Shown piece after piece: positions 1 to 64,000 of a stretch of DNA of 64,000 nt; position 1 is the first letter of the stretch, and each line of letters begins with the position of its first letter. Position numbers and translations under genes: made by a program. The notes under the pieces were generated by a model. It was not told where the DNA came from. It was given only the letters and a program-made list of their open reading frames with translations, and did no database searches. Source of the DNA: Maribacter sp. MJ134 (GTDB lineage: Bacteria; Bacteroidota; Bacteroidia; Flavobacteriales; Flavobacteriaceae); the NCBI RefSeq assembly GCF_003970695.1, contig NZ_CP034570.1, positions 3,286,001-3,350,000 on the forward strand, in the 5' to 3' direction.

Positions 1-1117
1 TTCTAAATGGATAGGTATTTAAGCTTTATAGAGAATACAAAAGGTGATCTAGTTATAACGTTTCAATCCTAGTTTCTAAATGGATAGGTATTTAAGATGA
101 TAGTGGTAGACCCCACGACCGTAGCTGCTTTGTTTCAATCCTAGTTTCTAAATGGATAGGTATTTAAGACGTATGTCCATAATTAGCGTCAGCCATTCCA
201 TCAAGTTTCAATCCTAGTTTCTAAATGGATAGGTATTTAAGAATTTGGAAAAAACTGGATATAGCCACAGGATGTGGGTTTCAATCCTAGTTTCTAAATG
301 GATAGGTATTTAAGGGAGATTGTTAAAATCAAGAACATTGGAGATAATAAGTTTCAATCCTAGTTTCTAAATGGATAGGTATTTAAGATCTCCAATGCCA
401 CTTTTAAGTTATGGGCTTTCGTTGTTTCAATCCTAGTTTCTAAATGGATAGGTATTTAAGCGTAGTGTATGCCTATGAAGTTCTGCTGCGTATACTTGTT
501 TCAATCCTAGTTTCTAAATGGATAGGTATTTAAGCGTAGATGCGGATGGTAACGTTGTGTTCGGGCGTAAGTTTCAATCCTAGTTTCTAAATGGATAGGT
601 ATTTAAGAGGATGTGGTAAATTTTTTATCAATGATATCCTTCGTTTCAATCCTAGTTTCTAAATGGATAGGTATTTAAGAACGTCATATTTATAGGTGTC
701 GGTTCTTGTAATGAGTTTCAATCCTAGTTTCTAAATGGATAGGTATTTAAGATAAACGAATCTTTTTGAAAAAGAATCGTTCTGTTTGTTTCAATCCTAG
801 TTTCTAAATGGATAGGTATTTAAGCCGAAAATTGAGTTATAATTTCTTAATCCAAAAACATGTTTCAATCCTAGTTTCTAAATGGATAGGTATTTAAGAT
901 AGACTATTTTAAGCGCATTAAGCCAGCCGGCACGTTTCAATCCTAGTTTCTAAATGGATAGGTATTTAAGTCTTTGTACCGTTAGATAAGGTACTTACCG
1001 CATTGATGTTTCAATCCTAGTTTCTAAATGGATAGGTATTTAAGAACAATATCCCGTTTTTGATTTACTTTTAAGAGCCTGTTTCAATCCTAGTTTCTAA
1101 ATGGATAGGTATTTAAG
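1..1117 (-). CRISPR. Type I-B CRISPR array, 15 full repeats plus one cut by the window edge
   Basis: Identical 37-bp repeats start at 60, 132, 205, 278, 351, 424, 498, 571, 643, 715, 788, 862, 934, 1008 and 1081. A 23-bp remnant occupies 1-23, so the array continues past the left edge. Spacers are 35-37 bp and all differ. On the plus strand each repeat begins GTTTCAATCC and ends ATTTAAG. Read on the minus strand it ends in ATTGAAAC, the usual 8-nt 5' handle of crRNAs in I-A/I-B/III systems. Transcription is therefore inferred to run right to left from a leader next to the cas genes, making 1045-1080 the newest spacer position. No degenerate repeat is seen at the cas-side end, which is expected for the leader end. 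Confidence 0.98.
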
Positions 1118-1263
1118 CCGATATGAGCCCTAAATACAATGTTTACAGTAACTTCAAACGTTTTTTCAACTTTTTCTTTCCTGTTTTTCAATACGTCAAA
1201 GAACGCTTCATATGGGTTTTTTGGGTAATTTCCGTATTGGCAACCGCCCGTTATTGTTGACAT
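1090..1263 (-). CDS. Possible 57-aa ORF in the leader that ends inside the first CRISPR repeat
   Basis: An ATG at 1263 opens a frame of 57 codons that crosses the leader, enters the first repeat and stops at a TAG in the repeat (1090-1092). The peptide starts MSTITGGCQYGNY and has ordinary amino-acid composition, unlike random AT-rich leader sequence. I do not recognise it. It may be chance, a remnant of a gene into which the array was placed, or a real small protein. There is no clear ribosome-binding site, which means little in Bacteroidota. Low confidence. Confidence 0.25.
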   Translation of the reverse strand: MSTITGGCQYGNYPKNPYEAFFDVLKNRKEKVEKTFEVTVNIVFRAHIGLNTYPFRN

Positions 1264-1310
1264 AAGCATTATTTTTCAAAAAGATGAATATAAATTAATA
1301 CCCGGAAAAC
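1118..1310 (-). promoter_or_regulatory. CRISPR leader region
   Basis: This is the gap between the first repeat and the cas4 stop codon, on the side where the crRNA orientation places the leader. Positions 1264-1310 are AT-rich as leaders usually are, but 1118-1263 reads as an open frame on the minus strand (see the small ORF). The promoter of the array is not obvious. Its role is inferred from position and repeat orientation only. Confidence 0.6.
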
Positions 1311-1886
1311 CTACTTTGTACAGATATTCCGATACGTACAATTTAAGCATCTTTTTTTAAATTTTGTTGCCTTTGGAAATTTGTTTCCGTCTATTATTTT
1401 AAGCATTTCCCCAGTGCTTTGCCTTACTTTACTCTTAGCATTTTCATCTATAGGAACCTCCACCAATTTGTTCCTACTTCTGGTATACACCAAGAAACCC
1501 TTATTGACCGGTTTGTTGTAGGTGTCCTCGATTAAAATCGCATAGCAATAGAGCTGTTGGGCATAGGTTTCAAAAATACGGTCTTTCCAAAGAGCGAACT
1601 TATAATCCAAGGGAGCGTAACTACCATCTTCCAGTTCCAACACTTCATCCACCTTGCCCCTTAAATAATCATTGCCCAAATACATATCCGTCCATTTGCG
1701 GGTCACGCCAATTTTTTTGCGCAGATACTCTTTGTTGCGTTCCAATTTTTCATCATGGATTTCCCTACCTCGTTCTACCTTAAAGTATTTAACCTCATTC
1801 TGCGGTATTCGTAGCACATATTCAAAATAGGTATACCGTGGACAATACAGGTATTCAATGATCTGGGAGGGGTAGAAGCTTTGCAT
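1311..1886 (-). CDS. cas4: Cas4, CRISPR adaptation nuclease
   Basis: A 191-aa RecB-like nuclease with an iron-sulfur cluster. Cas4 trims prespacers and helps choose protospacer-adjacent motifs together with Cas1-Cas2. Four cluster cysteines are visible: C15 in an N-terminal YCPRY motif, and C180, C183 and C189 in a C-terminal CxxCx5C cluster. RecB-type nuclease motifs are D80 in GKVDE, D94 and K96 in LDYKF, and the QLYCYAI motif near 111. It is the last gene of the cas operon, 4 bp after cas2 and next to the leader. In most I-B loci cas4 precedes cas1, so its place after cas2 is less common. The ATG at 1886 gives the expected length. Confidence 0.95.
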   Translation of the reverse strand: MQSFYPSQIIEYLYCPRYTYFEYVLRIPQNEVKYFKVERGREIHDEKLERNKEYLRKKIGVTRKWTDMYLGNDYLRGKVDEVLELEDGSYAPLDYKFALWKDRIFETYAQQLYCYAILIEDTYNKPVNKGFLVYTRSRNKLVEVPIDENAKSKVRQSTGEMLKIIDGNKFPKATKFKKRCLNCTYRNICTK

Positions 1887-1890
1887 TACC

Positions 1891-2181
1891 CTAAAAGAAT
1901 AATGCTTTTACCTCGTCCGTCACCAGTTTTTCATCAAATGCCTGTCCCAACATACTGCATTCCTTCAATTGTTCTTTGTTCATTCTAAACAGATATACTT
2001 TGTCCGTTTCCTCATTGATGACTTTGTTGATCTGAAGTTCCAAACTGTCCTTTTCATTGGCGTTCAACGTGCCTAAAAAGCAGGAATATTGAACCCGATA
2101 CAGTCCAGCATGCTTGCATGCTTTTGAAACATAGCTGCGAGCCGAATTATTCTTTATATCGTATAAAACCCAAGTAATCAT
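1891..2181 (-). CDS. cas2: Cas2, CRISPR adaptation subunit
   Basis: A 96-aa ferredoxin-fold protein that bridges two Cas1 dimers in the spacer-integration complex. The N-terminal strand ends in LYDI, with the conserved aspartate at D8. Length is normal for Cas2. Its start overlaps the end of cas1 by 4 nt (2178-2181), so the two are translationally coupled. Nothing looks truncated. Confidence 0.95.
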   Translation of the reverse strand: MITWVLYDIKNNSARSYVSKACKHAGLYRVQYSCFLGTLNANEKDSLELQINKVINEETDKVYLFRMNKEQLKECSMLGQAFDEKLVTDEVKALFF

Positions 2182-3176
2182 TCTTTTTCAATTAAACTGT
2201 TCGCGAATCTGTGTGCTTCCAATTGGGTTGCATTAAGTCTAGTCTGTAACCTCCCTTTATATTTGATTCTGTCATTATCAAGGTATTCTAAGTATTCTGG
2301 TACAAAAAAGGCCTTTCCATCTTGGTTTAAACTTACGCCGCCGGTGAAGTTATCAAAATAGGATTTGTTCATTTTTTTGGAGGTAAACATTTTGAACACA
2401 AACCGCTCGCCATAAATACGATAGGGTTCAATAAAATCGTAAACCAAGCTTTTAGAGTTGTAATCGTCCCTATGCATAAAGCCCACAAAAGGATCTAGAC
2501 CCGCCAACATCAGGGCCCTTTCTATACGGCTATAAAGTATACCATATGCATAATTGAGAAGTGCGTTGAATTCATCCTGTGCCGGCCTAAAACTACGCCC
2601 TTTAAATTGATAGGTATTTGGAATACAGGTAGACAAGGCCTCAAAATAATGTCTCCCTGCCGAACCTTCCCAGCCGCGGAAACTTTCTGCAACGGAGCTG
2701 ACATCTGGGCCATCTGTTTCCAGAATCTTTTTTCTGAATTCCAAAATCGCCGCACATTTTTCGTCCAAGTAGGCATGTTGCAGTTTTCTATGTTTTTTTA
2801 GACCGTTCAGGAAATCTGCCTGATTTTCCAATTTTTTGGCCAACCAACTTTTTACCCAGATAAGCCCTGTTTCATTTAATGAGGCCACCAATTGCTGCTT
2901 TCGGATTTTGGTGGTACTGCCCAATTTGCTATGCCAAAACCTGCCCATGGGGTGCCCGTTGTTTTCAACGATGACGATATCTATATTATGCTTTAAGGCC
3001 AGGGCTATGGCGTCCGTGGTAAGGGCGGCCCCTTTGGAAACGATAAAAGAAGTTACCTTGTGTGCGGCAATATGGTTTACCTTAAAGGGTTGTTTTTTAT
3101 CCTCGCGTACCTTTATCTCGAACATGTCGTCCATTACATGTAAATAGGTGCCGTATGTATTTATGAAAATCTGCAT
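2178..3176 (-). CDS. cas1: Cas1, CRISPR integrase
   Basis: A 332-aa metal-dependent integrase that inserts prespacers at the leader-repeat junction. The catalytic residues can be placed: E170 in a WEGSAGRHYF motif, H235 in GFMH and D247 in VYDFIEPYR. The N-terminal beta domain (about 1-80) and the helical C-terminal domain are both complete. It overlaps cas6 by one base and cas2 by four. An intact cas1-cas2-cas4 set suggests the system can still acquire spacers, which fits the uniform repeats. Confidence 0.97.
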   Translation of the reverse strand: MQIFINTYGTYLHVMDDMFEIKVREDKKQPFKVNHIAAHKVTSFIVSKGAALTTDAIALALKHNIDIVIVENNGHPMGRFWHSKLGSTTKIRKQQLVASLNETGLIWVKSWLAKKLENQADFLNGLKKHRKLQHAYLDEKCAAILEFRKKILETDGPDVSSVAESFRGWEGSAGRHYFEALSTCIPNTYQFKGRSFRPAQDEFNALLNYAYGILYSRIERALMLAGLDPFVGFMHRDDYNSKSLVYDFIEPYRIYGERFVFKMFTSKKMNKSYFDNFTGGVSLNQDGKAFFVPEYLEYLDNDRIKYKGRLQTRLNATQLEAHRFANSLIEKE

Positions 3177-3862
3177 CAGCTGGCCATTATGGTTCCAAAG
3201 CCCCTACTTACCGATTTGCCAAGGCCAATCTCCGAAGGAAGCTTTGCATTTACAATAAAGGAACCCGTAAAAGCGACCATTTTGTTCTCTTTGAACAAGG
3301 TGCTTTTTTCCTGAAGGTTCACCTTGGCCATCAAACGCTCATTTTCGTCGAGTTCTATGTTCGTATTCCTAAAAAAGCTAAGGATGTGGCCCACAAGGAT
3401 GGCATTGAGCATGGCCTCCTTTTCGGTTTTGGTTTTAAAATTTTGGTATTTGGGATAATTTTTTTGATTGAGGGCCATCCAGAGGGTGGCAAAGGAGTAT
3501 TCCTGTAATTGGTTGCTATACCCTGTTTCCTCATTTTTCAGTTCGATATTTTTGCTGCTGATGGAATATTTTTTGCCCGAAATGTCCAGTTCCTTTATTT
3601 TCAGGAACAGTTTGGGCAACAGTTCTGCCCCTTCGTCGATTCCTACAAGCATAGGTGTATTTTGTAGTACTTTATATTGTATGGTGGGGTATTTATACCG
3701 AAAGCTACCATCGTCATAATGGTTGTGCAACATAGGGGAATGTTCTTTGAAAAGCGTACCAAAATACCCCCGTAGTTTATGGGCATCCCGGGTCTGTAAT
3801 TTAATTTCCGGGAATTTGATACGACAAATCTGTAGTTGTTTGGTGGTAGTTGCTGTGGTCAT
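3176..3862 (-). CDS. cas6: Cas6, pre-crRNA processing endonuclease
   Basis: A 228-aa RAMP-type ribonuclease that cuts the repeat RNA to leave the 8-nt 5' handle. The C-terminus carries the glycine-rich loop typical of Cas6, G213-L-G-K-S-V-S-R-G-F-G223. Histidines H41, H46 and H48 lie in the N-terminal half where the catalytic histidine is often found; which one acts cannot be told here. It sits between the pRiA4b-like gene and cas1, with its stop sharing a base with the cas1 start. In many I-B operons cas6 is at the cas8 end, so this placement is a variant order. Confidence 0.9.
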   Translation of the reverse strand: MTTATTTKQLQICRIKFPEIKLQTRDAHKLRGYFGTLFKEHSPMLHNHYDDGSFRYKYPTIQYKVLQNTPMLVGIDEGAELLPKLFLKIKELDISGKKYSISSKNIELKNEETGYSNQLQEYSFATLWMALNQKNYPKYQNFKTKTEKEAMLNAILVGHILSFFRNTNIELDENERLMAKVNLQEKSTLFKENKMVAFTGSFIVNAKLPSEIGLGKSVSRGFGTIMAS

Positions 3863-3905
3863 ATTCCTTGTTTTAGTGGATGTTTAACGGTTGTTCTATA
3901 GCCGA

Positions 3906-4535
3906 CTAGAAAAGTTCATATTCATTGGATTCCCAATTTTCTGAGTTAAAAAGGGCCTCTAAATTTTGATTTATTTCTTCTATGACGACTTCATTTTCAG
4001 CGTAAACCTCACCGGGCTCAAGGCCATACCATGTACTGATTTCTTTGTGTTCCAGGTGTTTCTTGTTTTTAATAACCTCCAAAAAATTAGCATAGCCCCA
4101 TGGTCCGCCCACATCCTCCGGCGGGCATTTACCCACAGCATCCATGCAATTGGGTATTCGTGTAAAAGCGTCAATCTCTTTTTGGGTCGTTTTTAAAAAG
4201 GATATCTTGTGCCACCAATCGTCCCCAAAGTCATAATTGTACCAAAAAGATTTAGCCCCATTTTCAAACAAGAAGCTGTCCTTTAACAAGACTTCATGGG
4301 CTTTCAATTTCTCGGGGCCTCCAAAGTCATCAAAGTCGTCCGGTATACCTACACGCATTGTTGCACGGCCTTTGGCATCGCTGAATTCGAAAAGATGGGC
4401 GTTCAACCAGCCAAAGGATTCCTGGATGATAAAATGTAATTGCAGCATGGTACAATCTTCTGGCACCAATAGCTTGCGCTGGCATTTGTGGGGCAGGTCC
4501 TGTAGGGCGATTTTTAGTTTGAGGGGGTGTTTCAT
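3906..4535 (-). CDS. Plasmid pRiA4b ORF-3-like protein inside the cas operon
   Basis: A 209-aa protein that looks like the pRiA4b ORF-3 family: an N-terminal section starting with LKIALQDL, a central WYNYDFGDDWWHKI motif (about residues 97-110), and then a CPPEDVGGPWGY motif. The family is found on plasmids and near mobile elements and has no settled function. It lies between cas3 (20 bp away) and cas6 (43 bp away) on the same strand, so it is probably co-transcribed. Both neighbours are intact, so this is an extra gene and not a replacement for a cas subunit. It could be a passenger or an accessory factor. The family call is from motif recognition. Confidence 0.8.
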   Translation of the reverse strand: MKHPLKLKIALQDLPHKCQRKLLVPEDCTMLQLHFIIQESFGWLNAHLFEFSDAKGRATMRVGIPDDFDDFGGPEKLKAHEVLLKDSFLFENGAKSFWYNYDFGDDWWHKISFLKTTQKEIDAFTRIPNCMDAVGKCPPEDVGGPWGYANFLEVIKNKKHLEHKEISTWYGLEPGEVYAENEVVIEEINQNLEALFNSENWESNEYELF

Positions 4536-4555
4536 GGTTTGCTTTTGATTTAAAT

Positions 4556-6982
4556 TTAAAAGGTAAACACACTATTTTCTTGTATTAATGTACGATTATA
4601 CCCTGTTTCATTAATATATCTTGAGTCAATATCTTCTTTTGAAACAAGTAAGATGTTTTCTTCATATTCATTTATTGTTTCCAAATCTTCACACAGATAT
4701 TTTGGAACAGAAATTATGTGCTGCTGGAATTTTAGTTTCCAACCTTTATTGAATTCTTCCCTGCTTATTTCATTCGTAATCTTCTGGAGATACTTCTCTA
4801 AAACTTCGGAAGCATCTTCATCTATCTCTATGAAAACGGCGGCGTATCGATCAGATTCTTCAATAATGCGAAAGGCTGAGACGGGAAGTTCGCCTTTTTC
4901 GTCAGAATCATATTTTAATGTTTTCATAGAATTGAAATAAGTGCGCGCGTCTGCAAAGGAGCTTTTTTCAGAAATCCCATCAAAATAGGCTGTAATCAAC
5001 TCTAAATACTCTTTTTCGTAGAAGCAAGTTTTTTGCTCCAGTGACTTTTTTGCCTGAATATATGTTAATCGGCCATAAACCATCGTTGTTGCCTTAGCGT
5101 CAAAATCTATAATATAAAGTGGGGAATGTATTTTTTCAACAGTATTATTTCTGTTGATTCTACCCGCGACCTGAATTATGGAATCAATTGGGCCAATATC
5201 CCTGAAGCCCATGTCAAAATCCAAATCAACTCCTGCTTCAACCACTTGGGTTGCTATTAAAATAGGAGCTTGATGTTCTTGAATATCGTCTTTGATATCT
5301 TGAATTCGTTTAAGGCGATGGGCAGGAATTATATTGGTCGATAAATAATAAATCGGGTTTTCTAGATTGTTTTCTTCTAGATAATTTCTAATAATATCAA
5401 AAACTTCAATAGAACGTTTAACAGTATTGCAAACAATCAAACAAGATTTTTCAGCATTCCATTTATCGGCAAAAATGGAATACACAAATTCGTGTGTCCT
5501 GTTTTCTTTTTCTTGCTTTAAGTTATATAATAATGGATTTATTGAAGTGCGTTTAAAAACCTCAAATACTTCTTCATAATTGGCAAGTAATTCTTTTGGC
5601 TCTACCTTTTCTCCTTCCAGGTTTAAAATCTCTTGTTGTGCTAGCTCAAAAATTTTAGGACGTGTAGCCGTCATCAAAATAATACGTGATTTTAAAAATT
5701 TTGATAGATAAAACAAAGCAGTTCCCAGTAGGGGCATTTGATCCAAGCGTAAGGTCTGTACTTCATCGAGGATGATGATGGAATTTGCAAAATGGTTAAA
5801 CTTCTTTAAAAGTTTATTTCGGTTCCCTATCAAGGTTTCAAAAAACTGAACAAAAGAAGTAATAACAACGTCAGCTTGCCAAGTGTCCAATGCCATTAAT
5901 TTTTGATCATAACCTTTCTCCGCGCCATCTACATTTTCTTTCTGGTCGTTTTTCCCGAAAACATCTGCGTATTGATAATGCCCTAAGATATTGATGTTTT
6001 GTGTTTGTAAAACTTTATCGTATTCACTCAGAGCTTGTTCAATGATATTAATAAATGGTAAAGCATAAATTATCCTGGCTTCTACTCCTGAATTATACTT
6101 AATTTTATCTTTAAGCTTTAAAGCAAAATCAAGTGCCGTCATTGTTTTTCCAATACCGGTAGGCGCAGTTAACGTAAAAATGAAGTGCTCTAAAATATTG
6201 CTTTGTTCTAGATTAGAGATGACAACAGCCCTGCAGTAGTTCCGCAATTCGTTGTTGCCAAGTTCAGTTAAATTTTTCTCCTGAAAATCAGGTATTCCAA
6301 AACGGTCATCAACAGAAGAGGGTTTAATGGGTTTTAATTGATAGGCAACAGTATTGGAAGCATCGAGTTTATCCCCTTCTATCAACAAGGAAAACAAATA
6401 ATTGATTAGGAAATAATCCTGAATACAAGCGTATTTTTTCCCCCAGTACCTAAAGCCCTTCCGCAGTTTTGTTTCTTCCGTATAGTAAACTAAATCCTGT
6501 AGTCTTTCAATTTCGAAATCTTTTTCGATTATTGGGAAATTCTGAATTAAATCCTCTTTTTGTTTATTGATGATTCGTTTTAAATCATCATCTAATTTTG
6601 AGGGAATCTGAAGTATGTCTATAAGCGGACTATGGTGTAAAAAAATTAGATATAAGGCTAACAGCGCCTTTTTCTCATCGTCCTTCTCTAAATAATTATA
6701 AGCTACAAAACCTCCTAATCGAGCGTGTTGTTTTAATTTGAAATCTATAGGCTCTTTATTTAAAAGATAGTTCTGAAAATAGGAAGTGTATTTTCCTAAA
6801 TCGTGAAAATCCACCACAACAGTTATCATTTCTTTCAGTTCATCATCCTTATATCCTAGGGATAAGCCTTCTGAGAAATGAAATAAAGCCTTCTCCTTTA
6901 CTCCATTTACATGAACGCGTAATTCTTTTGAACCTTCTGTAATTTCATGGTCATTTAATTTACTGTGGGAGTAATAGTTCAT
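4556..6982 (-). CDS. cas3: Cas3, HD nuclease-helicase fusion
   Basis: An 808-aa protein with both Cas3 activities: the nuclease nicks and the helicase unwinds DNA marked by Cascade. The HD domain occupies about 1-210, with H24, the H60-D61 pair in DFHDLGK, H86, and H116-H117. The superfamily 2 helicase follows: Walker A ending GIGKT (to residue 280), DEVQ at 406-409, MTAT at 437-440, and a C-terminal RecA domain with VVEAGVDLDFD (580-590) and QVAGRINR (604-611). All key residues are present. It overlaps cas5 by 4 nt. Length and domain order are those of a full I-B Cas3. Confidence 0.97.
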   Translation of the reverse strand: MNYYSHSKLNDHEITEGSKELRVHVNGVKEKALFHFSEGLSLGYKDDELKEMITVVVDFHDLGKYTSYFQNYLLNKEPIDFKLKQHARLGGFVAYNYLEKDDEKKALLALYLIFLHHSPLIDILQIPSKLDDDLKRIINKQKEDLIQNFPIIEKDFEIERLQDLVYYTEETKLRKGFRYWGKKYACIQDYFLINYLFSLLIEGDKLDASNTVAYQLKPIKPSSVDDRFGIPDFQEKNLTELGNNELRNYCRAVVISNLEQSNILEHFIFTLTAPTGIGKTMTALDFALKLKDKIKYNSGVEARIIYALPFINIIEQALSEYDKVLQTQNINILGHYQYADVFGKNDQKENVDGAEKGYDQKLMALDTWQADVVITSFVQFFETLIGNRNKLLKKFNHFANSIIILDEVQTLRLDQMPLLGTALFYLSKFLKSRIILMTATRPKIFELAQQEILNLEGEKVEPKELLANYEEVFEVFKRTSINPLLYNLKQEKENRTHEFVYSIFADKWNAEKSCLIVCNTVKRSIEVFDIIRNYLEENNLENPIYYLSTNIIPAHRLKRIQDIKDDIQEHQAPILIATQVVEAGVDLDFDMGFRDIGPIDSIIQVAGRINRNNTVEKIHSPLYIIDFDAKATTMVYGRLTYIQAKKSLEQKTCFYEKEYLELITAYFDGISEKSSFADARTYFNSMKTLKYDSDEKGELPVSAFRIIEESDRYAAVFIEIDEDASEVLEKYLQKITNEISREEFNKGWKLKFQQHIISVPKYLCEDLETINEYEENILLVSKEDIDSRYINETGYNRTLIQENSVFTF

Positions 6983-7779
6983 GCGTCCATAAATTGAATG
7001 TTCAGTTCGCCGGTATCGTCTTTTAATACATAATACGAGCCTTTTAACTTTACCCTAATGGGATGAGGAGTAATGGAGAACAGCAACCGGTTCATTTTGC
7101 GCACTTCCCGATTTCCGTTGGCTACAAATTCCCCCGGTAGCATATCTTCCTCTACAAAATTGTAATTCTGAAATTCTTCTTTATCAAACTTTAGTTCTTC
7201 TACAAGTTCTACAGGTACCGCAGAATGAATCTGAACATATTCATTTGAATTTCTTACCTCTATTTGACTATCACTAAAGGTTTCAATTTCTGATAGGCGT
7301 GCAGTGAAATTTGCTGTCCCTAGCGTGATATTGTACACCGGTTCTTTTTCTAAAAAATGGTTTCTAATCGATTCATAAACCGTTTTCTCTTTATCATTTG
7401 CCTTTATAAATATCTGATAAGCTACATCAGCTTTAGTAAGATCCCAAGCCGTGATTACTTCAAATGGTGTCTGAATACGGCCTCCTTCGCCACGAAAATC
7501 TGAAGACCAGTTTTTAGCCATATTCCCCGTACTTTTAATGCTTAAAAAATTAAGGCGGTGAAAACTTTTCTTCAATGGGTTAAGGACCCTAATGCCAATC
7601 TGAATATTTTTGGAAGCCAAATCTTCATAATATGAATCTCTTGACCATCCCATTGCAGCGGCCACTATTCCCATAATGGCAGTACGTGGCGGTATAGAAA
7701 AACTGAACGCAGTATTGTTCGCGTAATACTTTCTAAAATGCGCTAATTTTCCGCTGATTTTAAAACTTAATATCTCCAT
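6979..7779 (-). CDS. cas5: Cas5, Cascade backbone subunit (type I-B)
   Basis: A 266-aa RAMP protein that caps the 5' handle of the crRNA in Cascade. It starts EILSFKISGKLAHFRKYYAN, followed by a PPRTAIMGIVAAAMG segment typical of the Cas5 N-terminus. Its end overlaps the cas3 start by 4 nt and it follows cas7 by 27 bp, the usual cas7-cas5-cas3 order of subtype I-B. Confidence 0.92.
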   Translation of the reverse strand: MEILSFKISGKLAHFRKYYANNTAFSFSIPPRTAIMGIVAAAMGWSRDSYYEDLASKNIQIGIRVLNPLKKSFHRLNFLSIKSTGNMAKNWSSDFRGEGGRIQTPFEVITAWDLTKADVAYQIFIKANDKEKTVYESIRNHFLEKEPVYNITLGTANFTARLSEIETFSDSQIEVRNSNEYVQIHSAVPVELVEELKFDKEEFQNYNFVEEDMLPGEFVANGNREVRKMNRLLFSITPHPIRVKLKGSYYVLKDDTGELNIQFMDA

Positions 7780-7806
7780 AACAGTAGGTTTAATGTGAAA
7801 CTTCTG

Positions 7807-8820
7807 TTACAGTGAAAACTCAAAATCGGCCGAGGTTTTTATAATTACTTCCTTGATTTTATTTTCCCCTTCCTTATCTTGGGAGATTAAGTTTTTTAAA
7901 GCGGTTAAATCAAATGATAAATCTTTGAATTTTCGTACTTGCTTATCGGTAATCCCTTCTTTTGGTTCTGCATCCACAAAGTTGCGCAGATCCCCAAATT
8001 GCCCGTTTGAAAACCCCTCTTTGTAAACAATTTCCAGATAGAGTTTTGGGTATTGATTTAATTTGGAGCGTGTGGGTGAAGCCGGGATACTTTCCCAAAT
8101 AGCTTTTCTAAATTCCAGAACATCAGGATTAGTAAGTCCGGTTGTTTTTGCAGCAGCGGCATTAATTGTTCCATTAAAGCCCAGTAAACTATAATGAACC
8201 CGATAATCTTTACCAAATGTACTGCTGTCATCGTTCATAATCGTGACAATAGAGCTTGAATCAATTAACTCCACTTTATTAAAGGAATAGCCCCAATTTA
8301 ATTGAATTGGACCGGTATAAGCCTTAGTGAACCCGCCAACAGCGAACGCGCTGCCAAACATCCTTATATCAAGGAATTTTTCTTTCACTAAATAAGCCAG
8401 CAGCTCATAGTTCACTTCTTTCTGCTTAAATTTTTTATCTGTAATGGTTTTCCACACACCTTCAGCATCTTTCTCTTTAGCGATTATTTCTTTATAAACT
8501 TTTAAGGCTTCAGGATTGTTAGCAAAGGCTTTTTCCAGTTCACCTTCATTTTCAACAATTCGCTTTATTACAGCCTTGAGCTTGCTGTCGACACTAACTT
8601 TTGAATCTCCTTCCATATCTACAAAAACAACCTCATCCTCGTTGCTTGCTTTTAAATAATCTCTTATAAAGCGTTTAACTCGGGTATCGGTCACCAGATT
8701 GGTTTTCGTATCATAATCCATTCTAGGTTTGTTTTCCTGATCGGGATCACCGTTTGGATTACACTGAATGGCTTCATAAACAAATAGAAAATCGGAAGAG
8801 TTGGTAATGCTTGGTTTCAT
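7807..8820 (-). CDS. cas7: Cas7, Cascade filament subunit (Csh2-like, type I-B)
   Basis: A 337-aa RAMP protein that polymerises along the crRNA spacer. The N-terminal FVYEAIQCNPNGDPD motif and the following DTRVKRFIRDYL segment are characteristic of the Csh2/Cas7 I-B family. The central NWGYSFNKVELI segment also fits. Placed between cas8b (20 bp) and cas5 (27 bp). No truncation is seen. Confidence 0.95.
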   Translation of the reverse strand: MKPSITNSSDFLFVYEAIQCNPNGDPDQENKPRMDYDTKTNLVTDTRVKRFIRDYLKASNEDEVVFVDMEGDSKVSVDSKLKAVIKRIVENEGELEKAFANNPEALKVYKEIIAKEKDAEGVWKTITDKKFKQKEVNYELLAYLVKEKFLDIRMFGSAFAVGGFTKAYTGPIQLNWGYSFNKVELIDSSSIVTIMNDDSSTFGKDYRVHYSLLGFNGTINAAAAKTTGLTNPDVLEFRKAIWESIPASPTRSKLNQYPKLYLEIVYKEGFSNGQFGDLRNFVDAEPKEGITDKQVRKFKDLSFDLTALKNLISQDKEGENKIKEVIIKTSADFEFSL

Positions 8821-8840
8821 AGTTTAATATTTTATTTGAT

Positions 8841-10808
8841 TTAAAGTATTTCTTTTTCAGTAAGTTCATCTGCATCTTGAACACCAACACCAAAAGAGTA
8901 GCCTGTCAAAAGAAAAAAGACAGCTTCTTGAGGGTTTAATGTCCAGTTGTTGAGATTGAAATGTTTTCCAAACTCGTTGTCTGTAAAAATTACTTTACCC
9001 ATAGCATTATATTGCTTAGCCTTCTCAATCAGTGAGATGCGAAGCCGCTGTATATTTTCTTTATCCATCCCATTGAAGTTAACCTTCTGGATTACGGTCT
9101 TGGTTTTACCTTTTTGGATATATTCAACGGTATTGAGCATTCTGCCCAGGTAAAACATTGCTTTTTGATCTGTATTTAAGGACATCTTAGAAAAGAAATC
9201 CTGAATGGATTGCTCATACTTGTTTTCCGATTTTTCTTCGGCGGAGTTACTGTTGGGGTTTTCCATATCGATTAGGTTTAGTTTTTTAAGGAATTGTATG
9301 AAGGCGTGGTATTTGAAAACACTGTCACGAATAGCAAAATAGAAATAGTCGCTACTATATTGATGAACGTTAGTATAGCTGCCGTATCTACGGTAATAAT
9401 GGCAAAGTATAAGTTCTATAAAGTAGTCATAAAGAACTTCCTTCTTTACTTTTCTGTTTTCTAGGATTATTTTAAAAAGTTCTAGGGCTTTGTTCTTTTT
9501 TTCTTTGTCTTTTCGAAGCGGAATAATTTTGAATATGGAATTGAAATTTAAATTTGTTGGCACGCGTTCTTTGCTCTCATAATCATATTCAGTAATAACT
9601 TTGTCCCAATCCACAAAGCTATCCTCTCGAAACTCCCAGTTGACATCATTAAAAGTTTTAAGCAATTTGCTAAAATGAAAGCTGCTTACATCTTTGATAA
9701 TTTCGGTTGATTTAAAGAAATTACCATCAGACTCAAAAGCAATAAAGTTTATCCAAAATACTTCATCATCCAGTTCTAGATTAACGTTTTTTGCAAACTC
9801 ATCCAGACTGTTGATGTTGAAAAGAAGGTCTGATTTTTTATGAATTCCTTCCAAAGCCATTTCTAAATCGACGTTAGAATTTTGCATAAATTGAGGTATA
9901 ATCACATGGTCTAGATTAGCTATACGTATTTTATATCCTTGACTCAATAAATAGCTAGACGCATAATCCAGTTTTTTCTGATTTTCAACGCTAACTTGAT
10001 AATTGACAGAGAATTTTTTTTTATCAAAAAAACTTGCATAATTTTTTGTTTCGGTAACAAACATCTTGTTTAAACTGTAGCGAATATCAAGATTAAGCTC
10101 TTCAACATCTTCCATCTGGTCACCACTGGCATAACACAATTTCATTTTAGTTTTTTTGCTGCTTTGGGTGGTTGTTTGATTACCAAAAAAGGAATATTGC
10201 AAAAAGGTTGTGTAATCTTCAATATCAGCAAATACAGTAGGCGCGTTAAAACCAAATTCTACAGATTTAACCAAAACATTTACAAATACAATGTTTTCAT
10301 TATTACCTAAATTAAAGGATTCATTTATAGTGCGAATGTCAACAACACCTTTCGCAGAATGAACCGTCATTTCGAGGAACTTATCTTTGAGTTTGAAAAT
10401 TTGACCCAGTAACTTTTCGAGATATTCTGTTAGAAGGTACTTATTGACTTTTTCAATGGCCTCGACAAGCTCTCCTTTCTCAGTATCAGTTCCTTCCTTT
10501 CCAAAAAATGTTTTATAAATTTGGTTGATTTTTCCAGCAGGGACAGAGGTGTAAATTGCCTTATTATTACCTCCTTTTATTTTTAATGGGAATGTGTTTT
10601 TTATTTTTTCTTCGTCATATACCCGTAAACTTTCTGGACTAATTATTATTTCTTGAGCATCTAAATCAAAAATAATAGGAAGTGTGTAGTTCGTAATTGG
10701 GTTACCTCGTTTATCCTCACGTTCGGCTTTTGGATAATCCAAAAAGCGATCCCATTCACTTTTCCCTTGGCTTTGCCATTCTCCGATTTTAAGTAATGTT
10801 TGAAGCAT
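8841..10808 (-). CDS. cas8b: Cas8b, large Cascade subunit (TM1802/Csh1-like)
   Basis: A 655-aa protein, the first gene of the operon, in the position of the large subunit that recognises the PAM in the target. It resembles the TM1802-type Cas8b/Csh1 group: start LLKIGEWQSQGKSEWDRFL, predicted beta-rich N-terminal half and helical C-terminal half. A zinc-finger-like cysteine set, found in some Csh1 proteins, is not seen. These proteins diverge fast, so the call depends on both the N-terminal segment and the context with Csh2-type Cas7. The ATG at 10808 lies 32 bp downstream of an inverted repeat that may be an operator. Confidence 0.9.
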   Translation of the reverse strand: MLQTLLKIGEWQSQGKSEWDRFLDYPKAEREDKRGNPITNYTLPIIFDLDAQEIIISPESLRVYDEEKIKNTFPLKIKGGNNKAIYTSVPAGKINQIYKTFFGKEGTDTEKGELVEAIEKVNKYLLTEYLEKLLGQIFKLKDKFLEMTVHSAKGVVDIRTINESFNLGNNENIVFVNVLVKSVEFGFNAPTVFADIEDYTTFLQYSFFGNQTTTQSSKKTKMKLCYASGDQMEDVEELNLDIRYSLNKMFVTETKNYASFFDKKKFSVNYQVSVENQKKLDYASSYLLSQGYKIRIANLDHVIIPQFMQNSNVDLEMALEGIHKKSDLLFNINSLDEFAKNVNLELDDEVFWINFIAFESDGNFFKSTEIIKDVSSFHFSKLLKTFNDVNWEFREDSFVDWDKVITEYDYESKERVPTNLNFNSIFKIIPLRKDKEKKNKALELFKIILENRKVKKEVLYDYFIELILCHYYRRYGSYTNVHQYSSDYFYFAIRDSVFKYHAFIQFLKKLNLIDMENPNSNSAEEKSENKYEQSIQDFFSKMSLNTDQKAMFYLGRMLNTVEYIQKGKTKTVIQKVNFNGMDKENIQRLRISLIEKAKQYNAMGKVIFTDNEFGKHFNLNNWTLNPQEAVFFLLTGYSFGVGVQDADELTEKEIL

Positions 10809-10840
10809 TTCTAGTTGGTTTAATTAAAAAATGTTTAATC

Positions 10841-10860
10841 CATAGTCCTAAAGACTATAG
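10841..10860. promoter_or_regulatory. Inverted repeat upstream of the cas operon
   Basis: The 20-bp segment CATAGTCCTAAAGACTATAG has arms ATAGTC and GACTAT around a 5-bp centre. It sits 33-52 bp upstream of the cas8b ATG, where the promoter of the nine-gene operon should be. It could be an operator or the base of a 5' leader hairpin. No regulator gene is adjacent. Confidence 0.4.
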
Positions 10861-11012
10861 AATGATACATCTTACAATTTAATTCGGGGGAAGGTTTCTC
10901 GTAAGAGAATTCCTAAGATAGGATGTTTGGATAAGACTTCCTTACTGAAAAGCGTAATTTTCAAAAAAATATATGGAAGTCTTGTCAACCTCCGGTAGTA
11001 GATAAGACCTTC

Positions 11013-11155
11013 TGCTCCAATTCCTCTTATGCGGACACACCATGCCGGTCCACAACTGTCGTCCTTTCGCAACCCGTTGCCCAACCTTTTCGGTGGGCTC
11101 AGCAGAAGAAGCGACGTTCCACGCTCCTCGACCTTTCCTTACCCTCGCCACGAAA
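11013..11155. repeat. GC-rich diverged repeat, copy 1
   Basis: First of three related GC-rich segments (others at 12171-12340 and 13741-13910). It shares an almost unbroken block of about 45 bp with copy 2, including TTATGCGGACACACCATGCC, and further on the pattern GTGGGC...CGACCTTTCCTT. The rest of 10861-11448 holds no supported gene; short open frames here fall in the repeat and do not look like proteins. Function unknown. Confidence 0.75.
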
Positions 11156-11448
11156 ACTAATTCCCATAAAATCTAGGGTATTGAATCTAGGTGTTTTGAC
11201 AATGGATTTTGTTTCGCCTTGTTTTTGATATTGCCTAGGGTTTTAATGTCCAGGACTGCCCTGTGATGGTATAATCCTAAGGGTAGATGTAAGGTAGTGT
11301 GTTAATTGTCCTGTAATTATATATACTTTATTGGAATGATCGATGATATCCAATTCAGACAATCCAAATGAGCCTTCCTAATCCTTCAATTAAGTCCGAT
11401 CGGCAGGAATCTAAAAAAATACTAACTTAGAGTCCTATTGATTCAAAT

Positions 11449-11634
11449 ATGAAAATTACTTTTAGAACAAAGGAAGAAGCCAATAGGGAACAGGAAAAGG
11501 AGTATCTAGCACTATCGGGAAGTGAGCGGTTCTATAGGTTTATGGAGTTCATACAACATAGTAAGAAGCTGCCCTCCAAAGTCAAAAAAACCAACGACAA
11601 AGGTTTCAAGGTCATCATCAAAACAAGCGATTGA
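11449..11634 (+). CDS. Small partner protein of a nucleotidyltransferase (candidate antitoxin)
   Basis: A 61-aa basic protein starting MKITFRTKEEANREQ, with no recognised domain. Its TGA stop (11632-11634) shares its A with the ATG of the next gene, so the two are translationally coupled. Small proteins of this size often precede nucleotidyltransferases of the DUF6036/AbiEii type and are annotated as hypothetical or as antitoxin partners. The role is inferred from context; the coding call rests on coupling and composition. Confidence 0.65.
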   Translation: MKITFRTKEEANREQEKEYLALSGSERFYRFMEFIQHSKKLPSKVKKTNDKGFKVIIKTSD

Positions 11635-12131
11635 TGCAACAATGGAAAAAGGACATTGATCAATTTCTAGAATTAGCCAATAAACATGGGGTACGAATGT
11701 TAATGGTTGGAGGGGCGGCCGTAAATTTTCATGGGTACCAAAGACATTCTGCCGATATAGATTTTTGGTTGGACACCTCTAAAGAAAACTTTGAAAAGTT
11801 GGAGCGGGTCTTTAAGGACATGGGCTTTGATTTTAATGGGTTCCCTCCAGAGGTTCAAGAACAGAAACAGAATATATCCTTAAAGTTTTCTCCAGCGGAT
11901 CTGGATGTTGAGCTAATTACAAAATTCAATGTAGGCCGACCTTTTGACCAAGCATACGAGGCATCCGAACAGGTCCAAATTGGTCCGAATAAAGTTGCTA
12001 AGCTTCGTGTATTGACTTTAGATGATTTGATCAGTAGTAAAATCAAGTCAAATAGAACCAAGGATTTGTTGGATGTTAAAGAATTGAAGCGAATAAACAA
12101 TCCCAAAAAGAATAAAGGACTTGGCATGTGA
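11634..12131 (+). CDS. Nucleotidyltransferase-fold protein (DUF6036/AbiEii-like)
   Basis: A 165-aa protein with the polymerase-beta-type nucleotidyltransferase signature: GG near residue 23 (VGGAAV), then DIDFWL about 17 residues later, giving the GG...DxD pattern. A third acidic residue may be in DLDVELI near residue 87. The ATG at 11634 is chosen over an in-frame TTG at 11631 because it overlaps the upstream stop. It belongs with proteins used as toxins or defence enzymes that modify tRNA or other targets with nucleotides. Both genes sit between repeat copies 1 and 2, like a cassette. Confidence 0.75.
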   Translation: MQQWKKDIDQFLELANKHGVRMLMVGGAAVNFHGYQRHSADIDFWLDTSKENFEKLERVFKDMGFDFNGFPPEVQEQKQNISLKFSPADLDVELITKFNVGRPFDQAYEASEQVQIGPNKVAKLRVLTLDDLISSKIKSNRTKDLLDVKELKRINNPKKNKGLGM

Positions 12132-12170
12132 TAATAATGGATTAATTGTTTAATCAATAAGAACGCTGTG

Positions 12171-12340
12171 GAAGTCGGCCGAACCTTTCGCTCTAATTCC
12201 TCTTATGCGGACACACCATGCCGGTCCACAACCGTCGTCCTTCCGCTACCGGTTGCCTAACCTCCTTTGGTGGGCCCAGAAAAACAAGCGGCGTTCCGCG
12301 CCCATCGACCTTTCCTTCCCCTCCCCACAAAATTCCTTTC
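12171..12340. repeat. GC-rich diverged repeat, copy 2
   Basis: Second copy. It shares GGAAGTCG with copy 3 at its left end, the long CGGACACACCATGCCGG block with copy 1, and AACAAGCGGCG with copy 3 on the right. It fills much of the gene-free stretch 12132-12561. The remaining 12341-12530 shows no gene; the minus-strand open frame there does not look coding. Confidence 0.75.
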
Positions 12341-12530
12341 TGGTGCTCGATAATTTATGCGTAAGGAATAGAAATTAAACAGATTATTGAAATGCTAGAA
12401 TATGAGGGTAACTTTTGAACAACCTTAATAGCAATTGGAGAGGGGATTAATTGCCAATCGTATCGAATCATGTTGGTTGAAGTATCCTGAAAAGCAAATC
12501 CCATCAAAAAAGGGATGTATTTTGTAATAA

Positions 12531-12556
12531 AAATGTAAACAAATTTGTTTACATTT
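12531..12556. promoter_or_regulatory. Perfect 26-bp palindrome over the promoter of the HigA-like gene
   Basis: The 26 bp from 12531 to 12556 equal their own reverse complement (AAATGTAAACAAA and its mirror). The right arm contains TACATTTG (12550-12557), an exact match to the Bacteroidota -7 box TAnnTTTG. The ATG at 12562 begins 4 bp after that box, so the mRNA may start at or within a few bases of the start codon. A palindrome over the promoter of a helix-turn-helix antitoxin gene suggests autorepression; this is inferred. Confidence 0.65.
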
Positions 12557-12561
12557 GTGAT

Positions 12562-13038
12562 ATGATTGCATATGCCAAAAAATATAAAGGAATACACCCT
12601 GGCAGGGTTCTGAAAAGGGAACTTAAAAAACGGTCTCTTAAACAACGCCCTTTTGCCCTGTCTATAGCCGAACATCCCCAAACCCTTAACGCCATTACGA
12701 ATGAGCGGCGTGACCTCAATACGGCCTTGGCTCTAAAGATTGAGGATAAACTTGGTTTGGAGGAAGGCAGTTTGGTGCTCTTACAGGCCTTTTATGATAT
12801 TAAAAAGGAGAAAGCGGGCCATCATACCAAGACACCTGATTTTTCGATTTTACGAAAATCCCTTTTCTGGGATACGGATATCAAAAAAATTGATTGGGAA
12901 GGGCAATACAAAGCGGTTATTCGCCGTGTACTGGAACGCGGCAATACCCAGGAAAAAAAGGAGATTTCTCGATTTTACGGGGCAAAAAGGGTTGCTGAGG
13001 TCGCCAATTCCATGAATAGAACAGCAACTTCACTTTAA
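12562..13038 (+). CDS. HigA-like antitoxin with a DUF6922-like C-terminal domain
   Basis: A 158-aa protein. Residues about 8-75 look like the HigA type of XRE DNA-binding domain (HPGRVLKRELKKRSL, then LNAITNERRDLNTALALKI). Residues about 90-150 match a separate domain often labelled DUF6922 (LFWDTDIKKIDWEGQY, then ISRFYG). It probably binds the 26-bp palindrome that overlaps its own promoter and pairs with the nucleotidyltransferase just downstream. Both lie between repeat copies 2 and 3. The domain names are recognised from motifs; the antitoxin role is inferred. Confidence 0.75.
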   Translation: MIAYAKKYKGIHPGRVLKRELKKRSLKQRPFALSIAEHPQTLNAITNERRDLNTALALKIEDKLGLEEGSLVLLQAFYDIKKEKAGHHTKTPDFSILRKSLFWDTDIKKIDWEGQYKAVIRRVLERGNTQEKKEISRFYGAKRVAEVANSMNRTATSL

Positions 13039-13048
13039 ATATATTGAT

Positions 13049-13705
13049 TTGCTCTATTACAAGACAGTAAACCAGCTGCTCAAAGAAAGCCTAATCAAGT
13101 TAATGAACGCAAAAGAATTTGAAGCTTTTCGATTGGTAGGTGGAACATCCCTAAGTCTACAGATCGGTCATAGGGAATCTGTGGACATAGATCTGTTCAG
13201 TGATTTGACTTATAGCTCTATTGATTTTAATAGCATCGATAATTATTTGGACGAAGCGTTTCCATACGTGGACGATATTCGAGAACTGTTCCCCGGAATT
13301 GGGAAGTCCTATCTCATTGGAAAGGATAAGGAAAACGCCATAAAGTTGGATGTTTACCATACTGATGATTTCATCACGCCCGTAAAAATTGTGGATGGAA
13401 TCCGTATGACCACCATTGAAGAAATCATTGCCATGAAATTGGATGTGGTGCAACGGGAAGGACGGAAAAAGGACTTTTGGGATTTGCACGAACTGCTCTC
13501 CGAATATGGGGTAGGGGATATGCTGGATTGGCACCAAAGTCGATACCCTTATAGCCACGATAGGAATCTAATACTTGAAAATTTCACCAATTTCGAAAGG
13601 GCAGATGAGGATTTCGACCCCATTTGCCTACGGGGAAAGTATTGGGAGTTCATCAAGGAAGATATCCAAGAAGCCATTGAAGCATTTGGCAGCGAAAATC
13701 CCTGA
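13049..13705 (+). CDS. AbiEii/AbiGii-type nucleotidyltransferase toxin
   Basis: A 218-aa protein with the AbiEii signature: VGGTSLSLQIGHRESVDIDL (about residues 30-49), giving the GG(T)S...DxD nucleotidyltransferase motif, then an acidic strand in AIKLDVYH. Members act as toxins of type IV toxin-antitoxin pairs and in phage abortive infection. The start is taken as TTG at 13049 because homologues characteristically begin LYYKTV; no in-frame ATG is near. It follows the HigA-like gene by 10 bp. The usual AbiEi antitoxin is replaced here by the XRE/DUF6922 protein. Confidence 0.85.
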   Translation: MLYYKTVNQLLKESLIKLMNAKEFEAFRLVGGTSLSLQIGHRESVDIDLFSDLTYSSIDFNSIDNYLDEAFPYVDDIRELFPGIGKSYLIGKDKENAIKLDVYHTDDFITPVKIVDGIRMTTIEEIIAMKLDVVQREGRKKDFWDLHELLSEYGVGDMLDWHQSRYPYSHDRNLILENFTNFERADEDFDPICLRGKYWEFIKEDIQEAIEAFGSENP

Positions 13706-13740
13706 AATTTCTGCCCGTATGCTTAATATTCTTTAGTCCC

Positions 13741-13910
13741 TGCGGAAGTCGCACAAAAACTCCACTGCAATCCTCCCCGGACGGACACGCTTCGCCGGTC
13801 CGTCCGTAAAGTCTTTCCGTTCCGGTTTTGCACGACCCCCTCGCGACCGCGCAAAAGAACAAGCGGCGAAAATGCCGCTTGCTCTTTTCTCTCCCTACCC
13901 ACAAAAAACC
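13741..13910. repeat. GC-rich diverged repeat, copy 3, with a strong hairpin
   Basis: Third copy, directly before the mobilization genes. It has a hairpin at 13778-13806 with 9-bp arms (CGGACGGAC and GTCCGTCCG). Copies 1 and 2 keep only the inner GGAC/GTCC pairs. A second hairpin at 13860-13879 (AAGCGGC...GCCGCTT) is followed by a T-rich run and may stop transcription from the toxin gene. Its closeness to mobC suggests this repeat belongs to the mobilization module and that copies 1 and 2 are relics of related elements. Confidence 0.7.
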
Positions 13911-14066
13911 TGGACAGTTCTCTATTTCTTTATATTTTTTAAACAATATATTAGACCAGATAAATCTCCTATTTGTACCCATATATATCGATATGGTCTT
14001 ATCTGATTTTACGGGTTAAATAATTGATTATAAGATAGTTGTAATCCTATTTCATTGATTATATTT

Positions 14067-14129
14067 ATCCGTGAAACGGATAGCGAGGTGTATTCTAAGT
14101 AACTTAGAATTATCTACTTCTGGCGAAGT
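14067..14129 (+). other. Candidate origin of transfer: three hairpins upstream of mobC
   Basis: Three inverted repeats lie in 63 bp just before the mobilization genes: ATCCGT/ACGGAT at 14067-14081, ATTCTAAGT/ACTTAGAAT with a 1-bp centre at 14092-14110, and ACTTC/GAAGT at 14116-14129. Origins of transfer usually sit next to mobC and relaxase genes and contain such repeats near the nick site. No nick site can be named from sequence alone. The stretch 13911-14066 is AT-rich with no gene. Confidence 0.45.
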
Positions 14130-14153
14130 GTTTTGCTCCGAAAAGCAATAAAA

Positions 14154-14537
14154 ATGGAACAACGGAAAAGAGGTCGAAAAAGATTGGGTAACAAGAAGCG
14201 GCACCATAATATCATGCTTCGGTTCAACGATACGGAATACGAAAGATTGAGGCAACTATGCGCATCGTACCAACTGGATATTTCCAAAAGGGGAACGACA
14301 GGTCCGATGCTCAGAAGGTTGATCTTGCAACAAGGGGCAGCGGAGAAGGATAGGCTTCCCGACACTTCGAACCTTGCCTATCATTTCAATAAAATAGGAA
14401 ACAATATCAACCAATTGGTGAAACTCGCACACCGCAAAAACCAAAGGAGTCCGAACAGCGAACTACAATATGAGATACGGAAAACGAACGAATTGTTACA
14501 GGCTCTTTTGGAAACCGTAAACGAAAAATGGAAATGA
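14154..14537 (+). CDS. mobC: MobC-like relaxosome accessory protein
   Basis: A 127-aa basic protein starting MEQRKRGRKRLGN. It has a ribbon-helix-helix-like N-terminal part with the MLRFNDTEYERLRQL segment and the C-terminal LAYHFNKIGNNINQLVKLAH motif typical of the MobC family. MobC binds oriT and helps the relaxase open the DNA. The ATG at 14154 is preferred to an in-frame TTG at 14133. Its stop overlaps the relaxase start. Confidence 0.85.
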   Translation: MEQRKRGRKRLGNKKRHHNIMLRFNDTEYERLRQLCASYQLDISKRGTTGPMLRRLILQQGAAEKDRLPDTSNLAYHFNKIGNNINQLVKLAHRKNQRSPNSELQYEIRKTNELLQALLETVNEKWK

Positions 14538-16846
14538 TAGCAAAGCTGATTTATGGCGAGACCTGTCAAGGAACGATGAAGTATGTTCTCGGAAAAGAGG
14601 GTATGCGCGTACTCGGTTACGGCAACACGTTTTCCCAAAACATATCGCCAAAGTTCTTTGAAAACGTACTTTATTTTCAGGGACAGCGCAACGCCACTAA
14701 AAACCGCTATGCGCACATCAGCCTTAACCTTCCCCATGGGGAACACTTGGACGACAAGACCTTCCTAAAAGTATCCGAAGAGTACATGGAGAATATGGGT
14801 TACGGGGAGCAGCCCTACGTCGTTGTCAGACATACGGATACCGAGCATGAACACGTCCATATCGTAACGACAAATGTAAAGGAAGATGGCAAAGTACTCG
14901 GAATCTACAATAGCCATAGAAGAAGCATGGCGACGCGGCAACACCTAGAGAAGAAATACGGCCTATCCCCCGCACCCACAACGAAACAGAAAAGCCAGCT
15001 GCCGATATATCGATTACCCGAACTACAGTTCGGAATGGATGCGGAAAAAGGAACAAAATATTACTTGCAGGATGTACTCAACAGTATCAACCAAAAATAC
15101 AAGGTGCGTAGTTTCGATGAACTGGCAAGATTGGTAAAACCTTACCACATCGAAATAAGAACTATAAAGAACGAATCGGGAAGGGTAGGTGTCGCTTACG
15201 GGCTTAACAATCAAAAAGGCTATCAGACAAGGTTCATCAACGGCTCCGAAGTACACCGAGGATTGAGCGGCCCGAAACTTAAAAAGGTCTTCGATATACA
15301 TTCCAAATCGAAGCTGTTGCCGACGCATCGCAAACGCCTCTTGAAACAGATAGAAACGACCTATGACCTTTTCCGAACCATCCAACCACATGACCTTGAG
15401 GAAGTCCTAAAGGAATATCAGGGAATCGACATCAAACTGGACATAAAAGGAGATGTTATCGAGGGGTACACGGTCTTTGACAAATCGATGTACGTTTTCA
15501 GGGCAAAGGAACTCGGCAGGAACGTTCGGATGCAGAATCGTTTGGATATTTTCGGCAATAGGGAGGAACCCACCCAAATCGATACCGAAAGCAAACAGTT
15601 CAAATTGGAAGTCCAAAAAGTTATAGAAGAGGCATTGAAGACTTCTTACCTGAAATCCCGGAAACAGCAAGGACTGCTTTCGGAACATATTTTGAAAACC
15701 AGCTTCGGGGATATCGTCCCAAGCTTGACCACTTCAGAAAAGCATAGTTTTTTGGAACGTTACATCCCAAGAAATCAAAAGACCGGATTCAGGAAAGCCG
15801 TAGAAAAGATTTTTCCGATTGTCAGGGAAAGGTTGTTTGAACTTGAAACCAAGAAGGAAAAGGCCGCTCTGCAAAACAAATTCAATCTCATTGGCAAGGT
15901 ATTGAAAAATAAAATCTTCGATGTCAGCACGGAGCAAGGAAGCGTTCATCTTTTGTTTCAATCCTTGGGCGTAAAGTATCATGATAACAAGTTGTCCTTT
16001 GCAAATTCGGACAGACACACCGTTCCCGTTCCTCTGGGACACTTGTCTTTACCCGGGCAAATGGAAAAATATGTATCCACGGGATTCGTGCGCCAAAACC
16101 ATTCGATGTTGGAAATGTTATCGGAACAGTCTTCCGAAAGCAGTCCAAAGCTGACGGCGACCGCTATGTTCCTGCCCATGATTTTTCCGAATCTTTATGA
16201 AAAAATGAATCCCGTTTATAAAAAGCAATTTGAAAGTGTCGCTTTGGGGTCCTATGTAAAAAATGCAGAACGGATGCACGCCCCCTTCGAAAAATCTCCG
16301 AAGGACTATATCGCGCTTTTTAACGCAAGAGGTTTCTATTTTGTAAAGGGAGAGGAGGGTTTCAAAATCAAGTCGATTTATACAGGCAACGAATCAAGCC
16401 ACACCTTGTCCAGAAGAACAAGCCTTTATTTGGGTTCGATTCCCGATTTGACTAACGTTTTGCATAAACAAAAGCCCATCATCCGAGACCTATTGGAAGA
16501 GGGCAGGAGTAATCTAAAGAATCTATGGGCGGGACATTTATTGGAAAAGGGAATGTACGATAAGGTCGCCTTTATGCTAACGGCTGAAAAAGTGTACCCG
16601 AACCTGCATCGGGAAATGGTGCAGCACCATATGGACAACGGACTTCGCGAAAGCATGAACGTGGCATCAGTAAGGCAAACCAATATTCAACAAAACCGAC
16701 TGCTCAGAAAAGGCGTTTATGCGGTTAGCTCCTTATTGGGCAGTAGTGGTAAGAAAGCCGAAGAGGTCTATAACGGGTTTAAGGATGAATTGACGGATTC
16801 CACAAAATCCAAAAGGAAAGGTATAGGCATGGGACTTCTGTGGTAA
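14534..16846 (+). CDS. Relaxase of the MobA/VirD2 type
   Basis: A protein of 770 aa (772 if the ATG at 14528 is used). The ATG at 14534 overlaps the mobC stop as ATGA and is preferred. The N-terminal relaxase domain (about 1-150) contains the metal-binding motif HTDTEHEHVH (about residues 100-109), and a tyrosine in MKYVLG near residue 17 may be the nicking residue. The enzyme nicks oriT and leads one strand into a recipient. The long C-terminal half has no recognised domain. No type IV secretion or coupling-protein genes are present, so the element would be mobilizable rather than self-transmissible unless they lie outside. Confidence 0.9.
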   Translation: MIAKLIYGETCQGTMKYVLGKEGMRVLGYGNTFSQNISPKFFENVLYFQGQRNATKNRYAHISLNLPHGEHLDDKTFLKVSEEYMENMGYGEQPYVVVRHTDTEHEHVHIVTTNVKEDGKVLGIYNSHRRSMATRQHLEKKYGLSPAPTTKQKSQLPIYRLPELQFGMDAEKGTKYYLQDVLNSINQKYKVRSFDELARLVKPYHIEIRTIKNESGRVGVAYGLNNQKGYQTRFINGSEVHRGLSGPKLKKVFDIHSKSKLLPTHRKRLLKQIETTYDLFRTIQPHDLEEVLKEYQGIDIKLDIKGDVIEGYTVFDKSMYVFRAKELGRNVRMQNRLDIFGNREEPTQIDTESKQFKLEVQKVIEEALKTSYLKSRKQQGLLSEHILKTSFGDIVPSLTTSEKHSFLERYIPRNQKTGFRKAVEKIFPIVRERLFELETKKEKAALQNKFNLIGKVLKNKIFDVSTEQGSVHLLFQSLGVKYHDNKLSFANSDRHTVPVPLGHLSLPGQMEKYVSTGFVRQNHSMLEMLSEQSSESSPKLTATAMFLPMIFPNLYEKMNPVYKKQFESVALGSYVKNAERMHAPFEKSPKDYIALFNARGFYFVKGEEGFKIKSIYTGNESSHTLSRRTSLYLGSIPDLTNVLHKQKPIIRDLLEEGRSNLKNLWAGHLLEKGMYDKVAFMLTAEKVYPNLHREMVQHHMDNGLRESMNVASVRQTNIQQNRLLRKGVYAVSSLLGSSGKKAEEVYNGFKDELTDSTKSKRKGIGMGLLW

Positions 16847-16864
16847 AACTTGAAGAGGAATTTT

Positions 16865-16886
16865 GCGCCCTAACGGGCGCTTTTTT
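16865..16886 (+). terminator. Terminator after the relaxase gene
   Basis: A GCGCCC stem, TAAC loop and GGGCGC stem followed by six T, beginning 19 bp after the relaxase stop. Confidence 0.85.
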
Positions 16887-16987
16887 GTGGATAGGGAGAA
16901 GAAAGAAAAATACTATTTGCTTATTTTATCACCGAAACCTAGGCGAAGGTTACTGCGTTAAAATTTTTATACGATATGTTGTCAAAC

Positions 16988-18202
16988 TTAAATTTCTAAT
17001 CTTTCCTGATACTCGTCCATTATATGTGTGGGTAGATTTTTAATGTATATTTCCGTTGTGCTAATATCCCTGTGTCCGAGCATTTTACTCAGAGCATTTA
17101 TTGGAACATTATTGAGAATCAGGTTTGTTGCCATGGAATGACGGCTTACATAGCTTGTCAAATTTTCTTCAATTTCACAAAGTTGAGCAATCTCTTTTAG
17201 ACGTTTGTTATATCGCTTTCTTGCCCATCTTACATCTTTATATTGGTCCTGAATTTCATCACGCTTTATAATTGGAAATATAAAGGCGGTTTTAATTTTA
17301 TCTTTCAAATAGTGGTTCATTATAGATGCCAGTTGCTCCGTTATTTTGATATCATAAGGTCTGGCAGTTTTTTGCCGACGATATTGAATGCGGTTGTCTA
17401 CGATGTTGTCAATTTTTAAAAATGCCATATCAATAAAGGAAATACCGTTCATAAGGTATGAGCAGAGAAAGTAATTGCGCGAATGGAATAAAGGGGAATC
17501 AGGTTCTAATTTTAAATCCAAAATACGTTTGATTTTATCTTTACTAATTGCTCGTTTAGCCGTTGGCTGAGTTTTTATTTTATATTTTCTGAAAGGGTAA
17601 GAATCTGCTGATACCAATTCTTGATGAATAGCTTTGTTGTATATAGCCCTAAATGTTCTCATGTATGTAGATAGTCCATTGATGCTATTGCCTTTTTTTA
17701 AATGAGCAGTTTCAAATCTTTTGAGATAGGCATAGGTTACCTCCTCAAACCGAAGATGCTCTTTTTTATGGAACTTTTTTAATACGCCTAGGGCACCGAT
17801 GTAGGTTTGAGCATTTCCAAAACGATTTGCCTCTTTCATTTCTTCAATCAAGTTTTTGCCATATTCAAAAAAACAAATTGAATCCGATTTTTTGGTCAAC
17901 CTATATTTCAGCTCCTTAATACTTAAGCCATTTAATTGACCGTTTTCCTCCAAGACATTTATACCGTCTCTCAGCTCTGTCTTTTTTTTTGTTAGGAGAT
18001 TATTGAGGCGGGCTACTGAGGAAACACCTTTATAGGTCTTTTTTACGTCACGACTCTTTTTATTCCAGAATTCGGGAGGCACAGCAAAACCTGTAGAAAT
18101 GGCAATGGTTTTACGATGATGGCTTAATCTGAAAACAATGGGACAAGTGCCATTTTTACGCTTGCGCCTTGTGTCCATCGAGAGTGTGATATTTGTTTTC
18201 AT
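16988..18202 (-). CDS. Tyrosine recombinase (integrase) of the first island
   Basis: A 404-aa phage-type integrase with an N-terminal arm-binding region, a SAM-like core-binding domain (about 110-210) and a C-terminal catalytic domain. Catalytic motifs are SRHSMAT (H-x-x-R region), LGHRDIS and the tyrosine in TEIYIKN. The box I arginine position reads LMNGISFIDMAFL without an arginine, as in some Bacteroidota integrases related to IntDOT. Its start lies about 145 bp from the tRNA-Ala fragment, the expected place for an integrase beside its attachment site. Confidence 0.9.
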   Translation of the reverse strand: MKTNITLSMDTRRKRKNGTCPIVFRLSHHRKTIAISTGFAVPPEFWNKKSRDVKKTYKGVSSVARLNNLLTKKKTELRDGINVLEENGQLNGLSIKELKYRLTKKSDSICFFEYGKNLIEEMKEANRFGNAQTYIGALGVLKKFHKKEHLRFEEVTYAYLKRFETAHLKKGNSINGLSTYMRTFRAIYNKAIHQELVSADSYPFRKYKIKTQPTAKRAISKDKIKRILDLKLEPDSPLFHSRNYFLCSYLMNGISFIDMAFLKIDNIVDNRIQYRRQKTARPYDIKITEQLASIMNHYLKDKIKTAFIFPIIKRDEIQDQYKDVRWARKRYNKRLKEIAQLCEIEENLTSYVSRHSMATNLILNNVPINALSKMLGHRDISTTEIYIKNLPTHIMDEYQERLEI

Positions 18203-18220
18203 ATACTAAAGATATAAAAA

Positions 18221-18242
18221 TTTGCACTCAATTTGCACTCAA
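18221..18242. repeat. Tandem 11-bp repeat near the first attachment site
   Basis: TTTGCACTCAA occurs twice head to tail between the integrase start and the tRNA fragment. It is a candidate arm-type binding site of the integrase; this is inferred from position. Confidence 0.4.
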
Positions 18243-18346
18243 AATAGTGTTTTATATGGTCTTATATGAATTCATATTAATTTTAATTAACTGAAAAACA
18301 GTATAGTATGTATTTTTAGAATCGTATTAATACAATAATCCTGTGC

Positions 18347-18389
18347 CTGGCAGGCAAGAGGTCACCGGTTCGAATCCGGTATTCTCCAC
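18347..18389 (+). repeat. Attachment site: 3' half of a tRNA-Ala(GGC) gene, copy 1
   Basis: A 43-bp segment identical to 27701-27743. It reads as the anticodon loop CTGGCAG (anticodon GGC), 3' anticodon stem GCAAG, variable loop AGGTC, T arm ACCGG-TTCGAAT-CCGGT and 3' acceptor strand ATTCTCC. The 5' half of a tRNA is absent. It therefore marks a junction between two islands integrated one after another in the same tRNA gene. The intact tRNA is not in the window and is expected to the left. Confidence 0.85.
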
Positions 18390-18401
18390 TAATATTTACA
18401 G

Positions 18402-18426
18402 GGCTTCACAGATGTGAGGCCTTTTT
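18402..18426 (+). terminator. Terminator after the tRNA fragment
   Basis: A 9-bp stem GGCTTCACA/TGTGAGGCC with a 2-nt loop and a T-rich tail. The island apparently carries its own copy of the tRNA 3' end plus terminator, so the disrupted tRNA gene would be restored on integration. Confidence 0.75.
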
Positions 18427-18438
18427 CTTTTTTCATAA

Positions 18439-18453
18439 TGCACAGTTTGTGCA
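18439..18453. repeat. Palindrome at the left end of the second island
   Basis: TGCACAGTTTGTGCA, arms TGCACA/TGTGCA. A near-identical site occurs at 27565-27579 at the other end; with flanks, 22 of 24 bases agree. It is a candidate binding site for the integrase or its helper protein. Confidence 0.5.
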
Positions 18454-18582
18454 CACTTTTGAAAATCTCTTCTTTTTGATATAAAATTTAACATAATTGG
18501 GCTGAATTCAAGTCAAATGAATGCAAATAATGGTTCGAAAAAACGTTCGATTTTTAAAATCATCTTTCCAAAAATGAGTCCG

Positions 18583-20835
18583 CTATATCAACTCCTTCAT
18601 GTCACTAGCAAATGGTTGATTGTAATATCTCTTACCAGTAGCTTTGTACATTGCATTTGCTAAAGCGGCAAAAACAGGCGGGAAAGTCGGCTCTCCCAAC
18701 CCAGTTGGGTTAATATCATTTTTTACGAAGTGTACCTCAATTTCTTTTGGCGATTCACGCATCCGAATCATACGGTAATCGTCAAAATTGCTTTTCCGAG
18801 GAATCCCTTCTTTAAAAGTCAATTCTCCGTATAGTGCATTCCCAATTCCATCTACAATTCCACCCTCACAAAGATTACTAGCCGCATCAGGATTTATTAC
18901 GATACCGCAATCAATAGCACAGGTCACTTTCTGAATTTTTAGTTGGTCATTTTCCCAAGTCATATCCACCACTTGAGCAGCATATGAATTATGACAAAAA
19001 TAAGCAGCAACTCCCCGTTTGGCATTCGTATCGCTATCACTCCAATTCGATTTCTCTTTGACCAATTTTAAGACGCCGGCATAACGTTCGGCATCATAAT
19101 CGTTCTTTTCGCCTACCGGATTTTTCGCTGCACGGTCTAATAGTTCTAGTCGAAAATCGATGGGGTCTTTTCCAACTGCTTCCGCAATTTCATCAAGAAA
19201 AGACTGTTCAGCACTCGCCATAAAATTGGAGCGGGGCGCCCGAAAGGAACCTATGGTGATGTTCGTATTGATTGTCCAACTCTCGGCAAGGTAATTATCA
19301 ACTGCCCCAGCTGGAAATCTATTTGCATACAAGGGACTTTCAGGAATACCTCCGGCATTAATATGAAAAGCGGTCACATTGTTGTTTGCATCCAAAGCAG
19401 CTTTGTAGATAACTTGATATGCAGGGCGATAGATACCTCCGGTCATGTCATCTTCACGCGAATACACCAGTTTAACGGGAGCTTTCATTTTTTGTGAAAT
19501 GACAGCAGCTTCCAAAGCCCAATGGGCATATGAACGTCGCCCATAGCCACCACCGAGACGTGTAAGTTGAATATCTATTTTATCTATCGGAATTCCCAAC
19601 CGAACAGAAATAGCCTGCTCTGTAAGTTCAGCTTTTTGAAGGGGCCCAGATAGTTGTGCGCTATCACTCTTTACATCGGCGAAAAAGTTCATCGGCTCCA
19701 TACAATTATGGGCTAAAAAAGGTGCGGTATAAGTCCGCTCAATAACTCTTGCAGCATTTCTGAAGGCTTTTTCTGGATTACCATCTTTCCGGACGACTTT
19801 AGCCTTTTTAGATACCATTTCGGTCATCTTTGCAATATGGCCAGTAGAATTTTCCAAACCAGAGGGGATAGTAAGGGTTATTTGTGGCCCTCTATAGGGT
19901 TGTCTTTCCTCAGTATAGGTTTCAAAAGGTTCCCAATCAACAGAAATTACTTTTTTTGCGTTCATGACTTCCCAAGTAGAATCGCCTACAATGGCAACCA
20001 CCTCAAGAAAAGTACAGGTGTCAAAATGTTGTCGCGTGTAGTCATCATCTAACACTTTTGTTGAAAAAACGGCTCGAATTCCAGGCATTTTCTTGACAAC
20101 TGAATCATCGAATGATTTGAGTTTCATTCCAAAAGCAGGAGGATGAACTATCATGGCAGTTAACATACCTTCATGGTAGGTGTCTATTCCAAACAACGGT
20201 TTCCCAGTTACGATTTTGAGTCCGTCCACATTTTTTTTGGAAGTGCCAATGATTTTAAAATCGCCTACCTCCTTTAATTGCACTTCTTCAGGAACTGAAA
20301 TTTGCACTGCGGTCGATGCCATTTCTCCGAAACTCGCGGACTTTTCACTCGATTTGTGATGCAGTATTCCCAATTCCGTAGTGATTTCTTCAATGGGTTC
20401 TTGCCATACTTCCGCAGCTGCCGATTTAAGCATATATCTTGCAGAAGCTCCTGCCATACGGAGACCTTCCCAACTTGTTCGAATAGCTTGACTACCACCG
20501 ATAAATTGACGGCTGTATAAATCAGTATTTAAGGGAGCTTGTTCAACAATAACATCCTTCCAATCAATATCCAATTCTTCCGCTACTATCATCGGCATAG
20601 CGGTCTTTACATTTTGACCGCCTTCGGGATTTGGAGACATGATTGTGACTTGACCATTGTCCGCAATTTTTAGATAGCCATTGATTTCAAACCATTCCTT
20701 GGGTAGATTATTTACTTCTTCCGAAGTCATTTTACACGATGCCAACCAATTAAAACTTAGCATGAGTCCACCACCTGCCAAAGCAGAACTTTTTATAAAG
20801 GAACGTCTTCCGATTTTTGTTTTTACTGATGACAT
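18583..20835 (-). CDS. Molybdenum hydroxylase large subunit, second copy (IorB-like)
   Basis: A 750-aa molybdopterin-binding subunit of the xanthine dehydrogenase/isoquinoline 1-oxidoreductase family, which hydroxylates aldehydes or N-heterocycles using water. A Tat signal is visible (GRRSFIK, about residues 8-14), followed by a lipobox-like LASC, so it is probably exported and may be lipid-anchored. Cofactor motifs include GGGYGRRSY (near 430), FRAPRS (near 530) and the GLGEP motif near the C-terminus that carries the catalytic glutamate. It is closely related to the gene at 21282-23534 and is the last gene of the operon, 2 bp after the monooxygenase-like gene. Substrate unknown. Confidence 0.88.
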   Translation of the reverse strand: MSSVKTKIGRRSFIKSSALAGGGLMLSFNWLASCKMTSEEVNNLPKEWFEINGYLKIADNGQVTIMSPNPEGGQNVKTAMPMIVAEELDIDWKDVIVEQAPLNTDLYSRQFIGGSQAIRTSWEGLRMAGASARYMLKSAAAEVWQEPIEEITTELGILHHKSSEKSASFGEMASTAVQISVPEEVQLKEVGDFKIIGTSKKNVDGLKIVTGKPLFGIDTYHEGMLTAMIVHPPAFGMKLKSFDDSVVKKMPGIRAVFSTKVLDDDYTRQHFDTCTFLEVVAIVGDSTWEVMNAKKVISVDWEPFETYTEERQPYRGPQITLTIPSGLENSTGHIAKMTEMVSKKAKVVRKDGNPEKAFRNAARVIERTYTAPFLAHNCMEPMNFFADVKSDSAQLSGPLQKAELTEQAISVRLGIPIDKIDIQLTRLGGGYGRRSYAHWALEAAVISQKMKAPVKLVYSREDDMTGGIYRPAYQVIYKAALDANNNVTAFHINAGGIPESPLYANRFPAGAVDNYLAESWTINTNITIGSFRAPRSNFMASAEQSFLDEIAEAVGKDPIDFRLELLDRAAKNPVGEKNDYDAERYAGVLKLVKEKSNWSDSDTNAKRGVAAYFCHNSYAAQVVDMTWENDQLKIQKVTCAIDCGIVINPDAASNLCEGGIVDGIGNALYGELTFKEGIPRKSNFDDYRMIRMRESPKEIEVHFVKNDINPTGLGEPTFPPVFAALANAMYKATGKRYYNQPFASDMKELI

Positions 20836-20837
20836 AA

Positions 20838-21263
20838 CTAGACTTTTCGAAAAAGCTTGGACATGCTTTTGTAGTCAATGGCTTCCATATCTATTAATTT
20901 TAGCGACTTAACCATCTTGAGGGTCGAGGTCTTATATTTTTGGAAATGTGAGGTTTGTAGATGGGATTGATAAGCTTCATCATCTGCATAAATTTCTAAT
21001 AAACGGATTTGCAACGGATTATCCTTTTGATACATGGGATAAATACAAATAACCCCAGCTTCAAGCCTAACCGATGCCTCGGATTCCTCCTTCAGTATAG
21101 CTTTGTATTCATCAATATATTCCGGATGGATTTCTATCTCCGCCATCCGTACCATCATATTGTCAAACACGGAATCTTGCAGGACTAATTTTTCCGATTG
21201 CCCCCAAGAACTACTTACAAGAGCCGAAAAAAAGATAAAAACCAGAATTTTGCTCTTCTTCAT
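20838..21263 (-). CDS. Secreted antibiotic biosynthesis monooxygenase (ABM)-like protein
   Basis: A 141-aa protein with a signal peptide (about residues 1-21, ending SSSWGQ) and an ABM/ferredoxin-like fold domain (VRMAEIEIHPEYIDEYKAIL, then a YQSHLQTSHFQKY motif near 105). ABM proteins are small quinol monooxygenases or stress enzymes. It lies between the two large-subunit genes, 18 bp after one and 2 bp before the other, so it is co-transcribed and shares the periplasm with them. Confidence 0.8.
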   Translation of the reverse strand: MKKSKILVFIFFSALVSSSWGQSEKLVLQDSVFDNMMVRMAEIEIHPEYIDEYKAILKEESEASVRLEAGVICIYPMYQKDNPLQIRLLEIYADDEAYQSHLQTSHFQKYKTSTLKMVKSLKLIDMEAIDYKSMSKLFRKV

Positions 21264-21281
21264 TAAGAATTGAATTTTTGA

Positions 21282-23534
21282 TTATCCGACCACCTGTTTT
21301 TCAGTTACAAAAGGCTGTTGGTAATGACGTTGTCCAGTTGCTTTGTACAATGCATTGGCAACGGCACCAAAAATTGGCGGAAATGGTGGTTCTCCCATTC
21401 CTGTTGGTGCGATTTCATTTTCAACAAAATGCACTTCTATTTCTTTAGGGGCATCGGTCATACGTATCATCTGATATTCATGAAAATTCGTTTTCTGCGG
21501 CATCCCATCTATAAAAGGCAGTTCTCCGAAAAAGGCATTTCCAATACCATCTGTAATTGCTCCTTCGGCCATATTTGTGGCCGCATCAGGATTCACTACA
21601 ATACCACAATCGATAGCACAAACAACTTTTTCAACCACAGGTTTTCCGTCATCCATTCGAATATCTAAAACATGTGCAGCATAAGAATTATGACAAAAAT
21701 AGGCTGATATTCCTCGGTTTACATTCGCCGGAGTTGCGCTCCAACCTGATTTTTCACGAAGCAGTTCCAAAACTCCTGCATAGCGTTCTGCATCGTAATC
21801 ATTTCTTTCTCCCACAGGATTTTCCTTCGCACGTTTTAGCAAATCCAAACGAAATTGAATCGGGTCTTTGCCTGAAGCTTCAGCAACTTCATCTAAAAAC
21901 GATTGCTCAGCACCGGCCATAAAGTTGGAGCGAGGCGCTCGGAAGGCCCCAATGGTAATGTTAGAATCAATAGCCCATTCTTCCGCCATATAATTATCGA
22001 TGGCTCCCGCAGGAAAACGATTTGCGAATAAGGGACTCTCAGGTACACCACCCGCTTTCACATGCAAGGCAGTCATATTATTATTTTCATCTAGTGCAGC
22101 ACGATAGGTGGCATGATAACTAGGGCGATAAATTCCATTAGTCATATCATCTTCACGAGTGTATACCAACTTTACCGGGGCATTTACTTTTTGAGAAATC
22201 AAAGCTGCTTCAACGACATAATGTGCATAGGCCTTACGACCAAAACCACCTCCCATACGAGGCATTTCCATGGCTATATTTTCTACTGGAATTCCTAAAC
22301 TGGAGGCAATTGTGGGCACAATTAAACTTGGAATTTGAATGGGTGCGGCAATCTCTGCCTTATCTCCTTTTACATGAGCAAAAGCATTCAAAGGCTCCAT
22401 GCAATTATGCGCTAGAAAAGGAGCTGAATACGAACGTTCTATAATTTTTGCGGCATTTTTAAATGCTGCTTTTGGGTTACCGTCTGTACGGACAATGTTT
22501 CCGGGTTTTGCAGCAAGTTCTGCCATTTTCGCGGCATGATTTGTAGACGATTCGAGTCCGGCAGGAACGTTTTTGGTTTGCGTACCTCTAAACCCATTGA
22601 TGGTCTCTGTGTACGAATCAAATTGTTGCCATTCTATGTTTAATTTCTTTTTGGCTTGTAATACTTCCCAAGTGGAATCTCCTACGACCGCAACTATTTC
22701 GGGGAATGCATTGACATCAAAACCACCTTTCTCATAATCGTCTTTAAAACTTTTAATCGCAACGACATCTTTAATGCCAGACATGGCTTTGGCAGCTTGA
22801 GCATCCATAGATTTTAATGTCATTCCGAAGGCAGGAGGATGGACAATCATAGCAATCAACATACCTTCTTTTTGGTAATCCATTCCAAACATCGGTTCTC
22901 CAGTAACGATACTTTTCGCATCAACATTCTTATGCGATGTGCCAATGATGTTAAAGTCTTTGACTTCTTTCAAGGTGATATCTTCAGGGATGGTAATTTT
23001 AGCTGCAGCGGATGCCATTTCTCCGTAGCCAGCCGATTTTTCAGTTGCTTTATGATACAACACTCCATCTTCAGTAGTAATTTCATTTGCAGGAACTTGC
23101 CATGCTTGGGCAGCTGCTGCAATCAAAACATGACGTGCAGAAGCACCTGCCATTCGCAGCGGTTCCCAGCGTGTCATTATGCCGCGACTACCTCCTGTAA
23201 ATTGCATACCGTATTTTTCAGCATGATAAGGTGCTTGCTCAACGACAACATTTTTCCAATCAACACCCAATTCTTCAGCGACAATCATGGGCATTGAAGT
23301 CCGAATGTTTTGACCAAATTCAGGATTCGGTGTGGTAATCGTAACCACGCCATTATCTCCGATTTTTAAATATGAATTCATCTCAAACCATTCCTTAGGC
23401 ATGGCTAAAATTTCTTCTTCTGTTTTGTTTTTGCAAGAGGCTAGCCAATTAAAGCCTAGCACTAATCCGCCACTTGCTAAAGTGGATGTTCGAATGAATG
23501 AGCGTCTACCTATTTTGGTTTTTATGAGTGTCAT
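21282..23534 (-). CDS. Molybdenum hydroxylase large subunit, first copy (IorB-like)
   Basis: A 750-aa molybdopterin-binding subunit with the same layout as its downstream paralogue: Tat motif GRRSFIR, lipobox-like LASC, GGGFGRKAYAHY (near 430), FRAPRS and the C-terminal GMGEPPFPP motif with the catalytic glutamate. It directly follows the 2Fe-2S subunit gene, with 29 bp between. The two copies have the same length and align over their whole span, which points to tandem duplication with the ABM gene between. They may compete for, or take turns with, the single small subunit. Confidence 0.9.
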   Translation of the reverse strand: MTLIKTKIGRRSFIRTSTLASGGLVLGFNWLASCKNKTEEEILAMPKEWFEMNSYLKIGDNGVVTITTPNPEFGQNIRTSMPMIVAEELGVDWKNVVVEQAPYHAEKYGMQFTGGSRGIMTRWEPLRMAGASARHVLIAAAAQAWQVPANEITTEDGVLYHKATEKSAGYGEMASAAAKITIPEDITLKEVKDFNIIGTSHKNVDAKSIVTGEPMFGMDYQKEGMLIAMIVHPPAFGMTLKSMDAQAAKAMSGIKDVVAIKSFKDDYEKGGFDVNAFPEIVAVVGDSTWEVLQAKKKLNIEWQQFDSYTETINGFRGTQTKNVPAGLESSTNHAAKMAELAAKPGNIVRTDGNPKAAFKNAAKIIERSYSAPFLAHNCMEPLNAFAHVKGDKAEIAAPIQIPSLIVPTIASSLGIPVENIAMEMPRMGGGFGRKAYAHYVVEAALISQKVNAPVKLVYTREDDMTNGIYRPSYHATYRAALDENNNMTALHVKAGGVPESPLFANRFPAGAIDNYMAEEWAIDSNITIGAFRAPRSNFMAGAEQSFLDEVAEASGKDPIQFRLDLLKRAKENPVGERNDYDAERYAGVLELLREKSGWSATPANVNRGISAYFCHNSYAAHVLDIRMDDGKPVVEKVVCAIDCGIVVNPDAATNMAEGAITDGIGNAFFGELPFIDGMPQKTNFHEYQMIRMTDAPKEIEVHFVENEIAPTGMGEPPFPPIFGAVANALYKATGQRHYQQPFVTEKQVVG

Positions 23535-23563
23535 AGTATCAGATTTTTAGGAGTGCTCAGTAC

Positions 23564-24028
23564 TTAAGCGTTGATTGAATTTGCTGCAATTTTAACCGCT
23601 TTTTTGATACGGGTATACGTTCCACAACGGCAGATGTTACCATTCATGGCCGTCTCGATTTCTTCATCTGAAGGATTCGGATTTTTTTCTAACAAAGCGG
23701 AAGCTGTCATAATTTGGCCTGCTTGACAATAGCCGCATTGCGGAACATCAACCTCTAACCATGCTTGTTGAACCGGGTGGTCTCCTTTTTCAGATAAGCC
23801 TTCAATGGTTGTAATTTCTTTGTCACCAACTGAAGATATTGGTAGTTGACAAGAACGTACTGCAGTACCATCTAAGTGCACGGTGCATGCCCCACATTGG
23901 GCAATACCGCAACCATACTTTGTTCCCACTAGTTTGATATGGTCTCTTAAAACCCATAACATAGGTGTTGTAGGGTCAACATCTAGTTCACGTTCTTTTC
24001 CGTTGATATTCAGATTAAATTTCGCCAT
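23564..24028 (-). CDS. Molybdenum hydroxylase 2Fe-2S small subunit (IorA-like)
   Basis: A 154-aa two-cluster ferredoxin that passes electrons from the molybdenum centre. The plant-type cluster motif [15 protein letters not shown] (about 40-54, with the fourth cysteine in RSC) and the second cluster motif CGYCQAGQ...NICRCGTY (about 98-138) are complete. It has no signal sequence, so it is probably carried through the Tat pathway with a large subunit. No FAD subunit gene is present, as is typical for IorAB-type enzymes, where electrons go to a cytochrome; no cytochrome gene is nearby. Confidence 0.93.
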
Positions 24029-24103
24029 GATTATTATATAAATATATGAATGCTATGAAGTTATGAAATTTTAAAACACGAATTTCCCTCTAGTTATTTA
24101 ACT

Positions 24104-24556
24104 TTAGTGTGCAATCTCATGCGTGTCTCTTACCTTACTAAAAGTCAGGTCTAACAATTTCCAATCTTCTCCTTCTTTATGGTAAAACTCGGTCACGGTA
24201 AATTCATTAGCGACGTCATTACCACGAACATGAGCAGTTAGCGTAATTCGATTCCAAAGCAACACGGTGTCATCGGCAATAACTTCAACGACCACATCAT
24301 GAACATCGGCTTTTTTGTACCAAATGCTTCCCGATTCGATGATTTCTAATTCTCGGTCTTTTTTCCAAGAGCCGCTCATGTGTACAAATCTTGATTTATC
24401 ATGAAACAAGTTGGTAAGTTTATCAACATCCTTATCAGCCATCCATTCCCATTTTGCTTTAGAAAGCTCCGTAATTTCTTGTGTAATAGTGGTGTCTTGT
24501 GCGAAGGAATTCGCACTAAATGCGATTAATAATAATGCGATGTATATTGTTCTCAT
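24104..24556 (-). CDS. Secreted NTF2-like (DUF4440/SnoaL) protein
   Basis: A 150-aa protein with an N-terminal signal peptide (about 1-19, ending SFAQ) and an NTF2-like fold (KWEWMADKDVDKLTNLFHD, then FTVTEFYHKEGEDWKLLDL). The fold serves as a small-molecule binding or isomerase scaffold. It is the first gene of the minus-strand operon, 75 bp before the 2Fe-2S gene and divergent from the AraC regulator. Confidence 0.8.
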   Translation of the reverse strand: MRTIYIALLLIAFSANSFAQDTTITQEITELSKAKWEWMADKDVDKLTNLFHDKSRFVHMSGSWKKDRELEIIESGSIWYKKADVHDVVVEVIADDTVLLWNRITLTAHVRGNDVANEFTVTEFYHKEGEDWKLLDLTFSKVRDTHEIAH

Positions 24557-24766
24557 GGTTTTGCTTTTAGATATATGAAGTTAAATTAAACTATTTTGTT
24601 TTGCCGTTCTCATTCAAGAGTTTTCTTTTGATTCAAAAATAGAGGTTAATAGGGCAGTTAGCCATACCTAAATTACGGTTGCTCATACCATTTTTACGGA
24701 TATTGATATGTAAGCTTGAAACCTTGGTAATCAATATCATATCTTTAGTTCAAACTTAGTGAGGTA

Positions 24767-25678
24767 ATGAGAAATATTTGTACCATCAATGCTGTAGGAG
24801 ACTACTTGAAAATGCGAAAGCAGGAAGTGCTTCACCCTTTGGTAGGTGTCGTTGATTTTGAGAATGTTGATGAATCAGCAAAAACCATTTCTGACTATGA
24901 CGCGCTACAATTTAATTGCTATGCCATTTTCTTGAAAGATGCCAAAGGATGTAAATTGAAATACGGCGGTAAATCATACGATTATGATGAAGGAACCTTA
25001 GTATTTGTGAGTCCTGAACAAGTTGTTGGTTTGACCTACAATGAACCTAATTTTAAACCTAAGGGATATGCGCTCTTGTTTCATCCGGACTTATTGATAG
25101 GAACAAATTTACTCAGAAAGATGAAGCGCTATAGTTTTTTCTCATATGCCACACATGAGGCATTGCACTTATCAGCAAAAGAACGCAGGGTAATTATAAG
25201 TCTGTTAGAAAAAATTCAGTTTGAACTAGAACAGAATATCGACAAGCACAGCAGAAAGTTGATTCTTGCCAATATTGAATTGTTCTTAGATTATAGTTTG
25301 CGATTTTATGACCGTCAATTCTTGACCCGCGAAACTTCGCATCAAAATTCATTGGCGAAGTTTGATGGTTTACTAAATGACTATTTTTTATCGGATAAGC
25401 CTAAAATTCTTGGAACACCTACCGTAGGATATTTTGCAAATGAATTGCATCTATCGTCTAATTACTTTGGCGACCTCGTCAAAAAAGAAACAGGAAAATC
25501 GGCTCAAGACTACATTCAAAGTAAGCTTATCGAGGTGGCAAAAGAAAAAGTTTTTGACCTTAATAAATCGGTTAGTGAGATAGCCTACGACCTTGGATTT
25601 AAATATCCACAGCATTTTAGTCGTTTGTTTAAGAAAAAAGTTGGGTATTCGCCACAGGAATTTAGGTCGTTGAATTGA
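24767..25678 (+). CDS. AraC-family regulator, divergent from the hydroxylase operon
   Basis: A 303-aa regulator with an N-terminal ligand-sensing region (about 1-190) and a C-terminal double helix-turn-helix (about 200-303), with the family hallmarks SEIAYDLGFKYPQHFSRLFKKKVGYSPQEFR. It is separated from the hydroxylase operon by 210 bp of shared promoter region and probably controls it. The ligand is unknown. Confidence 0.9.
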   Translation: MRNICTINAVGDYLKMRKQEVLHPLVGVVDFENVDESAKTISDYDALQFNCYAIFLKDAKGCKLKYGGKSYDYDEGTLVFVSPEQVVGLTYNEPNFKPKGYALLFHPDLLIGTNLLRKMKRYSFFSYATHEALHLSAKERRVIISLLEKIQFELEQNIDKHSRKLILANIELFLDYSLRFYDRQFLTRETSHQNSLAKFDGLLNDYFLSDKPKILGTPTVGYFANELHLSSNYFGDLVKKETGKSAQDYIQSKLIEVAKEKVFDLNKSVSEIAYDLGFKYPQHFSRLFKKKVGYSPQEFRSLN

Positions 25679-26270
25679 TTCTTCCATTACCATTTAGGAT
25701 TCTGTCTATAATAAATTAGGTGTAACAAACGGGTGTTTAAAGGGACAAGTTCAAAAGACAAAAAAATATTCCCTTAAAGTCTCATTCGTGGTCTCTTTTA
25801 GTAGTTTCTTTAATTGGGCTAACTAGACCATTTTCAGTAGGGGAAGCAGTAAGGAAAGGTTCTAAAAGAATTCAATCAAGATTGTATATGTCATCAATCT
25901 TAGCTTGGATTTGAAAAAGTTCGGTAGAAGCAAGAGGATAACACGCCAAAGCGATGTTATTTATTGTAAAACAATGACAATCAATGTGTTAATATTTTTT
26001 CATCACTAATTTTACTTGATTTTTTCGTAAAAAACCTTCGCAGCTCCTGTTTTACAGTTAATTTTTTAGTAAAAAAGGCAATTCAAGATGTGTCATTGTC
26101 ATGACAATCTTGCTTTGCTCCCGATGGTTGCAAAGGAAAATTAGAACTTAAAACAAGATAAATAGATGCGCCCTATTTCGATTTCACTTAACGCTTATCT
26201 ATCGGAACACTATGAAATCGAAACAGGAACCATGCGCAGTTAAGTTAGGGTAAGATTTGGGATGATTCTA
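25679..26270. other. Gene-free stretch with a perfect 14-bp palindrome
   Basis: No credible ORF or RNA is seen in these 592 bp between the AraC gene and the integrase. ATTGTCATGACAAT at 26095-26108 is a perfect palindrome, and a related ACAATGACAAT occurs near 25973. AT-rich sequence surrounds them. Function unknown. Confidence 0.5.
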
Positions 26271-27527
26271 CTAAGCAACAATGCGTTCGTTGGCTTCATC
26301 TAAAGTGGAGTTATCAAAACGTTTCAAGTAAATTTCAGTAGTTTTTAAGGAACTATGCCCCAAACCTTCACTGATTATTGCCGTCGATATTCCCATAAAC
26401 TTAGCAATTGTCGCCCAAGAATGACGAATAGAATAGGTTGTAAAGTGCTGTTTAATTCCTGCGTCTAGCGCGATAATTTTTAGTCTTTCGTTTACCCTTC
26501 TTCTTATAGTTTTATACTTCTCATATTTAGCTGTACTGCCATCGTAATTTGCAGGGAATAGAAAATCTTCTTCTGATTTATCTATTAAATAATGAGTTAA
26601 AATTTCTTTTAACTCGGAAGTGAGTTTTACTGATAATGGGTCACCAGTTTTACTTCTTCCATAGAATATTCTATCCTCACGTACATTTGATTTTTTAAGC
26701 TTAACCAAGTCTATCAAATTCATTTCTCTGCAATTAAACATTATCAGAGCATAGTTTTTCGTATGCCACAGCGCAGAGTTCTTTTCATATTTTAATTTGC
26801 GAATGTTTAGGAAGTCTTCTTTAGAAATCGCTCTCTTCTTTGTTTGATTTGAAGATGGAATCTTGTAGCGATGGAAGGGATTCTTAGCTACTTCAATTCT
26901 ATCTTCATTTATAGCTGCGTTATATATTGCTCTGATAGCTCTTAAAACTGAACTTATGCTATTTGGTTTTAGACCTTTTGATTCTTTTTCTATTTGAAAA
27001 TCTTTGAGCATACTTACATTTAGTTGGTCCAATCTCAAATCTTGATTGTTATTGAATTTTATAAAAGCTTTTATCCCATTGAGATACCATTCGGCTGAGC
27101 TTGGTTTGTTTGTTTTTAGTTTTCTGTCAACAATGACTTGACCCCAAACTTTTAGAGTTAATCCGTTTGACAGTTTACCTTTGAGCGATGGGCTTATCTG
27201 TTCCTCCCATTTATCTTTGATTTCTGTTACTAGAGTATCAATGTCCATATATTGAATAGCATCTCCGAGTTCATTTATCAAGCTTCGCGCAACATGAAGT
27301 TTGTCATATAGAATTTGGTTGATTTTGGAACAATCTATATTTTTATTTACAAGAACAGAGCGTTTCAGACAGAATGAATTTACATCCCATCCATTTTTTG
27401 AAGTTTCATAAGGCAATCGAATGATTCTTGGTTTTATATGGAAAACGCGCAAAGCAATCGGATACAATTCGGAAATTGCATTTTTCGAGGATTTTCGAGT
27501 ATCTAATATGAGTCTAACTTTAGCCAT
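26271..27527 (-). CDS. Tyrosine recombinase (integrase) of the second island
   Basis: A protein of about 418 aa with arm-binding, core-binding and catalytic domains. The catalytic part shows RHSWAT, LGHSSLKTT and the tyrosine in EIYLKRF. As in the other integrase, box I (FNCREMNLIDLVKL) does not match the canonical spacing well. The ATG at 27527 (MAKVRLIL) is preferred to the GTG at 27533. It sits about 170 bp from the right tRNA fragment and is similar in layout but clearly different in sequence from the first integrase, though both appear to use the same tRNA gene. Confidence 0.9.
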   Translation of the reverse strand: MAKVRLILDTRKSSKNAISELYPIALRVFHIKPRIIRLPYETSKNGWDVNSFCLKRSVLVNKNIDCSKINQILYDKLHVARSLINELGDAIQYMDIDTLVTEIKDKWEEQISPSLKGKLSNGLTLKVWGQVIVDRKLKTNKPSSAEWYLNGIKAFIKFNNNQDLRLDQLNVSMLKDFQIEKESKGLKPNSISSVLRAIRAIYNAAINEDRIEVAKNPFHRYKIPSSNQTKKRAISKEDFLNIRKLKYEKNSALWHTKNYALIMFNCREMNLIDLVKLKKSNVREDRIFYGRSKTGDPLSVKLTSELKEILTHYLIDKSEEDFLFPANYDGSTAKYEKYKTIRRRVNERLKIIALDAGIKQHFTTYSIRHSWATIAKFMGISTAIISEGLGHSSLKTTEIYLKRFDNSTLDEANERIVA

Positions 27528-27564
27528 TTTCACCCCTTAAACTACTTCAAGTTAGGAATAAAAA

Positions 27565-27579
27565 TGCACAGTCTGTGCA
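27565..27579. repeat. Palindrome at the right end of the second island
   Basis: TGCACAGTCTGTGCA, arms TGCACAG/CTGTGCA, between the integrase start and the attachment site. It is the partner of 18439-18453 and is found at both ends of this island. Candidate recombinase or excisionase site. Confidence 0.5.
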
Positions 27580-27700
27580 CAGTTTTGTTTGTATTCATAT
27601 GATGTCAAATGAATATAAATCTTATGAAAAATGAGTTAACTAATTAAAAATCAATAAGTAACGAGCAATTTTAATTTTCGATGTTTTTAAGAATTTCGGA

Positions 27701-27743
27701 CTGGCAGGCAAGAGGTCACCGGTTCGAATCCGGTATTCTCCAC
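27701..27743 (+). repeat. Attachment site: 3' half of a tRNA-Ala(GGC) gene, copy 2 (attR)
   Basis: Identical over 43 bp to 18347-18389 and followed by CA, completing a CCA end. The distance between copies is 9354 bp, the size of the second island. Sequence left of the copies differs, as expected for attachment site junctions. Confidence 0.87.
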
Positions 27744-27756
27744 CAAGTATGACAGG

Positions 27757-27783
27757 GCTTCCAAGAAATTGGAAGCTTTTTTT
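27757..27783 (+). terminator. Terminator after the right tRNA fragment
   Basis: GCTTCCAA, loop GAAA, TTGGAAGC, then a run of T. It is probably the original terminator of the chromosomal tRNA-Ala gene. Confidence 0.8.
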
Positions 27784-27831
27784 ATTTGCACGGCGTCGAC
27801 CTAGCTTTCACTTGTCTTTAAGGATGGTAAC

Positions 27832-29175
27832 CTATTCTTTATTCAACAGTTTTTTGCTCAATTCTTCTAGAGACATACCTTTGGTCTCTGGCATTACAGT
27901 AATTGCCCAAATGAGTTGCAGTACCATCATCAAGCCAAAGAAATAATAAATATACCATACTGCATTTCTCAGGAGTCCTTCACTTGCATCCAGAAAAAAT
28001 GGAGTGATCAAGGTTATGATCGCCGCGAAGACCCAATGTATACTAACGCCCCAGGACTGACCATAAGCGCGCACGCTGTTTGGATATATTTCCGAAATGA
28101 ACACCCAGATTACAGCACCTTGGCCTATGGCATGAGCAGCCACAAAAGAGCATATAAATGTGAGGGTCAGAGTAGAGCCCAAATCGAACTGAAAGCAGAG
28201 ACCTACCATGAGTAAACTAATGATATAGCCAAAAGAACCTATTATAATCAATTGTTTCCTGCCAAGTTTGTCCAACAAGCGCACCCCAATAATGGTAAAG
28301 ATTAGATTTACAATTCCAATGGCGATTGAATTGAAGAGCGATTCTTTTCCTCCTAAACCTGCTTGTTCCAAAATTTCTGGTGCATAATAGAGCACGAAAT
28401 TAATGCCCGATAGTTGATTGAAGAGCGCAATAAAAAAGCCAAGCCAAATGACTCGAGAAAATTTCTTTTGAAAAAGGTTTTCGTTTTTTTCGGACTCGAC
28501 TAAATCTAGTTTTATCTCATCCAGATGTTGCTGCGCGGTCTCTTTGGAATAAATGAGTTCCAAGACCCTGAGGGCACCCTCATCATCCTTCTTTTGCAGC
28601 GCCAACCATCTAGGACTATTCGGAACTTTAAGTACCATAATGGTATAAATCAATGCAGGGATGGCTTCCACGCCTAACATCCAGCGCCAATCGTTAGCAC
28701 CATCGAAACCTTTTAGCAACCAATTGGATACAAAGGCAATTAGTATTCCAAAGACCAACCAGAACTGATAGAGTCCTCCAAGCTTACCTCTATTCTCTTT
28801 GGACGTGATTTCAGAGATATAGATTGGGGCCGCTACGGAAGAGATTCCTACGCCAACGCCTCCTATAAACCTAAAGGCGGAGAAAGCATAGGGGTCTTGT
28901 GCCAGGGCACAACCAACAGCCGATACAAAGAAGAGGATACCAATCCAGAAAAGGGTCTTTTTACGACCTAGTTTTTTTGTTGGAATACCTCCGAAGAGCG
29001 ATCCAAAAACTGTTCCCCAAAGTGCCATACTCATAATGAATGTTCCGTGGAATAACGGAGAGGTCTCCCAAAGTTGCTTTATGGGGTCATTTGCACCGCT
29101 GATTACAACGGTATCAAAACCAAATAAGAAACCGGCTAAAGCAACGGTTATGGACCAAACTAGTATTCTATTCAT
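27832..29175 (-). CDS. Sugar porter (MFS) transporter
   Basis: A 447-aa inner-membrane protein with twelve predicted membrane helices. Sugar-porter signatures are GFDTVVISG in helix 1, GRKKTLFW after helix 2, the RFIGGVGVG...APIYISEI region, PNSPRWL in the central loop, and the C-terminal PETKGMSLEEL. It should take up a hexose or related sugar by proton symport. It is divergent from the SDR gene, with 62-110 bp between them, and may share control with it. Substrate not determinable. Confidence 0.93.
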   Translation of the reverse strand: MNRILVWSITVALAGFLFGFDTVVISGANDPIKQLWETSPLFHGTFIMSMALWGTVFGSLFGGIPTKKLGRKKTLFWIGILFFVSAVGCALAQDPYAFSAFRFIGGVGVGISSVAAPIYISEITSKENRGKLGGLYQFWLVFGILIAFVSNWLLKGFDGANDWRWMLGVEAIPALIYTIMVLKVPNSPRWLALQKKDDEGALRVLELIYSKETAQQHLDEIKLDLVESEKNENLFQKKFSRVIWLGFFIALFNQLSGINFVLYYAPEILEQAGLGGKESLFNSIAIGIVNLIFTIIGVRLLDKLGRKQLIIIGSFGYIISLLMVGLCFQFDLGSTLTLTFICSFVAAHAIGQGAVIWVFISEIYPNSVRAYGQSWGVSIHWVFAAIITLITPFFLDASEGLLRNAVWYIYYFFGLMMVLQLIWAITVMPETKGMSLEELSKKLLNKE

Positions 29176-29285
29176 AAAATGAGTTTAACAACTTCTAAAT
29201 ATAAGAAAACAAAACTTTAACATATACCATATTTTAGATGAGTACCTTTATAAAAGGTATCAAGGTAAAATTTAATATAGAAAAT

Positions 29286-29990
29286 ATGAAAGGAAAAGTG
29301 GCCTATATAACCGGAGGTTCTAAAGGTATAGGATTAGGCGTTGCAGCTGCTCTCTTAAAAGAAGGCGTGAAGGTTGCTATAAGTGGAAGAGGCACTAAGA
29401 GTTTGGAAAATGCCAAACAAGTTTTGGATGCTTCAGAAGATTTGATTTGCATTCAGTCTGACGTCACTAATTTTGATAATGAAAAAAATGCCGTTGCTCA
29501 GATTTTAGAAAAGTGGGGAACTTTGGATATTGTCTTCGCCAATGCAGGAGTAGGGCATTTTGCGCCTGTAGACGAGCTCTCTCTGTCGGATTGGAACATT
29601 ATGGTCAACACCAACCTTACAGGGGCGTTCCACACACTAAAAGCGTCCATGGAAGGATTAAAGGTGTCTCAAGGATATTACATTACGTTGGCGAGTTTGG
29701 CCGGAACCAATTTCTTTGCTTCAGGTGCGGGGTATAATGCCACTAAATTTGGAGTGGTCGGTTTTACCCAAGCGGTAATGTTAGACCTTAGAAAACATGG
29801 GATAAAGGTGTCTACAATTATGCCAGGTTCCGTTGCTACACATTTTAATGGGAATGAACCTAACGAAAAAGATGCTTGGAAAATTCAACCTGAGGACATT
29901 GGGGAACTTGTAGTAGACTTGCTAAGAATGAATCCGAGAACGTTACCAAGTAAAATAGAGGTAAGACCTACCAGGCCAGATTTAAAATAG
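29286..29990 (+). CDS. Short-chain dehydrogenase/reductase
   Basis: A 234-aa SDR with the NAD(P)-binding motif TGGSKGIG (about 8-15), NAG near 84 and the catalytic YNATK (near 150). The start is set at the ATG at 29286 (MKGKVAYITGG), as family members begin there; an upstream in-frame ATG at 29238 would add 16 residues. It stops 2 bp before the convergent AddB-like gene. Substrate unknown. Confidence 0.9.
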   Translation: MKGKVAYITGGSKGIGLGVAAALLKEGVKVAISGRGTKSLENAKQVLDASEDLICIQSDVTNFDNEKNAVAQILEKWGTLDIVFANAGVGHFAPVDELSLSDWNIMVNTNLTGAFHTLKASMEGLKVSQGYYITLASLAGTNFFASGAGYNATKFGVVGFTQAVMLDLRKHGIKVSTIMPGSVATHFNGNEPNEKDAWKIQPEDIGELVVDLLRMNPRTLPSKIEVRPTRPDLK

Positions 29991-29992
29991 GG

Positions 29993-32737
29993 TTATACTT
30001 CTTTTTCCAGAAAGTCTATTTCCGGATTGGTAATTTCAGAAATAAGGTGAAACAAACAGCGTTCAAATTCTGATATAATTTCGGAAGCTATGCGCTGTTG
30101 CTCTTTCGTAGCCCTACCGGAAGATTCTTTTTTCGCAAAGAATTGTGTTCCGGCTTTTAAATTTTTAAGCGATATGATACCTGCTTGTATGGAATTGCTC
30201 GGGTGTATGTGATTGTACATGTAGGAGTAACATAATAGTTGAAAGGCTTTGCTGTATTGGTAGTCTTCGACGAGGGAATCCCATTCCTTGATTTCTACAT
30301 TGCTTTTTTGGACTCTTCCCGTTTTGTAGTCGATAATTCTTACGACCCCGTCAACCTCGTCTATACGGTCTAGCTTACCTTTTAATACAACTGGGAATTC
30401 TATTCCCGGGATTTTGAGTGTTACGGATAGATTTTGTTCTAGTGCTATTACTTTGGTGGTGCATTTGCTTAGTCCCTCGATTTCTATCTCAATGAAATTC
30501 TGAATATACTTGATGATAACGTAATAGGAAATAAGATTTTTACCGGTACTGAAATCACCGTCGAGATATGTTTTCTTAAAGTTCTTTTGTACAGTATCTT
30601 CAATTTGTGATTTGGCCTTTTCCAGACCTTCCCTTGATAGTTCGTGACCAATAAACGGCGTATATAGTTCTTCTAACGTATCGTGAGCTATGGTCCCAAA
30701 TGTATTCGCGGCTACTGTTTCTTCTACCGTAGCAATATCGTTAATACCCAAAAGATTTTGTTTATAAAAATCTACTGGATTTCTAATGTAATTGCTTAAT
30801 GAGCTGGGAGAGAATCCTTTTGCAGCATAGGTACGGATAAGGGATATTAAGTCCTCGGTTTTTCTTATGCTTTCAACATTCTCCTGTAGAATAGTTACTT
30901 TAGGAGAGGCTATAATTTCAGTTACGTCCTTTCTATTAGGGTCCGTCAAGATTTGTGTAATGAGTCTACTTTTCTCACCTCCTTCTAACACGTCTGGTTC
31001 TGTATTGTAAATTAGATGGATGTTTTTCGCACGTTGTAGTAACCTGTAGAAGTGATAGGTGTAAATAGCGTCTTTCTCTTTATAAGTAGGTAGACCGTGA
31101 GCTATTTTTAAATCGAAGGGAATAAAGGAATTATTGGACTTTCCAGAGGGTAAGATACCTTCGTTTACGGAAGTAAGGATAACTGTTTCAAAATCTAAAT
31201 TTCTAGATTCCAACATACCCATTACCTGTAGGCCTTCTAATGGATCCCCTTTAAAATCCAAAGTTTCTGAGGATAATAGTTGTAAGTATAGGGTTTTTAG
31301 ACCTTTTAAATTGGTAATATAATCGTACTTAAACAGAAGGTCTTGCAGCTGGTTGAAGAGCGTATGAAATTTATACAACTGCTCTAGCGCCAAATTATTC
31401 CCGTTTTGGGTATAGATATCTTTCAGTTCTAAAATTAAAACATGGCTATTAGCAATAAATTGTTTTGGTTCCATAAAGGCTTGACCAAAAAGTAGCGGTA
31501 TAGTAGCTATCTTAAAATCAAGAACAGATGCTATATGTTCTTTTGTTATGTAAGCCCAATTTTTGGTCTTAAGGGTAGTAATGACCTCATTGGTTGAAAA
31601 GCCTGATGTATTTAACAGGATTGAAGTAACAGGATGGGATAGCAAACGTATAAAGTCTTTATAAAACCAGCCTTTCGTTGTGCGTTGCTCGTGAATTTCA
31701 AAAAGACTTTCAAAGAAACTCGCAATAGGGCTATTTCCCAATTGTTGCCCCATGGTTATGTTTACCTTGTCAATGGTCTCAGGGATAGAATTTAAAATGG
31801 GGTTCAGAAGATTTTCATCAGCTAGAATTAAAGCAGTATTTTTTAATTGATCAGGAGTATGTTCCTGGATTTCTTCGAGAATATTTCCCACGTATTTAGA
31901 TTGGGATATATTTTTTGGCACTCCAACTGCCTTGATTTTCTTTTTAGACAAATAATAATTACTTAAACCTTTCAGCGAATTCTTTTTTAAGTAATCCCAA
32001 CGGGCGGTGTGCTTTCTAATAAAAAGACCTGCATCATGAACGGGGTCTTCTAAGAAATAAGAATCTATATCAAAATAAATAGTTGATTTCGTTGTATCTA
32101 GGATGGTCTGAATAATTTCACTTTCCGCATTATTTAAAGCATTAAAACCTATAAACACATGGTTTTTGGAATTATGGCTCAAATAGGTTCCTATGTTTTC
32201 GGCCGCCGTACGGTATACTAAGCCTTGATGACCAACATTTTCTTGAAGGAGTTTAGAATTAAATAAGGAATATATTGGGCTTAAATGATTCCAAAAATGA
32301 AGGTAGTTTTTCATTAACTCCGTCTTTTCATTAGTTAGGGACCAATGGTTGAGTTCTTGAATGGAGGATAGGTTGGAAAAAAGTTTTGGACCATCGATCA
32401 GATAGCGATCTACTTCATTGAAATCCTGCAGTAAAGTCTGCCCCCATTTTAAGAAGGATTCAAAGGACTCTTTTTCGAAATCACCAACAGTGAGATAGGT
32501 CTCATAGAGTTTAAATAACTGTTCAGTATTATTGATGTAGGTTAATCCGGAAACTTGCTCTATAAATTCTTCTATACTAAAAATAGAAGGCGAGATGATG
32601 GTCTTTGCAATGCTTTTAGAAATTGCTTTTTTAAGAAACGTACCTGCTCGTTTACTGGGAAGAATAAAAACAAGATGTTCAAAATCATCAACTTTTAAAT
32701 TTAAGTCATCTATTACTTCCGCTATGAAACTTCGCAT
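29993..32737 (-). CDS. AddB-like PD-(D/E)XK nuclease
   Basis: A 914-aa protein with a degenerate helicase-like N-terminal part and a C-terminal RecB-family nuclease domain (about 650-900). The nuclease motif is GKLDRIDEVDG...IIDYKTG, followed by QLLCYSYMY. It resembles the second subunit of the AddAB helicase-nuclease that processes double-strand breaks in Bacteroidota. Its partner is the UvrD-type gene at 35464-38562, with ompA and kbl between. Confidence 0.85.
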   Translation of the reverse strand: MRSFIAEVIDDLNLKVDDFEHLVFILPSKRAGTFLKKAISKSIAKTIISPSIFSIEEFIEQVSGLTYINNTEQLFKLYETYLTVGDFEKESFESFLKWGQTLLQDFNEVDRYLIDGPKLFSNLSSIQELNHWSLTNEKTELMKNYLHFWNHLSPIYSLFNSKLLQENVGHQGLVYRTAAENIGTYLSHNSKNHVFIGFNALNNAESEIIQTILDTTKSTIYFDIDSYFLEDPVHDAGLFIRKHTARWDYLKKNSLKGLSNYYLSKKKIKAVGVPKNISQSKYVGNILEEIQEHTPDQLKNTALILADENLLNPILNSIPETIDKVNITMGQQLGNSPIASFFESLFEIHEQRTTKGWFYKDFIRLLSHPVTSILLNTSGFSTNEVITTLKTKNWAYITKEHIASVLDFKIATIPLLFGQAFMEPKQFIANSHVLILELKDIYTQNGNNLALEQLYKFHTLFNQLQDLLFKYDYITNLKGLKTLYLQLLSSETLDFKGDPLEGLQVMGMLESRNLDFETVILTSVNEGILPSGKSNNSFIPFDLKIAHGLPTYKEKDAIYTYHFYRLLQRAKNIHLIYNTEPDVLEGGEKSRLITQILTDPNRKDVTEIIASPKVTILQENVESIRKTEDLISLIRTYAAKGFSPSSLSNYIRNPVDFYKQNLLGINDIATVEETVAANTFGTIAHDTLEELYTPFIGHELSREGLEKAKSQIEDTVQKNFKKTYLDGDFSTGKNLISYYVIIKYIQNFIEIEIEGLSKCTTKVIALEQNLSVTLKIPGIEFPVVLKGKLDRIDEVDGVVRIIDYKTGRVQKSNVEIKEWDSLVEDYQYSKAFQLLCYSYMYNHIHPSNSIQAGIISLKNLKAGTQFFAKKESSGRATKEQQRIASEIISEFERCLFHLISEITNPEIDFLEKEV

Positions 32738-32749
32738 ATGGTAAAAATA

Positions 32750-32779
32750 AAAAAGCTCCGCAATTTGCGGAGCTTTTTG
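32750..32779 (-). terminator. Terminator after the OmpA gene
   Basis: AGCTCCGCA/TGCGGAGCT stem with a 3-nt loop, flanked by A- and T-runs on both sides, so it can work on either strand. It lies 31 bp after the OmpA stop and just upstream of the AddB-like start. Confidence 0.9.
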
Positions 32780-32809
32780 TTTATTAAAACACTTATGTTT
32801 ATTAGAAAC

Positions 32810-34153
32810 TTATTTTACCAAGTTGATTTCTACCCTTCTGTTCTGAGTTCTACCAGATCTAGTATTGTTAGTAGCAATTGGCTTATCTTCTCCGTAACCT
32901 ACGGCAGATAATCTGAATTCTTCAATTCCTTTGTCTACTAAGAATTCTTTTACGGAAAGAGCTCTTGACTCAGAAAGACTCTGGTTCAATTTAGCACTAC
33001 CAACACTGTCAGTATGTCCTTCTACAGTAAACTTAGCGTTAGGATATTCTTTTAAGATTGTGATGATATCTACCATTACAGAAGTAGACTCAGCTTTAAT
33101 AGAAGATTTACCAGTGTCGAACAAGATAGTTCTTGCATAGTCGTTCAATTGTTTTTGAACCTCTTCAGTTACTTCTGGACAACCAGCGTTAGCTACAGTA
33201 CCAGCAACATCTGGACATTGATCGTCTTTATCTAATACGCTATCACCATCTTTATCTGGCCATGGGCATCCTTTGTTCTCAGCAGGACCTGCTTCGTTAG
33301 GACACTCATCATCTTTATCAGCAACACCGTCACCGTCAGCATCTGGGCAACCAGCTAAAGCGGCAAGACCAGCTTCGTTAGGACAAGCATCGTCTTTATC
33401 GGCAACACCGTCACCGTCAGCATCTGGACAACCATTCATTTCGGCAGAACCAGCTTCATTAGGACAGCTATCTTTGCTATCTTCTATGCCATCACCGTCA
33501 GCATCAGGACATCCGTTGAAAGCTTCTAAACCAGCAACTTCTGGACAAGCATCATCTTTGTCGTATATACCGTCACCGTCAGTGTCAGTACCACCAAACT
33601 TAACAGAGATACCTGCTAAATGTTGGAAATGTTTTACTCCGTAATCCTCGAAAGCGTGCTTGTAAGTAGATTGTAAAGTAAGACCAAGGTTTTCAGAGAA
33701 CCAGATGTTCAAACCAAGACCACCGTTTACCGTACCAGCACCAATTTCATCAACCCAAGTATAACCACCACCGATTTCGATAAAAGGATCGATAACGCTT
33801 TCTCTTTTGATGAAGTCATATTTAATTGTACCATCTATAGCATAGTGAGATAGGTCATCAACTGAAACGTCACCTAATTTGCTAATTTTGTTTAAGGAAC
33901 CTCTTGCTCCAATAGAGAATCCGTCACCAACGGATTTAGATACTCCTACAAAAGAAATTGATGGAAGAATGTTCCAATGATCGTTCGCATTAAAGAATTC
34001 ATTACCGAAAGAACTTACATCCCCAGTAGGATATACGTCAATGGCGTTAACCCCGAACTGTACTTGCCAAGGATTATTCTCGTCTTGCGCTTGTATGCTG
34101 TTAAAACCTACAAAAAGTAGGGCAACAACCAATAATTTGCTAAGATGTTTCAT
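32810..34153 (-). CDS. OmpA-family outer membrane protein with thrombospondin type 3 repeats
   Basis: A 447-aa envelope protein: signal peptide (about 1-23, ending QAQ), a beta-barrel-like domain (about 25-187), calcium-binding thrombospondin type 3 repeats (about 190-325, repeated [12 protein letters not shown]...CP units) and a C-terminal OmpA peptidoglycan-binding domain (ending [10 protein letters not shown]). It ties the outer membrane to the cell wall. The ATG at 34153 (MKHLSKLL) replaces a TTG six bases upstream. A near-consensus promoter lies 35 bp upstream. Confidence 0.93.
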
Positions 34154-34187
34154 GTTCAAATTTTTAAGTTTAAGTGTTTATTAGCTG

Positions 34188-34217
34188 CAAATGTAAGTTG
34201 TTAAATATTATTAACAA
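34188..34217 (-). promoter_or_regulatory. Promoter of the OmpA gene
   Basis: On the minus strand TTG (34215-34217) is followed after 19 bp by TACATTTG (34188-34195), an exact fit to the Bacteroidota TTG-N19-TAnnTTTG promoter, 35 bp upstream of the ATG. Confidence 0.75.
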
Positions 34218-34266
34218 AATCAATTTCCTATTTTTTTTAACGCATTTGATAGAATAAAATCAGCAT

Positions 34267-35460
34267 TTAAACGATTTTTAATTCTTTGCCAACCTCAATA
34301 AAAGCCCTGATTGCGAAATCTAAATGCTCTTTTGTATGCGCTGCTGATAGCTGCACTCTTATCCTAGCCTTATCTTTTGGAACTACGGGATAAAAGAAAC
34401 CTATTACGTATATACCTTTCTCTAAAAGCATATTCGCCATGTCTTGTGAGAGTTTAGCGTCATAAAGCATTACAGGAACAATTGCGGAATCCCCGTCTAT
34501 AATATCAAAACCTGCCTCTTTCATTCCTTTTTTAAAGTATTCTGTGTTTTGTTGCAGCTTATCTCTTAACGAGGTGTCGTTCTCCAACATTTCAAAAACC
34601 TTAATAGAGGCCCCGACTATAGCAGGCGCTAACGAGTTGGAGAACAGATAAGGTCTGGAACGCTGTCTTAGAAGCTCTATAATTTCCTTTTTTGCCGTTG
34701 TATAACCGCCCATGGCCCCGCCTAATGCTTTTCCCAAGGTTCCTGTTATGATGTCAATGCGGCCCATTACGCCCTTTTCTTCCAAAGTACCTTTTCCTTT
34801 TGGCCCTATAAAACCAGTAGCGTGGCATTCATCTATCATGACCATAGCATCATATTTGTCGGCAAGGTCGCAGATTTCATCTAGTGGAGCAACAAGGCCG
34901 TCCATGGAAAATACACCATCGGTCACTATAATTTTAAATCTAGCCTTATCCTCATTGGCCTGCCGTAATTGTTTCTCTAGGTCGCCCATATCACTGTTAG
35001 CGTAGCGGTAACGTTTGGCTTTACAAAGTCTTACACCATCTATGATGGAGGCATGATTTAGAGAATCGGAGATTATGGCATCTTCCGCGGTTAATAGCGG
35101 TTCAAAAACACCACCGTTCGCATCAAAAGCGGCCGCGTATAGAATGGTATCTTCTGTACCATAAAATTCGGCTATTTTTTTCTCTAAAGTTTTGTGGATG
35201 TCTTGAGTGCCACAAATAAACCGAACCGAAGACATACCAAAACCATGAGAGTCCAAAGTGTCCTTAGCGGCCTGAACTACCTCCGGATGGGAAGAAAGAC
35301 CTAGATAATTGTTCGCACAAAAATTAATGACCTCTTCTCCTGTGGAGATTTTTATTACCGCATCTTGTGGAGTAACAATAATCCGTTCTTCTTTAAAGAG
35401 ACCATCTTCTTTGATTTGGTTTAATTCCTTTTCTAAGTGTTCTTTAATTTTTCCGTACAT
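34267..35460 (-). CDS. kbl: Glycine C-acetyltransferase (2-amino-3-ketobutyrate CoA ligase)
   Basis: A 397-aa PLP enzyme of the alpha-oxoamine synthase group that links acetyl-CoA with glycine to give 2-amino-3-oxobutyrate, part of threonine breakdown. The PLP lysine is K244 in [11 protein letters not shown]210 and H213 lie in [11 protein letters not shown]. The N-terminal [10 protein letters not shown] and length fit Kbl rather than BioF. It follows the helicase gene by 3 bp. No threonine dehydrogenase gene is adjacent. Confidence 0.92.
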
Positions 35461-35463
35461 CTT

Positions 35464-38400
35464 TTAGGGTATAAATTCTATATCTATGTTATCGTTAATA
35501 TAAACAATGATTTTATGTGTTACCGCATATTCCATTTCTAAAAAGGCATCGGCGTAAGTGTTTAACTGATTTTTATATTTGGAATTTTTTGCACCTGTTT
35601 TATAGTCTATGATATAAACTTCTTTATTTTTAATTACCACCCTGTCCGGCCGCTGAATCGTTCCGTCCGCCATCAGGATATCCGTCTCGTTGAGAACTGT
35701 TGTTCCGGTCTTGAACAAGTCCCTCAAGTCTTTATGGTCTATAACTTGTTGTAGGGTCCGTTTAATCGGTTCTATTTCACCTGCTACGATAATCCCTTTT
35801 TGTAGGCCAATTTTCAACGCAGTTTCCAAATCATCTGCAAACTTAATAAGTCCTAAGAGATAATGGATGGTATTTCCTTTCTTGATCGCTTTTTCTTGTT
35901 CCGTATCCCATAACATGCCAGCGCTGGTCAAAATGCTGAAATTGGGTCTGTCTTTATGAGTATATATATAAGGTATTGTTGTAATGTGAGTTTCTTTGCC
36001 CAAATCTTCTATTTTTTTGGGAACTGTGCCAAATTCATATTCGAATGTTTCATCGCGCCAAAGTTGCTGTTCTTTTAAAAAATGAATGAATAGGCCAGAA
36101 AAATAATCCGTTTTATAGGTGTGCTCTTTTTTAAAATCATATGCGCTAACGATATACAAAGTAGAGACCGCCCTGGTTAGGGCTACGTAGAGAAGGTTAA
36201 AGGAGTCTAACTGCAGTTTGCCCTGCTCTTCATTAAAAATATGGGCTTCTTTGTTGCCATAATCCAAGACTTCTTGTTTTTTGCTTATCAACACTTCGCT
36301 AAAACCTGAGAAAGTTTCGGTATCTACGGGTATCCAGAGTTTAGGTTCAATTTCTTCATATATATTGGTATTGGCGTAGGGGAATATGACTACAGGAAAT
36401 TCCAATCCTTTTGCTTTATGAATGGTCATTATCTGAACCGCCGAAGTACTTTCTGGAATAACGATGCTTAATTTATCTTCCTTTTTATCCCAATAGTTTA
36501 AGAAGGATTGTTTATCTGCACCATCCTTTTGTTCTACCTCAAAAACGGTATCCATAAAAGCGTTTAGATAGGCGTCTTGAGATTGTGACAAACTAAACGT
36601 CCTAATCACATATTCCATACCATCATAAACGGAAAGCTGAGAAAATAGATGGCTATTAAAATTGAATTCATGTAGCAGTCCCTTAGCCAAGTCGTTAAGA
36701 TGTTCAACTATAAAATCGTGCTTATGTTCATGGAGCTCGGCAAGAAAATTCAGTATAGCAAAGGCAAGCGCCTGTTCCTCTGGTTGCAGGGACCATCGTA
36801 TAAGGCTTACCATAAATTGTATCTTGGAACTTGATGCAAGCAAAAGTGATTCTGATGAAATCACGGGTATATGCTCCTTCATTAAATAATCTGCCAAAGA
36901 AACACCATGTTTTTTCTTGCGGACAATAATACAAATATCCTCAAAAGTATAACCATTGGACAAGGCATGACTAATGGACTCCAAGGTTTTTTGTCCATAA
37001 TTTTCCTCAGTGTCTTCTTCCAAAAAAGAGAGTTTTACATACCCGCCTTTCTTACTATTAGTTTCCTGTTTATTCCCTTCCTTAAAAAAGTGCTTATAAC
37101 TATCGTTTTCTAAAAATTCACTAGCACTTTGAAAGAAGCGATTGTTAAAATTGATTATTTCCTCATGACTGCGGTAATTCTTCGGAAGCAAATAAGTGTC
37201 TGCGGATACGGAAAAAGGATTGCTTTGAGCAGTAGCTAAATCTAGAAATTGTTCTGCCTTTCCTCCGCGCCATCTATAAATTGCCTGTTTTACATCACCG
37301 ACCAAAAATAACGAGCCTGTTTTTCCAAAATCATCTTGACCTTCCAGAGCACTTCCTATTAAGGGAATTAGATTGGTCCATTGCATCTCTGAAGTGTCTT
37401 GAAACTCATCGATAAAATAATGACGGTACTTTTCGCCTAAGCGCTCGTATATGAAAGGGGCAGGCTGGTTTTTTATTTCCTTAGAAATGATGGAGTTAAA
37501 CTCTGAAATTGATAGTTGGTCCTTTTCTTTTTGAATGGCGGCCACCTCTTGCTGTATAGCATTTAGTAAAGTAAGTGGCACAAGATTTCTGTACACGTTT
37601 TGTAGAAAACTTCTTTGATATATTAATTCTTTTATGCCCAAATACCGCTGCAAAAGCTGAATTGGTATTTCGGCAGACGGTAAAACAACGTTTACCTTAA
37701 CTATTTTTCCGTTAATCAAATTTTCCTCTAGCTTGTTTTTATACAATGAAGCGGGTGAAAAAATACCATTTTTAACTTTTTTAAAATGATCAGGCAAAGT
37801 CTGTCTAGGAAAATCTTCCATCTCAAGACCACTCTGTGCAATGTAGTTGAGCGTTTCAGTTGCCATTGCAGACAATTTTTTTTCTAGATCCTTTAGTTGA
37901 CGGATGACCGCTTCCTTTAAAACTTTGAAGCTTTGAAGGTCCTTGTCCTTCAATAATTCTAAATGAGAAATGTTACTCTCATTAAAGAGTAATGCTCCAA
38001 TCTTGAGAAGATCGTAGCCAATGTCCCAACTCCGGTCGTCATCAATTTTTTCTAGGGCAAAGTCTAAAAGTACTTTGGTAAGTTCCTTGTCTTCCCCTGC
38101 TTTAGATAGGATTCTGGCCACTGCCTCGTCCAAAAGTAAATCACTATCTAACACAACTTCAAAATTTTGCGGAATTTTCAGGTCCCTTGCAAATGTTCGT
38201 ATTAGCCTATGTGTAAATTTATCTATGGTGGAAATATCGAAAAAAGCATAATTATGAAGAATTTCTTTTAACCGCAGTTCGCTGAGTTTCTGAAGTTCTG
38301 GCACCGTTAGATTCAGCGCTTGCATCATCTCTAAAAATAGAGGAGGAGCATTATCTTCGGTGGTAACCTCGCTAAAGTTAAAAAGACTCTCCAAAATTCT

Positions 38401-38562
38401 CCCCTTCATCTCATTAACCGCTTTATTGGTAAATGTGATGGCCAATATTCTCTTGAAACCAAAAGGCCTAGAAAGAATAATTTTTAGATAGGCACTGGAC
38501 AAGGTATAGGTCTTGCCGGAGCCAGCGGATGCATTATAAATTTTAAAGGAACTGTTGTCCAC
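35464..38562 (-). CDS. AddA-like UvrD helicase-nuclease
   Basis: A 1032-aa superfamily 1 helicase. Motifs in order: Walker A NASAGSGKTYTL (9-20), TFTNKA near 43, DEFQDTSEMQW near 395, NYRSHEEI near 478, TIHKAKGLEFPVV near 740, LYVALTRA near 815, and a C-terminal RecB-type nuclease with IIDYKTG near 995. It should form an AddAB-like complex for double-strand-break repair with the nuclease at 29993-32737. The start is GTG at 38562. It is read in the same direction as kbl. Confidence 0.9.
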   Translation of the reverse strand: MDNSSFKIYNASAGSGKTYTLSSAYLKIILSRPFGFKRILAITFTNKAVNEMKGRILESLFNFSEVTTEDNAPPLFLEMMQALNLTVPELQKLSELRLKEILHNYAFFDISTIDKFTHRLIRTFARDLKIPQNFEVVLDSDLLLDEAVARILSKAGEDKELTKVLLDFALEKIDDDRSWDIGYDLLKIGALLFNESNISHLELLKDKDLQSFKVLKEAVIRQLKDLEKKLSAMATETLNYIAQSGLEMEDFPRQTLPDHFKKVKNGIFSPASLYKNKLEENLINGKIVKVNVVLPSAEIPIQLLQRYLGIKELIYQRSFLQNVYRNLVPLTLLNAIQQEVAAIQKEKDQLSISEFNSIISKEIKNQPAPFIYERLGEKYRHYFIDEFQDTSEMQWTNLIPLIGSALEGQDDFGKTGSLFLVGDVKQAIYRWRGGKAEQFLDLATAQSNPFSVSADTYLLPKNYRSHEEIINFNNRFFQSASEFLENDSYKHFFKEGNKQETNSKKGGYVKLSFLEEDTEENYGQKTLESISHALSNGYTFEDICIIVRKKKHGVSLADYLMKEHIPVISSESLLLASSSKIQFMVSLIRWSLQPEEQALAFAILNFLAELHEHKHDFIVEHLNDLAKGLLHEFNFNSHLFSQLSVYDGMEYVIRTFSLSQSQDAYLNAFMDTVFEVEQKDGADKQSFLNYWDKKEDKLSIVIPESTSAVQIMTIHKAKGLEFPVVIFPYANTNIYEEIEPKLWIPVDTETFSGFSEVLISKKQEVLDYGNKEAHIFNEEQGKLQLDSFNLLYVALTRAVSTLYIVSAYDFKKEHTYKTDYFSGLFIHFLKEQQLWRDETFEYEFGTVPKKIEDLGKETHITTIPYIYTHKDRPNFSILTSAGMLWDTEQEKAIKKGNTIHYLLGLIKFADDLETALKIGLQKGIIVAGEIEPIKRTLQQVIDHKDLRDLFKTGTTVLNETDILMADGTIQRPDRVVIKNKEVYIIDYKTGAKNSKYKNQLNTYADAFLEMEYAVTHKIIVYINDNIDIEFIP

Positions 38563-38638
38563 CTATTTTTACTTGCAAAATAAGGATTATAGAACAGTTC
38601 TTAACAAATAATTATAGGAATATAAATGTTAAAACCTG

Positions 38639-38646
38639 TAAATTTG
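38639..38646 (+). promoter_or_regulatory. -7 promoter box of the superoxide dismutase gene
   Basis: TAAATTTG matches TAnnTTTG exactly, 36 bp upstream of the ATG. The -33 element is not clear. Confidence 0.6.
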
Positions 38647-38682
38647 AAAAGCAATTAATATTAATCTTTTAAACTAAAAATT

Positions 38683-39291
38683 ATGGCTTTTGAATTACCA
38701 AAACTGCCTTATGCATATGATGCTTTAGAACCGCATATTGATGCAAGGACAATGGAAATACATCATACGAAACATCATAACGGATATACTACTAAGTTGA
38801 ACGGTGCAATAGAAGGCACGGATTTGGAGGGTAAATCTATTGAAGATATCTTGTCTAGCTTAGACATGGGTAATGGTGCCGTACGCAATAATGGTGGCGG
38901 TTTTTACAATCACTCTCTTTTTTGGAGCGTTATGTCCCCTAACGGAGGAGGTGCTCCCTCAGGAGAACTTTCAGATGCAATAAATAGTGCGTTTGGTTCT
39001 TTTGATGGATTTAAAGAAAAATTCAGCACTGCCGCAGGTACTAGATTTGGCTCGGGATGGGCATGGTTATGTGTACACAAGGGAGGTAGATTAGAGATTT
39101 GCTCTAGCCCTAACCAGGACAACCCTTTAATGCCAAATGTTGGCTGTGGAGGTCAACCAATTCTTGGTTTAGACGTTTGGGAGCATGCTTATTACCTAAA
39201 CTACCAGAACAGAAGACCAGACTATGTAAGTGCTTTTTTCAACGTTATCGATTGGAAAAAAGTAGCTGAACTATATGCTGCAGGGAAGTAA
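38683..39291 (+). CDS. Superoxide dismutase (Fe/Mn family)
   Basis: A 202-aa cytoplasmic enzyme that converts superoxide to oxygen and hydrogen peroxide. All four metal ligands are present: H27, H77, D164 and H168 in DVWEHAYYL. Sequence alone does not tell iron from manganese use. It has its own promoter and terminator and stands alone. Confidence 0.96.
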
Positions 39292-39330
39292 AATACGTTA
39301 GGAAAATTCTTGTTAAATAGAAGACTGACA

Positions 39331-39366
39331 ACCACTTAGAGAGAAATCTTTAGGTGGTTTTTTTTG
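39331..39366 (+). terminator. Terminator after the superoxide dismutase gene
   Basis: An 11-bp stem with wobbles (ACCACTTAGAG and TCTTTAGGTGGT) followed by a run of eight or more T, 40 bp after the stop. Confidence 0.8.
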
Positions 39367-39380
39367 ATTTTTACGCATAG

Positions 39381-39450
39381 AAAAGGGCGGAGAAGTCTCC
39401 ACCCTTTTCGTCCCAAATCTTACCATAAACTTAACCTACTTATGCTATGG
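39381..39450 (-). ncRNA. Tandem small RNA candidate, copy A
   Basis: On the minus strand a 40-nt block (39411-39450, starting CCATAGCATAAG) runs into a terminator hairpin (39381-39409). The stem GGGUGGAG/CUCCGCCC includes one U-G pair that exists only in the minus-strand RNA. The block differs from the others at two places (TTTATGG for TTCATGG and GGGA for GGGG). A box one base off consensus, TAGTATTG, lies directly upstream. I do not recognise the RNA family. Confidence 0.7.
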
Positions 39451-39588
39451 CAATACTAAATTACTGGTATTGTGGGAAATAAAAAAAGAAATTTTAAGAA
39501 ATTTTTAATTATAACCTCATTAAGTAGATTGCTTAAGGAACATTGATGAGAATTAAAAAACGGGTCCGTTTTTAAAATGTGGTCAAAT

Positions 39589-39659
39589 AAAAAAGGCAGA
39601 GCACAGCTCTACCTTTTTTCCCCAAATCTTACCATGAACTTAACCTACTTATGCTATGG
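39589..39659 (-). ncRNA. Tandem small RNA candidate, copy B
   Basis: Conserved block at 39620-39659, terminator at 39589-39619. The stem GGUAGAGC/GCUCUGCC has a U-G pair on the minus strand only. Upstream is an exact -7 box, TACATTTG, ending 5 nt before the block, so the RNA would start about at the block's first base and be about 70 nt long. The upstream 50 bp are also duplicated before copy C. Confidence 0.75.
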
Positions 39660-39796
39660 TTCTTCAAATGTATAAGCTTTAAGTCTTGTGAAAAAAGGTA
39701 TTTGTTTAAAGTCTTATTTTAAGGTTGAAATACCTTCTGTGTATTATTGTCTTACAGAAGACGAAAGAAGTTGTTCGCGTATTAAATAAAGAGCAA

Positions 39797-39865
39797 TAAA
39801 AAGGCGGAGCATTGCCCCGCCTTTTCCCCAAATCTTACCATGAACTTAACCTACTTATGCTATGG
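39797..39865 (-). ncRNA. Tandem small RNA candidate, copy C
   Basis: Conserved block at 39826-39865, terminator at 39797-39825 with stem GGCGGGGC/GCUCCGCC, which has a G-U pair on the minus strand only. An exact -7 box, TACCTTTG, ends 5 nt before the block. The stem sequence differs from copies A, B and D while pairing is kept. Confidence 0.75.
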
Positions 39866-39999
39866 TTCTTCAAAGGTATGAGCTTTAAGTCTTGTGAAAA
39901 AAGGTATTTGTTTAAAGTACAATTTCTAGGTTGAAAGGTATAGGAGGAGTTATCCATGTGAGGTTATCCTAATCTTTCAGAGCTTACATTATATCAAAT

Positions 40000-40070
40000 A
40001 AAAAAGGTGGAGAGTTCTCCACCTTTTTTGCCCCAAATCTTACCATGAACTTAACCTACTTATGCTATGG
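40000..40070 (-). ncRNA. Tandem small RNA candidate, copy D
   Basis: Conserved block at 40031-40070, terminator at 40000-40029 with a perfect stem GGTGGAGA/TCTCCACC and a run of six T. The upstream box is weaker (TATTTTAG). It lies 107 bp after the purF stop on the same strand, so it could also be reached by read-through from purF, acting as the purF terminator. Confidence 0.7.
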
Positions 40071-40176
40071 CAAGCTCTAAAATAGAATTGCTCCGGTCAA
40101 AAAGACTATTCCATCGATAAACGACAATTTTTATCGATGAAATACATTAAAATTAGATATTTTCTTACTAAAAAGC

Positions 40177-42075
40177 TTAATACGCTCTTTCGTTTTTACC
40201 TTCGTAAAAGTTGATAAAAGCCTTGTTTACCACCCTGTTTCCTCCAGGGGTGGGATAGTTTCCCGTAAAGTACCAATCTCCTAAATTTTTTGGACAGGCC
40301 TTATGTAAATTTGATATGGTCTGGTAAATTATTTGAACTTCGGCATTGATACCTTTTGGGCTAAGAAGTTCTCCAGTTTTCTTCGATATTTGTTCAGCCG
40401 AAAATGGGGCGTAGAATTGCTTTACGTAATTAATTACGTCTTTATCCTTGGAGTTAATTTGCTCAACACATTTTTTATAAATATCGTCGACTATGTGCAT
40501 GGTATTATTGTCCTTATGGAGGTCTAGCGCAGCTCTAAAGGCAATAAAGTCTTCTAGTTTGGCCATGTCTATACCATAACAGTCTGGATATCTGATCTGT
40601 GGAGCAGAGGAGACTACTATTATTTTTTTAGGAGAAAGACGGTCAAGGATACGAAGTATGCTTTTCTTTAACGTGGTGCCTCTAACAATACTATCATCTA
40701 TGATGACCAAATTATCACCTTTCTTTACAGACCCATAGGAAATGTCGTATACGTGGGCTACAAGGTCATCTCTACTGTCATCTTGCGTGATAAAGGTTCT
40801 TAATTTAGCGTCTTTAATAGCTACTTTTTCAATTCTTGGTCTTACCTCAAGTATATCATGGAGTTCCTTACTGGTAATTTTGGAGCCTATGGCAAGAATC
40901 TGTTCTTCTTTCTTTTTGTTAAGATAGTTCTGCGCTTCTTTAACCATACCAAAGAAAGATGTTTCTGCGGTGTTCGGAATATAGGAGAATACCGTTCTCT
41001 TTATATCATGGTTAATAGACTTTAAGATTTGCGGAAAAACCAACTTGCCCAGTTTCTTTCGTTCTTGGTAAATCTCCTTATCGCTACCTCTAGAAAAATA
41101 GATTCGCTCAAAAGAACACGCCTTTCTTTCCTTAGGTTCTAATATTTGTTTTATGGCCGTTGTGCCACTTTTCTTAACGATTATAGCGTGTCCGGGGTCC
41201 AGTTCTTGAACACTTTCATAAGGCACGTTGAATACGGTCTGTATAGCAGGACGCTCAGAAGCCACTACAACAATCTCATCGTCCTTATAATAATATGCAG
41301 GCCTTATACCTGCGGGGTCACGAAGCACAAAGGCGTCACCATGTCCAAGTAGACCGGCCATGGCATAGCCACCGTCAAAATTTTTGGCAGCTCTCCTCAA
41401 TATTTTGGAAACTTTTAAGCGTTCTGCTATAATGGCGGAAGCTTCTTGTTTTGTATAGCCCTGCTTTTTTATTTCCTTATATAGTTTGGCAACGGCATCA
41501 TCTAAAAAGTGGCCTATCTTTTCCATTACGGTAACGGTGTCCGCCATTTCCTTAGGGTGCTGCCCTAACTGTACCAAATTATCGAACAGTTCATGAACAT
41601 TGGTCATGTTAAAATTACCTGCAACGATAAGGTTACGATGCATCCAATTGTTCTGTCTTAAAAACGGATGTACACTTTCTATACTATTTTTACCAAAAGT
41701 TCCATAGCGTACGTGACCTAAGAGTAACTCGCCAATATAGGGTATATTCTTTTTTTGTAACGCTACATCATCTTCATATTCTGGATGTTCCTTAAGCTCC
41801 TTGTTTATACGCTCATTTATTTGAGCAAAGATATCTTGTATGGGTTGTTGTTGGCAAGAACGAACCCTACTCATATAACGTTGCCCTGCATCTACATCTA
41901 ACTTAATGCTAGCAAAACCTGCACCATCCTGACCGCGATTGTGCTGTTTTTCCATCATGAGGTACATTTTATTTACACCATAAAACGCGGACCCATATTT
42001 TTCCTTGTAATATTCAAGGGGCTTAAGCAATCGGATTACAGAGATGCCACACTCGTGCTTAATAGCGTCACTCAT
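40177..42075 (-). CDS. purF: Amidophosphoribosyltransferase-family protein (PurF-like, long form)
   Basis: A 632-aa two-domain enzyme: N-terminal class II glutamine amidotransferase with the nucleophile C9 (a short propeptide MSDAIKHE would be removed) and QHNRGQDGAG near 44, then a phosphoribosyltransferase domain with the PRPP motif VIIDDSIVRGTT (near 453). It makes phosphoribosylamine, the first step of purine synthesis. It is longer than usual PurF (about 500 aa), with extra segments, notably about 80-105 and after 520. Bacteroidota carry such a long form, sometimes beside a standard one, so the exact role is less sure than the family. Confidence 0.85.
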   Translation of the reverse strand: MSDAIKHECGISVIRLLKPLEYYKEKYGSAFYGVNKMYLMMEKQHNRGQDGAGFASIKLDVDAGQRYMSRVRSCQQQPIQDIFAQINERINKELKEHPEYEDDVALQKKNIPYIGELLLGHVRYGTFGKNSIESVHPFLRQNNWMHRNLIVAGNFNMTNVHELFDNLVQLGQHPKEMADTVTVMEKIGHFLDDAVAKLYKEIKKQGYTKQEASAIIAERLKVSKILRRAAKNFDGGYAMAGLLGHGDAFVLRDPAGIRPAYYYKDDEIVVVASERPAIQTVFNVPYESVQELDPGHAIIVKKSGTTAIKQILEPKERKACSFERIYFSRGSDKEIYQERKKLGKLVFPQILKSINHDIKRTVFSYIPNTAETSFFGMVKEAQNYLNKKKEEQILAIGSKITSKELHDILEVRPRIEKVAIKDAKLRTFITQDDSRDDLVAHVYDISYGSVKKGDNLVIIDDSIVRGTTLKKSILRILDRLSPKKIIVVSSAPQIRYPDCYGIDMAKLEDFIAFRAALDLHKDNNTMHIVDDIYKKCVEQINSKDKDVINYVKQFYAPFSAEQISKKTGELLSPKGINAEVQIIYQTISNLHKACPKNLGDWYFTGNYPTPGGNRVVNKAFINFYEGKNERAY

Positions 42076-42088
42076 TACTTCTTTGTAT

Positions 42089-42111
42089 TAAAAAAGCCCC
42101 GAATATGGGGC
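42089..42111 (-). terminator. Terminator after the PfkB kinase gene
   Basis: On the minus strand GCCCC, ATATTC loop, GGGGC, then a T run, 6 bp after the stop and before purF. Confidence 0.85.
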
Positions 42112-42116
42112 GTGGG

Positions 42117-43043
42117 TTATTGTAATTCAATTTCAAATTGTGTTAATGCTTTAAATTGATGCAATCTTTTATTGACTTCCTGTTTATCCAAATCAATCAT
42201 TCGTTCCGTACCAAAACGTTCCACGGAGAATGATGCCAAATTAGAACCATGAATTACTGCTTTCTTCAGGTTTTCAAAAGAGGTGTCGTCCGTAGCTGCC
42301 AAATATCCAGCGAAACCACCGGCAAAAGTATCGCCTGCGCCAGTTGGATCAAAAACTTCTTCTAGAGGTAATGCGGGAGCAAAGAAAACTTGATCTTGAT
42401 GAAACAATAGCGCACCGTGCTCTCCTTTTTTAATGACCACATATCTAGGTCCCATGCCATATATCTTGTGTGCTGCCTTTACCAGGGAGTATTCTCCCGT
42501 TAGCTGTCTGGCCTCCTCATCGTTAATGGTGAGAACGTCTATATACTTAATGGTTTCCAATAATTCCGGCAAAGCGTTGTCCATCCAAAAATTCATAGTA
42601 TCTAAAATGATGAGTTTTGGTCGTTTTTCCATTTGATTAATTACACTGAGCTGAACTCCTGGGTGTAAGTTGCCCAACATGACTACATCCGCATCGGTAT
42701 AACCAGTAGGGACAACAGGGTTAAAATCGGCCAAAGTATTTAATTCCGTAACTAAGGTGTCCCTAGAATTTAAGTCGTTGTGGTATTTTCCTTTCCAATA
42801 AAAGGTTTTCCCGCCTTTTACAATTTCTAGACCGGTTAGATCAATATTTCTATCGGAAAGTAGGTCTAAATATTTCTTCGGCATATCATCACCTACGATA
42901 GATACAATAGCCGCATCTACCTTAAACTGTGATGCCGCCAACCCAATAAACGTGGCCGCGCCACCTAGAATTTTATCGGTTTTACCAAAAGGGGTTTCAA
43001 TCTCATCAAAAGCAACGGTCCCTACGATAACAAGTTTACCCAT
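42117..43043 (-). CDS. PfkB-family carbohydrate/nucleoside kinase
   Basis: A 308-aa ribokinase-fold sugar kinase. The ATP-site signature DPTGAGDTFAGGFAG (about 234-248) holds the catalytic base D240. The N-terminal GGAATFIGLAA matches the substrate-binding region. It lies upstream of purF on the same strand but is separated from it by a terminator. Substrate not determinable. Confidence 0.92.
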   Translation of the reverse strand: MGKLVIVGTVAFDEIETPFGKTDKILGGAATFIGLAASQFKVDAAIVSIVGDDMPKKYLDLLSDRNIDLTGLEIVKGGKTFYWKGKYHNDLNSRDTLVTELNTLADFNPVVPTGYTDADVVMLGNLHPGVQLSVINQMEKRPKLIILDTMNFWMDNALPELLETIKYIDVLTINDEEARQLTGEYSLVKAAHKIYGMGPRYVVIKKGEHGALLFHQDQVFFAPALPLEEVFDPTGAGDTFAGGFAGYLAATDDTSFENLKKAVIHGSNLASFSVERFGTERMIDLDKQEVNKRLHQFKALTQFEIELQ

Positions 43044-43156
43044 TTTGTTGGTTAAAATTAAGCTGCAAATATACGGTTTTGTACTACTATTTTAAACTTG
43101 GTTTACGGGGTAATTAGGAATAGTTATTAAGAAATCTCCCCATCGAACGTATTTCC

Positions 43157-43792
43157 TTATTTCCTCCCAAAATCCGCAGGAATTTCTCCCCAAGCCTTGG
43201 TTTCCCATTTTACAATGGGTGTATTGTAGGTATTAGATTTTAACCATGCTTCTGCCCTACGTACCAAATGGAACATTTCTTTATTCTTTTCGTTCTCCGT
43301 TAACTTGGTATTACATTTTTTTTTGCGCACCCAACTCATTGCTGTACGGGAATCCGTATAGATAATACGGTCGCTGCCGCGCTCCTTTAAAAAAGCAAGC
43401 CCGTGGACAAGGGCCAAGAATTCGCCAATGTTGTTGGTGCCTTGAGGAAATGGACCTTGCTTAAATAATTTCTTTCCAGTTTTAGTATCCACTCCCTGGT
43501 ATTCCATAACCCCAGGGTTGCCGCTAGAGGCCGCATCAACGGATATGGAATGGTAATTGGGTTGGCCAATTTTTAATAGTTCAGCTGGGGATAAGGTGGT
43601 TTCTCCTTTTTTCTTACCCTTGAAATCTTCATAATTGCCGTTAAAGGCTTTCTGGGCCATGGCAAAACTCTCAAAAGATTTGTATTCTGCTCCCTTATAG
43701 CCTTCAATGGCCTTTTTACAAGCTGCCCAAGTTTTATGTATGCCAGGTTGCTTTCCCTTCCAAACCACATAAAACTTTGCTTTTTTAGCCAT
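43157..43792 (-). CDS. rnhA: Ribonuclease H1 with an N-terminal viroplasmin domain
   Basis: A 211-aa nuclease that degrades RNA in RNA-DNA hybrids. Residues about 4-50 form the caulimovirus viroplasmin hybrid-binding domain (KFYVVWKGKQPGIHKTW). The RNase H domain (about 82-208) has the acidic residues D86 (ISVDAASSGNPG), E124 (NNIGEFLAL) and D147 (IIYTDSRTA). All look present. Confidence 0.93.
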   Translation of the reverse strand: MAKKAKFYVVWKGKQPGIHKTWAACKKAIEGYKGAEYKSFESFAMAQKAFNGNYEDFKGKKKGETTLSPAELLKIGQPNYHSISVDAASSGNPGVMEYQGVDTKTGKKLFKQGPFPQGTNNIGEFLALVHGLAFLKERGSDRIIYTDSRTAMSWVRKKKCNTKLTENEKNKEMFHLVRRAEAWLKSNTYNTPIVKWETKAWGEIPADFGRK

Positions 43793-43819
43793 GATAGTAA
43801 AATTAAATTGAAGTTATAT

Positions 43820-44437
43820 TTACACCTCGCCTTTGGATCGGTCAACATTGCCTGGGTCAATGTGGGAGGAGGCTAAAAGTTCTTCAATTATCTTAGGAAA
43901 GTGCTCATACTCTAAGCTATGAATTTTCGCAGCTATTTCCTCTGGGCTGTCTTCTGGTAAAACTGATGTTTTGGCCTGTTTAATTATGGCACCCTCGTCA
44001 TAATTGGCATTTACATAGTGTATGGTAATACCGGTCTCTTTTTCCTTATTTTCTTTCACTGCTCGGTGTACGTGCATTCCGTACATACCTTTACCGCCGT
44101 ATTTAGGTAATAGTGCCGGATGAATATTTATGATTTTGTTGGGGAAAGCATCGATAAGGTTTTTTGGAATTTTCAATAGGAAACCAGCAAGTATGATCAA
44201 GTCAGGCTTTAAGGATAGTAATATGTTCAGCACACAATTACTACCAGTAAAGGCATGTTTGTTAAAATATAAGGCATTAATATTCAATCTATTACACCTG
44301 TCAATAACTTTGGCATCCCTTTTGTTGGTAAGTACGGCGGTGACCGTAATAGGACTCTTATCACTAAAATAGTTTACAATGTTCTCAACATTAGAACCAG
44401 AACCGGATGCAAAAAGAACAATTCGTTTGGTGTTCAA
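43820..44437 (-). CDS. purN: Phosphoribosylglycinamide formyltransferase
   Basis: A 205-aa enzyme that formylates GAR with 10-formyltetrahydrofolate in purine synthesis. The ASGSGSNVENI start, the catalytic NIHPALLPKYGGKGMYG segment (about 99-115, H101) and the aspartate near 144 (NYDEGAI) are seen. The start is a TTG at 44437, as no ATG fits. It is grouped with rnhA (27 bp). Confidence 0.93.
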   Translation of the reverse strand: MNTKRIVLFASGSGSNVENIVNYFSDKSPITVTAVLTNKRDAKVIDRCNRLNINALYFNKHAFTGSNCVLNILLSLKPDLIILAGFLLKIPKNLIDAFPNKIINIHPALLPKYGGKGMYGMHVHRAVKENKEKETGITIHYVNANYDEGAIIKQAKTSVLPEDSPEEIAAKIHSLEYEHFPKIIEELLASSHIDPGNVDRSKGEV

Positions 44438-44692
44438 CAGAAATAGATTTTAAGTTTAGTAGTACCATTTACCTCCCAAAAGAAAGTAAGGCAAAAATAA
44501 TATAAACTAAAGAGACCTGCCTGGCGGCAGAGTAGGAATTAAGTAATTGGCACAGGTTCGCAATAAAAGAACAAATAAAAACCTCGTGGGCTAAAGGCTT
44601 AATTTTAGATTGAAAAGATTCTTGGATGTGTATAATTTTCTTAAATTACAGCACATTTTAACGACAATTAGTGTTATTCAACCAAAGTTTTT

Positions 44693-44700
44693 TATTTTTG
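44693..44700 (+). promoter_or_regulatory. -7 promoter box of acpP
   Basis: TATTTTTG matches TAnnTTTG, 34 bp upstream of the acpP ATG. The rest of 44438-44692 shows no gene. Confidence 0.65.
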
Positions 44701-44733
44701 CCATCAATTTAAATTTTTAAAACCAATATTATT

Positions 44734-44967
44734 ATGTCAGACATTGCATCAAGAGTTAAAGCTATCATCGTTGATAAATTAGGAGTTGATGAAAACGAAG
44801 TGGTAACAGAAGCTAGCTTTACTAACGATTTAGGGGCAGATTCATTGGACACAGTAGAGTTGATTATGGAATTCGAAAAAGAATTTGATATTCAAATCCC
44901 AGATGATCAAGCCGAGAATATCGCAACAGTTGGCCAAGCCATTAGCTATATAGAAGAAGCAAAGTAA
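44734..44967 (+). CDS. acpP: Acyl carrier protein
   Basis: A 77-aa acidic protein that carries growing fatty acids on phosphopantetheine, attached to S37 in [10 protein letters not shown]. Length and sequence are standard. It is followed by a terminator, then fabF and rnc on the same strand. Confidence 0.98.
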
Positions 44968-44995
44968 TTTGATGATTTCTTAAATAGAATTCAAA

Positions 44996-45037
44996 TTATC
45001 CATGTGGTAAATGCTCCGCATGGATAATTTTTTTTAA
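44996..45037 (+). terminator. Terminator between acpP and fabF
   Basis: A long stem ATTATCCATGTGG / CCGCATGGATAAT (one G-U pair) followed by eight T, beginning 29 bp after acpP. It probably makes acpP mRNA more abundant than fabF mRNA. Confidence 0.85.
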
Positions 45038-45075
45038 TTTACATTCGGTTTATATCTAAACGAAAAACAAGTTCA

Positions 45076-46326
45076 ATGCAATTAAAGCGAGTTGTGGTTA
45101 CCGGATTAGGGGCACTAACACCTATAGGTAATAATATTGAGGAATATTGGGAAGGTCTTGTAAATGGTAAGAGTGGCTCCGCGCCGATTACATATTACGA
45201 TACGGAAAAATTCAAGGTAAAATTCGCCTGCGAACTAAAAAACTACAAAACAGAGGACCATTTTGACCGCAAGGAAGGGCGCAAACTAGATAAGTTTGCA
45301 CAATATGCCCTAGTTTCCTCGGACGAAGCTATACTTGATTCTAAATTGGATTTGGACAAGGTGGATAAATTTCGTGTAGGAGTTATCTGGGGTGCCGGTA
45401 TCGGCGGTCTGGAGACCTTCCAAAACGAGGTAATGAATTTTGCCGAAGGTGATGGTACACCACGCTTTAATCCCTTCTTTATACCCAAAATGATAGCCGA
45501 TATTGCCCCAGGGAATATTTCTATCAAGCATGGGTTTATGGGTCCAAATTATACAACGGTATCTGCTTGTGCATCGTCGGCCAACGCCATGATCGATGCA
45601 CTGAACTATATTAGATTAGGACATTGTGATGTTGTGGTTACTGGCGGAAGCGAAGCTGCTGTTACAATTGCAGGTATGGGTGGTTTTGGAGCAATGCATG
45701 CACTTTCTACAAGGAACGATAGTCCGGAAACTGCTTCTAGACCCTTTGACGGAACCAGGGATGGTTTTGTTCTAGGCGAAGGTGCAGGGGCGTTGATACT
45801 GGAAGAATATGAGCACGCCAAGGCGCGCGGTGCAAAAATATATGCCGAGGTTTCCGGTGGTGGTCTTTCAAGTGATGCATACCATATGACGGCACCACAT
45901 CCTGACGGCATTGGAGTTGTGCGTGTAATGCAAAACTGCCTCAAAGACGCTGGCATTGCCATAGAAGAAGTAGACGCTATTAATACACACGGTACTTCTA
46001 CACCATTGGGAGATGTTGCCGAATTGAAAGCCATTTCGGAAGTGTTTGGCGATCATGCCAAAAACATTAATATCAATTCTACAAAATCAATGACCGGTCA
46101 TTTGCTCGGTGCAGCAGGTGCAATAGAAGCTATCGCAAGTATTCTGGCAATGGAACATGGTATAGTGCCCCCGACAATAAACCATACGACAGTAGATGAG
46201 AATATTGACCCAAGTTTAAATTTAACACTGAACAAGGCTCAGAAGAGAGACGTTAAGGTTGCCATGAGTAACACCTTTGGTTTTGGAGGACACAACGCCT
46301 GTGTAGTATTCAAAAAAATAAGTTAA
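45076..46326 (+). CDS. fabF: 3-oxoacyl-ACP synthase II
   Basis: A 416-aa condensing enzyme of fatty-acid elongation. The catalytic triad is C165 in SACASS, H305 in NTHGTSTPLGD and H342 in SMTGHLLGAAG. Full length, 12 bp before rnc. Confidence 0.97.
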   Translation: MQLKRVVVTGLGALTPIGNNIEEYWEGLVNGKSGSAPITYYDTEKFKVKFACELKNYKTEDHFDRKEGRKLDKFAQYALVSSDEAILDSKLDLDKVDKFRVGVIWGAGIGGLETFQNEVMNFAEGDGTPRFNPFFIPKMIADIAPGNISIKHGFMGPNYTTVSACASSANAMIDALNYIRLGHCDVVVTGGSEAAVTIAGMGGFGAMHALSTRNDSPETASRPFDGTRDGFVLGEGAGALILEEYEHAKARGAKIYAEVSGGGLSSDAYHMTAPHPDGIGVVRVMQNCLKDAGIAIEEVDAINTHGTSTPLGDVAELKAISEVFGDHAKNININSTKSMTGHLLGAAGAIEAIASILAMEHGIVPPTINHTTVDENIDPSLNLTLNKAQKRDVKVAMSNTFGFGGHNACVVFKKIS

Positions 46327-46338
46327 TACACGTACTGT

Positions 46339-47076
46339 ATGACTTTCCCCAAAAATATTTTTAATTCCCATCCTAAAGCGGATGGGGATTTTTTTTTAGG
46401 GATGAAAAGAATACTAGGGTTTAAGCCAAAGAACATTAAATTTTACAAAAAGGCCTTTTTGCACAGGTCAATGAATAAAAAGGATGATAAGGGTAACCCA
46501 ATGAACTATGAACGCCTTGAGTTTTTAGGTGATTCCATGTTGGGCACTATCATTTCTAAGCATCTTTATACAGAAGTCCCGAACGGAGACGAAGGCTACC
46601 TTACCAAAATGCGTTCAAAAATTGTTAGTAGGGAACATTTGAACGAACTAGGAAAAGATTTACAGCTCATAAAATACGTAGAGAGCAGAATTCCCAAGAC
46701 CCACTTTGGAGAGAATATCCATGGTAATGTATTCGAAGCACTTGTTGGAGCTATTTATTTAGATAGAGGCTACTCTTATTGCCAGAAGTTCATAGACAAA
46801 CGTGTTATTGAACCCTATGTGGATATAGAGCAGCTAGAGGGTCGTGTTATTAGCTACAAGAGTTTGGTAATAGAATGGTGCCAAAAGCAAAAGAAAACAT
46901 TCGATTATAATGTGTACGAGGATACGGGAAATGATTCCCTAAAACATTTTGCGGTTAAACTGTCGATCGCTGGTAGCGTTATTGCCAAAGCAAGGGCAAC
47001 TTCTAAAAAGAAAGCGGAGGAAAGAGCCTCTAAAAGAGCCTTTTTTGCGCTACAGGATAAAATGGAGCAACTCTAG
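46339..47076 (+). CDS. rnc: Ribonuclease III
   Basis: A 245-aa double-strand RNA endonuclease for rRNA and mRNA processing. Catalytic signature NYERLEFLGDSML (56-68, E61 and D65), second acidic site E135 region (FEALVGAIYLD), and a C-terminal double-strand RNA-binding domain (about 172-240). It follows fabF, a common order (acpP-fabF-rnc). Confidence 0.96.
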   Translation: MTFPKNIFNSHPKADGDFFLGMKRILGFKPKNIKFYKKAFLHRSMNKKDDKGNPMNYERLEFLGDSMLGTIISKHLYTEVPNGDEGYLTKMRSKIVSREHLNELGKDLQLIKYVESRIPKTHFGENIHGNVFEALVGAIYLDRGYSYCQKFIDKRVIEPYVDIEQLEGRVISYKSLVIEWCQKQKKTFDYNVYEDTGNDSLKHFAVKLSIAGSVIAKARATSKKKAEERASKRAFFALQDKMEQL

Positions 47077-47164
47077 TTATAAATACAACAAAGGATTAAC
47101 GTAATCGTAACTTTCACAACATCTTAAACCCAATTGCTTTTTAGGCTTTAAAGTGTAATAGTCC

Positions 47165-47172
47165 TATATTTG
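47165..47172 (+). promoter_or_regulatory. -7 promoter box before the IPExxxVDY gene
   Basis: TATATTTG matches TAnnTTTG exactly, 16 bp before the ATG at 47188. It supports that start over the in-frame TTG at 47170 that falls within the box. Confidence 0.65.
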
Positions 47173-47187
47173 ACGTTTTGTGCGCAT

Positions 47188-47652
47188 ATGACAGCAATAC
47201 ACAAAATTGACGATGATTTTTACGATGATTCATTTCTTTTAATTGCGATGCATAGCACCATGGCGGACTATGCAATGGCGTATGAATTGAATATAACCCT
47301 GAAGGCAAATTTCAAGAGAACCAGAAAGGATTTTGATTTGTTCGAAAACAGTGTTTTTCCCTGTTTTGAATGGCAAGATACCTATCATGATCGGTGCTGG
47401 GTGTTAGTAGCTAACCAAAGTCTAAAACGAGAGCTGCTAGCGAATAATGATTTATTTCAGAACGAATCTACCTACAGTGTACCGCGGCTTGTTCCAGAAT
47501 TAAAGGATGTAGATTATTTTTTAAAGATAGAAGAAGACATAACGGGTAGCAGTGACAAAATAATTAAAAATGTGCTGACAATGCCAAAAGTAATGGCGGC
47601 ATATGAAGTAGACAGCAACAAACTAAAATCTAAGAACAATTTAATATTTTAA
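47188..47652 (+). CDS. IPExxxVDY family protein
   Basis: A 154-aa protein typical of Bacteroidota, found next to pyruvate kinase. The family motif appears as VPELKDVDYFLKI (about 105-117). Function unknown; its tight link with pyk (2 bp before it) suggests co-expression. Confidence 0.85.
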   Translation: MTAIHKIDDDFYDDSFLLIAMHSTMADYAMAYELNITLKANFKRTRKDFDLFENSVFPCFEWQDTYHDRCWVLVANQSLKRELLANNDLFQNESTYSVPRLVPELKDVDYFLKIEEDITGSSDKIIKNVLTMPKVMAAYEVDSNKLKSKNNLIF

Positions 47653-47654
47653 GA

Positions 47655-49097
47655 ATGCCAACTAAAAAGAAGACAAAGGTAGTAGCCACCTTGGGGCCGG
47701 CTACGAGCAAGAAAGATGTGCTAAGAGATATGATTTTGGCAGGAGTAGATGTCTTTAGAATTAATTTCTCCCATGCTGATTACGAAGATGTAAAGCAACG
47801 CGTAACCATGATTCGTGAATTGAACGAAGAATTGGAGACCAATGTGTCTATTTTGGGAGACTTACAGGGACCTAAACTTCGAGTAGGGGTAATGGCCGGG
47901 GAAGTTGTGGTTGGCCCTGGAGATGAAATAACCTTTGTAACGGGCGAACCCTTTGAAGGTACGGCCGAAAGGGTGTATATGAACTATAAGGAGTTTCCAA
48001 GAGATGTCAAGGCAGGTGAGCGTATCTTATTGGACGATGGTAAGCTTATGTTCGAGGTAGTCGCTACAAATGGCGAAAATGAAGTAAAGGCCAAGGTAAT
48101 TCAAGGGGGACCTTTAAAATCTAAAAAGGGGGTAAACCTTCCAAATACGAATATTTCCTTACCTGCGCTCACTAAAAAAGATGTCAAGGATGCGGAGTTT
48201 GCTATTTCATTAGAAGTAGATTGGATCGCACTCTCTTTCGTGAGGTTCAGTCAGGATTTAATAGACCTCCAGAATATCATACAAAAACATTCGGAGCATA
48301 AAATTCCCATTATAGCTAAAATAGAAAAGCCAGAGGCAGTCGAGAACATAGATAAGATTGTTGCTTACTGTGATGGTTTAATGGTAGCTCGGGGAGATCT
48401 AGGTGTAGAAGTACCGGCTCATGAGGTTCCGTTGATTCAGAAACAATTGGTCCTAAGAGCCAAAAAGGCCAGGATTCCTGTAATCATAGCTACCCAAATG
48501 ATGGAAACTATGATCACTAGCCTTACCCCGACAAGGGCAGAGGTCAACGATGTTGCAAATTCGGTGATGGACGGTGCAGACGCGGTAATGTTGTCCGGTG
48601 AAACTTCCGTAGGGAATTATCCGGTACAGGTTATTGAGAAAATGGCTAGTATTCTGAAAAGTGTGGAAGCATCGGACCTTATTCATGTTCCTCATGATCC
48701 GCCACACATTAGAACAAACAGATATATTACCAAATCAGTCTGTTACCATGCCGCGCTCATGGCAAATGAAATAAAGGCGAAAGCAATATCTACCTTAACC
48801 AATAGCGGATATACGGCTTTTCAAATTTCTGCGTGGAGACCTAGTGCTCATATTTTGGTGTTTACATCAAATAGAAGAATACTTACGCAGCTTAATCTTT
48901 TATGGGGGGTAAAAGCTTTTTACTATGATAAATTCGTTTCTACCGATGAAACTATCGAGGATGTAAACGGCATAGCTTGCAAGAAGGGATTTTTAGAAGT
49001 GGGAGATATGCTTATAAGTTTGGCCGCGATGCCTATAAAGGCAAAAGGTATGGTAAATACCCTTCGTGTAACAGAGATAGAGAGCTGTAATTTTTAG
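47655..49097 (+). CDS. pyk: Pyruvate kinase
   Basis: A 480-aa glycolytic enzyme that makes pyruvate and ATP from phosphoenolpyruvate and ADP. The N-terminal KTKVVATLGPATS, the IAKIEKPEAVENID active-site segment (about 217-230), the ARGDLGVEV segment and MMETMI are all present. It ends at a strong terminator. Confidence 0.97.
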   Translation: MPTKKKTKVVATLGPATSKKDVLRDMILAGVDVFRINFSHADYEDVKQRVTMIRELNEELETNVSILGDLQGPKLRVGVMAGEVVVGPGDEITFVTGEPFEGTAERVYMNYKEFPRDVKAGERILLDDGKLMFEVVATNGENEVKAKVIQGGPLKSKKGVNLPNTNISLPALTKKDVKDAEFAISLEVDWIALSFVRFSQDLIDLQNIIQKHSEHKIPIIAKIEKPEAVENIDKIVAYCDGLMVARGDLGVEVPAHEVPLIQKQLVLRAKKARIPVIIATQMMETMITSLTPTRAEVNDVANSVMDGADAVMLSGETSVGNYPVQVIEKMASILKSVEASDLIHVPHDPPHIRTNRYITKSVCYHAALMANEIKAKAISTLTNSGYTAFQISAWRPSAHILVFTSNRRILTQLNLLWGVKAFYYDKFVSTDETIEDVNGIACKKGFLEVGDMLISLAAMPIKAKGMVNTLRVTEIESCNF

Positions 49098-49112
49098 AAA
49101 AATACGGTTATC

Positions 49113-49150
49113 AAAAAAAGGCCCGCTTATAACAAGCGGGCCTTTCTTTT
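49113..49150 (+). terminator. Terminator after pyk, bidirectional
   Basis: AGGCCCGCTT, ATAAC loop, AAGCGGGCCT with A-run on the left and T-rich on the right. It serves pyk and the convergent PAS gene. Confidence 0.9.
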
Positions 49151-49164
49151 TCAGTAGGTGAAGA

Positions 49165-49689
49165 TTACGCTACTTCCCTTTCAAATGCTATAAAATTCAC
49201 AACTTCCCCTTCTTTGTTGAACAGAGGTTGACCATGTATCCAGCAATTATAGGTAGACCCATCTTTACGGTAATTCAAGATGGTGGCTTCAAAGGGCTCC
49301 TTCTTTTTAACAGCGTTAGAAATTACTTTGAGTGCGGTTTTACAAGTCTTTTCTCCTTGGAACATTTTTGGTTGTTGCCCAATTATTTCTTCAGGATGGT
49401 ATCTGTTCATTTCCCATATATTCTGTGAAGCGTACACAATACGTAATTCCGCATCGGTTACTACAATGGTATGTTCTTTATCAATCAATTCTTGTTCTAG
49501 GACAGCTTCGTTGAATACCCATGCGTTATTTTTTGCAAGCTGTAAAAGTGCTTTAACATCACTACTAGATTTACAATGGTTATCAAAAAATGTACTATAA
49601 AAATCCCATGAAGAAATGGGTAAACTAGTAAGCTTTAGTGTTTTGTAAAACTTATGTAGGGCGTTATCATAATTTAGTAAATTCGTCAT
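49165..49689 (-). CDS. PAS-domain protein without an output domain
   Basis: A protein of about 174 aa (MTNLLNYDNALH start). Residues about 70-174 form a PAS domain (TIVVTDAELRIVYASQNIWEMN, IGQQPKMFQG, then NCWIHGQPLFNKEGEVVNFIAF). The cysteine motif of LOV photosensors is absent, so light sensing is unlikely. No kinase or DNA-binding part; likely a small sensor or adaptor. Longer in-frame starts exist (up to 49770). Confidence 0.75.
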   Translation of the reverse strand: MTNLLNYDNALHKFYKTLKLTSLPISSWDFYSTFFDNHCKSSSDVKALLQLAKNNAWVFNEAVLEQELIDKEHTIVVTDAELRIVYASQNIWEMNRYHPEEIIGQQPKMFQGEKTCKTALKVISNAVKKKEPFEATILNYRKDGSTYNCWIHGQPLFNKEGEVVNFIAFEREVA

Positions 49690-49874
49690 AAAAACTCTTC
49701 TTTTTCGTAGCATTTTTGTTAAAGCTAAAAAATCAGGTTTCAGGTTAAAATATATAACAACGATTAACACTATTGTTTAAAGAATGATTGGTTTAAAGCC
49801 CCGTCTACTTGTAAAGAATGAACAAGAATTAAGACTAAATGTAGTAAATAAGGGAACTTAAAGCAGAAAAATGT

Positions 49875-50723
49875 ATGAAGTTTGAATTTCATGATACCAA
49901 ATTGGCTTCACTTTTTGGGTTTACGGATGATATCAAAAAAAATGAAAATAACTTTTCTAGTAACTCGGGTAACATACAAATTCTTTGGAACCGAAATGAG
50001 ATACCTATTTTACTCTGCATTGATGGTCTTACGATAACACTACTACCTAATCAGCTCGTAACCACAACCTATTTACAACATGTCAGTTTTAGTAAGACTA
50101 AGGCTCCTTTAACCGCCTTTCTATTTAATAGGCCATTCTATTGTATCAATGATCATGATAGTGAAGTTTCCTGTAATGGTATACTTTTCTTTGGCACCCA
50201 GGATTTACCTATTATTACAATTCCAGTGGAACAAGAGCGAAAGTTCAATGTATTGTTTGAGGTCTTTGAAGAGGAGTTCTCTACCTCGGATAAAATACAG
50301 GGAGATATGCTACAAATGCTGTTAAAGCGTTTGATCATAATGTGCACGCGCTTGGCCAAGGAACAACTTATTGTACGAACTCTTGATAACGAACAGATTG
50401 ATGTGGTACGTAAGTTCAACGTTTTGGTAGATAATCATTTCAAGACCAAACGTAAAGTAAGTGACTATGCGGAGCTCCTTTTTAAAAGTCCAAAAACCTT
50501 ATCCAATCTTTTTGCTATTTATAATCAGAAATCTCCACAACAGATAATTCTGGAGCGCCTGGCCTTGGAGGCAAAAAGATTGATGAGCTTTACGGACAAG
50601 CAAAATCAAGAAATTGCCTATGAACTTGGTTTTAACGATCCTGCACATTTTAGTAGGTTCTTTAAGAAAATGACAGGTCATTCCCCATCTAGATTTCGAG
50701 AAACAGTGGTCTTGTCTAATTAA
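49875..50723 (+). CDS. AraC-family transcription regulator
   Basis: A 282-aa regulator with an N-terminal cupin-like sensor (about 1-150) and a C-terminal double helix-turn-helix (about 180-280): QEIAYELGFNDPAHFSRFFKKMTGHSPSRFR. It may control the genes that follow on the same strand (small protein, AhpD-like, cupredoxin-like). Confidence 0.9.
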   Translation: MKFEFHDTKLASLFGFTDDIKKNENNFSSNSGNIQILWNRNEIPILLCIDGLTITLLPNQLVTTTYLQHVSFSKTKAPLTAFLFNRPFYCINDHDSEVSCNGILFFGTQDLPIITIPVEQERKFNVLFEVFEEEFSTSDKIQGDMLQMLLKRLIIMCTRLAKEQLIVRTLDNEQIDVVRKFNVLVDNHFKTKRKVSDYAELLFKSPKTLSNLFAIYNQKSPQQIILERLALEAKRLMSFTDKQNQEIAYELGFNDPAHFSRFFKKMTGHSPSRFRETVVLSN

Positions 50724-50814
50724 AGGGAAATATGTGCAAGTAGTCGGGCAATAGCTCCTAACAAATACCCTTCTTCTGTTCGCATCTTTGTAGTGTAATT
50801 AAAAACAATACAAG

Positions 50815-50970
50815 ATGAAGACACAAATAAAATCACTTTTCAATTTAATCGAAATTTTCGGACAAGCTAAAAGGCCAACACTAAATACCGTGAGCCCTAA
50901 AACTCACTGTGAACAAAAACACCATCACGATTTCTATTGTGATGCCGAGAAACCATTTGTATCATTTTAA
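50815..50970 (+). CDS. Small 51-aa histidine-rich protein
   Basis: An ATG at 50815 opens a 51-aa frame ending at TAA 50968-50970. The C-terminal half has a CEQKHHHDFYCDAEK segment with two cysteines and three histidines in a row, suggestive of metal binding. It lies 14 bp before the AhpD-like gene, so it may be co-translated. Function inferred only. Confidence 0.5.
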   Translation: MKTQIKSLFNLIEIFGQAKRPTLNTVSPKTHCEQKHHHDFYCDAEKPFVSF

Positions 50971-50984
50971 AATCAATAAAAATT

Positions 50985-51533
50985 ATGAGCACATTTAACG
51001 TACCAAAAAGAGAAGAAGTTTCAGAAGGGAATCAAGCTATTTTTGACAACTTGGAAAAAGCATTGGGATTTGTCCCGAACCTTTACGCCACCTACGCACA
51101 CTCCGAGAATGCTTTAGGAAACTATTTGGCATTAAGCGGCGCCAAAACATCGCTTAACGCAAAACAGAAAGAAGTCGTAAATCTTGCTGTGAGTCAAGTA
51201 AACAACTGTAGTTATTGCTTAGCCGCACATACCGCAATAGGAAAAATGAACGGTTTTACAGAAGCGCAAATCTTAGAATTGAGAGCTGGTGAAGCTTCGT
51301 TCGATTCTAAATTGGATGCATTGGCCAAATTCGCTAAGAACATCACTGAAAATAGGGGAGCTACCGACGAAGAAGTCGTAACCGAATTCCTAAACGCCGG
51401 TTGGACCAAAGAGAATTTAGTGGATACCATAGTTTTGGTAGGCGACAAGACCATATCCAATTACTTACATAGGACAACTGATGTGCCTGTAGATTTTCCT
51501 GCAGTACAGTCTTTAGAAACAGTACAATTATAA
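50985..51533 (+). CDS. AhpD-like carboxymuconolactone decarboxylase family protein
   Basis: A 182-aa all-helical protein with the peroxidase-type CSYCLAAH motif (C76-x-x-C79 and H83), a redox disulfide seen in AhpD-like alkylhydroperoxidases. It probably reduces peroxides. Grouped with the small histidine-rich protein and the cupredoxin-like gene. Confidence 0.9.
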   Translation: MSTFNVPKREEVSEGNQAIFDNLEKALGFVPNLYATYAHSENALGNYLALSGAKTSLNAKQKEVVNLAVSQVNNCSYCLAAHTAIGKMNGFTEAQILELRAGEASFDSKLDALAKFAKNITENRGATDEEVVTEFLNAGWTKENLVDTIVLVGDKTISNYLHRTTDVPVDFPAVQSLETVQL

Positions 51534-51629
51534 AAAGCGAAGACTGGCCGCTCAAGTTCAGTAAATCAATATAATTAATATAAACAACAAGCTTCCATTG
51601 ATATGGGACCGAATTTAAAATTAGAAAAC

Positions 51630-52037
51630 ATGAAAAAAGTAATCGCAGTATTAGTATTAGCAGTAGGAACAGTATTCTCCATGAACGCTCAAGACAAAAT
51701 GATGAAGGAGGATAAGATGATGAAATCTACCACGAAAACAATTGCCTTGGAGCAAACGAGTGGAGAATTTACACAAAAACAAATCACCGTCTCGGAAGGG
51801 ACCTATGTTTTTGAAATCGCCAATAATAATGTTGGACATAACGTAGGTTTCGTATTAGTGAAAAAAGGTGAAGATGTATCTAAACCTGAAAACCACATCA
51901 AAACCGCTTACGTAACCGAGCAGGTTGTAACCGGTGAGAAACAAACGTCAAAACCAACTACGTTGACAAAAGGAGAGTATGTATATTTCTGTCCTTTGAA
52001 CCCAACCTCTACGGATAACACCTTGATAGTACAGTAA
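51630..52037 (+). CDS. Secreted cupredoxin-like protein
   Basis: A 135-aa protein with signal peptide (about 1-20, ending MNAQ), a Met/Lys-rich linker (KMMKEDKMMK) and a cupredoxin-like fold. A histidine in NNNVGHNVGF and a cysteine in YVYFCPLNP are suitable copper ligands, but the usual second histidine after the cysteine is replaced. The ATG at 51630 is preferred to that at 51603. Confidence 0.8.
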   Translation: MKKVIAVLVLAVGTVFSMNAQDKMMKEDKMMKSTTKTIALEQTSGEFTQKQITVSEGTYVFEIANNNVGHNVGFVLVKKGEDVSKPENHIKTAYVTEQVVTGEKQTSKPTTLTKGEYVYFCPLNPTSTDNTLIVQ

Positions 52038-52062
52038 TTTTTTAAGTTTAGTGTTTGTAAGG

Positions 52063-52100
52063 GCCGCTAATGGAATATTAATTTCATTGGCGGCTTTTTC
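52063..52100 (+). terminator. Terminator after the cupredoxin gene
   Basis: A 14-bp stem GCCGCTAATGGAAT/ATTTCATTGGCGGC with wobbles, ATTA loop and T run. Confidence 0.88.
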
Positions 52101-52101
52101 G

Positions 52102-53205
52102 TTAAAAATCGAACTTCAATTGTACTTGTATGGCCTCTGCTTCTTGTTTGGTTTTTTCCTTTTTGTCCGTATTTAGATTTGCTAGGGAAATACCTAATAA
52201 GCGTACGGAATTTTGAAGTTCTTCTTGGTATAACAATTCTTTTGCCGTTTCAAGAATCAAGGTTTTGTCAGCTATAAAATAGGGAAGGGTTTTACTTCTT
52301 GTATTCAAGGTAAAATCACTATACTTAATTTTTAAGGTTACTGTTTTACCGGCGATATCCGATTTTTTCAAGCGTTTTTCCAACTCGTTGGAAATATGCT
52401 CTAAACGTTCTAACATGAAAATCTCACTACTTAGATTTTCATTGAAAGTACGTTCTGCACCCACGGACTTTGGAATCCGATGTGGTTTAACTTCGCTCTG
52501 GTGCACTCCCCGCACCACATTATAGTAATAGCTTCCACTTTTTCCAAATTTCTCCTCCAAAAAGGCCTTAGATTTAGACTTTAAATCTTTTCCCGTAAAA
52601 ATGCCCAGTTGATACATTTTTTCTGCGGTAACTTTTCCAACTCCATAAAACTTTCGAATTTCCAAGTCTTCCAAAAATTCGATGACCTCTTCGGGATTTA
52701 CGGTTTTTTGTCCGTTCGGTTTATTGATGTCGCTAGCCACCTTGGCAATGAATTTATTTATTGAAATTCCTGCGGAGGCATTTAAACCCGTTTCCTCGTA
52801 AATCCTGTTTCGTATTTCTTTCGCTATTAGCGTAGCAGAAGGGTTTCCTTTCTTGTTTGTAGTAACGTCTAAATACGCTTCGTCTAAAGATAAGGGCTCC
52901 ACCAAGTCTGTATATTCATAGAATACGGCCCTTATTTTTTGGGAAATCTCTTTATAACGGTCAAACCTTGCTTTTACAAAGATAAGCTCCGGGCAGTTCC
53001 TTTTTGCGAGAACACTGCTCATTGCGCTGCGCACACCAAACTTACGAGCCTCGTAACTAGCTGCGGCTACGACACCTCGCTGTGAGCTTCCTCCTACGGC
53101 GATAGGTTTACCTCTTAATTCGGGATTGTCCAATTGTTCTACCGAAGCATAGAAGGCATCCATATCTACATGAATAATTTTTCGCAATGGCAAATCGGAT
53201 ATCAT
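52102..53205 (-). CDS. dinB: DNA polymerase IV
   Basis: A 367-aa Y-family translesion polymerase. Catalytic acids D14 in HVDMDAFYAS and D107/E108 in SLDEAYLD are present; the little-finger domain (about 245-355) is complete. It lacks an obvious beta-clamp motif at the C-terminus except QLKFDF, which fits such a motif (QLxLF type) loosely. Confidence 0.95.
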   Translation of the reverse strand: MISDLPLRKIIHVDMDAFYASVEQLDNPELRGKPIAVGGSSQRGVVAAASYEARKFGVRSAMSSVLAKRNCPELIFVKARFDRYKEISQKIRAVFYEYTDLVEPLSLDEAYLDVTTNKKGNPSATLIAKEIRNRIYEETGLNASAGISINKFIAKVASDINKPNGQKTVNPEEVIEFLEDLEIRKFYGVGKVTAEKMYQLGIFTGKDLKSKSKAFLEEKFGKSGSYYYNVVRGVHQSEVKPHRIPKSVGAERTFNENLSSEIFMLERLEHISNELEKRLKKSDIAGKTVTLKIKYSDFTLNTRSKTLPYFIADKTLILETAKELLYQEELQNSVRLLGISLANLNTDKKEKTKQEAEAIQVQLKFDF

Positions 53206-53254
53206 ATTGTAAATTTATAACAACTTAAATCAGTTCGTAATACTAGTTTATAGA

Positions 53255-53731
53255 ATGATTGAAATTGAACGGAAGTTTTTAGTAACATCAGCTATTTTTA
53301 AGAAGGAAGCAATTTCAAAAACTAGAATAGTCCAAGGTTTTTTGAACACGGACCCTGATAGGACAGTTCGGATTCGATTAAAGGGAGAAGAGGGTTTTAT
53401 CACAATAAAAGGCAGGTCCAATAAAACGGGCATTTCACGTTTTGAGTGGGAAAAAGAAATAAGCCCGGAAGAAGCAGAAGCTTTGTTGAAGTTATGTGAA
53501 GAAGGTACTTTGGAGAAAACCAGATATGAAATATCTTACGGCAAGCATGTCTTTGAGGTCGACGAGTTTTATGGCCCCAATACAGGTTTAATTGTTGCGG
53601 AGGTTGAACTAGATTCCGAAAACGAGGTCTTTACGAAGCCAAAATGGCTGGGAAGGGAAGTCACCGGAGAAACCAAATATTATAATTCTCAATTAAGCAA
53701 GATGCCATTTAGCGAATGGCGAACTACTTAA
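53255..53731 (+). CDS. CYTH-domain phosphohydrolase
   Basis: A 158-aa protein with the CYTH signature EIERKFL at the N-terminus (ExExK) and further basic and acidic residues of the tunnel (RIRLKGEEGFITIK, EVDEFYGPN, VAEVEL). Bacterial members hydrolyse triphosphates such as inorganic triphosphate. It overlaps the convergent lipoprotein gene by 8 bp. Confidence 0.92.
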   Translation: MIEIERKFLVTSAIFKKEAISKTRIVQGFLNTDPDRTVRIRLKGEEGFITIKGRSNKTGISRFEWEKEISPEEAEALLKLCEEGTLEKTRYEISYGKHVFEVDEFYGPNTGLIVAEVELDSENEVFTKPKWLGREVTGETKYYNSQLSKMPFSEWRTT

Positions 53732-54212
53732 CTACGCGTATACGCTCCAATGCAGATTCTTCACGAATTATTTCTATGTCTGTTTCATTATAGGTGGCTT
53801 CTTCAATAGTAAATGGCGGACTACAACAATCACTGCTAGGACTATTTTTTCTAAGGTTTAACACCAAAATATCGGTTTCGGAATCGTTCAAGAAAACTTC
53901 ATAGGTGTTACTGCCTTCCATACCAGAAATAAAAATTATAATAGTTTCCGTTGAGGAGTTTCCAGAGTCGTTGACCTGAATATCATCTTTGGAAACAACG
54001 ATGTTTTCTAAGGAATACGTTTCGTTCGTGATTAAGTTGACGCCTTCTTCATTGACCAGTTCAATAAGTAATAGCTGTTGGGCACATACTACTGTATCGC
54101 AGTCAATACGCGAATTGTTGTCACAACTAAAGATAAATAATAACGTAAGCCCGAGGAAAGAAAATTTTGTTTTTAAGTTTTTTATAAGGGGATGTGCTAT
54201 ATAGGGGGCCAT
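53724..54212 (-). CDS. Putative lipoprotein, paralogue 1
   Basis: A 162-aa protein with a hydrophobic N-terminal segment and lipobox FIFSC (cysteine near residue 29). The mature part shares the pattern DC...CAQ..LLIELVNEEGVNLI, SLENI and CCSPPFT with the next gene. Function unknown. Confidence 0.75.
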   Translation of the reverse strand: MAPYIAHPLIKNLKTKFSFLGLTLLFIFSCDNNSRIDCDTVVCAQQLLLIELVNEEGVNLITNETYSLENIVVSKDDIQVNDSGNSSTETIIIFISGMEGSNTYEVFLNDSETDILVLNLRKNSPSSDCCSPPFTIEEATYNETDIEIIREESALERIRVVK

Positions 54213-54259
54213 GATTGATGATTTTAAGATTTGTATTAATTTGAAGGAACGAATATTAC

Positions 54260-54730
54260 TTATGGCTTTACAATGGTGATTTTTTCAATAAAGGAATTCT
54301 GACCTTCTGCAATTTCGATTGTTTCGTCATTGTAGGTAGAGCTATTTACGGTGAAATACGGACCACAGCATTCTAGGTCAGATTTTATTCTAGATAAGTC
54401 GAGAATTAATTCGTCCGTTTCCGTATCGTTTAGCTTTATGTTATAGGTATTACTGCCGTTGGTTCCCGCAACAAAAAAGTAGACCACTTCGTCACCTTGT
54501 TGTTGGCCAAAATTAAGTTGCTCACCATCCTTTGTAATGGTGATATTCTCTAATGAATAGTAGTTATTGGCAATAAGATTGTTTCCTTCAACATCAACAT
54601 ATTCAAGGGCAAAAGTTTGAGCTGCACAATCTATAAGAGCACATTCACCAAGTCCTTCATCGTCCTTACAAGAAAATAGCAGTATAATTAGGCAAAGAGC
54701 CACTTTACTTTTTAGCATCATATCTTTCAT
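54260..54730 (-). CDS. Putative lipoprotein, paralogue 2
   Basis: A 156-aa protein with signal and lipobox LLFSC (cysteine near residue 21), then IDCAAQTFALEYVDVEGNNLI, YYSLENITITKDG and CCGPYFT. It is a clear relative of the preceding gene, so the pair arose by duplication. Function unknown. Confidence 0.75.
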   Translation of the reverse strand: MKDMMLKSKVALCLIILLFSCKDDEGLGECALIDCAAQTFALEYVDVEGNNLIANNYYSLENITITKDGEQLNFGQQQGDEVVYFFVAGTNGSNTYNIKLNDTETDELILDLSRIKSDLECCGPYFTVNSSTYNDETIEIAEGQNSFIEKITIVKP

Positions 54731-54761
54731 AAGATGCCAAGAAACGTTAAGGGTTGCGTTA

Positions 54762-55904
54762 CTAAAGACTCTCTGTATACGATGTTTTAAAGATTACCCA
54801 TTGCATTTTTTCCTTGGCCGCTTTTCTTCGTATCGCTTTAATGTTTTTTATGATAAAGGGCAGTATTCCCAAGCTCATAAAAATTGCTCCCAGTAAGAAA
54901 ACCGGAGTTGCGCTTGAAAATAAGCTTCCACTGGAAAGAATTCCTAAAATTAATACCGTTGATAATGGGAAGGAAAGTGCCAGAATATTTACAGCAAAGT
55001 TGGAGTTAAACGTACGTTTGCTTTTGGCAATTCTGTTCTCTTGGGCATCAACCAGTGCAATATGCGAAAACGGCCAAAAGCTACAAGCACTAAAACCAAA
55101 GGCAAGCAGTAAAAGAATATCGTTTTGAACTTCAATATTGCATACCATGATTAACGAACCACATAATAAAGCCACAAAACCTGCTCGTAAAAAAAGTAAA
55201 GCTAACAATTTTGAAAACTGTTTTTTCTTGATATTTACGGCAAGACCTATAAATAAAAGCACTAACGGGGTCATGATTAGGCTTAAACGACTTATGGTTT
55301 CGCTAATAAAAAATGGCAACGATTCCTTATTAAACCCGAAAAACACCAAAATCAAGGCAATGATTATAAAGATATTTACAGGTTCTGAAATCATTGCCAA
55401 TACCAAAGATTTAATTTTTTTAGTGTTTGATGTTGTTTTCAGAGCTCTTTTACGATAGTACCAGTTCATTGCTACTAGATAAAGGATGATCAGCACAAAA
55501 ACCTTATTCCCTAAATCTGCCATGGCAGCCTTAGCCAGATACTCATCGCCCAAAAATTCTATAACAAAAGGAAAACAGGAGAGTCCAGGTGCCAATGAGG
55601 GAACGAGTAGTCTAGCAGTTCTATATTGCGGACTATTCTTGGCGATACCCGTAAGAGGAATTAGGTATGGAAACACTAGAAATAGAATCATGTTTAGCAT
55701 CAGAGCTAAAAATGGAAGGGATAGTAGCGCGCTATCGATTTTAACCCCTATTAGTGCTAAGAAAATAGTAGCGGGCAGCGCTAGGTTTAGAATAATCTTC
55801 TTAATGCCGGTCAACTCTTCCTTAGACTTGAATTTCAGTTTTAAGAGTATGCCAATACCAATAAATAGTACAAATGTTATGGTCTTTTGTAAAGTTAAGT
55901 CCAT
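54762..55904 (-). CDS. AEC-family membrane transporter
   Basis: A 380-aa membrane protein with about ten hydrophobic segments in two halves (break near 155-180), as in the auxin efflux carrier family. An N-terminal NLALPATIFLALIG motif is characteristic. The ATG at 55904 is preferred to the TTG at 55913; it starts one base after the aminotransferase stop, so the two are co-translated. Substrate unknown. Confidence 0.8.
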   Translation of the reverse strand: MDLTLQKTITFVLFIGIGILLKLKFKSKEELTGIKKIILNLALPATIFLALIGVKIDSALLSLPFLALMLNMILFLVFPYLIPLTGIAKNSPQYRTARLLVPSLAPGLSCFPFVIEFLGDEYLAKAAMADLGNKVFVLIILYLVAMNWYYRKRALKTTSNTKKIKSLVLAMISEPVNIFIIIALILVFFGFNKESLPFFISETISRLSLIMTPLVLLFIGLAVNIKKKQFSKLLALLFLRAGFVALLCGSLIMVCNIEVQNDILLLLAFGFSACSFWPFSHIALVDAQENRIAKSKRTFNSNFAVNILALSFPLSTVLILGILSSGSLFSSATPVFLLGAIFMSLGILPFIIKNIKAIRRKAAKEKMQWVIFKTSYTESL

Positions 55905-55905
55905 C

Positions 55906-57099
55906 CTACGCAATTACATCTTTTAGGGCAGAGGTAAAAATTTTCATTTCTTCCATAGTACCCATACTTACGCGACACCAATTTTTTCCCATAAAGTTAA
56001 AAGCACGTACGCCGACCTTTAAATCGGTCATTTTTTGAAGGAAATCCTTGCCTTCCATTTCAATCGGGAAAATCATAAAACTGGTGTGCGAAGGCACATA
56101 TGCTATGCCCATAGCATCAAGACTTTGGTAAACATACTCCCTACATGCTGCATTAAGTGCTCTAGATTGGTCCAAAAATTCGACATCATCCATTGCCGCC
56201 ATTGCCGCAAATACCGATGGATATGATATGCCCATCCCGGCACGAGTAATTTTTTGAAGTCTATCTAAAGTAGCTTTCTGCGCAACGGCGTACCCTACTC
56301 TTAAACCAGCCATTCCATGAATTTTTGAAAAGGTGCGCGCAATGATGACGTCTTTTCCTTCGTTGACCAGGGAGACCATGCTTTTTTTGGCACCATCTTC
56401 AAGAAAACCTAGATAAGCTTCATCTATAAAAACGGGCACTTTTTCGGAGACCCTAGAGCAAAAATCCAAGAGTTCATTGTACTCGGTAATAGTTCCCGTA
56501 GGATTATTAGGATTACAGATATATACCAACTTGGTATCTTTATCTATAGCGGCTTCCATGGCTTTTAGGTCATGAGACCAATTTTCTTTTAAAGGAACGG
56601 CTTTCCAAGTACCACCTGCGGCCTCTGCCACGCGTATTAGGGACATATAAGCTGGGTCTGCAGATACAACGTTTCCTCCGTTCATGAATAGCGTAACAGC
56701 CGTTTTTTCCAAAAGGTCAGAGGACCCGGGCCCCATCATTATATTTTCACGTTGAACCCCTTCAACTTCGGCAATTTTGTCCATGAGTTCAAATAGTTCC
56801 TTCCATGCATAACGGTTACCTTTAAAAGCGTTAGTTTTTAATGCTTCAAGTGCTTTTGGAGAGGGGCCATAAGGATTTTCGTTGGCGTTTAATTTTGCGG
56901 ATAGAACGGGGAACTCCCTTTCAGTGTCTAGTAAATATTCCTTAAAAAAAGGACTATAGATTGCGTCTCCATTAAGGTCTAGGGTAATGGGTGTTCGGGA
57001 TGTCTCCGCAAAACTTAAATAGGGTGCGGCGATGACTCCACCAGCAGTTAAAACACCTTTTTTTAACCAATTTCTACGGTTTATTTTTTCTGTTCTCAT
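55906..57099 (-). CDS. Histidinol-phosphate-aminotransferase-like enzyme with a Tat signal
   Basis: A 397-aa fold-type I PLP aminotransferase resembling HisC (NPNNPTGTITEY near 198, FIDEAYLGF near 225, then RTFSKIHGMAGLRVGY with the PLP lysine near 258). The N-terminus carries NRRNWLKKG and a hydrophobic stretch ending SFAET, a twin-arginine signal, so the enzyme is probably exported. Such exported HisC-like proteins occur in Bacteroidota; substrate unknown. It pairs with the AEC transporter gene. Confidence 0.88.
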   Translation of the reverse strand: MRTEKINRRNWLKKGVLTAGGVIAAPYLSFAETSRTPITLDLNGDAIYSPFFKEYLLDTEREFPVLSAKLNANENPYGPSPKALEALKTNAFKGNRYAWKELFELMDKIAEVEGVQRENIMMGPGSSDLLEKTAVTLFMNGGNVVSADPAYMSLIRVAEAAGGTWKAVPLKENWSHDLKAMEAAIDKDTKLVYICNPNNPTGTITEYNELLDFCSRVSEKVPVFIDEAYLGFLEDGAKKSMVSLVNEGKDVIIARTFSKIHGMAGLRVGYAVAQKATLDRLQKITRAGMGISYPSVFAAMAAMDDVEFLDQSRALNAACREYVYQSLDAMGIAYVPSHTSFMIFPIEMEGKDFLQKMTDLKVGVRAFNFMGKNWCRVSMGTMEEMKIFTSALKDVIA

Positions 57100-57366
57100 G
57101 AGAAGTTTTTTTGTTGGATTAGCTATGGTTACTAAGTTAGAATTGAGCTAATAAAAAACCTATCCCAATACCGTAAAAATCAGAGGGTTAAAATAGATAT
57201 AATGAAAATTGAACACCCGTAAAAAGCGAAATTCACAGTTAGGCCATGTCAAATAGTAGGTTTTTTGCGTATATCGCAGCCATTTTTGGACGCACTTTAC
57301 GGATAAGACATATTATAGATTATTGAAAATAAGAATAGTAGAACTACACCGTTTTTTGACTGGCTA

Positions 57367-59025
57367 TCATTCAAATCCTTTTAAATGGGTCCTTAACCAC
57401 TCAAAACTACCTTCAATATCCTCAAAAAGCTGCTCTTCGGGCACAAGGTCCGGTACAATATCAATTGAGGAAAGTAAATCCATTGGTTGGGTCTGTAGAC
57501 CGGTCAGCAAAACTTTGATACCTTTTTTGTCAAGCTCTAAAAGGGCATCTTCCAGGGCATATAATCCGGATTGGTCTATATAGGGAACTTGGTCAAAACG
57601 AATGATTAGCGCATCTACTTCTGAGATTTCCTGTAATTGATCTTTAAAATGTGAGGTAAACCCGAAAAAAAGTGGTCCATAAAGGTGTTTTATCGCAACC
57701 CTATCTTTGTACTTATTGTAGAATTCTTCCTCGTCTTTCCAAGGTTTTTCCCCATCAAAACCAGCCAACAGACCCACCTCAATGCCTTCTTCACCAAGAT
57801 CACTTGCTTTCTTCATAAAAAGTAAGGAGGCAAGAATAAGACCAATACCTACTGCTTGTATTAAACTACCGAAGGTCGTAAAAAGAAGTACAACAATAAG
57901 CACCACCGCATCGGCCCGTGGCACACTTGTCAAGTGTTTTAGTCCCTTGGTGTCCACTATTTTAAATCCTATTGGAATTAGTATTCCTGCGAGTACGGCG
58001 AGTGGAATATGCGCTGCCAAAGAGCCTAGACCCAATAAAACGGCTAAAAGAAACAGACCATGGAACATGCCAGATAACCTTGTTCTACCTCCAGAGTTGA
58101 TATTTACAACGGTACCCTTTGTAGCACCTGCTCCTGGAATACCTCCGAACATCGCCGCAACGGCATTACCAATACCTTGCCCAATTAGTTCACGATTACT
58201 ATTGTGTTTGGTCTTGGTCATATTATCTGCAATGACCGATGTCAACAACGAATCAATGGAACCTAAAACTGCCAGTACCAAGGCATATTCCGCAATAAGA
58301 TAATAAGCCGAACTATCTATGGATAAGATGCCATCTAGTTGTAAACTGGGAAGACCAGAAGGAATTTCACCTATAACCGGCACGTCCCATTTTAGGAAAA
58401 AAGCTACCAAAGAAGCAACGATTAGCGCCACTAAGGGGCTTGGCACCGCTTTGGTTATTTTCGGAAAAACATAGTAAATAAGCACGGTTAATGCTCCAAG
58501 TGCTAGTGCCTGCCATTTAAAATCTGTAAACAGTCGGGGCAAATCCTGCATTACTCCTACCGTAGATTTAGCAGAATCCAATCCTGCAAACGGGAATAGT
58601 TGTAGAATAACGATAATTAAACCTACGCCACTCATAAATCCAGAAACAACGGGATAGGGAAAGTATTTGATATATCCGGCAATATTAATAAGCCCAAAAA
58701 GTATCTGTAGTACGCCACCCAATAAAAAAGCGAGTATTATAATACCCATAGCGCTTTCTAAACTTCCGGCAATATCTATAGCACTTGCTACCAAGGCTGC
58801 CGATACTACGGTCATGGGCCCTGTAGGTCCGCTGGCCTGTGTTAATGTGCCCCCAAAAAGGGCTGCCAAAATACCTACCGCAATGGCACCGTAAAGTCCT
58901 GAGATTGCTCCTAACCCGGACTGAACACCAAAGGCCAATGCCAAAGGTAACGCTACCACTCCGGCAACGAGGCCACCAGTTAAATCTCCTTTGATATTAC
59001 TAAAATCAAAAATATCTTTCAGCAT
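57367..59025 (-). CDS. SulP-family anion transporter 1
   Basis: A 552-aa inner-membrane transporter with about 10-12 membrane helices (1-405) and a C-terminal STAS domain (about 435-545, with FDQVPYIDQSGLYALEDAL). The SulP signature near the N-terminus (GLYGAIAVGILAALFGG) is seen. It carries sulfate, bicarbonate or a similar anion. It stands alone, unlike the second SulP gene. Confidence 0.93.
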   Translation of the reverse strand: MLKDIFDFSNIKGDLTGGLVAGVVALPLALAFGVQSGLGAISGLYGAIAVGILAALFGGTLTQASGPTGPMTVVSAALVASAIDIAGSLESAMGIIILAFLLGGVLQILFGLINIAGYIKYFPYPVVSGFMSGVGLIIVILQLFPFAGLDSAKSTVGVMQDLPRLFTDFKWQALALGALTVLIYYVFPKITKAVPSPLVALIVASLVAFFLKWDVPVIGEIPSGLPSLQLDGILSIDSSAYYLIAEYALVLAVLGSIDSLLTSVIADNMTKTKHNSNRELIGQGIGNAVAAMFGGIPGAGATKGTVVNINSGGRTRLSGMFHGLFLLAVLLGLGSLAAHIPLAVLAGILIPIGFKIVDTKGLKHLTSVPRADAVVLIVVLLFTTFGSLIQAVGIGLILASLLFMKKASDLGEEGIEVGLLAGFDGEKPWKDEEEFYNKYKDRVAIKHLYGPLFFGFTSHFKDQLQEISEVDALIIRFDQVPYIDQSGLYALEDALLELDKKGIKVLLTGLQTQPMDLLSSIDIVPDLVPEEQLFEDIEGSFEWLRTHLKGFE

Positions 59026-59300
59026 TGACGTAGTTTAAGGTTGGTTATAATTTTGTTTTGACGGCTAGCACTATTCGCATTTCTTTTTCAGTCTAAAAGG
59101 CAACCCCTGACCCCATCTTGGGCAATTAAGTGAAACTGTTTTACTTTTAATGCTTAAGCACCATTAAAAATAAGCTTGTAAAGGCTAAGTTGAAAATTTA
59201 AAGTATAATAAATGATTATGATTTCTATAAGAACGGATATATTTTGGCTAAAAACTGAAAATCTCTAGAACTGAGTACAGTTTTATATTGAATAACTCTC

Positions 59301-59696
59301 TTACTGGGCCATAATACCTTCCTGACCAAGTATAGGTAATGGAGTTAAGGCAGACTCCGAAACACTTCCTTTTTTGAAGGTAAATCTTTTTTCGAACAGT
59401 GTGCTCCCTATATAGTAGGTGACGAAAAATTCGTTAGTCAAGGCCAAAACCTCTTCTTGTACCACTTCAATCTTTTCAAAAGAATTTGCCGCGACAACGG
59501 CAATGGCGTGTCGCATTACCGAGGTTTTTGTTGCTCCGTCAAAACCCTTGGATACGATAAGAACCATTTCTATGGGAGTACTACCGCCATTAAGGATGTA
59601 GGCATTCCAATCTTTGGAAAGAAACTCCTTGTTCCATTCATGGGCAATGGCGACGTAAACATCTTTAACTAAGGGAATTTCAATATCTTTTTTCAC
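59301..59696 (-). CDS. Hypothetical protein before pheS
   Basis: A 131-aa cytoplasmic-looking protein (GTG start at 59696) without a recognised domain. It follows pheS by 18 bp on the same strand and is probably co-transcribed. Its regular length and composition support coding. Confidence 0.75.
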   Translation of the reverse strand: MKKDIEIPLVKDVYVAIAHEWNKEFLSKDWNAYILNGGSTPIEMVLIVSKGFDGATKTSVMRHAIAVVAANSFEKIEVVQEEVLALTNEFFVTYYIGSTLFEKRFTFKKGSVSESALTPLPILGQEGIMAQ

Positions 59697-59714
59697 CGCT
59701 CAGAATCAATGTTT

Positions 59715-60734
59715 TTACAATACACTTCTAAACTGCTCTAGGAAACGAAGATCGTTTTCACTTAATAGGCGAATATCTGAAATCTGATGAAGAAGAAGGG
59801 CAATACGGTCAATTCCCATTCCAAATGCAAATCCCGAGTATTCATCAGAATCGATACCACAATTTTTAAGAACATTGGGGTCTACCATACCGCAGCCCAT
59901 AATTTCTAACCAACCTGTCCCTTTCGTCATTTTGTAATCCGTCTCGGTCTCTAAACCCCAGTACACATCGACTTCTGCACTTGGTTCGGTAAAAGGGAAA
60001 TACGATGGTCTTAGACGTATTTTAGATTTTCCAAAAAGCTCCGTTGTAAAATACTGCAAGGTTTGTTTTAAATCGGCAAAAGATACATCCTTATCAATAT
60101 AAAGTCCTTCCACCTGATGGAAAAAACAATGAGACCTTGCGGAAATGGCCTCGTTTCGATATACCCTTCCCGGAGATATGGTACGTATTGGAGGCTGATT
60201 GTTTTCCATATAACGTACTTGTACCGAGGAGGTATGGGTGCGCAACAATACATCTGGATCGGTCTGCACGAAGAAGGTATCCTGCATATCTCTTGCCGGG
60301 TGATACTCCGGAAGGTTCAATGCCGTAAAATTATGCCAGTCGTCTTCTATTTCCGGTCCTTCGGAAACATTGAAACCTATACGGGAAAATATTTCAATAA
60401 TTCTATTTTTTACAATAGAAATGGGATGTCTTGCACCAAGTTCGATTGGTTCGCCCGGGCGAGTTAAATCTCCAAAGACACCTTCTTGTTCTGAATTATG
60501 CTCTAAGGTCTTAGTAAGACTGTCAACTTTATGTAACGCTGCTTGTTTTAATTGATTGATACTTTGACCAAATTCCTTTTTTTGTTCGTTAGGAACATTT
60601 TTAAATTCTGCAAAAAAGTCGTTCAATAATCCTTTCTTTCCCAAATATTTAATGCGAAAAGCTTCCACGGCCGCTTTGTCCTCGGCGGTGAAATTTTCTA
60701 CCTGTAAAATATGTTCCCTAATCGTCTCGATCAT
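59715..60734 (-). CDS. pheS: Phenylalanine-tRNA ligase alpha subunit
   Basis: A 339-aa subunit of the class II synthetase that charges tRNA-Phe. Motif 2 ([13 protein letters not shown]...RVYRNE) and motif 3 ([15 protein letters not shown]) are complete. The ATG at 60734 (MIETIREH) is used; an upstream in-frame ATG at 60755 is less likely. Confidence 0.96.
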
Positions 60735-60960
60735 AATGGTCTTATAAAGCGGCAAATTTAAAACTTTTATATGATTATGCCTGTTTTGGAGTAGGGTAAG
60801 TTGACGATAACAGGGTTGATTGGTCTTTAATAGGTATGAACGATATTATTCAGATTAGAAGTTTCTATGCTTGGTGCTGAAAATCATCCAAGTGTTAGCT
60901 TGGATAACAAATGATGTTGACCAAATTTTTGATAGGAGTGTTTAATGCCTTGGTCAACTA

Positions 60961-60990
60961 AAAAAGCCAATACGGTTGCATTGGCTTTTT
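60961..60990 (-). terminator. Terminator after the carbonic anhydrase gene
   Basis: AAGCCAAT / ATTGGCTT stem with an 8-nt loop and A/T runs on both sides, 15 bp after the stop. Confidence 0.88.
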
Positions 60991-61004
60991 TAAACTTTAA
61001 ACGG

Positions 61005-61634
61005 CTAGTCTAGAAAGCTTACTTTACCGGTCTTTATATCGTACATAGCGCCAATAATCTTAATTTCTCCATTGTCCTCCATTTCTTGAAGGATAGGACT
61101 GAGACTACGCGTATCTTCTATGGTTAATTCAATATTCTTGAGGACCACTTCGTTCACAAAATCGATGTTCTTTGAATTTCGCTGACTTTTATCCGCTGGC
61201 TCTTTTACAGCTCTTACGGCATGTTTAATTTTATGCAAAAGAATAGTAAGATTACCCATTTTAGCATTGTCACAAGCTCCTTTTACCGCACCACAAGCGG
61301 TATGCCCTAATATTACAACAACCTTGGTTCCTGCTAATTTACACGCGAATTCCATACTTCCAAGTAGGTCTTCATTAACAATGTTCCCTGCTACTCGTGC
61401 ACTAAAGATGTCACCGACACCTTGATCAAATATAAGTTCTGCGGATACTCTAGAGTCAATACAACTTAGCACCGTGGCAAATGGGTATTGTCCTTGAGCC
61501 GTATCGTTTACTTGATCCAATAGATTACGGGGTACCATATCGTTGGCAACAAATCTATCATTCCCCTCCTTTAACAATTGTATGGCGGCATCTGGTGTTA
61601 TCGCTGCTTGGGTTTCTTTGGTATGTGCTTTCAT
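61005..61634 (-). CDS. Beta-class carbonic anhydrase
   Basis: A 209-aa zinc enzyme that interconverts carbon dioxide and bicarbonate. Zinc ligands C58, H111 and C114 and the D60-R62 dyad (SCIDSR, GHTACGA) are all present. It follows the second SulP gene (177 bp) on the same strand, which points to joint use of bicarbonate. Confidence 0.96.
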   Translation of the reverse strand: MKAHTKETQAAITPDAAIQLLKEGNDRFVANDMVPRNLLDQVNDTAQGQYPFATVLSCIDSRVSAELIFDQGVGDIFSARVAGNIVNEDLLGSMEFACKLAGTKVVVILGHTACGAVKGACDNAKMGNLTILLHKIKHAVRAVKEPADKSQRNSKNIDFVNEVVLKNIELTIEDTRSLSPILQEMEDNGEIKIIGAMYDIKTGKVSFLD

Positions 61635-61811
61635 TAATTTTTAGTTTTAATTAGGACTTTACTATCCTTTGCCTTGATAAAATAGGAATTTTAAGGTAAT
61701 TTATGATAGTTTAGGTCTTTGAATATACGCTATGTTTTTTCTGAAAACTGTGCCTGTTAGGACTTTTAACGTCTTAAATGTACAGTATTTTCATTTGGAC
61801 AATTTTGTTCT

Positions 61812-63407
61812 TTATCCTTTTTCGGGTTGAGCTATTTTTGGTCTCAATTTAAAGAACTCGATAAAACTATCCGGATTCTCCTCGATACCCCTTTCAGACA
61901 CCAATTTAATATCAATATTCCTTTCTTTCGCCTTAAAGGTAAAATCATCCAATATTTCAATGATATCGTTGTCGAGATACCTCGTTTTCCTCACATCTAG
62001 CTCCAGATAGGTTTCTCTTGGTAAACTATCCAGTTCCTTGAGAATGGCACCCTTATTAAAAAAGGTAACCTCCTCTGCCAGGGTCATTTTAATTTTGTGC
62101 CTACCATCACTTTTATCCTCAATATGTAGGAAATGTGAATTCTGGTAACTCTTTATCATAATTACGATGATACCTACGGCAAGTCCAAGTCCTATACCTA
62201 TTAAAAGGTCGGTAAAAATGATACCGATCACCGTTACAAAGAAGGGAACGGATTGTTTCCAGCCCAAGGCATACATTTGTTTGAACAATGAGGGCTTAGC
62301 AAGTTTAAAACCTACGATAAATAGAACAGCCGCCAAAACCGAAAGCGGAATCATATTGAGTAATCTGGGTATTAAAATAACCGATATCAAAAGAAAAAAG
62401 CCATGAATTATTGCGGACATTTTAGTTTTTCCTCCAGACTGAATGTTCGCTGAACTACGAACGATAACTTGTGTTATAGGTAACCCACCGATTAAGCCCG
62501 AAATAATATTTCCTGTTCCCTGCGCTAATAACTCCCTATTCGTAGGGGTTACATTTTTTTCGGGATCAAGTTTGTCCGTTGCCTCCACACAGAGTAGCGT
62601 TTCTAAACTGGCCACAAGTGCAATAGTAAATGCGGTTACCCAGATTTGAGGATTTGTAATTGCTCCGAAATTTGGAAAACTGAATTGCCCTAAAAATGAA
62701 GCAGCATCCTCAGGAATGGGAACACTTACCAAGTGTTCTGCGGATATAGCTAAAGTTTCACTGTCTTTGGTAAGGATATAAAATAGAATGCCTACAGCAA
62801 CAGCTACTAACGGGCCCTGCACAAGTTGGAAGAATTTACCTTTTTTAGAAAGGACTTTGTCCCACAATAGTAAAATACTTAACCCTATTATGGCTATTAA
62901 TGTAGCTCCCGGACTAATATTGTTAACGGTCTCCAGAATTTCCGAAAAGGTATTTTGCCCATCGACCTGAAAGAAAGCAAAGTCTCCTTCTGGGTCAGGA
63001 TCATAACCGAAGAAGTGAGGAATCTGTTTTAAAATAATTATGATACCGATTCCAGTAAGCATTCCCTTTATTACGGAAGAAGGAAAATAATATCCAATAA
63101 TTCCTGCTTTAAGAATACCAAAGACTATTTGAATTATACCACCAAGGACAACTGCCAATAGAAAGTTTTGATACCCTCCTAAAGCGCCAATAGCGGTCAA
63201 CACAATAGCGGCTAAACCGGCGGCCGGACCACTTACGCCTATTTTAGAACCGCTTAAGGACCCTACTACTATTCCCCCCACGATACCGGCTATTAACCCT
63301 GAAAAGAGCGGTGCGCCACTTGCCAATGCTATACCTAGACATAGCGGTAGTGCTACGAAAAATACCACAATACTGGCAGGGAGGTCATGTTTTAAATACT
63401 TGAACAT
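61812..63407 (-). CDS. SulP-family anion transporter 2, linked to carbonic anhydrase
   Basis: A 531-aa transporter with about 12 membrane helices (1-420) and a C-terminal STAS-like domain (about 435-520). The GLIAGIVGGIVVGSLSGS region matches the family. Proximity to a carbonic anhydrase suggests a bicarbonate transporter (BicA-like), inferred from context. Confidence 0.92.
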   Translation of the reverse strand: MFKYLKHDLPASIVVFFVALPLCLGIALASGAPLFSGLIAGIVGGIVVGSLSGSKIGVSGPAAGLAAIVLTAIGALGGYQNFLLAVVLGGIIQIVFGILKAGIIGYYFPSSVIKGMLTGIGIIIILKQIPHFFGYDPDPEGDFAFFQVDGQNTFSEILETVNNISPGATLIAIIGLSILLLWDKVLSKKGKFFQLVQGPLVAVAVGILFYILTKDSETLAISAEHLVSVPIPEDAASFLGQFSFPNFGAITNPQIWVTAFTIALVASLETLLCVEATDKLDPEKNVTPTNRELLAQGTGNIISGLIGGLPITQVIVRSSANIQSGGKTKMSAIIHGFFLLISVILIPRLLNMIPLSVLAAVLFIVGFKLAKPSLFKQMYALGWKQSVPFFVTVIGIIFTDLLIGIGLGLAVGIIVIMIKSYQNSHFLHIEDKSDGRHKIKMTLAEEVTFFNKGAILKELDSLPRETYLELDVRKTRYLDNDIIEILDDFTFKAKERNIDIKLVSERGIEENPDSFIEFFKLRPKIAQPEKG

Positions 63408-63476
63408 AGAAGATGATTTTTAGTCCTAAAAAGAAGTCAGGATAGATTATTTACTTAGAAAAAAGGATGTGAAAAA

Positions 63477-63776
63477 TTATACTTTTAATTTGGGAGGAGG
63501 CAGTAAAATCTCCACGGAATTGGCATAATAAGTTTTTGAAAAGTTGTTGCTATGGTTGGATGATTTTTTCTCCAAAGAAGAGACAACAATAATACGTGCA
63601 TCGAACCATATAAGGTTTTCATCCAGTTCGTTCTTCTCTTCATTTTTACTTTCATCTTCGTTAAAATCTGCGAGTAGAGTGATATCGTTATCCAATTCAA
63701 ATAGCGTCACTACCGAGGGCGCAACGATAGCGATAGAAACCAAAATAGAGAAAAATAAAACAAATGATGATTTCAT
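63477..63776 (-). CDS. Hypothetical small exported or membrane protein
   Basis: A 99-aa protein with an N-terminal hydrophobic stretch (about 4-25), an acidic middle (NEDESKNEEKNELDEN) and a PPPKLKV tail. No domain recognised. Located between the BatE-like gene end and SulP on the same strand. Confidence 0.6.
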   Translation of the reverse strand: MKSSFVLFFSILVSIAIVAPSVVTLFELDNDITLLADFNEDESKNEEKNELDENLIWFDARIIVVSSLEKKSSNHSNNFSKTYYANSVEILLPPPKLKV

Positions 63777-63835
63777 ACTATAAAAACATGTAATGTAAAT
63801 ATAATAGTATTGCTACTGCTATTTGTTAAAATAAT

Positions 63836-64000
63836 CTAAAAATCTTTTAAGACCTTAATATGCTGTGAGGGTACCCAACCAGTTTTACCGTCGGCGAGCC
63901 TTATGCGTTTCCAATCATTGAGCTTCTCAATAATGTTTACTTTGGTGCCTGCATGTAATACAAATATTTCGTCGCTGCCCGTGTTGGGTTCTGATTGTAT
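63836..64000 (-). CDS. SH3-domain protein, C-terminal part (BatE-like)
   Basis: The last 54 codons of a gene that begins beyond the right edge. They encode a bacterial SH3 domain (FVLHAGTKVNIIEKLNDWKR, then DGKTGWVPSQHIKVL), ending at TAG 63836-63838. In Bacteroidota such a domain ends BatE-type tetratricopeptide proteins of the aerotolerance cluster; only the domain is certain here. Confidence 0.75.
   Translation of the reverse strand: MQSEPNTGSDEIFVLHAGTKVNIIEKLNDWKRIRLADGKTGWVPSQHIKVLKDF

Follow-up and report, generated by a model that had tools for sequence, protein, structure and literature searches.

A tandem array of putative sibling small RNA genes between purF and sodA in Maribacter and other Flavobacteriaceae

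In the available excerpts of the literature, trans-acting small RNAs (sRNAs) of Bacteroidota are little known beyond Bacteroides. The Bacteroides FopS family has 12–15 copies per genome, a 5′ part that is single-stranded and bears the R1 seed, and RbpB as its RRM protein (PMC11697453, accessible in part). In Flavobacterium psychrophilum, 85 new RNAs have been reported, and some Rfp RNAs are conserved outside the species (PMC9723704, accessible in part). The LhrC family of Listeria, as portrayed in the excerpts, is a multicopy sRNA family that shows LisRK-dependent induction under envelope stress and regulates mRNAs.

The locus analysed here belongs to a 64,000-nucleotide stretch of the Maribacter sp. 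MJ134 genome (contig NZ_CP034570.1, positions 3,286,001 to 3,350,000), referred to as the window. The gap between sodA and purF contains four minus-strand units (A–D), each composed of a 40-nt block followed by a 12–13 bp hairpin and a T run (Table 1). What is new is a short RNA that is nearly unchanged in many Flavobacteriaceae genera, stands in tandem at one place and has no Rfam match. In a literature search that covered mainly freely accessible journals, no description of the array was recognised. That the units are RNA genes is well supported, and we lean towards the reading that the array encodes independently transcribed, partly redundant sibling sRNAs acting by base-pairing.

The initial annotation had placed four units at a spacing of 203–208 bp. 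The four units are present, and the spacing is slightly different, with start-to-start distances of 209, 206 and 205 bp. The 40-nt block is conserved as had been described, 38 of its 40 positions being the same in A, B, C and D. A search of the 4.0-Mb own genome with a 23-mer at ≤3 mismatches gave exactly these four copies (control, 0). The upstream flanking gene, which has a glutamine amidotransferase domain and is taken to be purF, encodes a protein with 91% identity to its Maribacter sedimenticola counterpart. Compared with three hand-picked relatives, the units have an identity of 0.95 (284 nt), the 80 nt upstream of each 0.58 (320 nt) and the remaining gap 0.40 (281 nt). A stretch of the unit RNA, CCATAGCATAAGTAGG, could serve as a probe target.

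Table 1. Features in and around the array. Positions are those of the window; bit scores refer to the covariance model R1.
Feature	Position	Strand	Remarks
Fe/Mn superoxide dismutase gene (sodA), downstream convergent flank	38683-39291	+	Sod_Fe_N, Sod_Fe_C
Terminator-like hairpin 3′ of superoxide dismutase gene	39330-39359	+	Terminator scan
Unit A	39381-39451	-	sodA-proximal; T for C at block position 24; 91.6 bits
-7 box of A	39456-39463	-	TAATTTAG
Unit B	39590-39660	-	82.8 bits
-7 box of B	39665-39672	-	TACATTTG, exact TAnnTTTG
Direct repeat upstream of B	39704-39730	-	TTTCAACC ... CTTTAAAC
Unit C	39797-39866	-	74.3 bits
-7 box of C	39871-39878	-	TACCTTTG, exact TAnnTTTG
Direct repeat upstream of C	39910-39936	-	TTTCAACC ... 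CTTTAAAC
Unit D	40000-40071	-	purF-proximal; 5′ hairpin, linker, terminator; 96.1 bits
-7 box of D	40077-40084	-	TATTTTAG
Direct repeat upstream of D	40114-40142	-	TTTCATCGA ... GTTTATCGA, 20 bp period
purF-like gene, upstream flank	40177-42075	-	Glutamine amidotransferase domain (Pfam)

The four terminator stems quoted in the initial annotation, which differ between copies, are all present, and each closes a 12–13 bp hairpin in the predicted minus-strand fold. In agreement with the same source, the G–U pairs of A, B and C, read from the sequence, form on the minus strand only. The predicted folds of the units have z values of -3.1 to -4.0 against 200 dinucleotide shuffles, with 0, 0, 0 and 1 shuffles folding as well. 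A strict terminator scan listed 6 sites versus 0.6 in shuffles; among the units, it listed only C and D on the minus strand, the terminators of A and B being seen in the folds instead. Across 47 units (46 distinct), 94.0% of the cells of the terminator helix are paired, and both sides have changed at 6 of its 14 pairs. The double-change cells number 56 versus 22.2 in shuffles, and none of 500 shuffles is as high, while the number of pairs with a double change (6) is not above shuffles (mean 5.2; 176 of 500). This covariation of the terminator helix supports the earlier proposal of separate minus-strand small-RNA genes of about 70 nt with covarying terminators.

The block had been thought to be unpaired, which the predicted fold contradicts. 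Block positions 0–29 are placed in a 5′ hairpin whose loop contains GUAGG, and the single-stranded part of the block is the linker only (GAUUUGGGG, also given as UAAGAUUUGGGG), which reads UAGAUUUGGGG in other genera. The fold with GUAGG in the loop is predicted for 99 of 108 distinct 5′ stretches; among the 108 are some false matches in sodA coding sequence. The 5′ helix is 99.6% paired across the 47 units with zero double changes, and in 15 diverged 5′ domains a double change occurs at 2 of 7 predicted pairs, with a covariation term near zero. Because double changes are absent or few and this term is near zero, covariation is weak and does not prove the modelled 5′ hairpin, which is nevertheless likely to be real.

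The promoter regions provide further features of independent genes. As the initial annotation had stated, B and C share a duplicated promoter segment; it is part of a 115-nt stretch with 94% identity and has an exact TAnnTTTG box at a distance of 5 nt from the block. This motif is given as the -7 consensus of Bacteroidota in the accessible part of PMC7366714. Of 282 units, 235 have a TAnnTTnG box no more than 22 nt ahead of the block, 205 of them exactly at -13, compared with 17 of 282 for a control stretch, and a purine stands directly before the block in 282 of 283 units. The array thus holds several near-identical short RNA genes, each with a promoter-like box and a terminator, which is the pattern looked for in sibling sRNAs. 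Each unit would start at the purine directly before CCATAGC and yield an RNA of about 70 nt, consisting of the 5′ hairpin with its GUAGG loop, the single-stranded linker and the intrinsic terminator.

Farther upstream, a direct repeat is seen by eye before B, C and D and is absent before A. A TTnnnC half-site repeated 20 bp apart (within 2 nt) occurs in 160 of 254 units, versus 0–16 at nine control offsets. These direct repeats of 20-bp period, which are common in the family, are likely a regulator site, and a LytTR-type protein is a possible regulator. Such a regulator would drive B, C and D together, with A under another promoter.

The position of the units, directly downstream of purF and on the same strand, is also what would be expected if they were not independent genes, being either pieces of a long purF 3′ RNA or a short leaderless coding mRNA. 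Each unit has its own promoter-like box and terminator, and units remain intact in four arrays that are spread over 0.8–3.8 kb. Since a promoter-like box stands before most units and the units are intact when spread, read-through from purF is unlikely. The linker carries a one-nt indel (162 versus 92 of 259 units), which shifts any frame, so that the coding reading was rejected. Dependence of the units on purF or on translation is very improbable.

The covariance search of Flavobacteriaceae that had been suggested found relatives in many genomes. Model R1 was built from 47 hand-chosen units out of 66 extracted, the terminator of unit C being one column out of register in the alignment. R1 matches above 39 bits were confined to the own family, Flavobacteriaceae, in samples of 296 and 247 genomes. 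At E ≤ 0.001, 49 of the 296 genomes of the order sample match, comprising 40 from the own family whose best match is ≥71 bits, two of the own family with weak matches (34.8 and 32.1 bits) and seven of other families at ≤38.5 bits. The class sample has matches in 15 of 247 genomes, five from the own family and ten from others at ≤37.1 bits. Outside the family, matches scoring 30–38 bits were regarded as chance, a minority of them after individual inspection. The weak match of 32.1 bits (genome G419) sits between purF and sodA and is real, and R1 therefore misses or underscores diverged members; the one of 34.8 bits (G463) has neither purF nor sodA nearby. At least eight Flavobacteriaceae genomes among those listed gave no R1 match, and these may represent losses or diverged units missed by strict filters; a further 227 genomes lacking a match stand outside this listing. 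A 20-mer at ≤3 mismatches is present in 162 of 199 family genomes (reversed control, 93 of 199), and at least two same-strand matches in 126 of 199 versus 19 of 199. One genome (G138) has 13 such matches (4 forward, 9 reverse; ≤3 mismatches) versus 1 in the control, and perhaps contains many dispersed copies.

The genomic setting of the array is highly uniform. Named loci were collected by an exact 27-mer match, which gave at least 118 stretches; the 80 titled loci among the matches listed are, judging by their names, Flavobacteriaceae, except for two (L078 and L113) that carry higher-rank names only. Both flanks are in view at 77 of the 118 loci listed, and in all 77 the units follow purF, which has the same orientation, and are followed by sodA in convergent orientation. 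The other listed loci show purF only (21), sodA only (15) or neither (5), and no other arrangement. Among these five, L037 has its unit in the middle of the locus and is a true exception; L022 is likewise without purF or sodA, and the two are possibly moved arrays. The 77 listed loci contain one (19), two (21), three (19), four (12), five (5) or six (1) copies per array, and the median unit spacing is 207 nt (142 intervals among the matches listed). Moreover, 49 of 58 multi-copy arrays among the matches listed carry C at block position 24 in the copy next to purF and T in the copy next to sodA, the remaining arrays being C/C (6), T/T (2) and A/C (1). This split in the sequences suggests an ancient division into two classes of paralogues. 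Across the 1.45 Mb of loci retrieved, the linker occurs only once outside the arrays, in a unit cut by the locus end.

The preferred reading of sibling sRNAs takes the units to be expressed and the linker, the loop or both, as natural pairing sites, to pair in trans with mRNAs, presumably without Hfq. Hfq was not found in the own genome (control positive in 5 of 14 genomes), nor was RRM_1 (Bacteroides control; positive in 2 of 14 genomes). Complements of the block near start codons, which the initial annotation had proposed to search for, did not point to targets: the own genome has 35 matches, four of them the units, versus 23 for the reversed control, and an ATG stands at a judged real start in 3 of 30 loci inspected. 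Targeting of SusC-type mRNAs, which FopS represses at the start codon, received no support, as the start regions of 11 SusC genes showed no stronger pairing than 355 others (means of -14.2 versus -15.0 kcal/mol, with start codons being first-ATG guesses). For SusC and other start regions alike, pairing with the sRNA is somewhat stronger than with its 60 shuffled versions (z about -2.5). Pairing in cis to sodA or purF mRNA was discarded, with 6 of 30 and 15 of 30 shuffles being as good.

That no mRNA target stood out in the SusC, sodA and purF tests agrees with a second reading, in which the units are protein-binding RNAs. CsrB and 6S RNA are models of such RNAs, which act as decoys or cofactors; here, the hairpin with the GUAGG loop and the linker would form the protein site, and extra copies would add dosage. 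Both hairpin arms, the loop and the linker are nearly invariant in most units, and this near-invariance over 40 nt, hairpin arms included, exceeds the need of a short seed and would suit a protein site. However, the invariance is partly due to ascertainment, because the loci were fetched by exact match, and Hfq and RRM_1, the two RNA-binding families searched, were not found in the own genome. We therefore regard a protein-binding role as a possible but rather unlikely explanation. Under the base-pairing reading, Hfq-independent RNA regulation could be tested in a group of major polysaccharide degraders, and one deletion removes every copy, making the array an easy genetic target.

A part of the block also recurs beside mobile elements. 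The linker with its 5′ flank (ATGGTAAGATTTGGG) has three exact own-genome copies outside the array, and two loci have exact copies next to genes for tyrosine recombinases; one of these loci also adjoins a Pfam-confirmed relaxase gene. A one-mismatch copy (26247-26261) is located in the window directly beyond the stop codon of a minus-strand gene for a tyrosine recombinase (26271-27533). At ≤2 mismatches the linker has 26 own-genome matches versus 13 for the control, so that only close matches mean much. Of 45 exact linker matches in 15 other genomes, 40 are array units (control, 0). The five outside arrays all carry the one-nt linker variant found in the resident sRNA; three lie by GCGC-closed hairpins and putative mobilization genes and two are intergenic, one of which (L297) looks like a degenerate version of the entire block. 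Further linker copies are found in a repeated recombinase locus (L244, L300). The recurring stretch comprises 18–24 nt of the 3′ hairpin arm and the linker, and in four own-genome cases the recombinase mRNA would carry the linker complement after its stop codon.

This recurrence could reflect common ancestry, a targeting relationship or a site that acts as DNA. If the block were a DNA site for recombination or transfer common to mobile elements, with transcription being secondary, its presence beside tyrosine recombinases, and once beside the confirmed relaxase gene, would be explained. But the promoter box, the terminator and the strand-specific G–U pairs mark RNA genes, and the four spread arrays have no recombinase in their gaps; we consider a DNA site improbable. 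Pairing of this core-genome sRNA array with mobile elements is about as doubtful and would, if true, give the array the role of a host-side brake on integration and transfer, or of a cue for them. A viral origin was discarded, as no exact match occurs in viral contigs, and no plasmid match was found for one mobile element.

Several other observations concern the surroundings of these copies. In the window, a long GCGC-closed hairpin followed by GTTAAGTTAGGGTAAGATTTGGG (26167-26262, plus strand) abuts the 3′ end of the tyrosine recombinase gene, and similar hairpin elements occur elsewhere, at three positions of the own genome (49474, 3232526 and 3234213) and three times in two other genomes. 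The linker complement is situated between the stop codon and a terminator-like hairpin of a fasciclin gene (L246/L301), of a DUF3078 gene (L258, two mismatches) and of a large ORF in genome G034 (L293). In addition, the own genome contains seven TTGGTAAGATT(T/C)GGG sites about 7.1–8.5 kb apart around the contig ends, and the loci with such sites (L244, L245, L249–L251, L261, L262 and L300) carry a tyrosine recombinase and putative YD-repeat-like ORFs. Ahead of these sites stands CTTCATAGTATTAGTT, a sequence similar to the 5′ part of FopS.

The initial statement that no named family fits agrees with the Rfam search, in which no family reached its gathering score; weak scores for STnc40 and sraA are far below gathering and were taken as terminator matches. 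We also considered a place for the array on a distant branch of FopS, the Bacteroides family RF04319. Both are multicopy, about 70 nt long and terminator-bearing, and they share the short resemblance TTCATRGTA(TT)AGATTT. The best unit, however, scores 21.1 bits in the FopS covariance model against a gathering score of 56, and none of 21 relatives matches this model at E ≤ 0.001, while the Bacteroides control is positive. The resemblance is matched by 408 of 2000 shuffles of the FopS 5′ part for the main form and by 76 of 2000, a marginal value, for the closest copy. The 5′ hairpin and the tandem layout differ as well, and RRM_1 was not found in the own genome. Membership was thus rejected on score, 5′ structure and RRM-1 partner, and a distant kinship is extremely unlikely.

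Within the sources available in excerpt, FopS is nonetheless the nearest named family of the phylum found, with the likeness that both are multicopy siblings of about 70 nt in Bacteroidota that end in a terminator; the 5′ part is single-stranded in FopS, whereas a 5′ hairpin is predicted for the units here. The Rfp RNAs are alike in being sRNAs of the same bacterial family, Flavobacteriaceae. Rfp18 pairs through its third stem-loop according to the accessible part of PMC9723704, and the units here, which have two, are set apart from it by this description; another F. psychrophilum Rfp RNA could be the array RNA. The LhrC family shares the multicopy organization of an sRNA; its host is unrelated, and it offers a functional parallel only.
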